Assembly: GCA_025766275.1 (NCBI GenBank) | Contig: JAFKAC010000018.1 | Coordinates: forward strand, 372,001-436,000 | Source of the DNA: Lactarius indigo | Taxonomy: Eukaryota > Basidiomycota > Agaricomycetes > Russulales > Russulaceae | Direction: 5' to 3' | Length of the DNA: 64,000 bases | Part shown: positions 1 through 64,000 of the stretch, in pieces | Layout of the letters: each line of letters starts with the position of its first letter | Position numbering within the stretch: the stretch's first letter is position 1 | The notes under the pieces: generated by a model | Databases searched by the model: none | Told to the model about the DNA's origin: nothing | What the model saw: the letters and a program-made list of their open reading frames with translations, nothing else | Program-made: the position numbers and the translations under genes

Positions 1-2110
1 TAAGGTAAGAGACATCTGGGACTGTACCATCCCAGAGCTCCAGCGGAGTTTTCCACTCATTAGAACGGGTGGGAGTGCGATTATAGATGTGCACTGCAGT
101 TTGAACTGCTTGTTCCCAAAAGCCAAGGCTAAGACCTGCATGATGAAGCATGCTGGTGCCTTTTTCCATGATAGTGCGGTTAAACCGCTCGGCTCTCCCG
201 TTCTGTTGTGGAGAATAAGGCATCGTAAGCATATGCTCAATCCCTTCCTCCAGAAGAATGTCTTTAAGGACATTGTTGACATACTCGCCACCACGATCTG
301 AGTGCAGGGTTTTAATGGGCTTATTTTGTTGTTTTTCAGCCCATGCCTTGTAGTGTAGGAAGGCACCCGTAAACTCGTCTTTGGACTTCATAGGGATGAC
401 AACTGCAGCTTTTGAGAAGTCATCTATGAAGGTGGCAAAGTATTTGTTGCCCTGGATAGAGTTACTCTGTAGTGGGCCAACAAGGTCACTGTGCACAAGT
501 TCAAGGGATTCTTGTGCACGCTTCTGGGAAGGAGGAAAAGGTTTGCGGGTGGACTTGCCAAGTTCACACCCATGACAGGGACCTTCTTCCTCAGGGGATT
601 CATCTATGTTAAGTCCTTTTACGGACTTCGGAGCATATCTTTGGAGCGCTTCTTTGGACATATGTCCCATGCGCTGATGCCAGACATCAAGGCTAGCAGA
701 TGCAGTTGCTTGGGCATTTACTTTATGGTGCCCATCAAGCCAATATAGGCCTGAAGCCTTGTGTCCTTCCGCAATGGTTTTCCCATCATACCTTATAGCA
801 AAGGTAGTGGCATCAAAACTTACTATGGCCCCCTTAGCTGTTAGGGCGGGGGTGGACAGTATACGCGAATGCGTATTAGGTAGGTGCAGCACATTGGAGA
901 TCTTTAGGTCATACCCAAAGTTGGTATGGATTGTTACTGTTCCAGTACCAACACTCCTTAGCAAGGAGTTATCTCCTAGAAGTACTTCAACACCTTTGTG
1001 AGGGGTGTAGGTGTCGTAGTCTTCTATGTGAGGGGTGAAGTGTGCTGACGCCCCACTGTCCATCATCCATTTTGATGCAATCTGGGTACTGTGTGTACCC
1101 ATCGTGTAAAGGGAAACCTGAGGTACTTCATGTACCTCCTCTATTTTGCCAGAGCCATTGACTATAGTAAATAGTCGGCTCTTTGGTACAGGTATGCTAT
1201 TTAACCTGTTTGCCGGAAGTGAGTCCGGCACCTCTACTGCGGTATTCTGGGCGGCTTTTGCCCGCTGTCCTGCCTTCCCCTTCTTAGCATTCTCCTGGTC
1301 CCGTTTGAGTTTGTAACATTCTGGCTTTTTATGGCCAGGCTTTTTGCAGTAATGGCAGATTATGTCCGAAGACACAGAGCTGCCCGATGGCCGCGCCTCA
1401 TGAGCGTGAGGGGCCGAAGATTTTTTAACGGGGGCGACCTTGTTGTAGGACGCCACGGGACCGGTGAGACGAGATTCCTCGTTGATGAACCTGTTGATGA
1501 GGTCCTGAGGTTGGAGGTTAGAGGGGGGGCCAGAGGCCAGGATGGTGCCAGCTATGGTGCTGTAAGATGGGGGGAGCGCGTCTAGAAGAATGAAGGACAT
1601 TTGCATGTCCGAGACGGGCATCCCTTGTTCCACCAAGGTGTTCCTCAGGTCCAGCATTTTTTGGAGCTGAGGCAGGAAGGGGCTACCTTCCTGAAGCTTG
1701 GTGTTTGCCAAGCCCACCCAAATATTAAAGGTGGCCATAGAGCCAACCTGACCATAGAGGTTCTCCAACTCCACAAACTTGTCATGGACAGTTGGGAAGA
1801 TGTGGGAGGAGTGAATACCAGATAGGACCTCCGTTGTCACTGATAAAAATAAGAGGCCAGTGATGACCTCCTCTTGTTTTGCCCAGAGGGCAAGGATGGC
1901 GAGTCCCTCATCTGTAGGGCCAGTGGGCCCCACAGCTCCTGCCGCGAGAGGGGGATGTTGGGGCACTGAAGCAGGAGCACCGTGTGTAAGGTGCCTGCTG
2001 CACCCATTCATCAGCATGAGGGAGGTAAAGGTGGCAGACCAAGTCTGCCAGTTGGTGCCATCCAACTTGGCGAGGGTGACGGACGGAGGGAAGACGAGAT
2101 GGAAAGACAT
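1..2110 (-). CDS. copia Gag-protease-integrase polyprotein (partial)
   Basis: First ATG at 2110 follows an in-frame TGA upstream; the frame then stays open for about 703 codons to the window edge. Gag lies in residues 1-250 and includes the copia-Gag-like phrase KLDGTNWQTW. A CCHC zinc knuckle (CHYCKKPGHKKPEC) is near residue 252. The protease motif MDSGASAHF is near residue 350. The integrase zinc module (WHQRMGH, then CHGCELGK) is near residues 477-512, followed by the D, D, E residues in HSDLVGP, LHSDRGGEY and QNGRAERFNRT. No stop or frameshift is visible. The product would form the capsid and insert the cDNA. The frame is intact as far as visible, so the element may be young, but the RT half is not visible. 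Confidence 0.92.
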   Translation of the reverse strand, partial: MSFHLVFPPSVTLAKLDGTNWQTWSATFTSLMLMNGCSRHLTHGAPASVPQHPPLAAGAVGPTGPTDEGLAILALWAKQEEVITGLLFLSVTTEVLSGIHSSHIFPTVHDKFVELENLYGQVGSMATFNIWVGLANTKLQEGSPFLPQLQKMLDLRNTLVEQGMPVSDMQMSFILLDALPPSYSTIAGTILASGPPSNLQPQDLINRFINEESRLTGPVASYNKVAPVKKSSAPHAHEARPSGSSVSSDIICHYCKKPGHKKPECYKLKRDQENAKKGKAGQRAKAAQNTAVEVPDSLPANRLNSIPVPKSRLFTIVNGSGKIEEVHEVPQVSLYTMGTHSTQIASKWMMDSGASAHFTPHIEDYDTYTPHKGVEVLLGDNSLLRSVGTGTVTIHTNFGYDLKISNVLHLPNTHSRILSTPALTAKGAIVSFDATTFAIRYDGKTIAEGHKASGLYWLDGHHKVNAQATASASLDVWHQRMGHMSKEALQRYAPKSVKGLNIDESPEEEGPCHGCELGKSTRKPFPPSQKRAQESLELVHSDLVGPLQSNSIQGNKYFATFIDDFSKAAVVIPMKSKDEFTGAFLHYKAWAEKQQNKPIKTLHSDRGGEYVNNVLKDILLEEGIEHMLTMPYSPQQNGRAERFNRTIMEKGTSMLHHAGLSLGFWEQAVQTAVHIYNRTPTRSNEWKTPLELWDGTVPDVSYL

Positions 2111-3095
2111 TTGAGATGTTTGTGTATCTGGTTCCGAGGAGCAGTCAGAACCAGCTCAGATCTTGGTAGAGAAAGTAATGGTCCAGCCATAGGAGCGCTA
2201 TACTCCATAACACATATGGTGTCATGCCTCAAGTTGTGCGACTTGGTATAGTTATATAGTGGAATCATTGTACTGATGGCTGCCTTATACTAAGATCCAC
2301 AAAGCCCAAATGTTACTATGGGTAATAGTCATGCAACAGCTTTGTTGGCTTCGACGGAATAGGAGCTTTTGGTCCGGCGAAGGACTACTAAGTCTCTGTA
2401 TCCCTCAGCCTTACAGCCTTGATGCTGGGGCTACTAAGGATCTATAGTAAAGGGTAGTACCCTAGAGAGGAGCCAACAGCGAGTTCAAGAGACAGTGATA
2501 GGGATCAACTCCCATAACAACTGAATCTTCCGTCTGTGGAGTCTCTAGAACAGACCATTAAGGGTCTTGGTACTAAGTAACTAGACTAGTGATACATGCT
2601 ATGCAGCGAATCCTGCACAAAGGGAGCGAATACTTCTCCTAGCAGAGGTCTAGTCATAGCTACTATGTATAGTACTAAGTAGCGTCTCCTAGTTGTATCA
2701 GAGGGAAGGACTTCTGGGTTTGACTATTAACCAGGCCTTCACACCCCTTAAAGTGACCCAGGTATTAACCGAGTATCACCCAACCATTAGAGAGGCCTAT
2801 AGCCGCAAGGGTCTTCCCCTATTGGCCTATGAAAGCACTTCCGGACGAAAACCGGGTATAGAAGATATGGTAGTGCGCACAGAGGAATTTGAGGTTATAT
2901 AAAACCTCTCATGAGAACCTCCTTAGGAGGCTAGCCAAAATGGCACATGACCAAGGTCATGGTGGACGAGAAAGAAGGGTGTGTCGAAAGAGGATAGAGG
3001 ATGCTCACTGAAAGTGTGGGTGACGACAAAAAATGTGTGGTCGGCTGAGAGAGCAAGATGACACAAGTAGATCTGATAAAGCAAGTTAGTTATTA
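2111..3095 (-). other. copia untranslated leader
   Basis: 985 nt between the primer binding site and the first Gag ATG, long for a copia leader. It contains short plus-strand ORFs (for example 2693-2902) with no recognisable protein, and the word TACTAAGT or CTACTAAG several times between 2380 and 2690. An inserted small element or a spliced leader is possible. I found no terminal repeats to prove either. Confidence 0.4.
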
Positions 3096-3114
3096 GGCGT
3101 CAGGGCCCATAACC
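3096..3114 (-). promoter_or_regulatory. copia primer binding site (initiator tRNA-Met anticodon arm)
   Basis: The LTR end TCAACA is followed at once by GGTTATGGGCCCTGACGCC. Its complement GGGCCCATAACC matches the anticodon arm of eukaryotic initiator tRNA-Met (CAT anticodon followed by AAC), the half-tRNA type of priming known for Drosophila copia. Position directly after the LTR supports the call; the exact tRNA of this fungus is not in the window. Confidence 0.7.
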
Positions 3115-3651
3115 TGTTGAAGCGCAGAACTAACAAGCAAGGGATAAGCTTTGAAGAGCTAGTAGACAAGTTAACTTCAGAGGTGAAGGGAACTCTATTA
3201 CAACTGCATACCTAGTAGACAAGTTACTGTAGAGGAACGTCTATGAGCAAAGGTAAAAGAGAAGTAAAGAGATAGGACTTACACTTCAGAGGTGAAGGGA
3301 ACTCTGAAGTGTAGAGGCGAAAACAGCAGTCCTTATATACAGGATGCTTAGCTAATAATGGTCTGTGCGCACTGGTGACCCAAACACAATACAGGTGGTC
3401 TGTGCGCCAGAGGGAGAAACGCCATTGGATGGCAGAGAACAATAGCTGCCTAAAGCAGACAATACCGGTATCTTAACAATAGAAGGAACAATAAGAACCA
3501 TATATGGATCTAACAATAAAGATAAACAAAAGCGGTCCGTATGAGTCCGGAGTGTCCATAAGTCCATAAGGGACAGATACCGTATATAGTATGTGGGCTG
3601 ACTCAATCAGATCCCACGAGACATGTGACTTTTATCAGTCACGTCTCAACA
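3115..3651 (-). repeat. copia 5' LTR
   Basis: 537 bp with ends TGTTGA and TCAACA. On the minus strand a TATA box (GTATATAAGG) lies at 3340-3331. Two short direct repeats lie downstream of it: CTAGTAGACAAGTTA at 3159-3173 and 3212-3226, and CTTCAGAGGTGAAGGGAACT at 3175-3194 and 3284-3303. The partner LTR is off-window. Confidence 0.8.
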
Positions 3652-4623
3652 CAGGCATGCTCATGGACATTAGTGTCAACACTGTGTATGGCATTCCAGG
3701 CGTGGGTCTTTGTCTGTTGTGTGTGAGCAGGTTGTACCTGAGTGTGGAACAGAGTGGATTTAAATCCAAGAGTGAGGCGGATTCCATGAATGGATTCACT
3801 AGCTTGAGCATGGCATAGCTGTACCTCCTTTCCAGCAAGGGATTGGAAACCATGCCTAACACACCATTCCCATCCAAGGGAAGATGGGAGGAGGACCGGA
3901 AAGTCCTCAGGATTAGTTGCATCCATCCCAGATCCATCCAGTGCTTGCGGAGTAGGACGGATGGAGGCATGGGCTGAATGATCATCATCTGTATCTTCAG
4001 GATCTCCAAGATCATCCACATGGTCATATTCCTCATAGTCACCCAAAGGCACTATTGAGGAATCATCTGCAAGCGGCTGGTGGAGTAGGAAGGAATCTCC
4101 CTGGTGCTCAAATATGTCAATGAGCTTCTGAAGGCGACTCTGCTTGTTTTCAATGACTTGAGCCTCCTCAGTGTTGATCTTCAGACCCTGTGCTCGGAGT
4201 TGATATCTGATAGCAAGCCTTTACAGAGTGGATGTTAACCAACAGTCAAATGGGTCATTGGATGGACTCACTGCAACTCCTGGATCTTTATCCCACATGC
4301 AATCCAAGATGTTTGACCATGAGCGGTAATATCTCCACTCTCCTCCGAAATCAGCTGCTGCTGAACCTCTGCACGAGAGGGAGCTAATGATAGACATTAG
4401 TATAGAATACATAGGATTTGTCAGGTCACAATACCTTTGGATGTCACTGTATCATATATGTCCATTAAAGTGGGGTCTTCATGCCTGTTTGATTGAGCAT
4501 GACTTTCTGCCTTAAGCCATCGTTTAGTCTTCTTCTTGAACCTTGCATTGAGAGTGTCTAATATCTCAGCACTGAGATCTATACCATTATCCATCCGTTT
4601 CCACCGCTTCAGAAGTGATGGAA
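3652..4623 (-). pseudogene. KDZ transposase, C-terminal exons
   Basis: Three exons on the minus strand: 4623-4435, 4383-4272 and 4218-3652, joined by introns with GT..AG ends (4434-4384 and 4271-4219). They continue the KDZ transposase whose N-terminal part is at 23432-20374. Recognisable C-terminal KDZ phrases are SLLKRWKRMDNG, FKKKTKRWLKAE, LAIRYQLRAQG and the tract IHGIRLTLGFKSTLF. The last exon is cut at 3652 by the copia LTR, so the final residues are missing from the window. An acidic run (DPEDTDDDHS) lies near 3990. The exon frames are open, so the gene was probably intact until the insertions. Confidence 0.8.
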
Positions 4624-4669
4624 CTGGAACATTATTATATTAGAATCAAATGGATTATAGATACGGATT

Positions 4670-4836
4670 TGTAACGTCGTCACGACGTTAGCTCGACTTG
4701 AGCTCTATAGAGGCGATAACAACTTAGCGGATGCTCTGAAGACACGAAGGTCCAGACGTGACGAATTATCTTGAAGACACGGAGGTCCAAGCGTAGATGA
4801 TGGTGAACACTCGAAGGTGCACTTCTTGTAGGATGC

Positions 4837-4876
<40 letters not shown>

Positions 4877-5174
4877 AAGTGACGATTCAAGAAGACCAAG
4901 ATGGCGTATCTTGGTCTTCACAAGACAGATTAAATACAAGTCGAGCAGGCTTTCAAGCGCTGCTATGAGTCACAGTAATGTAGCGTCCGACGTATCGCGT
5001 AAGTAGCTCGAATCCTAATACTACTACTACTAGTATTAGTGGCACAGTCCTCAGTCAGCAATCAGCGCGCAATCTCCTATCGTACTCGTAATCGCCTATC
5101 GTAAGTCCGCAACTAATCTACCTTACCGCCGTAGTTGCAACCGGTACAGTAAGGGTATGAGTCGAAACGTAACA
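4670..5174 (-). repeat. family 1 outer copy, 3' LTR
   Basis: 505 bp. It contains a (GA)n tract near 4841-4873 and a 12-bp inverted repeat (GAAGACCAAGAT, loop, ATCTTGGTCTTC) just downstream of a TATTTAA box on the minus strand. The purine-rich tract before it (around 5175-5190 on the minus strand) is the likely plus-strand primer. Confidence 0.93.
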
Positions 5175-5205
5175 TCACCTCCTCTTCTAGCGTGAGACCC
5201 CTGGC

Positions 5206-8200
5206 TCACCGAAAGTCGCGGGCCGGCCAATTTCGCTGTTCATCGGCAATACGCTCTAACGCGGTGGCGTGTTCTAAGCGGTAGATCGCATCGCGCCGAT
5301 CGTCTTGGGCGCACTCGATCATTGTGCAGAGCTGACTCACCCTCGCCCGCAGCCGATCCAGCTCGTAGCTCGCCGCGCGGAAGCGCGTAACCTCCGCGGT
5401 GAGCGACTCGTCGTTGATGCGATTGAGCACGCGGTCGGTGATCTTGTCCGCCTCGAAAACGACGAGGTCCTCGTGCGGATACGTAGGGCGGAGCGCCGCG
5501 GATACGTGAGGTTCTGCATAGAGGGGCTTACCGTAGACGTGTGGCGAGCCTGGTATAACCCCCAATATGAGGGGATCTGCCCCTCCGATGATTTGGACGT
5601 GCGACGCGTCCCGCTCTACTCCGTCCGGTCCGGTGATGGGGTATCGAATGTGATGGGGTCGTCGGTTCGCCTGGAACCCTTCAGGCGCAATGACATGCGC
5701 GGGGTCCTCGGCGGCGGTGAACGGACGGTGATCGGCGGCACCAGGCACGCGCACACGTCCTCGATACATGGGGGACCCGTCGGAGTAGACGAGCCAGGGC
5801 GTGATGAGGGGATTATCAGGGTCGCGTTTCGTTCGAAGGAAGGTGTGTCTCGCTGGGTAATAATCTTCGTCATCATGGTCAGCCTCAGCTGCCGCCATCG
5901 CTGCCGCCGCTCGCGCATCTCCCTCAGTCGGGCCGCTGCTGAGTCCAGCTGCTCCTTCTGCCACGCTGCCGCCACCCTCTTCCAGCCCTCCAACTTGTAT
6001 TCCATCAGCGCTTGAACGCTGGTCGTTGCTCGGGAAAACTCCGCGAACGCCGATGAGGTCGTCGCTTGGGGGGATAGCGGCGATGGGTTCACGCTCGCCG
6101 CGCTCGTTTCGGAAGACGTGGACGACAGCTCGGTCGTCGTCAGGGGTGGTCGTTGGGTCTGGGAATCTGGTGACGACATTGATCCATTCTTGTGCAGTGA
6201 TGGGCCCCTCTGCTGGTGTAAGAGGTGTCCATGGCGTGAGCTGAGTGTTGGGAACTTCGGTGTCGCTGTCCTCCGCCAAGAGGGCGTGGGCGTCTTCTGC
6301 GAGGGAGTTGAGGAGTTGCGCCTGTGTGACATGTCGTAGTGGGGAAGTGGGCATGAGAGTAATGGCTGAACGAAGGAGGAGGGGATGACTGTCCTCCGTC
6401 CGAACAACCCTCACTTTATCTCTTCTACCGTGGGTTTGCGCTTCCTGATACAGGCGAAGTGCTTCCGGCGCAAAGACGTCGTCTTTGTTGACCCACTGGT
6501 TCTCCGAGTCTGGGTACCCCTTCCATTTGATCAAGTATTGAAGGCATCTTCCTCTGCCGAAATGCCGAGTGTCTAGAATGGCCTCGACTTCGTATTCCTC
6601 CTCTCCATCTATCAGTTCGGGCGGTGGTCGTGTGAAGTTTTCCCCGTGCAAGGAAGTTTGCTTGTACGGTGTGAGAAGATCGATATGAAACACTGGATGG
6701 ATGCTCCACTGCGTGGGAAGTTCCAATCGATAGTTATAAGGGGACATCACCTGTACCACCCGAAAGGGTCCGTGGCGTCGCGCCGCTAATTTCGCTGTAG
6801 GCTGATTGGTTCGGAGATGTTTGCCTTCGAGCCACACGAGATCGTTGATGCTGAACTTGGGCGTATCTTTGTTGCGCACCCATGATTCTTGCGCCTTCTT
6901 TATAAGGCGTTGGGCGGCGTCTCTAGCCTCTTTTAGCTGTGTCAGTCGCGCGGTCGCGAGGGGAATGGGAGATGGCTTATCCGTCCAGTCCGCTTGTGGG
7001 TTATACCCCATCAGAAGTTGGAACGGCGACTCTTTAGTGTGTTCATGTGGCCAGTTGTTGTGCGCAAATTCGGCGATTGGTAGATAAGCTTCCCAGTTGT
7101 CTTGCCGTTCGTTTACCCAGAAGCGTAGGTACTGTTCCAACCACTGGTTAGTCCGTTCGGACTGTCCATCAGTGTGTGGGTGATATGCGGTTGATATGTT
7201 CTGTTGAATCCCCAGAATGCGGCATACTTCCCTGGTAAACTTGGATGTAAAGCGTGGGTCGCGGTCGCTTATTATTTTGTGCGGCAGTCCGAAGCGTTTG
7301 AATACTTGGGCGACATACAGAGCCGCCGTCTCTTCTGCGGTGATTTCTTCTCGACATGGGATAAAGATTGAGGCCTTGCTGCAGTCGTGGTCTGTGACAG
7401 TCAGTATACTGTCATATCCCTTGGAAACGGGGAGTTTGGTGATGAAGTCCACCGCCACCGTGTGGAATGGCATGGCTTCCAGTATTGGTGTGATGGGATG
7501 CAGCGCGGCTCGTATGGGCCTCGTGTTGACTTTATTCCTTTGGCATTCTGCGCAACCTTGCACGTATTCATACACGTCTCTTCGGAGTCGCGGCCACCAG
7601 TAGTGTCTCTCCAGGATGCGTTGGGTTTTCGCAATTCCCGGGTGGCCATGTATTGGCAAGTCGTGATGGTCATGTATTAGTACTCGTTGAGTCGACGCCG
7701 GCCCTGTGATTACGAACCTGCCGTCCTTGTACCATTCTCCTTGTATTTTCTTGAGGCGATAAGGGTCGACCCATATCTTGATCACCTCTTCGTCTTGTTG
7801 GTGGCGTGGTTGTAGTAGATTTGGGTTGGCGATGAAGGTGCGCGCGGTGTTAAGGGTTCGTACAAAGATCTCGGGGGGTAGGACCACTACTTCGCTGTTG
7901 TCCTCGACGCCTTGGTCATAATCCGGTCGTCTTGACAGTGCATCTGCCCGCCCGTTGTTCTTTCCCTTAATGTGATGAATTTCGAAGTCGTATTCAGAAA
8001 GTTCGAGTACTTCCCTTGCAACTCGCCTGCTGATCTTCTGTGGCGACTTCCAGTATTGTAGGTTTAGATGGTCCGAATAGATTTTAATCTTGTGGGGGGC
8101 ACCTGCGAGAAGTGGTCGCCAATTCCGTAGGGCCTTAACTATCGCGAGCAGCTCCAGGTCGTAGATGTCGTAATTTCTTTCGGCTTCGGAAAGCGTCGCC

Positions 8201-9945
8201 GAGTAGTAACCTATGGGGTGTCGCTTGCCGTCAGATTTCTTTTGCAGTAATACGGCTCCCACCGCATAGCCCGAAGCGTCTACTTCCAATTCGAATGGGT
8301 CTTGAAGGATGGGGTGTGCTAGCACCGGTTCCTCCGTCACGAGTCGTTTTAGGGTGTTAAACGCCTTTTCTTCTTCTTCAGTCCATCGCCATTCTGCGTC
8401 CTTTCGTGTTAGTTTAGTGAGTGGCTTAGCGTGGGTTGCGAAACCGCGGATAAAGAGTCTGTAAAAGTTACAGAAGCCGAGGAAAGAGCGGACGTCTTTG
8501 ACTTTTGTTGGTGTTGGCCAGTCCTTGATTCCTTGAACTTTTACAGGGTCCATTCGGGTCACCCCCCTCTCAAGGATTACCCCCAGGTAATCCATCCGCG
8601 GTTGATGGAACAGGCACTTCTCGAGTTTGAAGTAGAGGTCGTGCTCCTCCGCAACGCGCAAAACATCGCGGACGGCGTCTATATGGGCCGCTAGATCGTG
8701 ATCAAAGTGAGTAGCGATACCAATGTCGTCCATGTAGACGCGTATGGTAGTGCCCAGTCGCTCGTGCTTCGCTATGGTGTCGCGATAGATGTGGTTCATC
8801 ATGGCCTGGAAGGTGGCGGGGGAGTTAGTGAGCCCGAAGAACATGACCGTGGGTTCGAAGAGGCCGAATTTAGTTTTGAACGCCGCCTTTTCCTGGTTGC
8901 CGTCACGAATACGTATGTTGTTGTAACCCCATCGGATGTCGAGTTTGGTATAGATGTGGGCGTTACTGAGGTCAAGGATGAGGTCCTGTATTAACGGTAG
9001 CGGGTATTGATTCCGAATGGTATGGGAGTTGATGACCCGGTAGTCCTGTACTGGGCATAGTTTTCCGTCCTTCTTTTTAATGAAGAAGAAGGAGGATGCG
9101 TACGGAGAGATAGAAGGGCGCAGATACCCTTGCTTCAGTTTCTCTTCCAGAAACTCTTTGAGTTCGCCCTCTTCTTTTTGGGTCATAGGGTAGATCTTGC
9201 AGTCAATGGCGGCCGGCGCGGATGGCTTGAAGTCTATTGCATGATCCCACGGCCTTGCCGGGGGGAAGCGGTGTGAGGCTTGCTCGTTGAAAAGTCTGGT
9301 AAACATTGTGTATTCCTGCGGGAGCACTGCTGCCGTTTGTTGTTGTTTCGCTTGTATGGCTAATTCCGTCGAGGTGGTAGCTCTGGCGAACGTTTCTTCG
9401 TCCAACTCTCGCACAATGTCTTCCTTTTCGGCCACAATGAGGGCTCGAGTGGTTGTGGTTGATAGTAGTGCTTCGCTGGTTGCCAACATTATCGGCTGCA
9501 TGTCGGGGTGTAAGGTGGCGGTGGCCCAACTGATTGTTGGTTCGAATGCGCTTAGCCACGGATAGCCTAGCACCATGTCTTCGCTTCCAAGGTCGGTGAC
9601 TAGGAAGGTCATTTGTCTTATCTGTTCTCGTGTTTTCACCTCTAGGTTAACGTAATGAGTGATTAACCCAGCTTTATTTTCCGTGTTGTCTATATTCCAT
9701 ATCTTGCGAGGCGTACTCAGCGGCTGCGTCTGAATACCAGCCCGTTTGGCCAAGCTTGGTCGGATGAAGTTGTCGGTCGCGCCGGAGTCGACTAGCGCAT
9801 TTGTTTCAGTCGTTTGGTAATTCGTACGGACAGTCACTGGAATTCTCATAGATCGGTAGCGCGTTGTCACAATTACAGAATTACATTGAAGAGCCCTCAC
9901 CCAGACTGACGGGTTCAGGCGTCCCGAAAACCCTCTTTTCCCCAT
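5206..9945 (-). CDS. gypsy family 1 Pol polyprotein, intact outer copy
   Basis: 1579 codons on the minus strand, one frame behind Gag and overlapping its end by 31 nt, so it is probably made by -1 frameshifting and the nominal ATG at 9945 is not needed. Order: protease (LVDSGATDNFI, residue about 50), reverse transcriptase (KLDIRWGYNN; YMDDIG near residue 403), RNase H (ELEVDASGYAVGAVLL), integrase with zinc module and D, D, E (VAVDFITKLP, DRDPRFTS, GQSERTNQW), then a chromodomain (EYEVEAILD..LIKWKGYPDS, about residue 1115). A further 400 residues follow the chromodomain, ending in a probable coiled coil. That tail is shared with the other gypsy families here. All catalytic residues are present. 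Confidence 0.95.
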   Translation of the reverse strand: MGKRGFSGRLNPSVWVRALQCNSVIVTTRYRSMRIPVTVRTNYQTTETNALVDSGATDNFIRPSLAKRAGIQTQPLSTPRKIWNIDNTENKAGLITHYVNLEVKTREQIRQMTFLVTDLGSEDMVLGYPWLSAFEPTISWATATLHPDMQPIMLATSEALLSTTTTRALIVAEKEDIVRELDEETFARATTSTELAIQAKQQQTAAVLPQEYTMFTRLFNEQASHRFPPARPWDHAIDFKPSAPAAIDCKIYPMTQKEEGELKEFLEEKLKQGYLRPSISPYASSFFFIKKKDGKLCPVQDYRVINSHTIRNQYPLPLIQDLILDLSNAHIYTKLDIRWGYNNIRIRDGNQEKAAFKTKFGLFEPTVMFFGLTNSPATFQAMMNHIYRDTIAKHERLGTTIRVYMDDIGIATHFDHDLAAHIDAVRDVLRVAEEHDLYFKLEKCLFHQPRMDYLGVILERGVTRMDPVKVQGIKDWPTPTKVKDVRSFLGFCNFYRLFIRGFATHAKPLTKLTRKDAEWRWTEEEEKAFNTLKRLVTEEPVLAHPILQDPFELEVDASGYAVGAVLLQKKSDGKRHPIGYYSATLSEAERNYDIYDLELLAIVKALRNWRPLLAGAPHKIKIYSDHLNLQYWKSPQKISRRVAREVLELSEYDFEIHHIKGKNNGRADALSRRPDYDQGVEDNSEVVVLPPEIFVRTLNTARTFIANPNLLQPRHQQDEEVIKIWVDPYRLKKIQGEWYKDGRFVITGPASTQRVLIHDHHDLPIHGHPGIAKTQRILERHYWWPRLRRDVYEYVQGCAECQRNKVNTRPIRAALHPITPILEAMPFHTVAVDFITKLPVSKGYDSILTVTDHDCSKASIFIPCREEITAEETAALYVAQVFKRFGLPHKIISDRDPRFTSKFTREVCRILGIQQNISTAYHPHTDGQSERTNQWLEQYLRFWVNERQDNWEAYLPIAEFAHNNWPHEHTKESPFQLLMGYNPQADWTDKPSPIPLATARLTQLKEARDAAQRLIKKAQESWVRNKDTPKFSINDLVWLEGKHLRTNQPTAKLAARRHGPFRVVQVMSPYNYRLELPTQWSIHPVFHIDLLTPYKQTSLHGENFTRPPPELIDGEEEYEVEAILDTRHFGRGRCLQYLIKWKGYPDSENQWVNKDDVFAPEALRLYQEAQTHGRRDKVRVVRTEDSHPLLLRSAITLMPTSPLRHVTQAQLLNSLAEDAHALLAEDSDTEVPNTQLTPWTPLTPAEGPITAQEWINVVTRFPDPTTTPDDDRAVVHVFRNERGEREPIAAIPPSDDLIGVRGVFPSNDQRSSADGIQVGGLEEGGGSVAEGAAGLSSGPTEGDARAAAAMAAAEADHDDEDYYPARHTFLRTKRDPDNPLITPWLVYSDGSPMYRGRVRVPGAADHRPFTAAEDPAHVIAPEGFQANRRPHHIRYPITGPDGVERDASHVQIIGGADPLILGVIPGSPHVYGKPLYAEPHVSAALRPTYPHEDLVVFEADKITDRVLNRINDESLTAEVTRFRAASYELDRLRARVSQLCTMIECAQDDRRDAIYRLEHATALERIADEQRNWPARDFR

Positions 9946-10112
9946 AGATCTTGAAGTATAAGATCTTTTACTTCATCCGTACTGTTGGCCACCTGTGTGA
10001 GCCATTCTTTAGCCTGTTCTCCCGCTGTTTTCGTGCTTGCCGCGTTGATTTGGGGTGCGGGCGTCACGCTTGGCGCTGGTGACATATATCCGGGCAGCGA
10101 CGGCGCGTACTG
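9915..10112 (-). pseudogene. gypsy family 1 Gag, C-terminal piece of outer copy
   Basis: About 66 codons ending in LILQDLWGKEGFRDA and TGA at 9915. It is separated from the rest of Gag (17957-19833) by the inner element. The 5-bp duplication TACTG (10108-10112 and 17957-17961) marks the break. The overlap with Pol carries the two slippery heptamers described for the inner copy. Confidence 0.9.
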
Positions 10113-10622
10113 TGTTACGTTTCGACTCAGACCCTTACTGTACCGGTTGTCACTACGGCGGTAAGGTATATTAGTGACGGACTTACTTACGACCGCGCGG
10201 TGATAAGGTAGCACGATAGGAGATACGGTACTGATTGATGACTGAGAACGGATGCCACTGATACTAGTACTAGTAGTACTAGGGTTTGAGATACTTACGC
10301 GATATGTTGGACGCTTACTTACGGTGACTCATAGCAGCGCTTGAAAGCCTGCTCATTTGTATTTAATCTGTCTTGTGAAGACCAAGATACGCCATCTTGG
10401 TCTTCTTGAATCGTCACTTGTTTCTCTTTCTCTCTCTCTCTCTCTCTCTCTATCGCCTCTGTCAGATTAAGTGCACCTTCGAGTGTTCACCATCGCCTTT
10501 GCTTGGACCTTCGCGTCTTCAAGATATTCGTCACGCCTGAATCTCTGTGTCTTCAGGACATCCGCTAAGTTGTTACCGCCTCTATAGAGCTCAAGTCGAG
10601 CTAACGTCGTGACGGCGTTACA
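10113..10622 (+). repeat. family 1 inner copy, 5' LTR with core promoter
   Basis: TATTTAA at 10360-10366. 34 nt on, at 10394, begins ATCTTGGTCTT, the second arm of a 12-bp inverted repeat and the predicted mRNA 5' end, because it is complementary to the primer site at 10625-10635. A (CT)n tract (about 10428-10451) lies shortly downstream. Confidence 0.92.
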
Positions 10623-10624
10623 TT

Positions 10625-10635
10625 AAGACCAAGAT
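10625..10635 (+). promoter_or_regulatory. self-primer binding site, family 1
   Basis: AAGACCAAGAT starts two bases after the LTR and is exactly complementary to 10394-10404, the predicted 5' end of the transcript. This is the arrangement known for Tf1, which primes reverse transcription with its own mRNA 5' end and not with a tRNA. No TGG-type tRNA site is present here. Confidence 0.75.
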
Positions 10636-10641
10636 CCCACC

Positions 10642-11097
10642 GTGGCCGTAACAACAAGAGACCAGTGGACGAACTTCCGTCCATATTCGCTCCCAAGAAG
10701 AGGAGAACGTAACGTCCCCACGCGCTTTCTACAAGCTGCTAATTGGAGGGAAAGACAAGAAGAAACCGGGTACTTCGTGGAGTTTAACGGACCTAGTAGG
10801 TTCCGACCAGTTGAGTTCAACTTCGACCACTTGTGTTGGACGGAGGTTGCGTGGAACCCTATAGATTCCCATTGGGACGTCATACGACCAGCAGGACCTA
10901 GATACCAGTGCGATATCGACGCCCGGGAACTCAATAGCCGAGCAGATTGGGGCCCCATCGACGGGCAAGTACGAGAACACTCTACTGGAGAGGCAATATC
11001 AGAAGAAGAGGAACAAAGCCAAGACGAAAGTGAAGGACGAGAGCCAAATCAAACAGAAACTAGTGGGGGAGCAATACAAGATCTCCTCATCGAATGA
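10642..11097 (+). pseudogene. Gag N-terminal extension, GUG start, broken by TGA
   Basis: An in-frame TAA at 10624 and conserved residues from 10657 confine the start to about 30 nt. The only NUG codon there is GTG at 10642, in context CCACCGTGG. The frame encodes a conserved domain (phrases TGYFVEFNGP, FRPVEFNFDHLCW, WDVIRPAG, QCDIDARELNSRADWG). It ends at TGA 11095-11097, where the outer copy has CGA. The original frame ran on into the Gag core at 11155. About 80 percent of residues match family 2, so the stretch was selected as protein although it has no AUG. Confidence 0.7.
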
Positions 11098-11154
11098 GCT
11101 GAGTCCGCACGCATTACTGAACCAGAGCCAATTCACATCCGATCACCAGCCATC

Positions 11155-12708
11155 ATGGCGACAGTAACAAGAGCAATGGAAGAAGTCGCGATTGAGGAAG
11201 CGCGCGCAATACGAGAAGAGGCACGAGAAATCCTCATGCCCATCAACCCTGAAACCGGTGTACGAATGACTGCAGACGACGCAGCCATCTTCCGAGCAAT
11301 AGGGTCAGATCGAGGAGACCCCCCGTCCGGGCGACAACCCGCACTGGACCTCCCACCGGGAATGGGAGGACCAGGCGGAGATCCACCACCGCCACCAGGG
11401 GGGGGCATCCCGTTTGATCTACGAAGAACCGAACCGCCAAGAATGCCACCCAGGGGACCGCCAGGAGGTGGAGGAGGCGATGGCGGCGGAGGAGGAGGTG
11501 GAGGAAACGCCGGAGGAGGAGGACATCATAACGAAAAACTAACCGGCGAGCCACCTTCCATTTTTGACGGAGACAGACTCAAAGTAGACCAATTCCTAAC
11601 GCAGTGGCACGTCTACTGGGGCATGAATTTGGACGCCCCTATCATGCGCAACGATTACAGAAGATGCCTTCTGTTTCTTTCCTACATTAAAGGCGGAGCG
11701 GTCAGCGAATGGGTCCTATCCTTCCTGAACTGGCTCAACAGGCAAATACAATGGGGAATAAGTCCCTACACCCGTGACCTATGGGACGCCGTAGCCGATG
11801 GGTTCAGCCAGAGGTTCGAAAACACGCTAGAAAGGGAACAAGCCCAAGCCATACTACGAAAAGGGTACAAAATGACGGGAGAAGACGTTGACAAGTACGT
11901 CAATGACTTTGAGCAGCTCGCACGGAAAGCTCACTATCGCCTCAATGAACCCCAAACTATCGACCTCTTTACGTCGGGGCTACCCAAGGAGTTGTTCAAG
12001 AACGCGTTCCAGTTCGATGATCCCGTCACGTTCGATGACTGGAAAAGGGCCGTCCTCAAGCGGCAGAAGAACTATATTCACCTCAAGGTGCGACTCAATG
12101 AGTACAAAAATACGACAACACAGCCAAAGAAGCAGGGCGGCAATGCGGGATGGACACTCCCACAAAATCTGCCACAAACTAACCCGTGGGCAATGGACAC
12201 CTCGGCTGACCGTGCAAAGGTGAGGCTCGCGGGGTCCGAAGATATCGATTTCAACAAATTGCCACACCGTGACTGGCCCACACCACCGTTCCCGCCGAGA
12301 GGAGGACCAGGAACTAGAGGACGAGGAAGAGGAGGATCTCGAAGGGACTTAAGGAATGTCCTTTGCTATAACTGTCACGCTCCCGGCCACCTCTCACGAA
12401 ATTGCCCATATCCGCGTACGCAGCAACAATGGCAGGCTACCCCATCCAGTAGCCGCATGACCGAAACTACGGGATACCCTCAAGGACCCGTCTCACAGTA
12501 CGCGCCATCACAGTACGCGCCGTCGCTGCCAGGGTATATGTCGCCGGCGCCAAGCGTAACGCCCGCACCCCAAATCAACGCGGCGAGCACAAAAACGGCG
12601 GGAGAACAGGCCAAAGAATGGCTCACACAGGTGGCCAACAGCACGGACGAAGTAAAAGATCTCATACTTCAAGATCTATGGGGAAAAGAGGGTTTTCGGG
12701 ACGCCTGA
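11155..12708 (+). CDS. gypsy family 1 Gag core, inner copy
   Basis: 517 codons from ATG 11155 (ATCATGGCG), the first AUG of the ancestral mRNA. A proline/glycine-rich stretch (residues about 60-120, with long glycine runs) precedes the capsid-like part (FDGDRLKVDQFLTQWHVYWG, LEREQAQAILRKGYKMT). A CCHC zinc knuckle (CYNCHAPGHLSRNC) lies near residue 404. Gag forms the particle and packages the RNA. It is in frame with the extension at 10642 except for the TGA. The C-terminus overlaps Pol. Confidence 0.9.
   Translation: MATVTRAMEEVAIEEARAIREEAREILMPINPETGVRMTADDAAIFRAIGSDRGDPPSGRQPALDLPPGMGGPGGDPPPPPGGGIPFDLRRTEPPRMPPRGPPGGGGGDGGGGGGGGNAGGGGHHNEKLTGEPPSIFDGDRLKVDQFLTQWHVYWGMNLDAPIMRNDYRRCLLFLSYIKGGAVSEWVLSFLNWLNRQIQWGISPYTRDLWDAVADGFSQRFENTLEREQAQAILRKGYKMTGEDVDKYVNDFEQLARKAHYRLNEPQTIDLFTSGLPKELFKNAFQFDDPVTFDDWKRAVLKRQKNYIHLKVRLNEYKNTTTQPKKQGGNAGWTLPQNLPQTNPWAMDTSADRAKVRLAGSEDIDFNKLPHRDWPTPPFPPRGGPGTRGRGRGGSRRDLRNVLCYNCHAPGHLSRNCPYPRTQQQWQATPSSSRMTETTGYPQGPVSQYAPSQYAPSLPGYMSPAPSVTPAPQINAASTKTAGEQAKEWLTQVANSTDEVKDLILQDLWGKEGFRDA
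12681..12696 (+). promoter_or_regulatory. -1 frameshift signal, two slippery heptamers
   Basis: In the Gag frame the sequence reads G GGA AAA (12681-12687) and then G GGT TTT (12690-12696), both of the X XXY YYZ form used for -1 ribosomal frameshifting. The Gag stop follows at 12706 and Pol is in the -1 frame. The same pair is kept in family 2 at 43660-43675 and 28889-28874. Confidence 0.65.
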
Positions 12709-15700
12709 ACCCGTCAGTCTGGGTGAGGGCTCTTCAATGTAATTCTGTAATTGTGACAACGCGCTACCGATCTATGAGAATACCAGTGACTGTCCGAACG
12801 AATTACCAAACGACTGAAACAAATGCGCTAGTCGACTCTGGCGCGACCGACAACTTCATCCGACCCAGCTTGGCCAAACGGGCGGGCATCCAGACACAGC
12901 CGCTGAGCACGCCTCGCAAAATATGGAATATAGACAACACGGAAAATAAAGCTGGGTTAATCACTCATTACGTTAACCTAGAAGTGAAAACACGGGGACA
13001 GATAAGACAAATGACCTTCTTGGTCACCGACCTTGGAAGCGAAGACATGGTACTAGGCTATCCATGGCTAAGCGCATTCGAACCAACGATCAGCTGGGCC
13101 ACTGCCACCCTACACCCTGACATGCAGCCAATAATGTTAGCAACCAACGAAGCACTGCTATCAACAACAACCATTCGAGCCCTCATTGTGGCCGAAAAGG
13201 AAGACATTGTGTGGGAACTAGAAGAAGAAACGTTCGCTAGAACCACCACCTCAACAGAGTTGGCCATACAAGCGAAACAACAACAAACGGTAGCGGAGCT
13301 CCCTCAAGAATACGCAATGTTTGCCAGACTTTTCAACGAGCAAGCCTCACACCGCTTCCCCCCGGCAAGGCCGTGGGATCATGCAATAGATTTCAAACCA
13401 TCCGCGCCGGCCGCCATCGACTGCAAAATCTACCCTATGACCCAAAAAGAGGAGGGCGAACTCAAAGAGTTTCTGGAGGAGAAACTAAAGCAGGGATATC
13501 TGCGCCCCTCCATCTCTCCGTACGCATCCTCCTTCTTCTTCATTAAAAAGAAGGACGGAAAACTACGCCCGGTACAGGACTACCGGGTCATTAACTCCCA
13601 CACCATTCGGAATCAATACCCATTGCCGTTAATACAGGACCTCATCCTCGATCTCAGCAACGCCCATATCTACACAAAACTCGACATCCGATGGGGCTAC
13701 AACAATGTACGCATTCGCGACGGCGACCAGGAAAAAGCGGCGTTCAAAACTAAATTTGGCCTCTTCGAACCCACGGTCATGTTCTTTGGGCTCACTAACT
13801 CCCCCGCCACATTCCAGGCCATGATGAACCACATCTACCGCGACACCATAGCGAAGCACGAACGACTGGGCACTACCATACGTGTCTACATGGACAATAT
13901 TGGTATCGCTACTCACTTTGATCGTGATCTAACGGCCCATATAGCCGCCGTCCGCAATGTATTGCGCGTTGCGGAGGAACACGACCTCTACTTCAAACTC
14001 AAGAAGTGCCTGTTCCATCAACCGCGGATGGATTACCTGGGGGTAATCCTTGAGAGGGGGGTGACCCGAATGGACCCTGTAAAAGTTCAAGGAATCAAGG
14101 ACTGGCCGACACCAACAAAAGTTAAAGACGTCCGTTCTTTCCTCGGCTTCTGTAACTTTTACAGACTCTTTATCCGCGGTTTCGCAACTCACGCCAAACC
14201 ACTCACTAAACTAACACGCAAGGACGAAGAATGGCGGTGGACTGAAGAAGAAGAAAAGGCGTTCAACACCCTAAAACAACTCGTAACGGAGGAACCAGTG
14301 CTAGCACACCCCATCCTCCAAGATCCATTCGAACTAGAAGTAGACGCTTCGGGCTACGCGGTGGGAGCCGTATTACTGCAAAAGAAATCTGACGGCAAGC
14401 AACATCCCATAGGTTACTACTCGGCGACGCTTTCTGAAGCCGAAAGAAACTACGACATCTACGACCTAGAGCTGCTCGCGATAGTGAAGGCCCTGCGGAA
14501 CTGGTGACCACTTCTCGCAGGTGCCCCCCACAAAATTAAAATCTATTCGGACCACCTAAACCTACAGTACTGGAAGTCACCACAGAAGATCAGCAGGCGA
14601 GTCGCCAGGGAAGTACTCGAACTTTCTGAATACGACTTCGAGATTCATCACATTAAGGGAAAGAACAACGGGCGGGCAGATGCACTATCAAGACGACCGG
14701 ATTACGACCAAGGCATCGAGGACAACAGCGAAGTAGTGGTCCTGCCCCCCGAAATCTTTGTACGAACCCTTAACACCGCGCGCACCTTTATCGCCAACCC
14801 AAACCTACTACAACCACGCCACCAACAAGACGAAGAGGTGATCAAGGTATGGGTCGACCCCTATCGCCTTAAGAAAATACAAGGAGAATGGTACAAAGAC
14901 GGCAGGTTCGTAATCACAGGGCCAGCGTCGACTCAACGAGTACTAATACACGACCATCACGACTTGCCGATACATGGCCATCCAGGAATCGCGAAAACTC
15001 AACGCATCCTGGAGAGACACTACTGGTGGCCGCGACTCCGAAGAGACGTATATGAATACGTGCAAGGCTGCGCAGAATGCCAAAGGAATAAAGTCAACAC
15101 AAGGCCCATACGAGCCGCGCTTCATCCCATCACACCAATACTAGAAGCCATGCCATTCCACACGGTGGCGGTGGACTTCATCACCAAGCTCCCCGTTTCC
15201 AAGGGGTACGACAGTATACTAACCGTCACGGACCACGACTGCAGCAAGGCCTCAATCTTCATCCCATGCCGGGAAGAAATCACCGCAGAAGAAACGGCGA
15301 CTCTGTACGTCGCCCAGGTGTTCAAACGCTTCGGATTGCCGCGCAAGATAATAAGCGACCGCGACCCACGCTTCACATCCAAGTTTACCAGAGAAGTATG
15401 CCGCATTCTGGGGATTCAACAGAATATATCAACCGCGTATCACCCACGTACTGATGGACAGTCCGAGCGAACTAACCAGTGGCTGGAACAGTACCTACGC
15501 TTCTGGGTAAATGAGCGGCAAGACAACTGGGAAGCTTACCTACCAATCGCCGAATTTGCGCACAACAATTGGCCACATGAACACACTAAAGAGTCGCCGT
15601 TCCAACTTCTGATGGGGTACAACCCCCAAGCGGACTGGACGGATAAACCATCTCCCATTCCCCTTGTGACCGCACGGCTGACACAGCTAAAAGAAGCTAG

Positions 15701-17417
15701 AGACGACGCCCAATGCCTTATAAGGAAGGCGCAAGAGTCATGGGTGCGCAACAAAGATACGCCCAAGTTCAGCATCAATGACCTCGTATGGCTCGAGGGC
15801 AAGCATCTTCGAACCAATCAGCCTACAGCGAAATTAGCGGCGCGACGCCACGGACCCTTTCGGGTGGTACAGGTGATGTCCCCTTATAACTATCGATTGG
15901 AACTTCCCACGCAGTGGAGCATCCATCCAGTGTTTCATATCGATCTTCTCACACCGTACAAACAAACTTCCTTGCACGGGGAAAACTTCACACGACCACC
16001 GCCCGAGCTGATAGATGGGGAAGAGGAATATGAAGTCGAGGCCATTCTAGACACTCGGCATTTCGGCAGAGGAAGACGCCTTCAATATTTGATCAAGTGG
16101 AAGGGGTACCCAGACTCGGAGAACCAGTGGGTCAACAAAGATGACGTCTTTGCGCCGGAAGCACTTCGCCTGTATCAGGAAGCGCAAGCCCACGGCAGAA
16201 GAGATAAAGTGGGAGTCGCTCAGACAGAGGACAGTCATCCCCTCTTCCTTCGCTCAGCCATCACTCTCATGCCCACTTCCCCACTACGACATGTCACACA
16301 GGCGCAACTCCTCGACTCCCTCGCAGAAGACGCCCACGCCCTCTTGGCTGAGGACAGCGACACTGAAGTTCCAAACACTCAGCTCACGCCATGGACACCT
16401 CTTACACCAGCAGAGGGGCCCATCACCGCACAAGAATGGATCAACGTCGTCACCAGATTCCCAGACCCGACGACCACCCCTGACGACGACCGAGCCGTCG
16501 TCCACGTCTTCCGAAACGAGCGCGGCGAACGTGAACCCATCGCCGCTATCCCCCCAAGCGACGACCTCATCGGCGTTCACGGAGTTTTCCCGAGCAACGA
16601 CCAGCGTTCAAGCGCTGATGGAGTATGAGTTGGAGGGCTGGAAGAGGGTAGCGGCAGCATGGCAGAAGGAGCAGCTGGACTCAGCAGCGGCCCGACTGAG
16701 GGAGATGCGCGAGCGACGGCAGCGATGGCGGCAGCTGAGGCTGGCCATGACGACGAAGATTATTACCTGGCGAGACACACCTTCCTTCGAACGAAACACG
16801 ACCCTGATAATCCCCTCATCACGCCCTGGCTCGTCTACTCCGACGGGTCCCCCATGTATCGAGGACGTGTGCGCGTGCCTGGTGCCGCCGATCACCGCCC
16901 GTTCACCGCCGCCGAGGACCCCGCGCATGTCATTGCGCCTGAAGGGTTCCGGGCGAACCGACGACCCCATTACATTCGATACCCCATCACCGGGCCGGAC
17001 GGAGTAGAGAGGGACGCGTCGCACGTCCAGATCATCGGAGGGGCAGACCCCCTCATACTAGGAGTTATACTGGGCTCACCACACGTCTATGGTAAGCCCT
17101 TCTACGCAGAACCTCACGTATCCGCGGCGCTCCGCCCCACGTATCCGCACGAAGATCTCGTCGTCTTCGAGGCGGACAAGATCACCGATCGTGCACTCAA
17201 TCGCATCAACGACGAGTCGCTCACCGCGGAGGTTACGCGCTTCCGCGCGGCCAGCTATGAGCTGGATCGACTTCGGGCAAGGGTGAGTCAGCTCCGTGCC
17301 ATGATCGAATGCGCACAGGATGATCGGCGCGACGCGATCTACCGCTTGGAGCGCGCCACCGCGCTAGAGCGCATTGCCAACGAACAGCGCGATTGGCCGG
17401 CCCGTGACTTTCGGTGA
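12697..17417 (+). pseudogene. gypsy family 1 Pol, inner copy, inactivated
   Basis: Same domain order as the outer Pol. The frame is interrupted by TGA at 14505-14507, inside RNase H (the outer copy has CGA, Arg, in the phrase RNWRPLL), and by TGA at 16626-16628, after the chromodomain (the outer copy has CAA, Gln). The RT active site reads YMDN near 13895 where all other gypsy copies here have YMDD, so the enzyme would be dead even without the stops. Pieces run 12697-14507, 14508-16628 and 16629-17417. The protease motif, integrase D, D, E and chromodomain are otherwise preserved. Confidence 0.93.
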
Positions 17418-17448
17418 GCCAGGGGTCTCACGCTAGAAAGGGAGGTGA

Positions 17449-17956
17449 TGTTACGTTTCGACTCAGACCCTTACTGTACCGGTTGTCACTACGGCGGTAA
17501 GGTATATTAGTGACGGACTTACTTACGACCGCGCGGTGATAAGGTAGCACGATAGGAGATACGGTACTGATTGATGACTGAGAATGGACGCCACTGATAC
17601 TAGTACTAGTAGTACTAGGGTTTGAGATACTTACGCGATACGTTGGACGCTTACTTACGGTGACTCATAGCAGCGCTTGAAAGCCTGCTCGTTTGTATTT
17701 AATCTGTCTTGTGAAGACCAAGATACGCCATCTTGGTCTTCTTGAATCATCACTTGTTTCTCTTTCTCTCTCTCTCTCTCTCTCTATCGCCTCTGTCAGA
17801 TTAAGTGCACCTTCGAGTGTTCACCATCGCCTTTGCTTGGACCTTCGCGTCTTCAAGATATTCGTCACGCCTGAATCTCTGTGTCTTCAGGACATCCGCT
17901 AAGTTGTTACCGCCTCTATAGAGCTCAAGTCGAGCTAACGTCGTGACGGCGTTACA
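17449..17956 (+). repeat. family 1 inner copy, 3' LTR
   Basis: 508 bp, preceded by the purine tract GAAAGGGAGGTGA (17436-17448), the likely plus-strand primer. Five substitutions against the 5' LTR, all CpG to TpG or CpA. Confidence 0.93.
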
Positions 17957-19833
17957 TACTGCAACGGCGCGTATTGTGAGACGGGCCCTTGCGGATACCC
18001 CGTCGTTTCGGTCATGCGGCTGCTGGATGGGGCAGCCTGCCACTGTTGCTGCGCACGTGGATATGGGCAATTTCGTGAGAGGTGGCCAGGAGCGTGACAG
18101 TTATAGCAAAGGACATTCCTTAAGTCCCTTCGAGATCCCCCTCTCCCTCGTCCTCGAGCTCCCGGTCCTCCTCTCGGCGGGAACGGTGGTGTAGGCCAGT
18201 CGCGGTGTGGCAGTTTGTTGAAATCGATGTCTTCGGACCCCGCGAGCCTCACTTTTGCACGGTCAGCCGAGGTGTCCATCGCCCATGGGTTAGTTTGTGG
18301 CAGGTTCTGCGGGAGTGTCCATCCCGCATTGCCGCCCTGTTTCTTTGGTTGCGTCGTCATATTTTTGTATTCATTGAGTCGCGCCTTGAGGTGGATATAG
18401 TTCTTCTGCCGTTTGAGGACGGCCCTTTTCCAGTCATCGAACGTGACGGGGCCGTCGAACTGGAACGCGTTCTTGAACAGTTCCTTGGGTAGACCCGACA
18501 TAAAGAGGTCGATGGTTTGGGGTTCATTGAGGCGGTAGTGAGCCTTCTGTGCGAGCTGTTCAAAGTCATTGACGTACATGTCAATGTCCTCTCCTGTCAT
18601 TTTGTAACCCTTTCGTAGTATAGCTTGGGCTTGCTCCCTTTCTAGCGTGTTTTCGAACCGCTGGCTGAATCCATCGGCCACGGCATTCCATAGGTCACGA
18701 GTGTAGGGACTTATTCCCCGTTGTATCTGCCTATTGAGCCAGTTCAGGAAGGATAGAACCCATTCGCTGACCGCTCCGCCTTTGATGTAGGAAAGAAACA
18801 GAAGGCATCTTCTGTAGTCGTTGCGCATGATAGGGGCGTCCAAATTCATGCCCCAATAGACATGCCACTGCGTTAGGAATTGGTCTACTTTGAGTCTGTC
18901 TCCGTCAAAAATGGAAGGTGGCTCGCCGGTTAGCTTTTCGCTATGATGTCCTCCTCCTTCGGCATCTCCGCCACCTCCTCCACCGCCACCTCCTCCACCG
19001 CCACCTCCTGGCGGTCCCATGGGTGGCATTCTTGGCGGTTTGGTCCTTCGTAGATCAAACGGGACACCCCCTCCTGGTGGCGGTGGTGGGTCTTCGCCCG
19101 GTCCTCCCGTTCCCGGTGGGAGGTCTAGCGCGGGTTGTTGCCCGGACGGGGGGTCTCCTCGATCTGACCCTATTGCTCGGAAGATGGCTGCGTCGTCTGC
19201 AGTCATTCGTACACCAGTTTCAGGGTTAATGGGCATGAGGATTTCTCGTGCTTCTTCTCGTATTGCGCGCGCTTCTTCAATCGCGACTTCTTCCATTGCT
19301 CTCGTTATTGTTGCCATGATGGCTGGTGATCGGATGTGAATTGGCTCTGGTTCGGTAATGTGCGCGGACTCAGCTCGTTCGATGAGGAGATCTTGTATTG
19401 CTCCTCCACTAGTTTCTGTTTGATTCGGTTCTCGTCCTTCACTCTCGTCTTGGCTTTGTTCCTCTTCTTCTTCTGATATCACTTCTCCAGTAGAGTGTTC
19501 TCGTACCTGCCTGTCAATGGGGCCCCAATCTGCTCGGCTGTTGAGTTCTCTGGCGTCGATATCGCACTGATACCTAGGTCCTGCTGGTCGTATGACGTCC
19601 CACTGAGAATCTATGGGATTCCACGTAACCTCCGTCCAACACAAGTGGTCGAAGTTGAACTCAACTGGTCAGAACCTACTAGGTCCGTTGAACTCCACAA
19701 AATATCCGGTTTCTTCTTGTCTTTCCCTCCAACTAGCGGCCTGTAGAAAGCGCGTGGGGACGTTACGTTCTCCTCTTCTTGGGAGCGAATATGGACGGAA
19801 GCTCATCCACTGGTCTCTTGTTGTTATGGCCAC
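17957..19833 (-). pseudogene. gypsy family 1 Gag, N-terminal piece of outer copy
   Basis: Read from GTG at 19833 (context ACCGTGG) on the minus strand, through the N-terminal extension and the core to the break at 17957. TGA at 19671-19669 interrupts the extension where the inner copy has CGA. This copy has also gained an ATG near residue 12 (ACG to ATG), absent from the other copies. The zinc knuckle (CYNCHAPGHLSRNC) is near 18100. Together with 9915-10112 it makes a full Gag. Confidence 0.9.
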
Positions 19834-19852
19834 GGTGGGATCTTGGTCTTAA

Positions 19853-20019
19853 TGTAACGTCGTCACGACGTTAGCTCGACTTGAGCTCTATAGAGGCGAT
19901 AACAACTTAGTGGATGCTCTGAAGACACGAAGGTCCAGACGTGACGAATTATCTTGAAGACACGGAGGTCCAAGCGTAGATGATGGTGAACACTCGAAGG
20001 TGCACTTCTCGTAGGACGC

Positions 20020-20063
<44 letters not shown>

Positions 20064-20361
20064 AAGTGACGATTCAAGAAGACCAAGATGGCATATCTTG
20101 GTCTTCACAAGACAGATTAAATACAAGTCGAGCAGGCTTTCAAGCGCTGCTATGAGTCACAGTAATGTAGCATCCGACGTATCGCGTAAGTAGCTCGAAT
20201 CCTAATACTACTACTACTAGTATTAGTGGCACAGTCCTCAGTCAGCAATCAGCGCGCAATCTCCTATCGTACTCGTAATCGCCTATCGTAAGTCCGCAAC
20301 TAATCTACCTTACCGCCGTAGTTGCAACCGGTACAGTAAGGGTATGAGTCGAAACGTAACA
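19853..20361 (-). repeat. family 1 outer copy, 5' LTR
   Basis: 509 bp. The self-primer site lies just inside it at 19850-19840 (AAGACCAAGAT on the minus strand). The (GA)n tract at about 20023-20060 is longer than in the 3' LTR. The outer flank GATT (20362-20365) matches 4666-4669. Confidence 0.93.
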
Positions 20362-20373
20362 GATTAAACGGAC

Positions 20374-20430
20374 AAATGCGGACCATCTTCTTCCAATTGG
20401 AATGGTTCATATGTGCATCCAATACCTCCT
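20374..20430 (-). pseudogene. KDZ transposase, exon fragment
   Basis: Nineteen codons (VLDAHMNHSNWKKMVRI..) continue the exon that stops at 21180 once the solo LTR is removed. The donor at 20373 (GTCCGT) opens the intron that holds the family 1 gypsy. Splicing to 4623 gives the phrase RIFPSLLKRWKR, in keeping with other KDZ proteins. Confidence 0.8.
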
Positions 20431-21179
20431 TGTCACGCCTCTGCGGGGGTGTGCGTCTTTCTGTAACAGATCCTGCCCGAGGCAAAGGACTCTGAGTCGG
20501 ATCCCCACTGAGTGGAAGGACTCCTAAGGTCGTCTGTAACAGCTCCTATGCTGGGGTAGCTGAGTCGGTGGCAATCCCCCTGTACTAAGGTGGGAAGGTC
20601 CTTCTGTAACAGCCCCTTGTGCGAAGGTGACTGAGTCTGTAGCAATGGACGAGCGCAGAGGCCTAAGTCCAAAGGTCACGTGTCACTGGGCTGACCAGTA
20701 AGACAGAAAGAGGGTAAGAGCGAAGTCAAGGGGAAGCCTGCGCAGAGGCTGAGAGGGGAATGATCCAAAGAGGATGAGGGTCAAGGGTCAGAGGTTCTGG
20801 GTCAAGGGCTTGAGTGCTGAAGGGACTGAGGCACTCAAGGAGTCAATGGAGATACAACGCAGATAGTTGATTAAGCCAAAGCTAAGGAGCTAAGGCGCAC
20901 TACAGGAGTCCTTATATAGTACAGGATTGCACCCGAGCGCATAATGCTACTGGTTGCTATAGATAGAGTAATGTGCTGGCAAGATGATGCTAGTATCGCA
21001 CAAGATGGTATCATGCCAGCAAGGCAACAAGAAGGTGGACAAGAATAGCACAGAAGGTGCTAGAATGATCAGATAAAGGGGAAGCATAGGTTCAAGAAAG
21101 GTAACAGTCAAGAAAGGAGATGGATCAGATAAGGACAAGAAGGAAAAAGGTAATAGGGGGTTCGTGACACTCCTGGCGA
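20431..21179 (-). repeat. solo LTR inside a KDZ exon
   Basis: 749 bp with ends TGTCACGAAC and GGCGTGACA on the minus strand, flanked by the 5-bp duplication CTCCT (20426-20430 and 21180-21184). Removing it with one duplicate restores the KDZ reading frame (HRQE joined to VLDAHM). A TATATAAGGACTCC promoter-like box lies near 20915 on the minus strand. The part 20460-20640 repeats a CTGTAACAG word three times. No internal region remains, as after LTR-LTR recombination. Confidence 0.88.
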
Positions 21180-23432
21180 TGGGCAAGGGACATCCCACGG
21201 ATGTTCCGTGAGATGTTATTGAGTGGTGCCCACAATGTCTCAATGATCTCTCCATCCACCTGCTTCGCTCCAGGGATATAGCTTGGGGAAAAGCAGGGTA
21301 AGCATGAATCTTGATGGCCATGGATATGAAAGAGGCCAATCCCAGTGCGAAGTTGCAATGAGCTAGACAGAGATAACTCCGGGCTCTTCTCCACCCTTTC
21401 CTTGAAGTGAACACCATATTGGCACATGATATCATACATGACCAAGGCCACAGGGATGTCCCCCATATTGTAGGAAAGGGCCTTGCAAAGGCTATAGTCC
21501 ATATTGATTTGCCTGACATCAAACATACATCAATTATCAATTCCATACTTAGGGTGCTTAATGCGTCGGACATACCTCTCTCCCTTCTGGAAGTCAACTA
21601 CAGATGTAGGGACAAAGAATCCATGACAGCATGCGGTTGCTCCGATGCCTGTAACATCAAGGTGTGGACGACTTGAATTGGCCTGTTCAATGGCCCTGTA
21701 TGTGTTACATGTGCTGGGCTATGAGACTATAAGACAACAGTCACTGTCAATAGTATCTGACATACCTGGGAAATCTCTTGCCCACTATGCAGATGAGCCT
21801 TATATGAATTGGGATTTGCCATGAAGGCCATCCCCGCTGATAGCGGAACGTCCGTATCTCCTGTCCTACACCTCATGTGCTCTGCTGAGAAGTTGCCATC
21901 CATTATGAAGGTTTGGATGAGTTGATTCCTTCGAGCAAGTCAATACTGAGATATTTGACATGTTCTCAATGAATACATATGGCTTATCATTATATCTGGT
22001 CCTCCAATCATCTGGTAGATTGATGCCTGGCTGTGGACAGGCTGGACAGAATATGGCCATGGACCCTTCATTAGCGGATGTCCCTGTGTGCTGATGTCCC
22101 AAACCGCTTTCAATCCTATTCTTCAAGTCCCTCCATTGTCGGGATGCCCTCAAGAGCTGTTTGTAGAGGTTCTATATGTCTCCATCAATAAGATGTTATG
22201 CAGTATCAGGATAGCATTGATACTCACCGGGACATGGTCAGGGAACATCCGATTGGTGATGCTCTGAAGCTTAGAATAGTACTGTTGTGCAGTTGTCTTG
22301 CACTCCAGGTTGTCAGCCAAGAAGTCATCCAGAACTGAGAAGGTGAATGCACTCTCAATCTGCTTGAAGGTTGAAGGAAATATTCCAGCTTGGAGTAGTT
22401 GCTCATCATTGGCACCAGCGTTGGGGCATATGCAGAAGAGTACATCCATATCAAAGACACCTGTTTGATTGACAACGGTGATGAGCGGGTTTCCCGACAT
22501 TGTGGTCCGAGTGCGTCGTGTGTTTCCCTCAGAGGGATCCAACACATCCCCAACAAAGTCAAACAATGTGTCTGAAATCCCAGGCATATCTTCAAGAGTT
22601 TGTGACGAAGGCTGCGGACCTCCCGACGAATGAGCCTGCTCTTCCTCAACAGATACAAGTGATGCAGAACGAGTCTGACGGGACGTCCGCTTTCTGCGCT
22701 GTGTCCCATCTGACGCTTGGTGTCCCTATGGATATATGAGTATATGTGGGATTAATATATCTGATATGTTCATACCTCCACTGTAAGTGGACATGGCCTC
22801 CCATCATGACCAAAGCAGAGCTTAAATCCAATTGACATTAATGACATTGGTGCAAAGTGTGTGCCAGTCCAGCGGGACATCCGATGGAATGGGGATCGCA
22901 TATGTGTTTGAAGGCAACATTCCTTGCAGAAGTACTTTCCTCCAATACAATCGGAGCACTTGATCTGCATTGAACTGGTACACATAGAGCAATTTGGAGC
23001 ACTTGTCAGACCCTCCATCTCAAGCAAAAGGTGGATGTATCTGCTCCGCATGTCTGTCCACTGGCTCATTGGTGTCTACAAATAATCAGAAGTCCGACAA
23101 TGATCATAGGAGGTTTGTGGACATACACTTTGTTGGGGCTGGGATTCCTCTGCTTGAAAGTCTTGCAAATCAGGTTCATATGGCTCTATGTGGTGAAGGG
23201 TATGTGATTCCTCTATCCCATGTGGTGAGTCCCTGGATGACTGCGACTGTACTGTCTCCATAGTGGTCTCCACTCCAGTTTGAGACATTGAAGCTTGACC
23301 TGACTTCCCCTTCTTTAAGTGGAAAGGGACTTCCTTTACAGTGGTACAGAGTCCCCGCTTAGTCTTCCGTGTCTGGTTAACAACCTCAACAACATCTCCC
23401 ATGGGAATGGTGAAGGTATTCTTTGGAGGCAT
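21180..23432 (-). pseudogene. KDZ (Kyakuja-Dileera-Zisupton) transposase, N-terminal and catalytic exons
   Basis: Exons on the minus strand: 23432-23127, 23075-22776, 22725-22228, 22156 to about 21960, about 21930-21766, 21718-21576 and 21512-21180. Most introns are 47-70 nt with GT..AG ends. Exon 2 carries the CxC2 cysteine cluster (CSMC, CSDC, YFCKECCLQTH, PFHRMSRWTGTHF). The catalytic part has FIMDGNFSAEHM, GERQINMDYSLCKAL, YDIMCQYG, IHGHQDSC and VDGEIIETLWAPLN, all typical of KDZ transposases. About 960 residues in total with the distal exons, near the usual size. One junction (about 21930-21960) needs either a very short intron or a frameshift. The gene would encode a DNA transposase; here it is split by three insertions. 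Confidence 0.88.
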
Positions 23433-23502
23433 GATGAATGGAAATGGATAGAATGAAGATGGTGTGAATGAAAGTCAATGGGTGACATGGATTATCTCCG
23501 TT

Positions 23503-23512
23503 CTTAAATATA
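23503..23512 (-). promoter_or_regulatory. TATA box of the KDZ gene
   Basis: TATATTTAAG on the minus strand, about 70 bp before the ATG at 23432 (context CATCATGCC). The family 2 gypsy begins about 150 bp further upstream and may have separated the gene from more distant control sites. Confidence 0.45.
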
Positions 23513-23657
23513 CCTGAGCATCCTCAATGATCTATACACCTGGTTGATCCACTAGTGGTGTTGTCCAACCTTCAAATCTGAAACCAGTCCCAATGTGAAA
23601 CCCTACATGAGACAGTACAACCACAGTACAATAGTCTACATCATGGAGGACCTTCTA

Positions 23658-24110
23658 TGTAACGCCGTCACGACGTTAGCTCGACTTGAGCTCGATTAAG
23701 GCGACCTGGCTACTTAGCTAATCACGCTATAGAGCGTATGGCACGAAGGCGACTTCTAGATGTTCGAAGACACTAGTATAACTGCGGTACTCAGACCCAG
23801 ATAAGGGGCGAGATGCTCGAGATGCGGAATGGAGAAGTGACGATTGAAGAAGACCAAGATGGCGTATCTTGGTCTTCCGCAGCTACCTTAAATACAGAAG
23901 AGCAGGCTTTCAAGCGCTGCTATGAGTCACAGTATTGTAGCGTCCAACGTATCGCATAAGTACCGCGATCCTAATACTACTACTACCTGTACTAGGATCG
24001 AGTCATCCTTCAACGCCTAACTCCTATCGTAAATGCCGAGTCCGTGACTAATCTACCTTACAGCCGTAGCCACAACCGGTACAGTAAGGGTCCAATGCGA
24101 AACCGTAACA
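23658..24110 (-). repeat. family 2a 3' LTR
   Basis: 453 bp. It shares with family 1 the end blocks, the TATTTAA box and the GAAGACCAAGAT inverted repeat, but lacks the microsatellite and differs in most of the intervening sequence. Confidence 0.94.
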
Positions 24111-24140
24111 TCACCCCCTTTTCAGCGTGAGACCCCAGAC

Positions 24141-27100
24141 TCACCGAAAGTCCCGTGCGGTCCAAGTCGACTGCTCGTCGCTAATCCTCTCAAATACGTT
24201 CGCCCTCTCCAGTCGGTAAATGCAGTCCCTCTTGTCGTCCCTCGCCGATAACCGCATGGCCTGGAGTTGACGGATACGAGCGGCGAGCCGCTCTTCTTCA
24301 TACGCGGCTGCCCGATAACGCGTGACCTCCGCAGTAAGGGACTCGTCCCCAATGCGGTTAAGTGCGCGGTCGGTGATTCTGTCGGAGGCCAGGATGACCA
24401 GGTCCTCATGGGCGATGAAGGCGCGTCCCGCAGCCGATAGCATCGGGTGAGCGTAAAGGGGTTTGCCGTACAGATGGGGGGATCCGGGGATGAGACCCAG
24501 CACAAAGGGATTCGCACCTCCGACAATTTGTACATGGCTGGCGTTTCTCTCTACGCCGTCGGGTCCGGTGATGGGGAAGTGAATGTAATGGGGCTGTCGA
24601 TTCGCCCTGAACCCTTCAGGCGCAAGGACCTGCGCAGGGTCGTCGTCGTGCGTAATGGGGGTGTGAAATGCGACGCCGGGCAGTCGCACACGTCCTCGAG
24701 ACATGGCGGTTCCGTCGGTGTGGACGAGCCATGGGGTGATTCGGGGATTAGTAGGGTGGCTGTGCGTTCGAAGGAGGGGGTGTCTGACCGGGTAGTAATC
24801 TTCGTCGTCAGCGTGAGCTTCGTCATGAGGGAGCGCTGCCTGCGCTGCCGCAACTCGCTCAATCTCCTCTGCGCTAAGCGCAGTTGTTCGTCGGCCCACT
24901 CCTTCGCCGTCCTCCGCCAATCCTCCGCTGCTTCTAACTCCTGTTGGGTCCTCGAGGGGACGGTCGGCAGGGAGAATTCCCCTCGTGCCGATAAGGTCGT
25001 CACCTGGGGGAATGACCGCGATGGGCTCCCGATTGCCGTTGTCGTCTCGGAAGATGTGAGGGACGGCATGCTGCTGCTCGTCGTCGGGCTGTTGAGTCGG
25101 GTCTGGGAATCTCTGTAGGACGCCAGCCCACTCTTGAGCGGTGATATGCCCCGCTCGCAAGTTTGCAGGTGTGTACGGAGTGAGCTGGACCGGTTGAACC
25201 ACGGTTTCTTGGTCGTCTTCGAGGAGGTTGGCGGCGTCTTGTGCGACTTGGTCGAGGAGGATCGCCGTGGTGACATGTCTGAGAGGAGAGGTGGGCATAG
25301 AAGTCTGAGAGGATCGAATGTAGGAATGATACTCTTCCTGATCGTCCACAGGCTGGCTTTTAAGATATCGCGCGGTTGTCCGGCCCGCTTGATACTCCTT
25401 GATGGCTTCCGGGGCGAATACGTCGTCCTTGTCGACCCACTGATTCTCCGAGTCCGGGTACCCCTTCCATTTGATCAGATATTGTAATTTCCTTCCTCTG
25501 CCGAAGTGCCGGTCGTCTAAGACGGCCTCGACTTCGTATTCTTCTTCTCCTTCCACAAGATCCGGTGGCGGACGTGGGAAGTTCTCGCCGTGAAGGGTAG
25601 TGCTTTTGTACGGCGTGAGAAGATCGATGTGAAACACTGGGTGAATGCTCCACTGCGTGGGAAGTTCAAGGCGATAGTTGTACGGAGACATCACCTGAGT
25701 TACTTTGAATGGTCCGTGGCGTCGCGCCGCCAGCTTTGCCGTGGGTTGATTGGTTCGTAAGTGTTTCCCTTCCAACCATACTTGATCACCGATTTGATAG
25801 CGTGGAGTGTCCTTATGCCGGATCCAGCTATCTTGTGCCTTCTTGATGAGGTCCTGGGCCAGCTGACGCGCTTCTTTTAATTGTGTCAGTCTGGTGATCA
25901 CATTCGGAATTGGGGATGGCTTATCCGTCCAATCGGTTGTTGGGTTATACCCCATTAGGAGCATGAACGGAGATTGCTTGGTGTGTTCGTGGGGCCAGTT
26001 GTTGTGAGCGAATTCCGCTACAGGAAGATAGGCCGCCCAGTTATCTTGACGCTCGTTGGCCCAGAATCGTAAGTACTGTTCAAGCCACTGGTTGGTTCGT
26101 TCGGATTGCCCATCCGTCCGCGGATGATAGGCCGTAGAGATATTCTGCTGGATACCCAGTATGCGGCATACTTCTCTCGTGAATTTGGAGGTGAATCGGG
26201 GGTCACGATCACTGATAATTTTACGCGGTAGTCCGAATCGTTTGAACACATGGTTGACGTACAGGATGGCCGTGCCCTCCGCCGTTATCTCTTCATTACA
26301 CGGAATGAATATGGATGCCTTGCTGCAGTCGTGGTCTGTGATGGTCAGAATACTGTCATACGACTGTGAAATAGGCAATTTAGTGATGAAGTCCAGAGCA
26401 ACGGTGTGGAAGGGAGGGGCGTCCGTGATGGCGGTGATTGGGTGTAATGGGGCGCGGGTTGGTCTGGTGTTAACTTTGTTCCGTTGACAGTCCGCGCACC
26501 CGGTGACGTACTCGTAGACGTCCTTGCGAATAGTCGGCCACCAGTGATGTCGTTCCACAATACGCTGCGTTCGACTTATCCCTGGATGTCCATGTACCGG
26601 TAGGTCGTGGTGGTCGTGTATGATAGCTCGGTATGCGGCCATTGGTCCCGTAACAACCAGTCGTCCGTCTTTATACCATTCCCCCTCTATCTTCTTGAGG
26701 CGATGTGCGTCGACCCATGTTTTGATTATGGCGGGGTCTTGTCGTCGTCTCGGTTGTTGCATCATGGGGTGTATTTCCAGCGTTCGTGCGACGTTAGCGG
26801 CTCGTACGAACACTTCCGGAGGTAGGACGACCACACCTTGGTTATCATCTTCCCCCTGATCATAGTCTGGTCGCCTTGATAAGGCGTCTGCTCTACCGTT
26901 GTGTTTCCCTTTAATGTGATGGATCTCGAAGTCGTATTCCATTAGTTCCAATACTTCCCGGGCGACCCTCCGACTGATCTTCTGCGGTGTCTTCCAGTAT
27001 TGCAGGTTCAGGTGATCCGAGAATATTTTGATTTTGTGTGGGGATCCTGCGAGTAAGGGGCGCCAGTGTCGGAGAGCTTTCACGATGGCGAGAAGTTCTA

Positions 27101-28892
27101 GGTCGTAGATGTCGTAATTGCGTTCTGCCTCGCTTAGCGTCGCAGAGTAGTATCCTATCGGGTGCTTGCGCCCATCACTTTTCTTTTGTAAGAGGACTGC
27201 ACCTACCGCGAATCCGGAGGCATCAACTTCTAGTTCGAACTGATCGTGTAGATTGGGGTGTGCCAGGACCGGTTCTTCAGTGACAAGGCGTTTGAGTGTT
27301 TTAAATGCACGGTCTTCTTCTTCCGTCCACCGCCATTCGGTGTCTTTCTTTGTGAGTCGGTTTAGTGGTCGGGCGTGGGTGGCGAAGCCTCGGATGAATA
27401 GGCGGTAAAAGTTGCAGAATCCTAGAAAGGAGCGTACGTCCCTGACCTTTGCTGGTGTTGGCCAGTCTTTGATGCCCTGAACTTTTACCGGGTCCATGCG
27501 TGTTACCCCCTTTTCAAGGATTACCCCCAGGTAATCCATCCGAGGCTGGTGAAAGAGGCATTTTTCGAGTTTGAAGTATAGGTCGTGGTCCTGGGCGACA
27601 CGAAGGACGTCCGTGACTGCCGCGATGTGATCCGCGGAGTCGCGACCAACGCGCGTGGCAATCCCGATGTCGTCCATGTAAACCCGGATGACGGTGCCGA
27701 GTAGTTCATGTTTTGCAATCGTGTCCCGATAGATGTGGTTCATCATTGTCTGGAACGTCGCGGGTGAGTTTGTGAGGCCAAAGAACATTACTGTCGGCTC
27801 GAAGAGGCCGAACTTGGTCTTGAAGGCCGCCTTCTCCTGATCTCCATCTCGAATGCGAATGTTATTATATCCCCAGCGGATGTCGAGCTTGGTATAGATG
27901 TGCGCGTTGCTGAGGTCGTAAATAAGGTCTTGAATGAGGGGGAGAGGGTATTGATTGCGTATGGTGTGAGCATTGATCACCCGATAATCCTGCACCGGGC
28001 GTAGCTTTCCGTCCTTCTTTTTAACAAAGAAAAAGGACGATGCGTACGGAGAAATGGAGGGGCGGAGGTACCCCTGCTTGAGTTTCTCGTCCAGGAACTC
28101 CTTGAGTTTGCCCTCTTCTTCTTGCGTTAGTGGATATATCTTACAATCTATTGCGGACGGAGCGTTTGGCTTAAAGTCGATTGCGTGATCCCACGGTCTG
28201 GCGGGGGGAAAACGTTGGGACGCTTCTTCGCTGAAGAGCTTCCGAAATGCTTGGTAGACCTCCGGCAATTCCACTGGCGGTTCCTTTTTCTGTGCTTGGA
28301 TTGCCAGTTCCGTGGATGTTGTGGCGCGTAGGTATACATCTTCCTCTTCTAAGGTGTTGACTATTTCTTCTTTTTGGTCATTAGTAAGGGTGGCGGCGAT
28401 AATGGTGTGGCGGTGGAGACTGTCCTGCGTACTGATCACCACCGGCATGATTTCCTCATGGATTACTGCGTCGCGCCAATTGATAGTTGGCTCGTAGGTT
28501 GCCAACCATGGGTATCCTAGCACGACTTCTTCGGTCCCGATATCCGTTACTAAGAATCGCATCGTTCGGTGGTACCCCTTGGCATATACGTCAAGGTCGG
28601 TGAAATGAGAGATAGACCCAGCTTTGTTTTCCGTTTGGTCTATGTTCCAAATTTTCCGTGGTTGGGCGAGCGGTTGTGTGCCGATTCCCATTTTTGTGAT
28701 GAAATTTGGATGTATGAAATTGTCGGTGGCTCCGGAGTCCACTAGTGCTCTTATGTCGGCCATTCGGTAATTCGTGCGTATCGAGACTGGGATTCGAAGA
28801 GAACGAAAGCGCGTCATGATTACAGAATTACAATTTAAAGCCCTCACCCAGACCGACGGGTTCAGGCGCTCCGAAAACCCTCTTTTCCCCAC
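24141..28892 (-). CDS. gypsy family 2 Pol polyprotein (copy a)
   Basis: 1583 codons, -1 frame to Gag with a 31-nt overlap. Protease LVDSGATDNFI (about residue 50), RT with YMDDIG (about 405), RNase H, integrase with HHCC and D, D, E (about 833, 893, 930), chromodomain (EYEVEAVLD..LIKWKGYPDS, about 1116-1170). The tail of about 410 residues contains the conserved phrases VPHIFRDDNGNREPIAVIPP, FPITGPDGVE and YGKPLYA, plus a probable coiled coil from about residue 1517. All catalytic motifs are present. It differs from copy b by only a handful of residues. Confidence 0.96.
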   Translation of the reverse strand: MGKRGFSERLNPSVWVRALNCNSVIMTRFRSLRIPVSIRTNYRMADIRALVDSGATDNFIHPNFITKMGIGTQPLAQPRKIWNIDQTENKAGSISHFTDLDVYAKGYHRTMRFLVTDIGTEEVVLGYPWLATYEPTINWRDAVIHEEIMPVVISTQDSLHRHTIIAATLTNDQKEEIVNTLEEEDVYLRATTSTELAIQAQKKEPPVELPEVYQAFRKLFSEEASQRFPPARPWDHAIDFKPNAPSAIDCKIYPLTQEEEGKLKEFLDEKLKQGYLRPSISPYASSFFFVKKKDGKLRPVQDYRVINAHTIRNQYPLPLIQDLIYDLSNAHIYTKLDIRWGYNNIRIRDGDQEKAAFKTKFGLFEPTVMFFGLTNSPATFQTMMNHIYRDTIAKHELLGTVIRVYMDDIGIATRVGRDSADHIAAVTDVLRVAQDHDLYFKLEKCLFHQPRMDYLGVILEKGVTRMDPVKVQGIKDWPTPAKVRDVRSFLGFCNFYRLFIRGFATHARPLNRLTKKDTEWRWTEEEDRAFKTLKRLVTEEPVLAHPNLHDQFELEVDASGFAVGAVLLQKKSDGRKHPIGYYSATLSEAERNYDIYDLELLAIVKALRHWRPLLAGSPHKIKIFSDHLNLQYWKTPQKISRRVAREVLELMEYDFEIHHIKGKHNGRADALSRRPDYDQGEDDNQGVVVLPPEVFVRAANVARTLEIHPMMQQPRRRQDPAIIKTWVDAHRLKKIEGEWYKDGRLVVTGPMAAYRAIIHDHHDLPVHGHPGISRTQRIVERHHWWPTIRKDVYEYVTGCADCQRNKVNTRPTRAPLHPITAITDAPPFHTVALDFITKLPISQSYDSILTITDHDCSKASIFIPCNEEITAEGTAILYVNHVFKRFGLPRKIISDRDPRFTSKFTREVCRILGIQQNISTAYHPRTDGQSERTNQWLEQYLRFWANERQDNWAAYLPVAEFAHNNWPHEHTKQSPFMLLMGYNPTTDWTDKPSPIPNVITRLTQLKEARQLAQDLIKKAQDSWIRHKDTPRYQIGDQVWLEGKHLRTNQPTAKLAARRHGPFKVTQVMSPYNYRLELPTQWSIHPVFHIDLLTPYKSTTLHGENFPRPPPDLVEGEEEYEVEAVLDDRHFGRGRKLQYLIKWKGYPDSENQWVDKDDVFAPEAIKEYQAGRTTARYLKSQPVDDQEEYHSYIRSSQTSMPTSPLRHVTTAILLDQVAQDAANLLEDDQETVVQPVQLTPYTPANLRAGHITAQEWAGVLQRFPDPTQQPDDEQQHAVPHIFRDDNGNREPIAVIPPGDDLIGTRGILPADRPLEDPTGVRSSGGLAEDGEGVGRRTTALSAEEIERVAAAQAALPHDEAHADDEDYYPVRHPLLRTHSHPTNPRITPWLVHTDGTAMSRGRVRLPGVAFHTPITHDDDPAQVLAPEGFRANRQPHYIHFPITGPDGVERNASHVQIVGGANPFVLGLIPGSPHLYGKPLYAHPMLSAAGRAFIAHEDLVILASDRITDRALNRIGDESLTAEVTRYRAAAYEEERLAARIRQLQAMRLSARDDKRDCIYRLERANVFERISDEQSTWTARDFR

Positions 28893-30850
28893 ATTTCTTG
28901 TAGTATGAGATCCTTCACCTCATCCGGGGCATTGGCGACCCCAGTGAGCCACTCTTTGGCTCGTTCTTCGGCTGTCTTACTTGTTGAGGCGGCGTTTATC
29001 TGAGCTGGGGGTGCCTCTTGGGCGTAGTAGTCTGTTTCCGTCATTCGGACGGTTGAGGGTCCCTGATTTTGCGTTTGCCACTGTCGTGGTTGTCTGGGGC
29101 TAGGACAATTCCGTGAGAGGTGGCCGGGTGCGTTGCAGTTATAGCACAACACTGTCCTTAGGTCTCGCCGGGATCCTCCCCTTCCTCGTCCTCTTGTTCC
29201 TGGCCCCCCTCTAGGCGGGTAGGGAGGTAAGTTTGTATACGGTGGCTTACCGTAGTCGATTTCCTCCGATCCTGCAAGCCTAGCTTTGGTTCGGTCGGTG
29301 GACGTATCCATTGCCCACGGGTTTGCGAGGTTTTGGGGGACGGTCCATCCGGCATTGCCCGTTTTCTTCGGCTTATTGTCCTTGTACTCATCCACTCTTG
29401 CTCGAATGTGGATATAGTTGCGCTGTCTGCGAAGCGTCGCTCGCTTCCATTCGTCGAATGTTTCTGGTTCGTCCAGATCATACGTCTTTTCGTACAGCTT
29501 CTTGGGTAACCCTTTGGTGAATAGGTCGATGGTCTGGGGGTCATTGAGGCGGTATCCTGCTTTTCTAGCGGCTTCTTCAAACTCATTGACGTATTTGTCA
29601 ATATCTCCATCGGTCATTTTGAGTCCCTTTCTTAGAAGCGCTTGAGCTTGTTCTCGTTCGAGGGTGTTAACGAACCTTTGGTTAAAGCCCTCTGCTACTG
29701 CGTTCCACAGATCTCTCGTATGTTGATCTATTCCGCGTTGTATTTGCCGATTGAGCCATTTGAGGTACGAAAGTACCCATTCGCTGACTGATACCCCTTT
29801 TATGTAAGATAGGAACAGGAGGCTTCGTCGGTAGTCGTTTCGCATGACAGGGGTGTCGAGGTTCATTCCCCAATAGACATGCCATTGCGTGAGGAATGAG
29901 TCCACTTTAGTACGGTCTCCGTCAAAGATGGTGGGAGGTTCACCGGTCAGTTTTTCATGGCCATGTCCTCCTCCTCCTGCACCGCCCCCTCCGCCACCGC
30001 CTCCTCCTGGTGGTCCTCCTTCTGGCGGGTTGTTTGGGAGGTCCGGTGGGTTTCCCCCTCCTCCTGGACGTCGTGGAAAATCTCCTCCTGGTGGCCCTCC
30101 CCATCCTGGTGGAGGATCCAGCGGTATTCCTCGTCTTAGCCCATCTCCTGACGGGGGGTCCCCTTGGTCGGGTCCAATAGCCCGGAAAATTGCTGCGTCG
30201 TCTGCCGTCATACGATGCCCCGTTTCAGGGTTGATGGGCATGAGATTCCGTTGTGACTCTTGTCTAATCGCTTCGGCCGCTTCTCTTGCCGCTTGTTCTC
30301 TGACAGTCATGATTTCTTCGGCTGTCATGGTGGTGGTTGCCATTTCTGCTGCTGGTGATTGTACGTGAATGATCTCTGGCTGGTCCGTGATGCGTAGAGA
30401 CTCAGCTTGTTGGATAGTATACTGCTCAATAGGCCCAACGCTTGCGGGTCGTGGTTCTTCGCTTTGGTCGTCTTCTTCGGTTTCTTCGCTAACTGCTTCT
30501 CCGGTGGAGTGTTCTCGTAATTGACCGTCAATAGGTCCCCAGTCAGCTCGTGAGTTGAGCTCGCGTGCGTCTATGTCGCACTGGTACTGTCTTCCTGCTG
30601 GTCTTATGACGTCCCAGCGGTGGTCTATGGGGTTCCACGTAACTTCCACCCAACACAAGTGATCAAAATTGAACTCAACAGGTCTGAACCTTGTAGGTCC
30701 GTTGAACTCTACAAAGTATCCGGTCTCGTCTCCTCGATCTCTCCACCTGGCTGCTCCTAGAAATCGAGTTGGTACGTTGCGGTCTCCTCTTCTGTCTAGA
30801 TGGTAGGGACGGAAGCTCGTCCACTGGTCTCTGGTATTGACAGTCGCCAC
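28862..30850 (-). CDS. gypsy family 2 Gag (copy a), apparent GUG start
   Basis: 662 codons from GTG at 30850 (ATCGTGG). The first 169 codons contain no Met and form the conserved N-terminal domain (TGYFVEFNGP, WDVIRPAG, QCDIDARELNSRADWG). ATG at codon 170 opens the core. A proline/glycine-rich linker is followed by the capsid-like part and a CCHC knuckle (CYNCNAPGHLSRNC). A shorter Gag from the AUG is equally possible; both may be made. The start rests on conservation of the extension and absence of any AUG upstream. Confidence 0.85.
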   Translation of the reverse strand: MATVNTRDQWTSFRPYHLDRRGDRNVPTRFLGAARWRDRGDETGYFVEFNGPTRFRPVEFNFDHLCWVEVTWNPIDHRWDVIRPAGRQYQCDIDARELNSRADWGPIDGQLREHSTGEAVSEETEEDDQSEEPRPASVGPIEQYTIQQAESLRITDQPEIIHVQSPAAEMATTTMTAEEIMTVREQAAREAAEAIRQESQRNLMPINPETGHRMTADDAAIFRAIGPDQGDPPSGDGLRRGIPLDPPPGWGGPPGGDFPRRPGGGGNPPDLPNNPPEGGPPGGGGGGGGGAGGGGHGHEKLTGEPPTIFDGDRTKVDSFLTQWHVYWGMNLDTPVMRNDYRRSLLFLSYIKGVSVSEWVLSYLKWLNRQIQRGIDQHTRDLWNAVAEGFNQRFVNTLEREQAQALLRKGLKMTDGDIDKYVNEFEEAARKAGYRLNDPQTIDLFTKGLPKKLYEKTYDLDEPETFDEWKRATLRRQRNYIHIRARVDEYKDNKPKKTGNAGWTVPQNLANPWAMDTSTDRTKARLAGSEEIDYGKPPYTNLPPYPPRGGPGTRGRGRGGSRRDLRTVLCYNCNAPGHLSRNCPSPRQPRQWQTQNQGPSTVRMTETDYYAQEAPPAQINAASTSKTAEERAKEWLTGVANAPDEVKDLILQEMWGKEGFRSA
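28874..28889 (-). promoter_or_regulatory. -1 frameshift signal, family 2a
   Basis: GGGAAAA (28889-28883) and GGGTTTT (28880-28874) in Gag phase, just before the Gag stop at 28862. Identical in position to copy b and family 1. Confidence 0.65.
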
Positions 30851-30858
30851 GATGAGTG

Positions 30859-30869
30859 ATCTTGGTCTT
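30859..30869 (-). promoter_or_regulatory. self-primer binding site, family 2a
   Basis: AAGACCAAGAT on the minus strand, two bases inside the 5' LTR, complementary to ATCTTGGTCTT downstream of the LTR TATA box. Confidence 0.75.
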
Positions 30870-30871
30870 AA

Positions 30872-31324
30872 TGTAACGCCGTCACGACGTTAGCTCGACT
30901 TGAGCTCGATTAAGGCGACCTGGCTACTTAGCTAATCACGCTATAGAGCGTATGGCACAAAGGCGACTTCTAGATGTTCGAAGACACTAGTATAACTGCG
31001 GTACTCAGACCCAGATAAGGGGCGAGATGCTCGAGATGCGGAATGGAGAAGTGACGATTGAAGAAGACCAAGATGGCGTATCTTGGTCTTCCGCAGCTAC
31101 CTTAAATACAGAAGAGCAGGCTTTCAAGCGCTGCTATGAGTCACAGTATTGTAGCGTCCAACGTATCGCATAAGTACCGCGATCCTAATACTACTACTAC
31201 CTGTACTAGGATCGAGTCATCCTTCAACGCCTAACTCCTATCGTAAATGCCGAGTCCGTGACTAATCTACCTTACAGCCGTAGCCACAACCGGTACAGTA
31301 AGGGTCCAATGCGAAACCGTAACA
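30872..31324 (-). repeat. family 2a 5' LTR
   Basis: 453 bp. The only difference from the 3' LTR is GCACAAAGG against GCACGAAGG, a CpG change. Confidence 0.95.
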
Positions 31325-31330
31325 TTCTAA

Positions 31331-31964
31331 TCAACTATCATTAGTATTTCCTAATTCCGAAGACATCTCCAATGCATGATCCAACCCATCATCATGATAC
31401 AGGCTATCTTCTGTTCCATGTGAAATATTGGAAACATCAATCCCTTCTGCCTCACACAGTGCCCTTACCATGAGGGAGAAGTCATTCACACTCCTGTGTA
31501 TATTCTCTGAGTCGGAAATGATATCCATGTCCACCTTGAAAGGTAAGATGGATGGAATGGATTGACGATGACAGGTACACACCTCATATTCATTGAGTGA
31601 GCTTTCCTGCTCCTCCAAAGGATGTTGCACATCCGCCTTGAAAGGTAAGATGGAATAGGAAGAATTGATGGTGACAGGTACATACCACACATTGATTGAT
31701 TGAACTTGTTTCTTGCTCCTCAGAAACATGTTCCAGCAGGGGTTTCAGACTGATGGTTTCAACATCACCATCTGAGCCATACATGTCATCCTCATCAAAT
31801 GATTGTGTATCAGAGGGTGAGTCGTCCACAGGATCGGAAAACATGGTGGGAGTGTGGAGAGGGGGGGAGCAGGAGATCCGCTTATGTTCGTGAATGGTGC
31901 TGGTGTACCGGGAGGGCTTTGATGTGGATGATACAAGTTTGCCTTTGGATGTGTGAGACTGCAT
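31331..31964 (-). CDS. gene A, unknown acidic protein of the KDZ locus
   Basis: Three-exon model on the minus strand: ATG 31964, two introns of 49 and 48 nt that are near copies of each other, an 18-codon middle exon (ADVQHPLEEQESSLNEYE), and a last exon ending in TGA at 31331. The product is rich in Ser, Asp and Glu (for example SFDEDDMYGSDGDVE) with no recognised domain. The stop lies 6 bp from the family 2a insertion. I do not recognise the family. Same strand as KDZ, so a partner gene of that element is possible. The upstream start is uncertain. Confidence 0.5.
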
Positions 31965-32680
31965 GATTGGTAGTAGAGCAATAGAGTAGCTAAACCTGAA
32001 GCAATATAAATACCATGGACATGTGAAACAGGTTTGGCCTTGCTGAAGATACATGAAACGCTGCCTGAGGATCTATGGTAATTGTTAGACTACACCTCAA
32101 TATATGACATGGCATGAATGTCAGACGGTCCGCTGTTTCAATGTCACATATAAATGGCGAAGGAATAATACTAGACATACAATACTCTAAACACATGCAT
32201 ATTTGATATGATCTATAGAAGGCATATGTGATACAACCTGCCAGCTTTACTACAGAGATATTCAGCCATGTATCCCGCCTTTGCAATGTGCTGACCACTT
32301 AATGGAGATGTATTTAGGGTGTGAGTCGGGTTTATTCCGGATGGTCTGATGTATTAAGTCGCATGCCACTCAGCTTTGCATAATCCCACATATGGGAATC
32401 AAGTCGTATGATATACGATGTCACATGTTACAGATGGGTCACATGAAGCAAATGACAGATGGATCACATGAAACTGATTGCACACATGTCACATGTACCG
32501 ATTCATTCAAATGGGGAAGTCCGACTACGTGATTACAAATTGTCCTAAAACACATATTCGATTATTTACTGTGCAGGGGGGATCTCCGGCAATGGCCTGC
32601 ATGATGCAGCACTCCCACCCGAACACGCAACTTGAAACATATGTTAGGTGTGCATGAAACAGCCAAGAAACACAAACTAC
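31965..32680. other. intergenic, AT-rich, with repeated TCACATGAA words
   Basis: No supportable gene. GATGGRTCACATGAA occurs twice at about 32433-32472, with more CACATGT words to 32500. An imperfect direct repeat of about 40 bp (GCACTCCCACCC .. ACTTGAAAC) occurs at about 32610-32650 and again at 32769-32811. Confidence 0.4.
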
Positions 32681-34470
32681 TCACCTGATGATTGGCGCAG
32701 CGGCCCACCCGTAGAGGAATGGTGTGAGGCCACAGAATGGCGAGAGGTGACGGATGCAGCCTTGGAGGCAGGGGCACTCCCACCCAATCAATCCACTTGA
32801 AACGCATGTCAGAGCGGGACATCCGCTATAAGAATAATACATACCCATCACTTGGCGGGGCTCTGAAACGACGCTTGAAGTTTTTGATGATGCATTCGAA
32901 CGCGCATCTGAAAGTTTGAGTAAAGATAAGGGGATTCCTGGCGAAGATGTGGCCTGGAGGCCAGGGGAATTAGTGGTGCTAGAAGCGGGCTGTCCAATGC
33001 CAGGGATAGAGGAAGAATCGACCCCCTGCTTCTCCAAGAGCACTCCCAGCATGAGGAGAGCGTCCTGCAACTTCTGGTTCGTTCGATGTCGTCCATGACA
33101 GTTCTCCTCCATCAATGTGGCCTGGTCCTTCTTCAAATCACGTATTTCGCTGGACAGTTCGTCCACCCGTTGCGCAAGAGCTTCAATTTGCGCATCCACA
33201 AGAATGCCTAGATATTATAAGTGATATCTCTGGCACATTCGCGTTCGGAAATATACTGGACTTACTCGGGGTTTGCGTGCGTACGGACGAGGCGGATCAG
33301 GCGTCCCCCATCCAATGCGGCCTGATGCCCCAGGATGCAGGCGGACTGCAGGTCTTGTGTAGAGTCGCACAGGCGACACAAGCGGACGTCAAGCGCCTCA
33401 CATTGGCCTGGGGCTTGCACGCCTTTGCTTTGCAAGTTATACATGGGCCACACATATCCTGCAGCGAATATAGTAGCCAATAAAATGATAGAATAAGTCC
33501 ACAATGCTCACCAGACCCGTGGCCTCAACCGTACTATCCTCTTCAAGACGTGGGCGCTGTTTGGCACGAGGAGGGGATGAAATAACCACCTCAACTTGCG
33601 ACTTGCCGGACTTCCGAGGGGTTGTTTCCTCTGACTCCACAGTTGGTTCATCGGGGCTCGCCGGAGCAGGCCACTTCTTGTTCCGCAGGCCATACGGATG
33701 CTTCGAAGGCTCAGATGGTGGTGGATCAGCTTGAGCCTTTCCCTTGTCGGGAAGCATTGCGCTTGCGAGGGATGACTCTGGTCTGGATGGATGAGTTGAG
33801 CCATCCCCAGGATCATCTGTGGGATCATCCGCAGGATCGTCCGCAGGCTCGTCCGCAGGCTTGTCCACGGAGCCATCTGCAGGCTCATCCGCTGGGTCAT
33901 CCGCCAGGTCATCTGCTGGCTCATCCATAGCGACTTGGCACAAGTGAGCGATGGAACAAGTGTATGCAGGGGACGTACCATCATCCACATATTCGTTGAC
34001 AGGAGCCCACCACATCTTCTTCGGCTGAATACCCTCCAGATACTTGCTTAGATCGATAGATGTGTATGCTTCGTGCCAGTCCGGACTTATTATCTCTTGT
34101 TTTTCGCATAGAGATGCAATGTAATCGATGGTTACATTGTCCCAGTCCGGATCGCGGGACTCCCGCCTAGCGTTCCCCCACTCATATCCCATTACCTGGG
34201 TGACTGCATGAAGCCTGGGCTTCTTGGGGCGGTCTATATACCGTCTGAATATCGCACTAACTGTCTTCTATAACATGTATCAGTTTATTGCTCAGTATAT
34301 TTATCGAACTGACTTACCAGCTCCACACTGACATGCTTGTTGAGCATGGCCAGTTGCTCAGCCATCGTAGGGACCTCCGCAACGTGTCTAATCGCTGCCA
34401 GGCACTTAGCAGCTATCACAAGCATGACAGTCTCATCCTTTGTCAATTCTGTGACAGCTTTCTTAGCCAT
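32681..34470 (-). pseudogene. gene B, Cys-rich fungal protein with coiled coil, probable nonsense codon
   Basis: Minus-strand exons: 34470-34318, 34267-33979, 33933-33512, 33458-33266 and 33207 onward (3' end uncertain). The product begins MAKKAVTEL. It has a run of degenerate EPADDPADDP repeats near 33900-33790 and a basic stretch (SSPPRAKQRPR). In exon 4 it has a cysteine cluster (CGPCITCKAKAC, ACVACATLHKTC) resembling C-x2-C-x4-C clusters of basidiomycete transposon-linked proteins. The next exon starts a heptad-rich coiled coil (VDAQIEALAQRVDELSSEIR). TGA at 33299-33297 stands before the canonical donor GTAAGT at 33265; a CGA codon there would restore the frame. Function unknown. Confidence 0.5.
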
Positions 34471-34722
34471 TGCAAGTGATGTGGTGGGGCGGGATATGCG
34501 GGGGAGATATGGGAGAGATATGCGCTCACAGAATAACCCCCAAAGAACCATGTCGGGCTCCATCGGACTTCCCATGACCCATGTCCGATGTCCGATCCCA
34601 TGCTTCCAATTGAAGACAGATCACATGTACATATGTGTACACATCGAATCTGATTGGGACACGTTTGAAACAATAATATATTCGCTGAACTAGGCCTCCT
34701 CACTTCTCAGAGCACAGCAACT
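34471..34722. promoter_or_regulatory. divergent promoter region of genes B and C
   Basis: About 250 bp between the B and C starts. An upstream in-frame ATG for B at 34575 would shorten it. CACATGTACATATGTG near 34623 is a near-perfect palindrome. No clear TATA box. Confidence 0.35.
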
Positions 34723-35627
34723 ATGTCCGACGCTCCCCGCTCTTCCCGCTCTCAGTCTCGCACATCTGAGCGATCCCAGCCCACCCCAAGTAAGCCCCAG
34801 CCTCCTCCCATCAAGCCCATGCCTGCTCCCATCAAGCCCCCTAATCGTGCTAAGTCCAAGTCGATGGGACCTCCGCCAGCCCCAAAAGCAGCTGTGGAAG
34901 ATGATGGCTTTGACTTTCTGTCAAGCGTTCCATCTCCAGTCATTCCACTCCCCAAGGCGGTGGGTAACAAGGATGTACGCACCAAGGTATGGAATTAGAT
35001 CACTATATGCCTGATACATACTAACATCGTCCCCTACAGCCTGATGCGAAGAGGATGAAGGTCCGGGGTGCATCCCCACTTGACGACTTCATGGACCTCA
35101 TCCCTGCATCTCAAAGGCTCGTGGGTCACCCGCAGGGAGGTTCGGCGGGCTCCGCAGCTAAGGGGAAACCCTCTGCTGCTGTCGTTGACTTATCCCTAGT
35201 GGACTCGACGTCTGCAGAGACGCAGGTATGTCTAAGTGTGCTTTATATCATATTCACACATTACCTCTATTCTAGGATTCGGATATCATGGATATCGATG
35301 GTGCAGATCCTGAACGACTGCCCAATGTTCCTAAGACCTCTGATAGAAAGGCGGGCGTTCCGAAAGCACGGGTACGTATTTATACATCTATTACACACAT
35401 CCCACAGATCCTAAAGACATATGCATACAGCCCATCGCATTGGACAAGTCGCAGGACGTCCGCAGTGGGGTGACTCGCCCTGTAACTCGTAGTGCTGCGG
35501 AGCTCCCCACAAAGCCGTCTGCGTCTCCCGGGACATCCGCTCCCACCAGCACCATGCATCCGATGGGTATCACCATCCCTGCCACCACAAAGCCTCAAGA
35601 CCTTGGCGAATTGGATGCCAGGACAGC
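34723..35627 (+). pseudogene. gene C, proline/serine-rich protein, exons 1-4
   Basis: Exons 34723-34986, 35040-35225, 35276-35371 and 35431-35627, all with GT..AG introns of 50-60 nt. The product starts MSDAPRSSRSQSRTSERS and has a proline/lysine-rich N-terminus (KPQPPPIKPMPAPIKPP) and acidic patches. No known domain. The last exon is split by the family 3 gypsy at 35628; it resumes in frame at 51249. Divergent partner of gene B. Low-complexity composition suggests a disordered nuclear or regulatory protein, which is inference. Confidence 0.6.
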
Positions 35628-36206
35628 TGTTATGATCCGACGCTTCGGACCTCAATCACAGTATGTTTCCACCTTGCCTTTCCCCTTCTGTACTATACCT
35701 TGTTACCAAAGGAGCTATTGTGATTAGTAGCGCTGTTTCTTTGATCCGAACTTCTGTTTACTCCGTTTAGTCTCTTTGATGTTGTGTGGACTTGTGTTCA
35801 TGTTGTTTGGAACCTCGTCCTATATAAACCTGTACCATAGACCGTAGGAAGCCAGACTTGGCTTCGTTTGCAATCTAGCAACCTTGCCTTCGTACTTTGG
35901 TGTGACCTCGCCTTATCCCTCTCTTCTTGTGCATCCCCTACCTCAGTCCCTAACCAGGACACTTCGAAGTCTTTGCAGTTGAACTATATCAACGCGTCAC
36001 ACCTGTTATACTCTGTGCACTAGCAAGATCAAGTGTAGAGAAGTGTTAGACACTTCGGACGAGGAGTCCTACGTTACAGAGTAGTGCTGCACTTTGTGCC
36101 ACACTTTTATCACTTGTATTTCATAGCAACAAGACGACAGAAGTCTTCGCTTGATACTTGTGTGATTCAGAACCTTTAGAACCCACGCCCCTGCTAGGGC
36201 GTAACA
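35628..36206 (+). repeat. family 3 5' LTR with core promoter
   Basis: TATATAAA at 35821-35828. AGACTTGGCTT at 35854-35864 is the predicted mRNA start, 33 nt on, complementary to the primer site at 36208-36218. Confidence 0.94.
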
Positions 36207-36207
36207 T

Positions 36208-36218
36208 AAGCCAAGTCT
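36208..36218 (+). promoter_or_regulatory. self-primer binding site, family 3
   Basis: AAGCCAAGTCT, one base after the LTR, is the exact complement of 35854-35864. The sequence is unrelated to that of families 1 and 2, so the pairing is kept while the bases changed. Confidence 0.75.
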
Positions 36219-36414
36219 ACAACTCCCAACACACCCAAGACACTACTGCCACACAGCAGAGTGGGCGACGATCCAAGAGGACGCATCAGCCAACAACCAG
36301 ACACTCCACAGAACCCAGAAACGACGGCATAGCCGGGCGACGGATCCTCCTTGACACAAGAGGCCGCTTCAGCCATCCCCTTACACAAATCAGCACCCAA
36401 GACAGGCCACAATC
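36219..36414 (+). other. family 3 leader, AUG-free
   Basis: 196 nt after the primer site with no ATG in any frame. A TGA in the Gag frame near 36353 bounds the extension. Confidence 0.5.
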
Positions 36415-38106
36415 GTGGCTAGCATCAGTGTCACCTTTGAATCAGACAACGATTGGACCCCAGTCACAACCAGAACACAAGACGACCTCCCACACCACGT
36501 TAAAAGCAGTCAACTAGGAAAAGGAGCTCGCTGGGCCACAACATCAGGCAGACCACCTTGTTACAAGTGCCTCATCAAAGGCGAACTCAGGCCAGTGGAA
36601 TTCATCAACAACAACTGGTACATCCTCCGATACTTTCAAAATACATACCACACCAGAGCCATAAACATCACACCACACAGATTTGCTGAAGGACTAGGCT
36701 GGTGGAACGAAGAAGACGAACAGAACCCAGAAACGCCCACCCAACAATCATCCTCAGCACCAAGAAACACTAGGGGAACATACGGACTACAACAAGACTC
36801 ATCATCAGAAGAACCCAGCTCAGACGAAGCGGAATCACACTCAGAACTATCCCATTCCTCAGAACACCGCCTAGACATCACAGTACCCACACAAGCTTCA
36901 TCACAAGCCAGCCCCACTATCCCCATCTGGATAGAACCATCCCCAGCGGAAGAAGGATTCCCAGCCCCACTACCACCAATCAGATTGCCCTCCCCAGTCG
37001 AACCACCCCAGATCCCCATCACACCACAGCCAACACTTATCATGTCAGCCATAAACGCCACAGGCACTGGCACAGGTACCGGCTCAAGCACCGGAACAGG
37101 AGGAACACCAACAACGAGCTCAGGGGGACTCAAAGGAGCACCTCCTACTCCGTTCACCGGAGACAGAACAGAGAGTGGTCAGTTCAAAAGAGAACTACTA
37201 CGATACATCAAGTTAAATAGCGAGAATGAACTCATCAAAGAACCTTATGCACGAGTACTATTCGCCCTTACAATGTTCAAAGGACCTGGTGTACAGCTGT
37301 GGGTCAACCAAACCGAAGATGACATGGAAGCGGCACTAGCAGACCCCACCAAAGCCCTCACCAAAAACAGCAAAGATCTTTGGGACGGTTTTCTCGACAC
37401 CTTCGACAGAGACTGGACCGACACTCTAAACAAAGAAAGAGCCTACCAGAAGCTCATCAGTCTGACGATGCAAGGTGGAGCGCTGGACAGTTACATCCTC
37501 GACTTCGAACACCTTGCAGGAATAGCAGGATGGGCAAGAGATGCCCCTGGAACGGTGGAATTCTTTAAAAGAGGACTACCCACAGGGCTGTACCGTGCTT
37601 GCCTTATGCGAACCACCATCCCAAACACCATGGACGAGTGGCAAACCGCTGCCAGAGCAGAACACCAACGCTGGAAGCTGCTAAAAGCCAGACCAGGGAA
37701 TAGAAACCCAGGGCCAACCCAGAATGTCCACCAAGGACGACCAAAGCGAGACCCAAACGCGATGGATGTAGATGCCACCACCTCCACCCCCTTTAAGAAG
37801 CTTACTGAAGAAGAAAAGAAAGCCCTCATGAAAGAAGGACGCTGCTTCAAATGTAGACAACAAGGACATATGGCAAGGAACTGTCAACGACAAAACACCA
37901 CCAACCAAACCAAAGCCAGAGCCACAGACACTCAAGAAGCGGACACTGCACCCCCATACACCCCAGAAGCAAGCACCTCATCGGTGGCTGCTACCACAAC
38001 CGAAGATAAAGTCCGACAAGCCCATGCACTCGTCCAAGGCATGACTGAGGATGAAAAGAGACGCTACTATGCCTTAGATCAGGATTTTTGCGATACCGAC
38101 CTGTGA
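36415..38106 (+). CDS. gypsy family 3 Gag, apparent GUG start
   Basis: 563 codons from GTG 36415 (ATCGTGGCT), or 354 codons from the first AUG at 37042. The extension has conserved-looking tryptophans and cysteines (CYKCLIKGELRPVEFINNNW), then a Ser/Pro-rich acidic stretch. The core has a Gly/Thr-rich linker, the capsid-like part (FTGDRTESGQFKRELLRYIK, LNKERAYQKLISLTMQGG) and a CCHC knuckle (CFKCRQQGHMARNC) near residue 478. It is not interrupted. The Gag stop lies in the overlap with Pol. Confidence 0.85.
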   Translation: MASISVTFESDNDWTPVTTRTQDDLPHHVKSSQLGKGARWATTSGRPPCYKCLIKGELRPVEFINNNWYILRYFQNTYHTRAINITPHRFAEGLGWWNEEDEQNPETPTQQSSSAPRNTRGTYGLQQDSSSEEPSSDEAESHSELSHSSEHRLDITVPTQASSQASPTIPIWIEPSPAEEGFPAPLPPIRLPSPVEPPQIPITPQPTLIMSAINATGTGTGTGSSTGTGGTPTTSSGGLKGAPPTPFTGDRTESGQFKRELLRYIKLNSENELIKEPYARVLFALTMFKGPGVQLWVNQTEDDMEAALADPTKALTKNSKDLWDGFLDTFDRDWTDTLNKERAYQKLISLTMQGGALDSYILDFEHLAGIAGWARDAPGTVEFFKRGLPTGLYRACLMRTTIPNTMDEWQTAARAEHQRWKLLKARPGNRNPGPTQNVHQGRPKRDPNAMDVDATTSTPFKKLTEEEKKALMKEGRCFKCRQQGHMARNCQRQNTTNQTKARATDTQEADTAPPYTPEASTSSVAATTTEDKVRQAHALVQGMTEDEKRRYYALDQDFCDTDL

Positions 38107-41100
38107 GAGCTGACAGGGAGGCCAACTCAATGTATAGTGTTCGCGATAGTGCTATGACAATCAAAGTCCTCGTTCGCCTTTACTACAAAGAAGCTCGCAT
38201 AAATGTGCTGCTAGACAGCGGCGCAACAGACAACCTAATCGACCGAAACCTAATCCAAAAACTTGGACTAGGAACCACTCCTCTGAAACCACCCAGATTG
38301 GTCCGAAATGTAGATGGATCACTAAACAAAGATGGCACCATGACAGAAACATGCCAGCTATGGATAAAAAGAGGAGAAGAAGAAACTCCTTTCCAGTTTT
38401 TCGTAACTAGCCTAGGAGAAGACAGAATGATCTTTGGATACCCCTGGTTTGAACACGAAAACCCAGACATAGACTGGAAGAAACAAGAGCTGAAAGGAGA
38501 AGCCATCACCATCCTGACAGGAGGGTATCGCTTCCGAAGAAAGCGACACCAAGAAGCGAAAGCGGCAGCAACCAAAACAACCTTTGACCCAGTAAAAGAA
38601 ACTGCAATCCCAGAAGAATACCAGCGCCACAACAAGGTATTCTCAGATGAAGAAGCACAGCGCTTTCCCCCAGAAAGAGAAGAAGACCATCCCATCACAT
38701 TGCGACCAGATGCACCCAACAAGATCAACTGCAAAATCTACCCCTTGACTCCAGAAGAAGACAAGGAGTTGAAGGCATATCTTGACGAAAACATAGCAAA
38801 AGGATACATCTATGAAGGAAGCTCCCCCTACGCTTCCTCCTTCTTCTTCAGAAAGAAAACAGACGGAGGGTTGCGTCCTATCCTGGACTACAGACCCCTA
38901 AACACCTGGACGATAAAAGACACTTACCCACTACCCCTCATCTCCGACATCCTGACCAACTTAAATGGGAAAACACTGTTCTCAAAGTTCGATATCAGAT
39001 GGGGGTACCATAACATCCGCATAAAAGAAGAAGACCAGTGGAAGGCAGCCTTCAAGACACCAAGGGGGCTGTTCATCCCTCGAGTCATGACCTTCGGCCT
39101 CACAAATGCACCAGCCACCTTTGCAAGAACCATGAGCAGAATACTTCGACCACTTATGGACAAATACCCAAGAGAGCTATTTGTGTACATGGACGATGTC
39201 CTGATAGCCACAGAAGAAGATACAGAACGCCACAGACAAATTGTACACGAGTTCTTGGAAATCTGTGAAAAGGAATCTTATTTCCTCAAAGCGTCAAAAT
39301 GCGTGTTCGAACAAAGAAAGATCCACTACCTAGGCATTGTCATCGATGGGTCCCAAATCAAAATCGACCCAAAGAAAGTAGAAGGACTAAAAGACTGGCC
39401 AAGGGACATTAAGTCAGTCAAACAAGCAAGAAGTGTGTTGGGAACACTAAGTTATCAGCGACCCTTCATCCCCAACTTCGCTCACTTAGCAAGACCCATC
39501 ACGGACACAATAAAGACGTCAGAAGGACCCTTCAGATGGACAAAGGAAGCAGCAGAAGCCTTAGAAGCTCTCATCACGCTTGTGTGCAAAGACCCCATCT
39601 TATGTCAACCAGATATGGACAAACCTTTTGAACTAGAAGTAGATGCCTCCGCTTTCGCCACAGGGGCAATCTTAACACAAAGAGACAGCCGAAACAAACC
39701 ACAAGCTGTGGGATACTTCTCCAAATCCTTTTCAGAAGCGGAGCACAACTATGACATCCATGACAGGGAACTCCTGGCAGTAATCAGAGGACTGGAACAC
39801 TGGAGACACCTTCTTTTAGGGTCCCCCCACGAAATCACAGTGTTTACAGACCACAAAAACCTAGAATATTATCGCCACCCTCGACAAATCAATAGGAGAG
39901 TGGCGCGTTACATCCCCAGACTTGCAGACTATCACATCAAACTTCACCACAAACCCGGACCCCAAAACCATGCTGATGCCCTGTCAAGGCACCCTGACCA
40001 CGACACCGGAGCAGGGGATAACACTGATGTAGTGGTCCTGACCCCAACCATCTTCGCAAACTCCGCTCTCTCCATAAGGATAGATGACCGAGTCATGGCA
40101 CACCAATTAGACCACCAAGACACTCTGGACGAGTGGGCCGCCCCCTTCCACCTAGTAAAACAAGGCAAACACTGGTGGAGAGGTGACAAACTGGTGGTTG
40201 TGGACAACACACCGCTAAAGAGGGGGGTAATTTCCCTGTTTCACGATACAAAAACAGCTGGACACCCCGGAATAACAAAGACCTTGTGGTTAGTGTCACA
40301 AGACTTTTGGTGGCCAAACATGAAAGACGACATATCCGCATATGTAAAGGGCTGTGCCACATGCCAATCAAACAAGAACTTCCCTGGGAACCCGAAACCA
40401 CCGATATTCCCCATCAAGACTAACCCAGAAGCACTCCCTTTTGAAACCATCGCTCTAGACTTCATCACAAAGCTACCCCAATCAGAAGACAATGACACAA
40501 TTCTCACCATCACGGATCATGACTGTTCCAAAGCAGCCTTCTTTATCCCATGCAGCGAGACAATAGACGCAGAAGGAGTGGCAAAACTCTATGCCAAAAC
40601 TGTCCTGCCACACTATGGACTACCAAGAAGGGTCATCTCCGACAGAGACCCCAGATTCACAGCGAAGTTCATCAAAGAACTGTGCAGAGTGCTTGACATA
40701 GAACAAAACATCAGCACAGCATACCACCCACAAACAGATGGACAATCAGAACGAACGAACCAGTGGTTAGAGCAGTACCTCCAAATGTTCATAAACCATC
40801 AACAAGACAATTGGACGGAGCTACTACCACTGGCACAGTACACCCACAACTCCTGGCCAAGCGCAACCACTAAAAAGGCACCCTACGAATTAATCCTTGG
40901 ATACATCCCAAGAGTACACCAACCAGAAAGAACGACCACAGTACCAGGAACACAAGAAAGATTGGAGCGAATCCAGGAAGCCAGAAGGACTGCCCAAGCA
41001 GCAATTACCCATGCACAGTCACTCTACAAAGGATCCTCTCGCTTCGAACAACACACAGAAGGAGATAGTGTGTGGCTGGATGCCAGGAACTTGAAAACAA

Positions 41101-41225
41101 CGCACCCTAGTTTCAAGTTAGCCCCAAAAAGATATGGACCCTTCAGGGTCACAAAGAAGATCTCCGCCACCACATATGCCCTGAAACTTCCCCATCAGTG
41201 GCGGATCCACCCAGTATTCCATGCG
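38085..41225 (+). CDS. gypsy family 3 Pol, N-terminal two thirds
   Basis: In the -1 frame to Gag. Protease LLDSGATDNLI (about residue 42), RT (KFDIRWGYHN; YMDDVLIA near 367), RNase H (ELEVDASAFATGAIL), integrase zinc module and D, D, E (IALDFITKLP, DRDPRFTAKF, GQSERTNQW). It stops being readable at 41225, where family 2b is inserted, and continues at 48896. The overlap with Gag holds a T5 run (38085-38089) as the only slip candidate, weaker than in families 1 and 2. Confidence 0.93.
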
Positions 41226-41677
41226 TGTTACGGTTTCGCATTGAACCCTTACTGTACCGGTTGTGGCTACGGCTGTAAGGTAGATTAGTCACGGACTCGG
41301 CATTTACGATAGGAGTTAGGCGTTGAAGGATGACTCGATCCTAGTACAGGTAGTAGTAGTATTAGGATCGCGGTACTTATGCGATACGTTGGACGCTACA
41401 ATACTGTGACTCATAGCAGCGCTTGAAAGCCTGCTCTTCTGTATTTAAGGTAGCTGCGGAAGACCAAGATACGCCATCTTGGTCTTCTTCGATCGTCACT
41501 TCTCCATTCCGCATTTCGAGCATCTCGCCCCTTATCTGGGTCTGAGTACCGCAGTTATACTAGTGTCTTCGAACATCTAGAAGTCGCCTTTGTGCCATAC
41601 GCTCTATAGCGTGATTAGCTAAGTTGCCAGGTCGCCTTATCGAGCTCAAGTCGAGCTAACGTCGTGACGGCGTTACA
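41226..41677 (+). repeat. family 2b 5' LTR with core promoter
   Basis: TATTTAA 41442-41448. The inverted repeat GAAGACCAAGAT / ATCTTGGTCTTC spans 41459-41487; the predicted mRNA start is 41476. Confidence 0.95.
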
Positions 41678-41679
41678 TT

Positions 41680-41690
41680 AAGACCAAGAT
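41680..41690 (+). promoter_or_regulatory. self-primer binding site, family 2b
   Basis: AAGACCAAGAT, two bases after the LTR, complementary to 41476-41486. Confidence 0.75.
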
Positions 41691-41698
41691 CACTCATC

Positions 41699-43687
41699 GT
41701 GGCGACTGTCAATACCAGAGACCAGTGGACGAGCTTCCGTCCCTACCATCTAGACAGAAGAGGAGACCGCAACGTACCAACTCGATTTCTAGGAGCAGCC
41801 AGGTGGAGAGATCGAGGAGACGAGACCGGATACTTTGTAGAGTTCAACGGACCTACAAGGTTCAGACCTGTTGAGTTCAATTTTGATCACTTGTGTTGGG
41901 TGGAAGTTACGTGGAACCCCATAGACCACCGCTGGGACGTCATAAGACCAGCAGGAAGACAGTACCAGTGCGACATAGACGCACGCGAGCTCAATTCACG
42001 AGCTGACTGGGGACCTATTGACGGTCAATTACGAGAACACTCCACCGGAGAAGCAGTTAGCGAAGAAACCGAAGAAGACGACCAAAGCGAAGAACCACGA
42101 CCCGCAAGCGTTGGGCCTATTGAGCAGTATACTATCCAACAAGCTGAGTCTCTACGCATCACGGACCAGCCAGAGATCATTCACGTACGATCACCAGCAG
42201 CAGAAATGGCAACCACCACCATGACAGCCGAAGAAATCATGACTGTCAGAGAACAAGCGGCAAGAGAAGCGGCCGAAGCGATCAGACAAGAGTCACAACG
42301 GAATCTCATGCCCATCAACCCTGAAACGGGGCATCGTATGACGGCAGACGACGCAGCAATTTTTCGGGCTATTGGACCCGACCAAGGGGACCCCCCGTCA
42401 GGAGATGGGCTAAGACGAGGAATACCGCTGGATCCTCCACCAGGATGGGGAGGGCCACCAGGAGGAGATTTTCCACGACGTCCAGGAGGAGGGGGAAACC
42501 CACCGGACCTCCCAAACAACCCGCCAGAAGGAGGACCACCAGGAGGAGGCGGTGGCGGAGGGGGCGGTGCAGGAGGGGGAGGACATGGCCATGAAAAACT
42601 GACCGGTGAACCTCCCACCATCTTTGACGGAGACCGTACTAAAGTGGACTCATTCCTCACGCAATGGCATGTCTATTGGGGAATGAACCTCGACACCCCT
42701 GTCATGCGAAACGACTACCGACGAAGCCTCCTGTTCCTATCTTACATAAAAGGGGTATCAGTCAGCGAATGGGTACTTTCGTACCTCAAATGGCTCAATC
42801 GGCAAATACAACGCGGAATAGATCAACATACGAGAGATCTGTGGAACGCAGTAGCAGAGGGCTTTAACCAAAGGTTCGTTAACACCCTCGAACGAGAACA
42901 AGCTCAAGCGCTTCTAAGGAAGGGACTCAAAATGACCGATGGAGATATTGACAAATACGTCAATGAGTTTGAAGAAGCCGCTAGAAAAGCAGGATACCGC
43001 CTCAATGACCCCCAGACCATCGACCTATTCACCAAAGGGCTACCCAAAAAGCTGTACGAAAAGACGTATGATCTGGACGAACCAGAAACATTCGACGAAT
43101 GGAAGCGAGCGACGCTTCGCAGACAGCGCAACTATATCCACATTCGAGCAAGAGTGGATGAGTACAAGGACAATAAGCCGAAGAAAACGGGCAATGCCGG
43201 ATGGACCATTCCCCAAAACCTCGCAAACCCGTGGGCAATGGATACGTCCGCCGACCGAACCAAAGCTAGGCTTGCAGGATCGGAGGAAATCGACTACGGT
43301 AAGCCACCGTATACAAACTTACCTCCCTACCCGCCTAGAGGGGGGCCAGGAGCAAGAGGACGAGGAAGGGGAGGATCCCGGCGAGACCTGAGGACAGTGT
43401 TGTGCTATAACTGCAACGCACCCGGCCACCTCTCACGGAATTGTCCTAGCCCCAGACAACCACGACAGTGGCAAACGCAAAACCCGGGACCCTCAACCGT
43501 CCGAATGACGGAAACAGACTACTACGCCCAAGAGGCACCCCCAGCTCAGATAAACGCCGCCTCAACAAGTAAGACAGCCGAAGAACGAGCCAAAGAGTGG
43601 CTCACTGGGGTCGCCAATGCCCCGGATGAGGTGAAGGATCTCATACTACAAGAAATGTGGGGAAAAGAGGGTTTTCGGAGCGCCTGA
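41699..43687 (+). CDS. gypsy family 2 Gag (copy b), apparent GUG start
   Basis: 662 codons. GTG 41699 lies 21 nt after the LTR; an in-frame TAA at 41657 bounds the frame upstream. The first AUG of the whole transcript is at 42206, in the same frame, 169 codons later. Domain layout as in copy a: N-terminal domain, acidic stretch (SEETEEDDQSEE), core, Pro/Gly linker, capsid-like part, CCHC knuckle (CYNCNAPGHLSRNC) near 43403. Fully open. Confidence 0.87.
   Translation: MATVNTRDQWTSFRPYHLDRRGDRNVPTRFLGAARWRDRGDETGYFVEFNGPTRFRPVEFNFDHLCWVEVTWNPIDHRWDVIRPAGRQYQCDIDARELNSRADWGPIDGQLREHSTGEAVSEETEEDDQSEEPRPASVGPIEQYTIQQAESLRITDQPEIIHVRSPAAEMATTTMTAEEIMTVREQAAREAAEAIRQESQRNLMPINPETGHRMTADDAAIFRAIGPDQGDPPSGDGLRRGIPLDPPPGWGGPPGGDFPRRPGGGGNPPDLPNNPPEGGPPGGGGGGGGGAGGGGHGHEKLTGEPPTIFDGDRTKVDSFLTQWHVYWGMNLDTPVMRNDYRRSLLFLSYIKGVSVSEWVLSYLKWLNRQIQRGIDQHTRDLWNAVAEGFNQRFVNTLEREQAQALLRKGLKMTDGDIDKYVNEFEEAARKAGYRLNDPQTIDLFTKGLPKKLYEKTYDLDEPETFDEWKRATLRRQRNYIHIRARVDEYKDNKPKKTGNAGWTIPQNLANPWAMDTSADRTKARLAGSEEIDYGKPPYTNLPPYPPRGGPGARGRGRGGSRRDLRTVLCYNCNAPGHLSRNCPSPRQPRQWQTQNPGPSTVRMTETDYYAQEAPPAQINAASTSKTAEERAKEWLTGVANAPDEVKDLILQEMWGKEGFRSA
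43660..43675 (+). promoter_or_regulatory. -1 frameshift signal, family 2b
   Basis: GGGAAAA (43660-43666) and GGGTTTT (43669-43675) in Gag phase; Gag stop 43685-43687; Pol in the -1 frame. Confidence 0.65.
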
Positions 43688-46600
43688 ACCCGTCGGTCTG
43701 GGTAAGGGCTTTAAATTGTAATTCTGTAATCATGACGCGCTTTCGTTCTCTTCGAATCCCAGTCTCGATACGCACGAATTACCGAATGGCCGACATAAGA
43801 GCACTAGTGGACTCCGGAGCCACCGACAATTTCATACATCCAAATTTCATCACAAAAATGGGAATCGGCACACAACCGCTCGCCCAACCACGGAAAATTT
43901 GGAACATAGACCAAACGGAAAACAAAGCTGGGTCTATCTCTCATTTCACCGACCTTGACGTATATGCCAAGGGGTACCACCGAACGATGCGATTCTTAGT
44001 AACGGATATCGGGACCGAAGAAGTCGTGCTAGGATACCCATGGTTGGCAACCTACGAGCCAACTATCAATTGGCGCGACGCAGTAATCCATGAGGAAATC
44101 ATGCCGGTGGTGATCAGTACGCAGGACAGTCTTCACCGCCACACCATTATCGCCGCCACCCTTACTAATGACCAAAAAGAAGAAATAGTCGACACCTTAG
44201 AAGAGGAAGATGTATACCTACGCGCCACGACATCCACGGAACTGGCAATCCAAGCACAGAAAAAGGAACCGCCAGTGGAACTGCCGGAAGTCTACCAAGC
44301 ATTTCGGAAGCTCTTCAGCGAAGAAGCGTCCCAACGTTTTCCCCCCGCCAGACCGTGGGATCACGCAATCGACTTTAAGCCAAACGCTCCGTCCGCAATA
44401 GATTGTAAGATATATCCACTAACGCAAGAAGAAGAGGGCAAACTCAAGGAGTTCCTGGACGAGAAACTCAAGCAGGGGTACCTCCGCCCCTCCATTTCTC
44501 CGTACGCATCGTCCTTTTTCTTCGTTAAAAAGAAGGACGGAAAGCTACGCCCGGTGCAGGATTATCGGGTGATCAATGCTCACACCATACGCAATCAATA
44601 CCCTCTCCCCCTCATTCAAGACCTTATTTACGACCTCAGCAACGCGCACATCTACACCAAGCTCGACATCCGCTGGGGATATAATAACATTCGCATTCGA
44701 GATGGAGATCAGGAGAAGGCGGCCTTCAAGACCAAGTTCGGCCTCTTCGAGCCGACAGTAATGTTCTTTGGCCTCACAAACTCACCCGCGACGTTCCAGA
44801 CAATGATGAACCACATCTATCGGGACACGATTGCAAAACATGAACTACTCGGCACCGTCATCCGGGTTTACATGGACGACATCGGGATTGCCACGCGCGT
44901 TGGTCGCGACTCCGCGGATCACATCGCGGCAGTCACGGACGTCCTTCGTGTCGCCCAGGACCACGACCTATACTTCAAACTCGAAAAATGCCTCTTTCAC
45001 CAGCCTCGGATGGATTACCTGGGGGTAATCCTTGAAAAGGGGGTAACACGCATGGACCCGGTAAAAGTTCAGGGCATCAAAGACTGGCCAACACCAGCAA
45101 AGGTCAGGGACGTACGCTCCTTTCTAGGATTCTGCAACTTTTACCGCCTATTCATCCGAGGCTTCGCCACCCACGCCCGACCACTAAACCGACTCACAAA
45201 GAAAGACACCGAATGGCGGTGGACGGAAGAAGAAGACCGTACATTTAAAACACTCAAACGCCTTGTCACTGAAGAACCGGTCCTGGCACACCCCAATCTA
45301 CACGATCAGTTCGAACTAGAAGTTGATGCCTCCGGATTCGCGGTAGGTGCAGTCCTCTTACAAAAGAAAAGTGATGGGCGCAAGCACCCGATAGGATACT
45401 ACTCTGCGACGCTAAGCGAGGCAGAACGCAATTACGACATCTACGACCTAGAACTTCTCGCCATCGTGAAAGCTCTCCGACACTGGCGCCCCTTACTCGC
45501 AGGATCCCCACACAAAATCAAAATATTCTCGGATCACCTGAACCTGCAATACTGGAAGACACCGCAGAAGATCAGTCGGAGGGTCGCCCGGGAAGTATTG
45601 GAACTAATGGAATACGACTTCGAGATCCATCACATTAAAGGGAAACACAACGGTAGAGCAGACGCCTTATCAAGGCGACCGGACTATGATCAGGGGGAAG
45701 ATGATAACCAAGGTGTGGTCGTCCTACCTCCGGAAGTGTTCGTACGAGCCGCTAACGTCGCACGAACGCTGGAAATACACCCCATGATGCAACAACCGAG
45801 ACGACGACAAGACCCCGCCATAATCAAAACATGGGTCGACGCACATCGCCTCAAGAAGATAGAGGGGGAATGGTATAAAGACGGACGACTGGTTGTTACG
45901 GGACCAATGGCCGCATACCGAGCTATCATACACGACCACCACGACCTACCGGTACATGGACATCCAGGGATAAGTCGAACGCAGCGTATTGTGGAACGAC
46001 ATCACTGGTGGCCGACTATTCGCAAGGACGTCTACGAGTACGTCACCGGGTGCGCGGATTGTCAACGGAACAAAGTTAACACCAGACCAACCCGCGCCCC
46101 ATTACACCCAATCACCGCCATCACGGACGCCCCTCCCTTCCACACCGTTGCTCTGGACTTCATCACTAAATTGCCTACTTCACAGTCGTATGACAGTATT
46201 CTGACCATCACAGACCATGACTGCAGCAAGGCATCCATATTCATTCCGTGTAATGAAGAGATAACGGCGGAGGGCACAGCCATCCTGTACGTCAACCATG
46301 TGTTCAAACGATTCGGACTACCGCGTAAAATTATCAGTGATCGTGACCCCCGATTCACCTCCAAATTCACGAGAGAAGTATGCCGCATACTGGGTATCCA
46401 GCAGAATATCTCTACGGCCTATCATCCGCGGACGGATGGACAATCCGAACGAACCAACCAGTGGCTTGAACAGTACTTACGATTCTGGGCCAACGAGCGT
46501 CAAGATAACTGGGCGGCCTATCTTCCTGTAGCGGAATTCGCTCACAACAACTGGCCCCACGAACACACCAAGCAATCTCCATTCATGCTCCTAATGGGGT

Positions 46601-48408
46601 ATAACCCAACAACCGATTGGACGGATAAGCCATCCCCAATCCCGAATGTGATCACCAGACTGACACAATTAAAAGAAGCGCGTCAGCTGGCCCAGGACCT
46701 CATCAAGAAGGCACAAGATAGCTGGATCCGGCATAAGGACACTCCACGCTATCAAATCGGTGATCAAGTATGGTTGGAAGGGAAACACTTACGAACCAAT
46801 CAACCCACGGCAAAGCTGGCGGCGCGACGCCACGGACCATTCAAAGTAACTCAGGTGATGTCTCCTTACAACTATCGCCTTGAACTTCCCACGCAGTGGA
46901 GCATTCACCCAGTGTTTCACATCGATCTTCTCACGCCGTACAAAAGCACTACCCTTCACGGCGAGAACTTCCCACGTCCGCCACCGGATCTTGTGGAAGG
47001 AGAAGAAGAATACGAAGTCGAGGCCGTCTTAGACGACCGGCACTTCGGCAGAGGAAGGAAATTACAATATCTGATCAAATGGAAGGGGTACCCGGACTCG
47101 GAGAATCAGTGGGTCGACAAGGACGACGTATTCGCCCCGGAAGCCATCAAGGAGTATCAAGCGGGCCGGACAACCGCGCGATATCTTAAAAGCCAGCCTA
47201 CGGACGATCAGGAAGAGTATCATTCCTACATTCGATCCTCTCAGACTTCTATGCCCACCTCTCCTCTCAGACATGTCACCACGGCGATCCTCCTCGACCA
47301 AGTCGCACAAGACGCCGCCAACCTCCTCGAAGACGACCAAGAAACCGTGGTTCAACCGGTCCAGCTCACTCCGTACACACCTGCAAACTTGCGAGCGGGG
47401 CATATCACCGCTCAAGAGTGGGCTGGCGTCCTACAGAGATTCCCAGACCCGACTCAACAGCCCGACGACGAGCAGCAGCATGCCGTCCCTCACATCTTCC
47501 GAGACGACAACGGCAATCGGGAGCCCATCGCGGTCATTCCCCCAGGTGACGACCTCATCGGCACGAGGGGAATTCTCCCTGCCGACCGTCCCCTCGAGGA
47601 CCCAACAGGAGTTAGAAGCAGCGGAGGATTGGCGGAGGACGGCGAAGGAGTGGGCCGACGAACAACTGCGCTTAGCGCAGAGGAGATTGAGCGAGTTGCA
47701 GCAGCGCAGGCAGCGCTCCCTCATGACGAAGCTCACGCTGACGACGAAGATTACTACCCGGTCAGACACCCCCTCCTTCGAACGCACAGCCACCCTACTA
47801 ATCCCCGAATCACCCCATGGCTCGTCCACACCGACGGAACCGCCATGTCTCGAGGACGTGTGCGACTGCCCGGCGTCGCACTTCACACCCCCATTACGCA
47901 CGACGACGACCCTGCGCAGGTCCTTGCGCCTGGAGGGTTCAGGGCGAATCGACAGCCCCATTACATTCACTTCCCCATCACCGGACCCGATGGCGTAGAG
48001 AGAAACGCCAGCCATGTACAAATTGTCGGAGGTGCGAATCCCTTTGTGCTGGGTCTCATCCCCGGATCCCCCCATCTGTACGGCAAACCCCTTTACGCTC
48101 ACCCGATGCTATCGGCTGCGGGACGCGCCTTCATCGCCCATGAGGACCTGGTCATCCTGGCCTCCGACAGAATCACCGACCGCGCACTTAACCGCATTGG
48201 GGACGAGTCCCTTACTGCGGAGGTCACGCGTTATCGGGCAGCCGCGTATGAAGAAGAGCGGCTCGCCGCTCGTATCCGTCAACTCCAGGCCATGCGGTTG
48301 TCGGCGAGGGACGACAAGAGGGACTGTATTTACCGACTGGAGAGGGCGAACGTATTTGAGAGGATTAGCGACGAGCAGTCGACTTGGACCGCACGGGACT
48401 TTCGGTGA
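43667..48408 (+). CDS. gypsy family 2 Pol polyprotein (copy b)
   Basis: The -1 frame is entered at the heptamers (the frame is open from 43657 and holds 1583 codons). Protease, RT (YMDDIG), RNase H, integrase, chromodomain and long conserved tail as in copy a. No lesions. It ends in ARDFR and TGA. About 30 nt lie between the stop and the 3' LTR and include the purine tract GAAAAGGGGGTGA. Confidence 0.96.
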
Positions 48409-48438
48409 GTCTGGGGTCTCACGCTGAAAAGGGGGTGA

Positions 48439-48890
48439 TGTTACGGTTTCGCATTGAACCCTTACTGTACCGGTTGTGGCTACGGCTGTAAGGTAGATTA
48501 GTCACGGACTCGGCATTTACGATAGGAGTTAGGCGTTGAAGGATGACTCGATCCTAGTACAGGTAGTAGTAGTATTAGGATCGCGGTACTTATGCGATAC
48601 GTTGGACGCTACAATACTGTGACTCATAGCAGCGCTTGAAAGCCTGCTCTTCTGTATTTAAGGTAGCTGCGGAAGACCAAGATACGCCATCTTGGTCTTC
48701 TTCGATCGTCACTTCTCCATTCCGCATTTCGAGCATCTCGCCCCTTATCTGGGTCTGAGTACCGCAGTTATACTAGTGTCTTCGAACATCTAGAAGTCGC
48801 CTTTGTGCCATACGCTCTATAGCGTGATTAGCTAAGTTGCCAGGTCGCCTTATCGAGCTCAAGTCGAGCTAACGTCGTGACGGCGTTACA
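48439..48890 (+). repeat. family 2b 3' LTR
   Basis: 452 bp, apparently identical to the 5' LTR. Confidence 0.95.
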
Positions 48891-48895
48891 ATGCG

Positions 48896-50638
48896 TCCCT
48901 CCTGATGCCGTACAAAGAAACCTCCATACATGGAAAGAACTTTACGGAACCACCCCCAGATCTAGTAGATGGAGAACAGGAGTGGGAAGTCGAGAAAATA
49001 CTAGAAACAAGACGCCACAGGAACCAGTTACAGTTCCTAATCAAGTGGAAGGGATACTCCGATGCACACAACAGTTGGGAACCAGAAAAAAACCTCAACG
49101 CCCCAGAACTTATCCAGGAACACTTTGAAAGCAACCCCAGAAGCGAAGGAGCAAAGCAATGGTTAAAACGAAAGGAAGTAACAGTACGAACAGCAACCAC
49201 CTTCCCCACTAGCTTCACCATGCCCTCTCGCTCCTCCTCTGTAGAACGTCTTGTTGCTCGTGCCATGGAAAGAGGCTCCTTTGACGAAACACCCTCTGTC
49301 ACACCCTCCTCTGGCTATTCTCCCTTCCCAGCACGACCCCCCTCCTTGCCTGCACTCATCCAGGAACCACAACCCATCGATCCCACCATGCCCAGCGTCA
49401 TAGAAACAGAAGGAGGAGGAATAGCCCTTCGCGTTCCCCCTCCTGGACACACAGCTCCCCCTACTCCCGAGATACACCGACCTACCACCTCCCCCCCTGA
49501 TCCTAGAGTAACCATGGCCCGTCTCAGCGAAATAATCAACGACCCAATCATGGACGCACTCCCCATTAACTATGAAAGGATGCACATCACTGCTGAAGAA
49601 GACGACGACCCTGGCTACCCCTTCTTCTTGAATGACCCCTGGAGCAGCCGCTATGTGCACTTCCTCATCCCGGACGATGCTGACCCAACCTCATACATCC
49701 GAAAGGATGCTAAATGGATCAAGATCAGCGAGAACAAAGAAGATGTCATCGGCACCATGGGCAAGAACCTTCCCCACTATGGCCTCCCCCTCTTCCTCCT
49801 CCCCAGAGACGACGACCCCCACAATCCAGCTCCTCCTATCACCCCAGCTCAGATGCAGAACTTGGACGAAGCTTCTTCCACAGCCGGACAAGTCGACGAA
49901 GTCCTGGAAGACCTGAAAGATGACCGCCTCACAGCAGAAATCGCCAGGACCCGCCGACTCTTGCGAAACCAGAAGGCCCTCCGAAAGGAGATTGAAGGCC
50001 TGTACAAGACGATGGAGCCCCTCAAAAGGCACCTCCTCAACATGGACATGCAACTAACCAGCACCCGAAGGAGGCTACAAGAGCACAAGGCCTATGTCCG
50101 GATTGCAGACCGATGGCTTGCACTACACCCACCTCCTCCGGAAGAAGAAACTCACCCCTTTGGGGTCCACCACATTCCTCCCCCTGCCCCACCTCGTTAC
50201 CACTCCATGCCAGAGCTCCACGACGAACCAGAAGGACCTAGTCCCTCTGCAGAAAGGAAGAAGAGGCGCAAGCGCAGGTCCAACAAGAAGGGGACTGGTA
50301 CCATCCGACTTTGCTACAGGTGCCAGTCCGAAGACCACCTCTCCTTCGCTTGCCCTCAAAAACAGAAGTTTTGCTGGAGGTGTTCTAGCACTGATCACTT
50401 CCCCTACCAGTGCCTTTGGCCAGCCCCAGAAGAACGCACTCAGTGGTGTGGCAAATGTTTCACCAGCAACAGCCATGAAGAAATCAAATGCCCCAAGTAT
50501 GAAAACTGTCGCAAGTGCGGGACCTATGGCCCCTTCAACTTCCTTCGCCAACATCGCTGCCCCCTCCCTCGCGAAAACACCCCCTCCAACGATGTAGACA
50601 ACGATGTCTATGACCTGATGGACTTCGAAGCACTCTAG
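48896..50638 (+). CDS. gypsy family 3 Pol, chromodomain and C-terminal zinc-knuckle region
   Basis: In frame with 38085-41225 when the insert and one ATGCG copy are removed (HPVFHA joined to SLLMPYKET). Chromodomain (EWEVEKILE..FLIKWKGYSD) from about Pol residue 1072. Next come a Ser/Pro-rich stretch, a module like that of families 1 and 2 (RYVHFLIPDD, HYGLPLFLLP), a coiled coil (LTAEIARTRRLLRNQKALRK) and a run of Cys motifs at 50312-50573: CYRCQSEDHLSFAC, CWRCSSTDHFPYQC, then CGKCFTSNSHEEIKC and a more diverged fourth. A zinc-knuckle array after the chromodomain is unusual; RNA or DNA binding is inferred. Confidence 0.9.
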   Translation, partial: SLLMPYKETSIHGKNFTEPPPDLVDGEQEWEVEKILETRRHRNQLQFLIKWKGYSDAHNSWEPEKNLNAPELIQEHFESNPRSEGAKQWLKRKEVTVRTATTFPTSFTMPSRSSSVERLVARAMERGSFDETPSVTPSSGYSPFPARPPSLPALIQEPQPIDPTMPSVIETEGGGIALRVPPPGHTAPPTPEIHRPTTSPPDPRVTMARLSEIINDPIMDALPINYERMHITAEEDDDPGYPFFLNDPWSSRYVHFLIPDDADPTSYIRKDAKWIKISENKEDVIGTMGKNLPHYGLPLFLLPRDDDPHNPAPPITPAQMQNLDEASSTAGQVDEVLEDLKDDRLTAEIARTRRLLRNQKALRKEIEGLYKTMEPLKRHLLNMDMQLTSTRRRLQEHKAYVRIADRWLALHPPPPEEETHPFGVHHIPPPAPPRYHSMPELHDEPEGPSPSAERKKRRKRRSNKKGTGTIRLCYRCQSEDHLSFACPQKQKFCWRCSSTDHFPYQCLWPAPEERTQWCGKCFTSNSHEEIKCPKYENCRKCGTYGPFNFLRQHRCPLPRENTPSNDVDNDVYDLMDFEAL

Positions 50639-50664
50639 GGAGAGTTGACTTAGAGAGGGGCTCA

Positions 50665-51243
50665 TGTTATGATCCGACGCTTCGGACCTCAATCACAGTA
50701 TGTTTCCACCTTGCCTTTCCCCTTCTGTACTATACCTTGTTACCAAAGGAGCTATTGCGATTAGTAGCGCTGTTTCTTTGATCCGAACTTCCGTTTACTC
50801 CGTTTAGTCTCTTTGATGTTGTGTGGACTTGTGTTCATGTTGTTTGGAACCTCGTCCTATATAAACCTGTACCATAGACCATAGGAAGCCAGACTTGGCT
50901 TCGTTTGCAATCTAGCAACCTTGCCTTCGTACTTTGGTGTGACCTCGCCTTATCCCTCTCTTCTTGTGCATCCCCTACCTCAGTCCCTAACCAGGACACT
51001 TCGAAGTCTTTGCAGTTGAACTATATCAACGCGTCACACCTGTTATACTCTGTGCACTAGCAAGATCAAGTGTAGAGAAGTGTTAGACACTTCGGACGAG
51101 GAGTCCTACGTTACAGAGTAGTGCTGCACTTTGTGCCACACTTTTATCACTTGTATTTCATAGCAACAAGACGACAGAAGTCTTCGCTTGATACTTGTGT
51201 GATTCAGAACCTTTAGAACCCACGCCCCTGCTAGGGCGTAACA
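50665..51243 (+). repeat. family 3 3' LTR
   Basis: 579 bp. Three CpG transitions against the 5' LTR. Confidence 0.95.
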
Positions 51244-51248
51244 ACAGC

Positions 51249-51378
51249 TGCGCTCAAGATTCGGCTTGCACAACTGTGGGAAACAGTCACCAAGCTTAGG
51301 GCTAATTTGAAAGACATAAATGACGAGCTTCACAAGGTAGTTCTTGAGATTGAACAGACTGCGGCCACCCTCAGGTGA
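51249..51378 (+). pseudogene. gene C, end of the last exon
   Basis: Continues the exon broken at 35627 in the same frame (ARTA joined to ALKIRLAQLW). It encodes a coiled-coil tail with Leu/Ile heptads (LKDINDELHKVVLEIEQT) and ends in TGA at 51376-51378. The clean restoration shows gene C was open when the gypsy arrived. Confidence 0.65.
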
Positions 51379-51985
51379 TCCGCACTATTGCGTAGCCCAT
51401 GTAACATGTCATATGTAGCTGTCGATCAAATGGAACACATAGCGGATATAGTTGGTCGGATTTCCGCTTCTCCCGATGCCTGTACCATGTTATATGTAAA
51501 TGTCAATTGAATGGGCTGTATGGCGGATATACATAGCCGGACGTCCGCTTCGCCCGATACATGTACTACGACCATTATATCATCACATATGTCCACTCTG
51601 ATATCAAATCCTCAAGTGCTCCTTTCTGCCCCATCTGTTGTCTCCACATGTCCATACATGTTTCACATATGTCTCATCTTCAGGTGCAGAGGTCCACTAT
51701 TAGAACATTGTAATACCAAGTCATGCCATGGCTATTACACGTCGGGACATCCTCTTGCACAATATGATACCCCACATTGCTCAAACAGTTTCATTGTATT
51801 GGTGCTTGATGTCGGACCATTCCCGACCATCATCCGATTCTCTATTGTATCACAGGAACATATTTAATGACTGGCCATCACAATGAGATGCTCATATCCA
51901 TCCACTTAAGCGTCACACCTAGTACATTTGTCCATCCTCTCAATCACCATACCTTGTCCATCTATCCATCCTCATCTCATCCATT
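51379..51985. other. intergenic with an 85-bp imperfect tandem duplication
   Basis: Units 51398-51484 and 51486-51566 share CATGT starts, a GCGGATAT word, a TCCGCTTC word and CCCGAT..TGTA ends. The second contains the palindrome CGGACGTCCG. No gene seen in the remainder; it may hold the gene D promoter. Confidence 0.45.
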
Positions 51986-54077
51986 ATGCAGAATGAATAC
52001 CTCAATGATTCTGATGGTAGCAGAGATCCCTCAAGCTTACAGAGCTATGGGGAGCAATCTGTGAACACAGGATTCTCTATTACCCCTCGAGATGGAGACA
52101 TTCTACTAGAATATCTCGATAAGTTCCAAGAGGCTGATACTCATGATCGCACTAGGATTGTTGAGAAGGCTATGGGAGAGCTGTATCATCTCCACCCTGC
52201 TAATACACCCTTTGACAAGAAGGATGCAAGAAAGGCATGTTTCACTATGAATATCGGACCATCCTTCTCATTTCCCATCCCAGAAAATCCACAAGTGGTT
52301 TTATAACCACTATGTCCGCCCCAAGCGTCAATACATCAAGTTTACTCGTAAATGGTCCGCCAGGAATGCATTCTATCATCTGAACCGTGATGAGGTCTTA
52401 AGGCTTGCAAAGGAGACCTCTGGGACAGAACCGGGAAGTCCTGCATTCATAGGAGCCCTTCAGGATGCAACCACTGCTCTATGGAATGAACTGTCTATTG
52501 AGGATCAAGAGGAATATCAAGAGTCTGCTAGGGAGTGGTCAGAGAAGACACCACCAAAGAACATTCAATCAAGGTATGCACATATCCAAATCACCTGTTG
52601 ATTGATTCCTCATATACCTCCTATGTAGGATGGCATCCTCTCTGTGTGAGCGGATCATCCAGGACTTCCAAAGTCAGCTTTATAAGACATGCGGAATCCG
52701 CTCCATTGTCCTAACCGCATATGAGGGTGAAGACAACGACCTCAAGATAGGCTTGTAAGCAATCAAATACATATCCCTTGGTCATGTCCGCTGAGCGTTG
52801 GTTGATCCGATCTTAGCAATGATGTCAACAGTATATTGCAGGATGGAAAGGACTTTCGGAAGTTCTGTCCAGACTGGAAGAGTGCTGCCCTCTGGCAGCA
52901 ATGGGCTCAATTTGGGATGCAGTGCTTTGCCAAAGGTATGTTATGCCCATCATCTTGTCTCAAGTGATTACATCTAATAAATGCATGCCTCAGATACTGT
53001 GAAGGAACGTCCGAAAAGGGACCTCTCAAAGACCATCACCACCCCAATCCCCCTTGTGTTCAATGCAGATGGATGCCCAGAGCTCCCGAAAGTTGTTTCC
53101 CATGATGGATATAAAGCTAAGGTCGTTCAAACATTGCTGAGGGACTATTGCACTGCACATATCCATGAGTCATTCTTCAATTCATGTGCTGCAGTATGTC
53201 ACATATGTGAATAAGGATATGTCACTGGAATCGAGAACCAGACCATTCCATGGGGTTCATTGTCAAGTGATCCATCTGCCTGGATAGATGAGGAATGTAT
53301 TCCATATGATTTGTGGTGGAAGGACCCATCCAAGATCCGGATTGATGAGGTCTTTCACCTTCTAGACCATTGGAGGGATAGGCAAGACCAAGGTATTGAT
53401 CCCCTGATGTGGGTTCCAACATGCCCACTCTTCAATGATACGAAACAGCCTACAATACATAAGCAGAACATCCGACGTGCTCAACCCAAGCAATCAGATG
53501 GATCTGACGAAGAGTCCTTTGACCTTCACTATAATGAGGACTCTAATCCTCAGGGTGACAAGACTGATGATTCTTTGGATGAATCATCTGTCCATGATGA
53601 GCCATCTGACCATTCATGGGCTGCGGAATCTCCTCCACTTCATGGGTCTCAGGATGAAACTGATCCTGGTGAGTATGGCTGCTATCATGGTGTTTTTCAT
53701 TTATTCATGATATATGTTTAGGGAATGACGGAACACCCGACTCTCCAGGATATAAATCTTCAAATATCAATAGATCATCATCATCAGGTTTGTACCTCGT
53801 CCATATCCCATCACAGCTACCCAGATATACTAGCATCCCAACTTTCAGATATAGCAGGTCCATCAGATACACACCATGTGCAGGAAATGAAGGAACTCAA
53901 TACTAGCCCACTTATAGAGAAAAGGAAACGATTTATCAAGGTGTCAGAGAAGATCAAGTGAGTACTTTCAATGCAATAGTTTCCCAGCCATTAATCCCGC
54001 TTTTCTAATCATTCTCCAGGAATTTGGACACTGGCAGGGGTGCAGCAAAAGTTCATCCTAGCTATCTAGCCAGGTAG
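51986..54077 (+). CDS. gene D, KDZ-locus protein with an HMG-box-like region
   Basis: Spliced model starting at ATG 51986 and ending at TAG 54075-54077. The exons can be followed through a GC-AG intron (52233-52281 approximately) and then GT-AG introns near 52575-52627, 52756-52817, 52937-52991, 53194-53242, 53671-53721, 53789-53849 and 53959-54019. The middle part (RKWSARNAFYHLNRDEV, ALWNELSIEDQEEYQESA) follows the helix pattern of HMG boxes. IQDFQSQLYKTCGIRSIVL and DGKDFRKFCPDWKSAALWQQ belong to a protein type I associate with basidiomycete KDZ loci, from memory and unproven here. The C-terminus is acidic, then basic. Function unknown; DNA binding inferred. Confidence 0.55.
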
Positions 54078-54544
54078 TCTATATGTACATTTCCATACTG
54101 GAATATCTGCACATGCTTTCCACTTACTACTTAATATTCTCCTGTACTAATCTATCATTTGTTGACCAGTAGTATGTGCATATGAGCTTCGGGATATCCG
54201 CACTTCCACAACCATATTCAAGTCCTGTAAATACCTGCAATGTCTATAGAGATCTTACAGGGTTAAACCACCAATTGAAAGATTGGGGACCCATTTATAT
54301 CTCTACACATCCAATTAGGAAGTCCTGTTGTATATCCTTATGAGGTCCCTATCCTGTATTCACCTTATTTACTCCCCTGTATTTCCTTTCACCGACACCC
54401 ACTAGCCTGCATTTGTATGTATTCACAAGTGGGAACTCCGCTCTAGCTCACTGTGCCTTGACTCTGTCTGTTGTCTCTGACACTTATAAGCAGTCACCAC
54501 ATACTTGTGATCAAATATTCTATTCTGCTCATTTTATTGAATAT
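54078..54544. other. intergenic, no gene seen
   Basis: AT-rich sequence after gene D with no open frame or homology that I can support. Confidence 0.4.
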
Positions 54545-55245
54545 AGATGACCTCTGGATACTCCACATAGACTAGTAGCCTCTATGACCTCAATGCATTT
54601 CCATTGTATTTATGAAGTCCATTGGAGATCCCTGACTATTTCCGACCCACCTATCGTCAGTTACACTATCAATTATCAGAGATGTCCTGATTGGTATATT
54701 CTTATTAGATATCCTCTGAATAGACTACATAGTAGCCTCCATGATCTCTGTTCATTTATATTTTACTTATGATGACCCTCAGAGATCCCCGACTATCTCC
54801 GACCCACCTGTTGTCAATTAGACTATCAATTATAGCGGGTGTCCCGATTGGTATATTATTATTAGATATTCTCCCTAATATGCATAGACTATCAATTGAC
54901 AGTCACCTGTGATCAGACACTCCTTATGTATTCTGTTTCACTTGTATTCATTTGATGTGCTTGCACATATCTGAGTGGATGGTCTTATATGCCTGAGTCT
55001 TGCTCCTTTGATTGATTACACATCACCTTTGGATACTACACATATAATAGCCACCTCTAAGCCTTTCTATTCTGTGTTCGAGTAACTCATCAATCCCCAA
55101 CTATTCCTGACTATCTCCGACCCAGCCGACATCAGTTGGAGTATCAATTACGGCGGAATCTCCACCGTCGGCCGGCGCCGGCTGAGTATGAACTATTAAA
55201 GAATCTCACCGTCGGTTGGGGGTATCAATTACATAAGCCACCGCT
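54545..55245. repeat. degenerate tandem repeat, about three units
   Basis: Shared words mark the units: CTATCTCCGACCCA (or CTATTTCCGACCCA) at about 54634, 54793 and 55112; CAATTA shortly after each; GATTGGTATATT in the first two; and a TGGATACT(C/A)CACAT start at about 54556 and 55032. Unit length is about 160-180 bp in the first two and longer in the third. No coding frame. It could be an old LTR or a satellite fragment. Confidence 0.45.
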
Positions 55246-55254
55246 GATCATTAT

Positions 55255-55824
55255 GTGAGTAAAAGGCGAATGCAGACAGATGTTGAACAAAGGACTAAGC
55301 CGTATTCCTTTAACGTTGGGGATAAAGTCTGGTTGCAAGCTAAGCAGATAAAGATACATCAGCAGTCATCCAAATTAGGGCCAAAGCAACTTGGCCCATT
55401 TGAAGTCACTAAAGTCATAAGTGACGTCAACTATAAGCTTGCATTACCCCCTGCATTACGGATCCATGATGTATTTCATGTAGACCGTCTCTCTCCTTAC
55501 AAAGGAAACGAAGTTAACGGGCTTATGCCTCCACCACCCAATCCAGTAACGGTCGAGGGAGAAGAGGAGTACGAAGTAGACCATATAAGAGATTCCAAAC
55601 TCTTTGGTCGTACTCTTAAATACCTTGTCCATTGGAAAGGATATGGTGAGGGTGAGGACACATGGGAACCGGCTAAAAATCTAGCACATGCCCCTGATAC
55701 AGTTAAGGAATTTCACTCCTCAAACCTGGGCGCACCTAGAAAAATAGTGGCTCTCATATACACGTCCTTGCCTTGGCAGGCTCATCATGTGGATACATTG
55801 GCCAACACGGACGTCAACCCTTAA
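55255..55824 (+). pseudogene. 5'-truncated gypsy Pol tail (fourth family)
   Basis: About 190 codons: the integrase C-terminal part (FNVGDKVWLQAKQIK, GPFEVTKVISD, RIHDVFHVDRLSPYK) and a chromodomain (EYEVDHIRDSK..YLVHWKGYGEGEDTWEPAKNL), then a short tail and TAA. Everything upstream (Gag to integrase core) is missing. It lacks the long post-chromodomain region of the other families. Confidence 0.9.
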
Positions 55825-55836
55825 GGAGGGGGGTGA

Positions 55837-56520
55837 TGTCACAGACGCTCTATTTTCGCCTTATTTTTCTGTATTTCTATGGATTTATTTGGTAGAGATA
55901 CGAGTCTCTAACATTGCGTCAAACATCCAAGTCCATATCTTTAGATATGATAAGATGGTCAGTCACGTGATGCCAACATGTGCACCCACAAGCACGTGAC
56001 CCTGGGATAATAACCTCCTTATTGGATGTTACCTCTTTAGGGCACTTTCCTCATTAGTATAGTAGTTTCTCATTGGACGATAAGCAGGGAACATTCTAGA
56101 TAGTTCTAGACTACGTTGTCATAGGGTTGTGACTCATAGATAAGGACACGTCATTGTTCTGTCAGCATTAATGACTGTGCATCAGTCAGCACAATAGATA
56201 ACACTATTATTAGACACGATGTGTCAGCATCTGACTCATTACTATTACATGTACCTTTAGTAACAAGGTTCTATAGTAATTCGAACTCAGCTGCAGCATA
56301 GTATATAAACCCTCATGTAGCGTCCTGAGTGGAACCAACTTGTCCTCTTGGTTCTCCACTCAGGTGCGCATCCTTTGTATTTCCCTTACTCTTCTCCAAT
56401 GTTAACTTGTCCTCTTGGTTCTCCACTCAGCGTGCCACTGTGTGATCCCCTTGCCTTTGATCTTGTATAAAGATCTCAAGTGTGCATACTCTCCGCAGTG
56501 ACTGTACATTCAGCGCATGA
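55837..56520 (+). repeat. LTR of the truncated gypsy
   Basis: Starts TGTCACAGACG after the purine tract AAGGAGGGGGGTGA. TATATAAA at 56302-56309. Downstream, AACTTGTCCTCTTGGTTCTC occurs at about 56337 and 56403, and the first copy forms a hairpin with TGAGTGGAACCAA (56326-56338). The 3' border is not certain; no partner LTR in the window. Confidence 0.7.
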
Positions 56521-56597
56521 CTTGTCTCCGCATTAGGCTTGAGTGTGTTACCGGTTCAGTTCACTAACACTTCCCTTGGTCTAGTTGTACGCGATAA

Positions 56598-58116
56598 GTC
56601 ATACCGCTACACCCTGAGGTTGAAAAACTCATCCAAGAGGCATGCACTCAGCTCTGTGCCCAGGCCAAGCCCAAAATTGCTGATGTTGTTTGGAAAATTG
56701 AGGCTCGCACTGGTGTCAGCCTTCCTTATCACACTGTTTGCAACTGCTTCAAGGGAAAGCATGTTCCCCCTCAACAAGCTCATGTTGGTCAGCAACTTCT
56801 ATCTTGTGAAGCAGAGACAGTTCTCGTTGATTGGATCACTTTCCTGTCAGACACTGGCCACCCCCTCAGCAAGCGGACTATTCGGAAGAAGGCTGAGGCT
56901 CTCTGTGGGAAGAAGCCAAGCTGGTCCTGGATTCGTTACTTCCTTCAGCGAAACAAAGAGATCAAGCTCAGAAAGCCATCAGGCCTCGACCCAAAACGTG
57001 CTCAGGCCTTCAATAAACCAACAGTACACAAACACTTTGACCTTCTCCTCAAGATCATCCAGAAAAATGAAATACCGGTCAAAAATGTGTATAACATGGA
57101 TGAAAAGGGCTGTCAGAGAGGAGGTGGGCATAAAGGCTCTAACCAGAAATACTTTGTACACAGATCACATCGACCCAAATATAGGGCATGTGGTGGGAAT
57201 CTTGAGCTTGTCACAATCATTGAGTGTGTTTGTGCAGACGGTACCAACCTACTTCCGAGATTTGTCTTTTCTGGGAGAGAATTTGCATGTGAATGGTTTG
57301 AGGTTGATGCCAACATTGGGTGAGTCAAATTGCCCTGTCTCGGTGAGGGTTAATTGGCTAATCACATCTAGGGTTTCTATGTCTGAAAATGGCTGGACAG
57401 ATGACTTCCTCTGTAAAGAGTGGTTCAAAAACTAATTCGTTCCCCAGGCAACTGCTCAAAACACTTCCGGAAAACCCATCCTCCTTATCTATGATGGCCA
57501 TGGTTCACATGAGAATCTCGATCTTATCAATTTTGCCCGAGAGCATAACATCATCCTCTTCTGCCTCCCACCACACATGACCCATAAACTTCAGCCTCTT
57601 GACGTGGAAGTTTTTGGTCCATTTCAATGTGCCTGGTCAGACCGATGTGACCAGATTGTCGATGATACTGGTGAAGAGATGCTGCGAGAAGACTTTGTCA
57701 AGGAGTATATGGATGTCCGCAGCAAAACATTCAAACCAGCTACAATCATCACCGCATTTTGGAAGAGTGGCTGCTGGCCAGTCAATTGTGATGTCTTTAC
57801 CAATGAAGATTATGCACCCAGCATCCCAACATCAACATTGTTGTGCCATGTACCAAACAGTTTCCCCCTTTCCCATGACATTGAAACTCACAAAGAATCT
57901 GATGACGAATCCCCCACCTATCCAACAGGAAGTCCTGACAGCTCTGGGTCCAATGACGAGTCATCTATAACATCTAATGATAACGTGGCTGGTGGCTTCA
58001 ATGATGACAAGTTGCAAACCATCTCCCAACCCCTCTCTGAGTCCACCCAGATAGCCTCCCCTCAGCCCCTTCTTACACTACGTTCGTCTTTTCTTGTGCC
58101 AAATGTTGATAAGTGA
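56598..58116 (+). pseudogene. pogo-like (Tc1/mariner) transposase, catalytic part
   Basis: The frame opens after TAA 56595-56597. Helix-turn-helix-like N-part (WKIEARTGVSLPYHTVCNCF, IRKKAEALCGKKPSWSWIRY), catalytic Asp in YNMDEKG, intron 57320-57371 (GTGAGT..CTAG), then NGWTDDFLCKEW, a nonsense TAA at 57433-57435, the second Asp in LIYDGHGSHE, and PPHMTHKLQPLDVEVFGP with the third. It ends in an acidic Ser-rich stretch and TGA at 58114. The start is missing or lies in a lost exon. The TAA would be CAA before a C to T change. Cut-and-paste transposase of the pogo group; inactive as it stands. Confidence 0.85.
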
Positions 58117-58554
58117 CCCTTGCGCACTTAGCAGCTCATACGGACTGGACTTGCAGCATGGACTGCTTTAGATTAGATTAATTGGACTTGTAGATTACTT
58201 ACATTTGATTTGTACAATCTAGTGCTGATCATTGTGTCGTGTATGACATCATGTACTATGACATCATATAGAACACTCCGGACACTTCATTGTACTCTGT
58301 CCTTTGTTCTCTTTTAGTTCTTATCTTTATTATGATGTCACTATGATATCATCCTTGTCTAGACTTTCCTTGTTCTTGCATGCCTTGTTCTCTTTACACA
58401 CACTCCTTTGTCCTGTTGTAGAACAATGCATCCCTTGTATTCTGTGACACTCTGTTACTTACCTTGTAGTTGTGTCACCCTCCTGTATAGTATAAGTAGT
58501 AGTGCTTGTACGCTCCTGGTCCACATCAGTTCCCTCACTGTTGTGTGCCAGGTA
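58117..58554. other. unexplained stretch between the pogo parts
   Basis: No coding frame recognised. TATGACATCAT occurs twice (about 58225-58255) and TGATGTCA once. It may be an intron or another inserted element; no ends found. Confidence 0.35.
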
Positions 58555-59126
58555 TGTAACGCCACTACAGGGGCGTTGCGTACAACCTGTACAGAGTCAG
58601 TCAAGCAACGGTAGCGCAAGCTCCAAGGCTTGGCTTCAGCAGGGTGATGCACAAGGATCACAAGGACGGTGGTCACTTGGATTGTAGAGGGAGGCCAAGA
58701 CGCAAAGGTCTGGCAAAGGCAAAGGGGTTCGCGAGACGATGAGGGCACAAAGGCGTTCGAGTGTAGTATTACACAAGAAGTCTAGTCTACTGTACAAGCT
58801 AGATAGGACTAGGTTTAAATAGATAGTGGCTAGTGTGGCGACTACAAACAGATGGTGCCATCGCCAGTCTCGGAACAATGGAGAGGGCATAAAGAGAACA
58901 AAGGGATATCGTACTGGGAATAAAGGCGAATCACGCAGGATCGCACGTGATTGGGAACACGACGGAACCTAGCACATGTTGAACTTTATCAGGAGGGAAC
59001 ATTGATAAGTAAAGCGCAAGATAAGAATCGGATAATCGTAAAGTCCGCGTAGTCGTACAGGGCTCGTATAGTATGAGGAAGGGAATAGTGATGTGCGAAA
59101 GAACGAGTCCAAAGAAAATCGTAACA
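58555..59126 (-). repeat. solo LTR at a splice donor
   Basis: 572 bp, ends TGTTACGATTTTC and GGCGTTACA on the minus strand, perfect target duplication AGGTA (58550-58554 and 59127-59131). TATTTAA on the minus strand near 58819-58813. It differs in sequence from families 1-3 although the end bases are alike. Confidence 0.85.
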
Positions 59127-59378
59127 AGGTATGTCTCTTCCTCTCAATTGTAATATCAGTTCCCTCACTGTTGTGTGCCAGACTCTCTTGCTTCACCTGC
59201 AACCTCCCTGTTACACCTCTGCTTCCAGCACTCAAGTATATCTCACCACAGTCCTCTTGCCACTGTGAGTATACTGTCTATGTCTGCTGTTCATCACCAA
59301 ACACCACCCCACTCACCTCTTGTGTACCCCCAGCACTCCCTGTCCCACTGACAATCAGGCCAAAACAGAAATGCCAGT

Positions 59379-61057
59379 GTCTCCCCAGTCGACCCACCTT
59401 GTCCTCCAACCCAGTCCAGGATCAGCTCAATACACTCTTGCAAATGTGTGGTGAACTCTCACAGCAAATCACTGAACTCCATTCAGAAAATTCAACACTC
59501 AAAGCTCACTGTGTTCTTGCAGGAACGGAAATCCAGGATCTCAAACGGTGACTCAATGTCAAGGAGAATAGGCCTCAAAAGCGGCGGAAACTCAATGTTG
59601 ACGCAAGGTGGCTCAACTCCGATGAGGGCCTGAGGATAGCTGAGGAACAGGAGGCATTGCGGGCAGCTGAAGTAGTGATTTGCCAGCCCGGCTTGGCCTG
59701 AAAGCTGTGGCTTAGGCCCAGCTTTGAGAGGCTTAGGCCTGGAAAATGTGAGGCCTGAGCCGCCACCCATGGCTTGGGCTGGCCCGGCTTTCGGGCCGTG
59801 GCTTTGGGAATTTTTGAGAGGAACAAAGACCCAAGACATGTGCAGGTCTTGGGGCATGCGATACATTGCAAGGTGTTGCGCACGCGTCCGCGGGACGTGC
59901 GCCGTCATATATTGGTTTGCAATAGTTAGGGACATGTTGCTCTTGAAGGGCTAAATGTGCGTGGACATGCGGTGGGGTCGGGAACAGAAACGAGGTTGGG
60001 TGGTTGAAGGTGGTCGAAATGGTCATGCACGTTTGCGCGTGACACGAAACTTCATATAACTAGTCGCATGAGTCGGGAACACGTTTTATTCGAGCCAATA
60101 GTGCCGCGCACAAGTGCAGAAATCTGGAGAATTAAAATAATGAGCCACACTGACACAGAGCTCAAAAGTTAGGAGAACTTGACGACTAGATGGTGAATCA
60201 GAGAGGGGCAGCATACAGAGGATGGGGGCGTACATACTGTGAGGAGGTTGGCAACATGTACTGTGACTGGCAGTTGTTTGATTTTATTTTTTTTCGACCT
60301 GTAGCCTGCAATTTTGAAGCCGAGATGCAGGCCGTATCCCCCGGCCCAGAGAATTTCAAGCCTGAGCCACAGGCCGCAAAAGCCTGACTTACGGCTCCAG
60401 CTCGGCCTGGCTTCCAGTGGCTGGCTTGGGCTGGCTTCCGGCTTCCAGGCTGGGCCGGCAAATCACTAAGCTGAAGAGCAGAAGAAGCGCAAAGCAAGAG
60501 AGAAGCGAGAGGCAGTTGAAGCAGAAAGGGAAGAACAGCGACGGCAGAGGGACCCAAATGCACCATTCACTGGTGCGCTAACCTCAAAAATGAAGGCCAA
60601 CCTTCAAGACATCGCACAAGTCTTGGGACTCAGCACCAATGGCCAGAAAAAGGCAATTGTCACACGAATAAATGCTCATTTTGATTCCCACCCCACCCTA
60701 CGTGACAATCCACACTTTGAGGGCATATTCAACCGGTTAAGAAGATGGCCCGCTTCACAAACCAAAGATGAGACCTCAAACGCGAACCCAACAACCTCAG
60801 TTGGACCCCCTGCATCTGTACTGATGCCCATCCCCCCTCTGGTGGTGCCGCTCTCATCAAACATTGTAAATACTCACCCTTCTGCGCACACCCGGGTCTC
60901 TTCCTACCCTACCCCATTCTCGACCCACCCATCTTTTCGTCCAGTTCCTCCCTTTTTTTTCCCTCCTGATCCAGGCCAAAGCACGACTGTACTACCATAC
61001 CAGGTGACTCAGCACACGGCCTCACCCCAACACACTCAAATAGGTCCTTGGAACTGA
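59379..61057 (+). pseudogene. pogo transposase C-terminal region with SAP-like domain, split by a MITE
   Basis: Frame: VQDQLNTLLQMCGELSQQI (coiled coil, from about 59415), TGA at 59549-59551 (would be CGA), then KRRKLNVDARWLNSDEGL. The hAT MITE follows at 59673-60468. The frame continues exactly after one copy of its 8-bp duplication (basic/acidic coiled coil REAVEAEREEQRRQRDPNAP), and a SAP-like stretch (LTSKMKANLQDIAQVLGLS..KKAIVTRINAHF) leads to a proline-rich end and TGA at 61057. Tails of this type follow the catalytic domain in basidiomycete pogo transposases. Confidence 0.75.
59673..60468. mobile_element. hAT-type MITE, 796 bp
   Basis: Terminal inverted repeats TAGTGATTTGCCAGCCCGGC and, on the other strand, TAGTGATTTGCCGGCCCAGC, with the 8-bp duplication AGCTGAAG (59665-59672 and 60469-60476). 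The ends are GC-rich with many GGCCTG/CAGGCC words for about 150 bp; the middle is AT-richer and non-coding. 8-bp duplications are typical of hAT elements. Confidence 0.88.
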
Positions 61058-62916
61058 TGCCAGGACAGAAATTGAGTTGTGCGACTTATCAGACTGGGAG
61101 CAGCTTCTACATCTCATCCTCATCATAATTCCAAACCTAATTCTCAGTAAATAGCATCATAATACTTACACATAGACTAATGTAAATAGACCATCCTTAG
61201 ACAATGCAGCATATTGAAAACGTTTGTTGATTCGCATTTGTGGAAAAAGTGAGCATGACTTCGAGCACGACATTGCCGAAGCGGAGACACAATCGGCTGT
61301 GTGAGTCAGCGTGACAATCCGTGACGAAAGTTTTGAAACTCCCAACTTTTGGCACCCTCACGCCCGGCTTTCATCCGACACGACCACTCGCCCACCTTTT
61401 ACCAGGGAAACACTTCAGAGGGATAGTTCATATATTATCACACCAGCTCCAAAAATCCAATTGGAGAAAGGTGGTGTCGATGTCTTTCTATTCGTGATTT
61501 GATAAAAGTTTTGAAACTCCCAACCCGTGATAGTACTTATACTTGCCGTTCCAGAACCAGGAGATGAATTCTTCTCCCGCAGATAAAATTCACCACTTCT
61601 CTAGCACTTTCTCTAGTACTGCTGCCGTGCTGTTAGGTTCGTTCGTTTATCTCGGTGTGATCTACGCTAATCAGTGCCAATTAAGGACACTTGAGCTTTC
61701 TTCGCAAGACTCTTATCAATCGATCCTAGCACTGCCGCCTTCAAATTTTGGTCTCGTCCAGTGGTCTTTGTTGACTCCTGCTCCTCTCACCCCCAAGTTC
61801 TAATGCTGGTCGTTACACTCCATCCTGCGACCGTTGCCTTGGCATTTCTCTCATTTTTCTTTTCTCTCTCTCGCTCTCTCTCGCATTGCTCTTCCCGATA
61901 ATCTGGTCTCTTCTGCGGAATCTGCTCTGCCTGTCAACTCATACGCATCTACGGCAACCCATGCAAGAACGACATATCGGTACATCCGCCCACCTAAGAT
62001 GCGGCGTCCCACTGGATGGGCCTCCTCATACGCACATATGCACGTAATGCGCCGGGCCATTGGCGGAGCTTGGGGAAAACACACCAACAACTCTCGAAAG
62101 CAAACCTTCGGGCGTTTGCAGGTGTGACAAGTCTGTACATGCCATTATATGGTACGTACTACTACGCGACCTAACAGCGATGTCTTCCATTACCCGCCAT
62201 CCCCGATATGACGTCTAGGGTTGGGCTGCGGATTGTACGCATTTGGCCGGTAGAAGGCTCTATCCTGCTCATATCTCTGGGCGCCTCAGATTGGACACTC
62301 TCGGTCTTTCCAGTGTCACCTGCCGTATATTAGTTGGATCAACATGATCTCGTATGACTCATTTAACAACAGTCAGAGATAATTGGTGGACTCTCTGGGC
62401 GACGGCGTAGACACAGATAAACAGATGCACTGAGGGCTTAGATCGATGTGGGAACGAGGTCGTGTCTGTTGCATATTTGCATATCAGAGTATTTATCCAC
62501 ATATTGAATGGAGAGTGAATTGGCCCGGTAACACGAAATTCCCGTTGAGGCAGAGGTGACGGTTCATGCGTGATTAGCTTGGGAGGGCCTTTACACCAAG
62601 GTAAAGGGGAAATCTCCTTCGAGTTTTTTTGGGGGAGGTTGGGCGGTATGTGGTGCGAACCACTGCAAACGGACCATCAAGTTCAAAAGTTAAAGTTGTT
62701 GTGACCTCAGGGACGAGAAAGGGCCTCATTGTTCGCGCTCTCGAACTTGAATTCATAAAATATGTGCAGGATACATTAGAACAAAAACATTACACGCATC
62801 TGACATCCACACCTATCATATTTGAGGTCGAGAGCTTTTCCGATTCCTGCAAAGCTAAAGGGAATACGTCTCATTTTCAGGGTATTATGTGCAACGATAC
62901 GTCGCCTTAGTCTCAC
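61058..62916. other. intergenic between pogo remnant and membrane-protein gene
   Basis: AAAGTTTTGAAACTCCCAAC occurs at about 61326 and 61504, 178 bp apart, possibly the ends of a small element. A short plus-strand frame is listed separately. The rest shows no feature I can support; 62130-62900 has only short open frames. Confidence 0.4.
61564..61803 (+). CDS. possible small membrane protein
   Basis: 79 codons from ATG 61564 (MNSSPADKIHHF) with one hydrophobic stretch (AAVLLGSFVYLGVIYA). No homologue recognised; it may be chance. Confidence 0.2.
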   Translation: MNSSPADKIHHFSSTFSSTAAVLLGSFVYLGVIYANQCQLRTLELSSQDSYQSILALPPSNFGLVQWSLLTPAPLTPKF

Positions 62917-63930
62917 CTACGCTACTCGATTTTCCCCATCATTTGTCAATTTCTCCTGGCGTCTTGGCGGTGCCGGAATATCCAATTCAAACATATGCCC
63001 GTCCAGTGTACCACCGCATGTCCCCACTGCGAGGGAACCTTGGCCTGCCTGGGGTACAAAGTTGCCAATCGGCGGCTGTCTCACTGGAAACCCTCTACTC
63101 ATATGTACGTTGGATTCTTTGTGGACATAGTCCGACAGTCCACGGTACACTCGTGAAGCACCTATGGCCATAGTGATCGCTGAAGAAAGGAAAAACAATC
63201 AGCGAATTCGCATAATTCTCTCGGGCCGAGACACCAACTTTTAGGGAGTTGAAACATCTATGATATCGGGTCCGTCAGTCCCTTGTTCTCAATATTTCCT
63301 TCATGACGTACGAGGTTCATTGGATCTGTGAAAATGCTCTTTGGTGAATACGTGATCTCGTCGTATGAAAGAAATGCACTACACACTATTCAGGTTCAAC
63401 AGAATGGAAACCTTTGGAGCTCGTGTCAACCGCCTGGGTCATGTCCATTTTTGGAAAACATACTACGATGGGTACCTCGGCTACAGCGACAATTATTATC
63501 CAAGCCAAGCCCTGTCGTCATGATCAGCCTATAAGATCATTGCGGCGCGTACTGTAGTATCCGAGATGAGAACATACTGACCTGAGTATACAGGAGCCAC
63601 CAGATGCCGCCTTTCTGACGGGCATTTTCCCAGCGCAAGAGCCCCGTGAGCATGAGCACAAGAAGCACCAATTCAGCGACGAACGAGACAAGAAAGTTGG
63701 CTCTGGTTTCAGGTGTATTCGTGACTCTGCAAAAGTCTCCACCCAAGCTTTCGCTCCAAGCTCCACGAACAATGATTATAACTGATCGCGCGATCCCGTG
63801 TTGCATGTTTGAAATAGTGGAAGGCCAAATGAAGTACAAACATACTGCGAATGAGGGTACCAGCATCTGCAAGCCACGCAGCGGCAGCAATCGATGTGGC
63901 GATCTTGTTTTGCCTCCATATCGCTGCACT
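62917..63930 (-). CDS. multipass membrane protein, basidiomycete-specific type (3' part)
   Basis: Minus strand, running in from the right edge. Exons follow: AIWRQNKIATSIAAAAWLAD (near 63915), then IIIIVRGAWS..PETRANFLVSFVAELVLLVLML..GGIWWLLYTQ, GLAWIIIVAVAEVPIV, a short exon with IFTDPMNL, and ITMAIGASRVYRGLSDY to TAG at 62917. Introns have GT..AG ends, for example the donor at about 63586 and an acceptor just before GLAW. The WAIW-like start, repeated transmembrane segments and final TMAIGASRVYR motif match multipass proteins annotated with DUF6533 in Agaricomycetes, as I remember them; the DUF6533 part itself would be off-window. The only likely ordinary host gene here. Confidence 0.55.
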
Positions 63931-64000
63931 GAGATTGCTGTATCAGCGAGGTTCAAAGAGGAGATAGAAATTGGGTCTCTACATGCGCAGCACGACCAGG

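Follow-up and report, generated by a model that had tools for sequence, protein, structure and literature searches.

A predicted GUG-initiated long Gag in Ty3/gypsy-type retrotransposon families of Lactarius indigo

Element E5, an LTR retrotransposon of family 2, very probably makes its Gag protein in two lengths, a long Gag started at a GUG codon (41699) and a short Gag started at a downstream in-frame AUG (42206), the latter being reached by leaky scanning. From the comparison of copies we infer three things: initiation takes place at the GUG, both forms of Gag are produced, and the short form is the more abundant. E5 lies in a window of 64 000 nt (G000:C90:372001-436000) of a genome of 90.3 Mb in 291 contigs. 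The window contains nested LTR elements, E5 being inserted within E4, an element of family 4. The features of E5 and of the related copies in the window are listed here.

41226..41677, plus strand: 5' LTR of E5, identical to the 3' LTR (48439-48890) in 452/452 nt
41442..41449, plus strand: TATA-like box TATTTAAG of E5, 34 nt before the mRNA start
41476..41486, plus strand: mRNA 5' end of E5, ATCTTGGTCTT, complementary to the primer-binding site listed below (self-priming)
41476..41698, plus strand: leader of E5, AUG-free, 223 nt
41680..41690, plus strand: primer-binding site (PBS) of E5, AAGACCAAGAT, 2 nt past the LTR end at 41677
41699..41701, plus strand: proposed GUG start codon of the long Gag of E5, ATCGTGGC
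41699..42205, plus strand: N-terminal Gag extension of E5, 169 codons, AUG in no frame
42206..43684, plus strand: short Gag of E5 from the first AUG (context GAAATGG), with Retrotrans_gag domain and CCHC knuckle
43630..43687, plus strand: Gag/Pol overlap of E5, Pol in the -1 frame
30341..31074, minus strand: E3, second family 2 copy, with similar leader and extension; GUG 30850-30848, AUG 30343-30341
10394..11157, plus strand: E1, family 1 copy; mRNA start 10394, PBS 10625, GUG 10642, in-frame AUG 11155
35854..37044, plus strand: E4, family 4; mRNA start 35854 (AGACTTGGCTT, reverse complement of the PBS at 36208-36218)

The LTRs of E5 (TG...CA) enclose two long overlapping frames, and its short Gag scores above the cut-off for PF03732 (E 1.1e-6) as well as for PF00098 (E 6.8e-7). 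Judged from the paired LTRs and the Gag domains, E5 is a Ty3/gypsy-type LTR retrotransposon; the identity of its two LTRs marks it as a recent insertion. The Gag frame of the Gag/Pol overlap contains G GGA AAA (43660-43666) and G GGT TTT (43669-43675), both of which we take to be of the -1 frameshift type according to the slippery-heptamer rule. E4, with LTRs at 35628-36206 and 50665-51243, has no AUG from 35854 to 37041; its GUG at 36415 (ATCGTGGC) is followed by an extension of 209 codons up to the AUG at 37042. E1 is damaged by one TGA, and the same change creates an ATG at 11094. Further along the window (55237-58116) there are frames resembling what is presumably a chromodomain-type Pol end ('HVDRLSPYKGNE...LVHWKGYGEGEDTWEP') and what we assume to be a DDE transposase-like protein.

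The mRNA start predicted at 41476 by the first-pass annotation is borne out by the sequence ATCTTGGTCTT, which is exactly reverse-complementary to AAGACCAAGAT at 41680 and follows the TATTTAAG box at the distance given above. In Tf1/sushi elements, the mRNA uses its first 11 nt to pair with a primer-binding site located just after the LTR. The elements studied here are alike in that the first 11 nt of their mRNA are complementary to the PBS near the LTR end: all 11 nt pair in families 1, 2 and 4 (window) and in families 3 and 5 (loci). By this mRNA-PBS complementarity, E5 and its relatives belong with the self-primed elements of Tf1/sushi type. The pairing involves three different 11-mers, that of family 4 (35854/36208) differing from that of family 2, and family 5 having a third. 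As the 11-mers have changed and still pair, they are good evidence for self-priming, and thus for the mRNA 5' end. To our knowledge, no non-AUG Gag start is known for Tf1. AAGACCAAGAT also occurs at 41460, shortly before the mRNA start, so that the two arms of a perfect inverted repeat flank the start site (41460-41486); the other family 1 and family 2 LTRs of the window have the same 11-mer pair.

No ATG occurs in any frame between 41476 and 42205: the plus-strand ATGs are at 41221, 41330 and 41379, and the next is at 42206. The Gag frame is open from 41660 (to 43687), and the ATG at 42206 is in the same frame. All this agrees with the first-pass annotation, whose expectation of 11 ATGs for this interval needs a slight correction to about 10, as calculated from mononucleotide composition (2.96 + 7.11). 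Its identity of about 80 percent between this extension and that of family 1 holds for DNA (about 77-80% to E1) and is slightly high for protein (72-75% of amino acids, five copies aligned). The ATG-free gap of E5 (41379-42206, 827 nt) is the second longest on the plus strand of the window. The longest (35800-37042) spans leader and extension of E4, the third longest (10304-11094) those of E1. When synonymous codons of the E5 extension were permuted, a mean of 4.8 ATGs was obtained as opposed to none observed (P = 0.0004). The context of the GTG at 41699 is CATCGTGGC.

The GTG is retained throughout the families. Among 110 start sites read from families 1-4 of the same genome, 108 have GTG and the other two ATG. 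Most of these sites (99; 23, 31, 15 and 30 from families 1-4, loci set to one strand) were obtained with a motif parser, giving GTG in 97/99, ATG in 2/99 (L061 and L038) and A at -3 in 99/99. The parser motif demands Ala at codon 2, so that G at +4 and C at +5 follow from the motif itself; both bases were also present in 60/60 family 2 and family 4 loci displayed without the motif. GTG was found in 3/3 loci missed by the motif (L098, L020, E2) and in 2/2 second start sites of L025 and L100, which have two sites each, one entering the parsed count and the other this one. The list of family 2 loci comprises 150 of 1733 first-look candidates scored. As a check for ranking bias, six of the eight lowest-ranked family 2 matches among the 150 listed yielded GTG at 6/6 sites. 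E3, E4 and E5 were excluded from the counts as duplicates of L002, L031 and L001. Family 5, which was found via its Gag domain, has GTG, identified with the pattern CACANTGGC, in 6/6 copies fetched. For the two ATG copies, L038 and L061, most relatives have CGTG at the place concerned, perhaps reflecting CpG decay after insertion.

ATG is depleted up to the second start. The copies whose first in-frame ATG precedes codon 160 (3/99: a truncated site in family 1 and two sites in family 3 where an in-frame ATG comes early) were excluded from the dN/dS, synonymous-shuffling, density, splice and position tallies. Since such an exclusion hides ATGs, the out-of-frame ratios and the counts of 25/103 and 70/101 given below come from a recount which includes these copies and five extra sites (104 sites, 103 having an extension) and in which no site was left out on account of its ATGs. 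The recount leaves our odds for the GUG-plus-AUG model unchanged.

Upon synonymous shuffling, 4.27, 4.70, 4.37 and 3.54 ATGs per extension are expected in families 1-4; 0.09, 0.16, 0.46 and 0.30 are seen. For ATGs out of frame, the observed/expected numbers are 2/98, 5/154, 7/74 and 9/108 (0.020, 0.033, 0.095 and 0.083). These are the lowest ratios of 64, 64, 64 and 63 trinucleotides, respectively, the next lowest being 0.35, 0.22, 0.37 and 0.33. In bins of 100 nt, there are 0-2.3 ATGs per kb ahead of the second AUG; the density rises to 12-30 in the bin beginning there and ranges over 0.3-47 further on. At -3 of the second AUG, every copy counted has A or G. Of the 101 copies whose start is mapped, 70 lack any ATG over the whole stretch from the mRNA start to the second AUG (19/23, 27/33, 7/16 and 17/29 in families 1-4). 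At least one ATG is present in 25/103 extensions, amounting to 23 out of frame and four in frame; family 3 is the worst in this respect (8/17 extensions). Seven of 96 leaders bear an ATG. The positions of the stray ATGs tallied are each private to one copy in families 1-3, whereas in family 4 one is common to three copies and one to two. A purge of ATGs beyond a start codon can be understood only if the codon is passed by many ribosomes that continue to scan, and we regard it as the mark of scanning past a weak GUG.

A control is provided by F6, a family in which Gag seems to be AUG-started, namely at the first ATG after the mapped mRNA start (L107, L108). Over the corresponding stretch, out-of-frame ATGs are kept in four of its five copies (3, 1, 3 and 3, compared with 4.4, 2.5, 4.4 and 4.4 expected; P 0.20-0.25); the fifth copy has none (P 0.016). 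In family 5 the depletion is weak (P 0.04-0.66, five of six copies tested). All six copies of that family carry an out-of-frame ATG 8 nt ahead of the in-frame second AUG (L104 1197-1207), possibly indicating start competition.

The extension up to the first AUG is 167-174 codons long in families 1-3 and 209 in family 4. Its pairwise dN/dS (codons 2 to end) is 0.045, 0.040, 0.055 and 0.147 in families 1-4, nearly all loci compared being from the top of protein-similarity rankings, which lowers dN, while synonymous divergence is not so selected. Families 1-3 have a synonymous divergence (pS) of 0.33-0.44, family 4 one of 0.05. The variation falls mainly on third positions, and the other two frames give dN/dS values of 1.4-3.0 (families 2 and 4). 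Codons 2-104 of family 4 have a dN/dS of 0.043. A rough comparison of the parts before and after the AUG, made with no realignment, gave 0.036 versus 0.108 in family 2 and 0.150 versus 0.356 in family 4. A dN/dS near 1 had been named by the first-pass annotation as an outcome that would refute its reading; the values found are 0.04-0.06 in families 1-3 and 0.15 in family 4. By these substitution patterns, the extension is shown to be protein-coding and under selection at the protein level.

Upstream of the GTG the situation is different. In family 1, an in-frame stop lies 18 nt ahead of the GTG in 20/23 sites, and the interval between stop and start has no other near-cognate codon in 15/20 loci; some of the others have ATC. 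Family 2 has a PBS-to-GTG spacing of 17-21, family 3 one of 18-19. Given these single-base differences in spacing, the copies of the two families share no continuous frame across the upstream stretch. The comparison of copies thus shows the stretch just upstream of the GTG to be noncoding in families 1-3. The argument is void for family 4, as the frame is open there for 63 nt in 27/30 copies. Proposed by the first-pass annotation, GTG 41699 as start is supported by the retention of GTG, by the low dN/dS of the extension and by an upstream frame that is variable or closed by a stop in families 1-3.

In the proposed mechanism, ribosomes would scan from the cap at 41476 across the AUG-free leader. 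A minority would initiate at GUG 41699, a poor codon in a near-ideal context (A at -3, G at +4), and would produce a long Gag with an N-terminal domain of 169 residues. The remaining ribosomes would bypass the GUG, meet an AUG in no frame for a further 507 nt, and initiate at the in-frame AUG 42206, giving a short Gag with the capsid-type domain and the zinc knuckle. E5 thus has the layout of a dual-start Gag, with an in-frame non-AUG site upstream of the gag AUG and an AUG-poor stretch in between. Leaky scanning from 41699 to 42206, already suggested in the first-pass annotation, fits the selective loss of out-of-frame ATGs up to, and not past, the in-frame AUG. The additional domain may, as a guess, mark a minor form of Gag that gives the particle a further function in packaging or targeting. 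A broader proposal, for and against which we see the chances as balanced, is that GUG is a fixed and selected Gag start in at least five element families of this fungal lineage, and that AUG is selected against at this place since the weakness of GUG sets the ratio of long to short Gag. Family 4 and families 1-3, which are not demonstrably related in the extension, may then have reached or kept this start independently.

Alternatively, a spliced or upstream-started transcript might bring in an ordinary AUG, from which the long Gag would be started. Allowing donors as far as 300 nt ahead of the mRNA start and acceptors up to +60, a junction AUG is possible in 26/29 copies of family 4, 2/31 of family 2, 1/12 of family 3 and 0/22 of family 1. 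However, a donor 5' of the mRNA start contradicts the 5' end fixed by self-priming, and within the self-priming transcript a GT-AG pair that gives an in-frame AUG with an acceptor up to +60 is found in 0/94 copies. With acceptors up to codon 120, junction AUGs within the transcript become possible in 24/29 copies of family 4, 12/22 of family 1, 1/31 of family 2 and 1/12 of family 3 (23, 1, 1 and 1 copies, respectively, when restricted to consensus-like sites). Yet the deep acceptors involved (+181 in 24/29 family 4 copies, +352 in 10/22 family 1 copies) would skip conserved codons, such as codons 2-104 of family 4. The in-frame stop before the GTG of family 1 also argues against an AUG from further upstream. 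On the distribution of splice sites, we consider a spliced leader as the source of an AUG, listed by the first-pass annotation among the refuting findings, unlikely, and transcripts of either kind an improbable explanation overall. The same low probability is assigned to a long Gag made from GUG as the sole product, with AUG 42206 a mere internal methionine and the scarcity of ATG due to some other cause. The long Gag clearly matters, as its extension is strongly constrained and, in the rough comparison, not less so than the part after the AUG. Production of the long form alone gives no reason, though, to purge out-of-frame ATGs past the GUG, whereas the depletion is strongest for ATG and ends at the AUG, which itself has A or G at -3 in every copy counted.

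Still less probable is another near-cognate codon as the real start, for example the AUC or AUU directly before the GTG in families 2-4. An in-frame ATC or ATT does abut the GTG in 27/31 family 2, 15/15 family 3 and 28/30 family 4 sites. Against it, the corresponding codon is ACC or ACT in 21/23 family 1 sites (mostly ACC) and ACA in family 5, whereas all five families retain GTG; the A of the preceding codon would then be the -3 base of the GTG context. Packaging signals are frequent in the 5' regions of retroelement RNA, and the extension might accordingly be an untranslated packaging or dimer signal, the short Gag alone being made. This is hardly credible in view of a dN/dS of 0.04-0.06 at a pS of 0.33-0.44 in families 1-3, of variation at third positions, and of the opposite picture given by the other frames in families 2 and 4. 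GUG initiation combined with leaky scanning to the AUG is the reading that we retain.

By analogy with murine leukaemia virus (MuLV), PEG10 and rice tungro bacilliform virus (RTBV), the mechanism is of a known kind. The glyco-Gag of MuLV is a longer Gag with a CUG start in good context upstream of the gag AUG and in one frame with it; a less conserved GUG has also been reported, and in other gammaretroviruses the glyco-Gag stretch generally has no AUG (PMC5778647). Gag of the E5 type resembles it in being predicted in two lengths, in a single frame and with a non-AUG upstream start, and differs in that the start is GUG, where the main start of MuLV is CUG, and in belonging to a fungal LTR element, not a retrovirus (PMC5778647). 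The glyco-Gag extension of MuLV has a signal peptide (PMC5778647), whereas inspection of the E5 translation by eye revealed no hydrophobic run in its first residues (VATVNTRDQW). For this reason we do not class E5 Gag as a glyco-Gag. PEG10, a mammalian gene derived from a Ty3/Gypsy gag, has a CUG start, an in-frame AUG 34 codons on, and a -1 frameshift to a pol-like frame (PMC2800197). It is similar in having a Gag-type protein with a non-AUG start and a downstream in-frame AUG, and unlike the present elements (GUG, extensions of 167-209 codons) it is a domesticated host gene with CUG and a 34-codon extension; missing in-frame AUGs, not the all-frame purging seen here, are what the accessible part of the report describes (PMC2800197). 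In RTBV, the AUU start of ORF I is used by about 10% of ribosomes while the others scan on, and ORFs I and II lack internal AUGs, resulting in leaky scanning over some 900 nt (PMC5902531). The near-cognate start and the AUG-free stretch behind it are common features; in RTBV the codon is AUU, the products are separate proteins and ribosomes arrive by shunting, in contrast to two lengths of one protein here (PMC5902531). A GUG-started Gag in an LTR retrotransposon was not found in a literature search of titles and abstract openings, subscription papers and preprints being outside its scope; nor did this title- and abstract-level search show a GUG start with an extension of such length and conservation, spread over five families of one fungus.

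A small alpha/beta domain, a helix followed by five strands, is predicted for residues 1-110 of the extension in family 2 (pLDDT about 80, best of five models). In the family 4 model, which is of lower confidence, helices precede five strands. A search of the extension models for a known fold gave no match. Sequence profiles of the extension link families 1-3 to family 5 and not clearly to family 4. With the N-terminus of family 2 Gag, 10 proteins were found, eight of them unnamed proteins from Lactarius. Five of these eight (P0001, P0002, P0003, P0006 and P0008) have long N-terminal stretches not alignable with the rest, and a GUG-started Gag, if true, would explain these odd gene models. It would also place fungal LTR elements beside MuLV and PEG10, which make two Gags with the help of a non-AUG start. 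With many copies per genome, start codon, context and stray AUGs could serve as an experiment in mutation set up by nature, informative on near-cognate initiation in a fungus of basidiomycete type. Protein P0004 of Lactarius pseudohatsudake starts with MAFTTRDQW at the place equivalent to the GTG.

A further Gag family, F7 (496-codon frame; L118 and L101, G000:C257, about 204900-208000), has about 1.55 kb of ATG-free sequence before the Gag AUG in the copy located there. This copy contains a 223-codon ATG-free open frame which overlaps the Gag frame in another frame, and which could be a separate non-AUG ORF of the RTBV kind, or reflect a frameshift or an intron.
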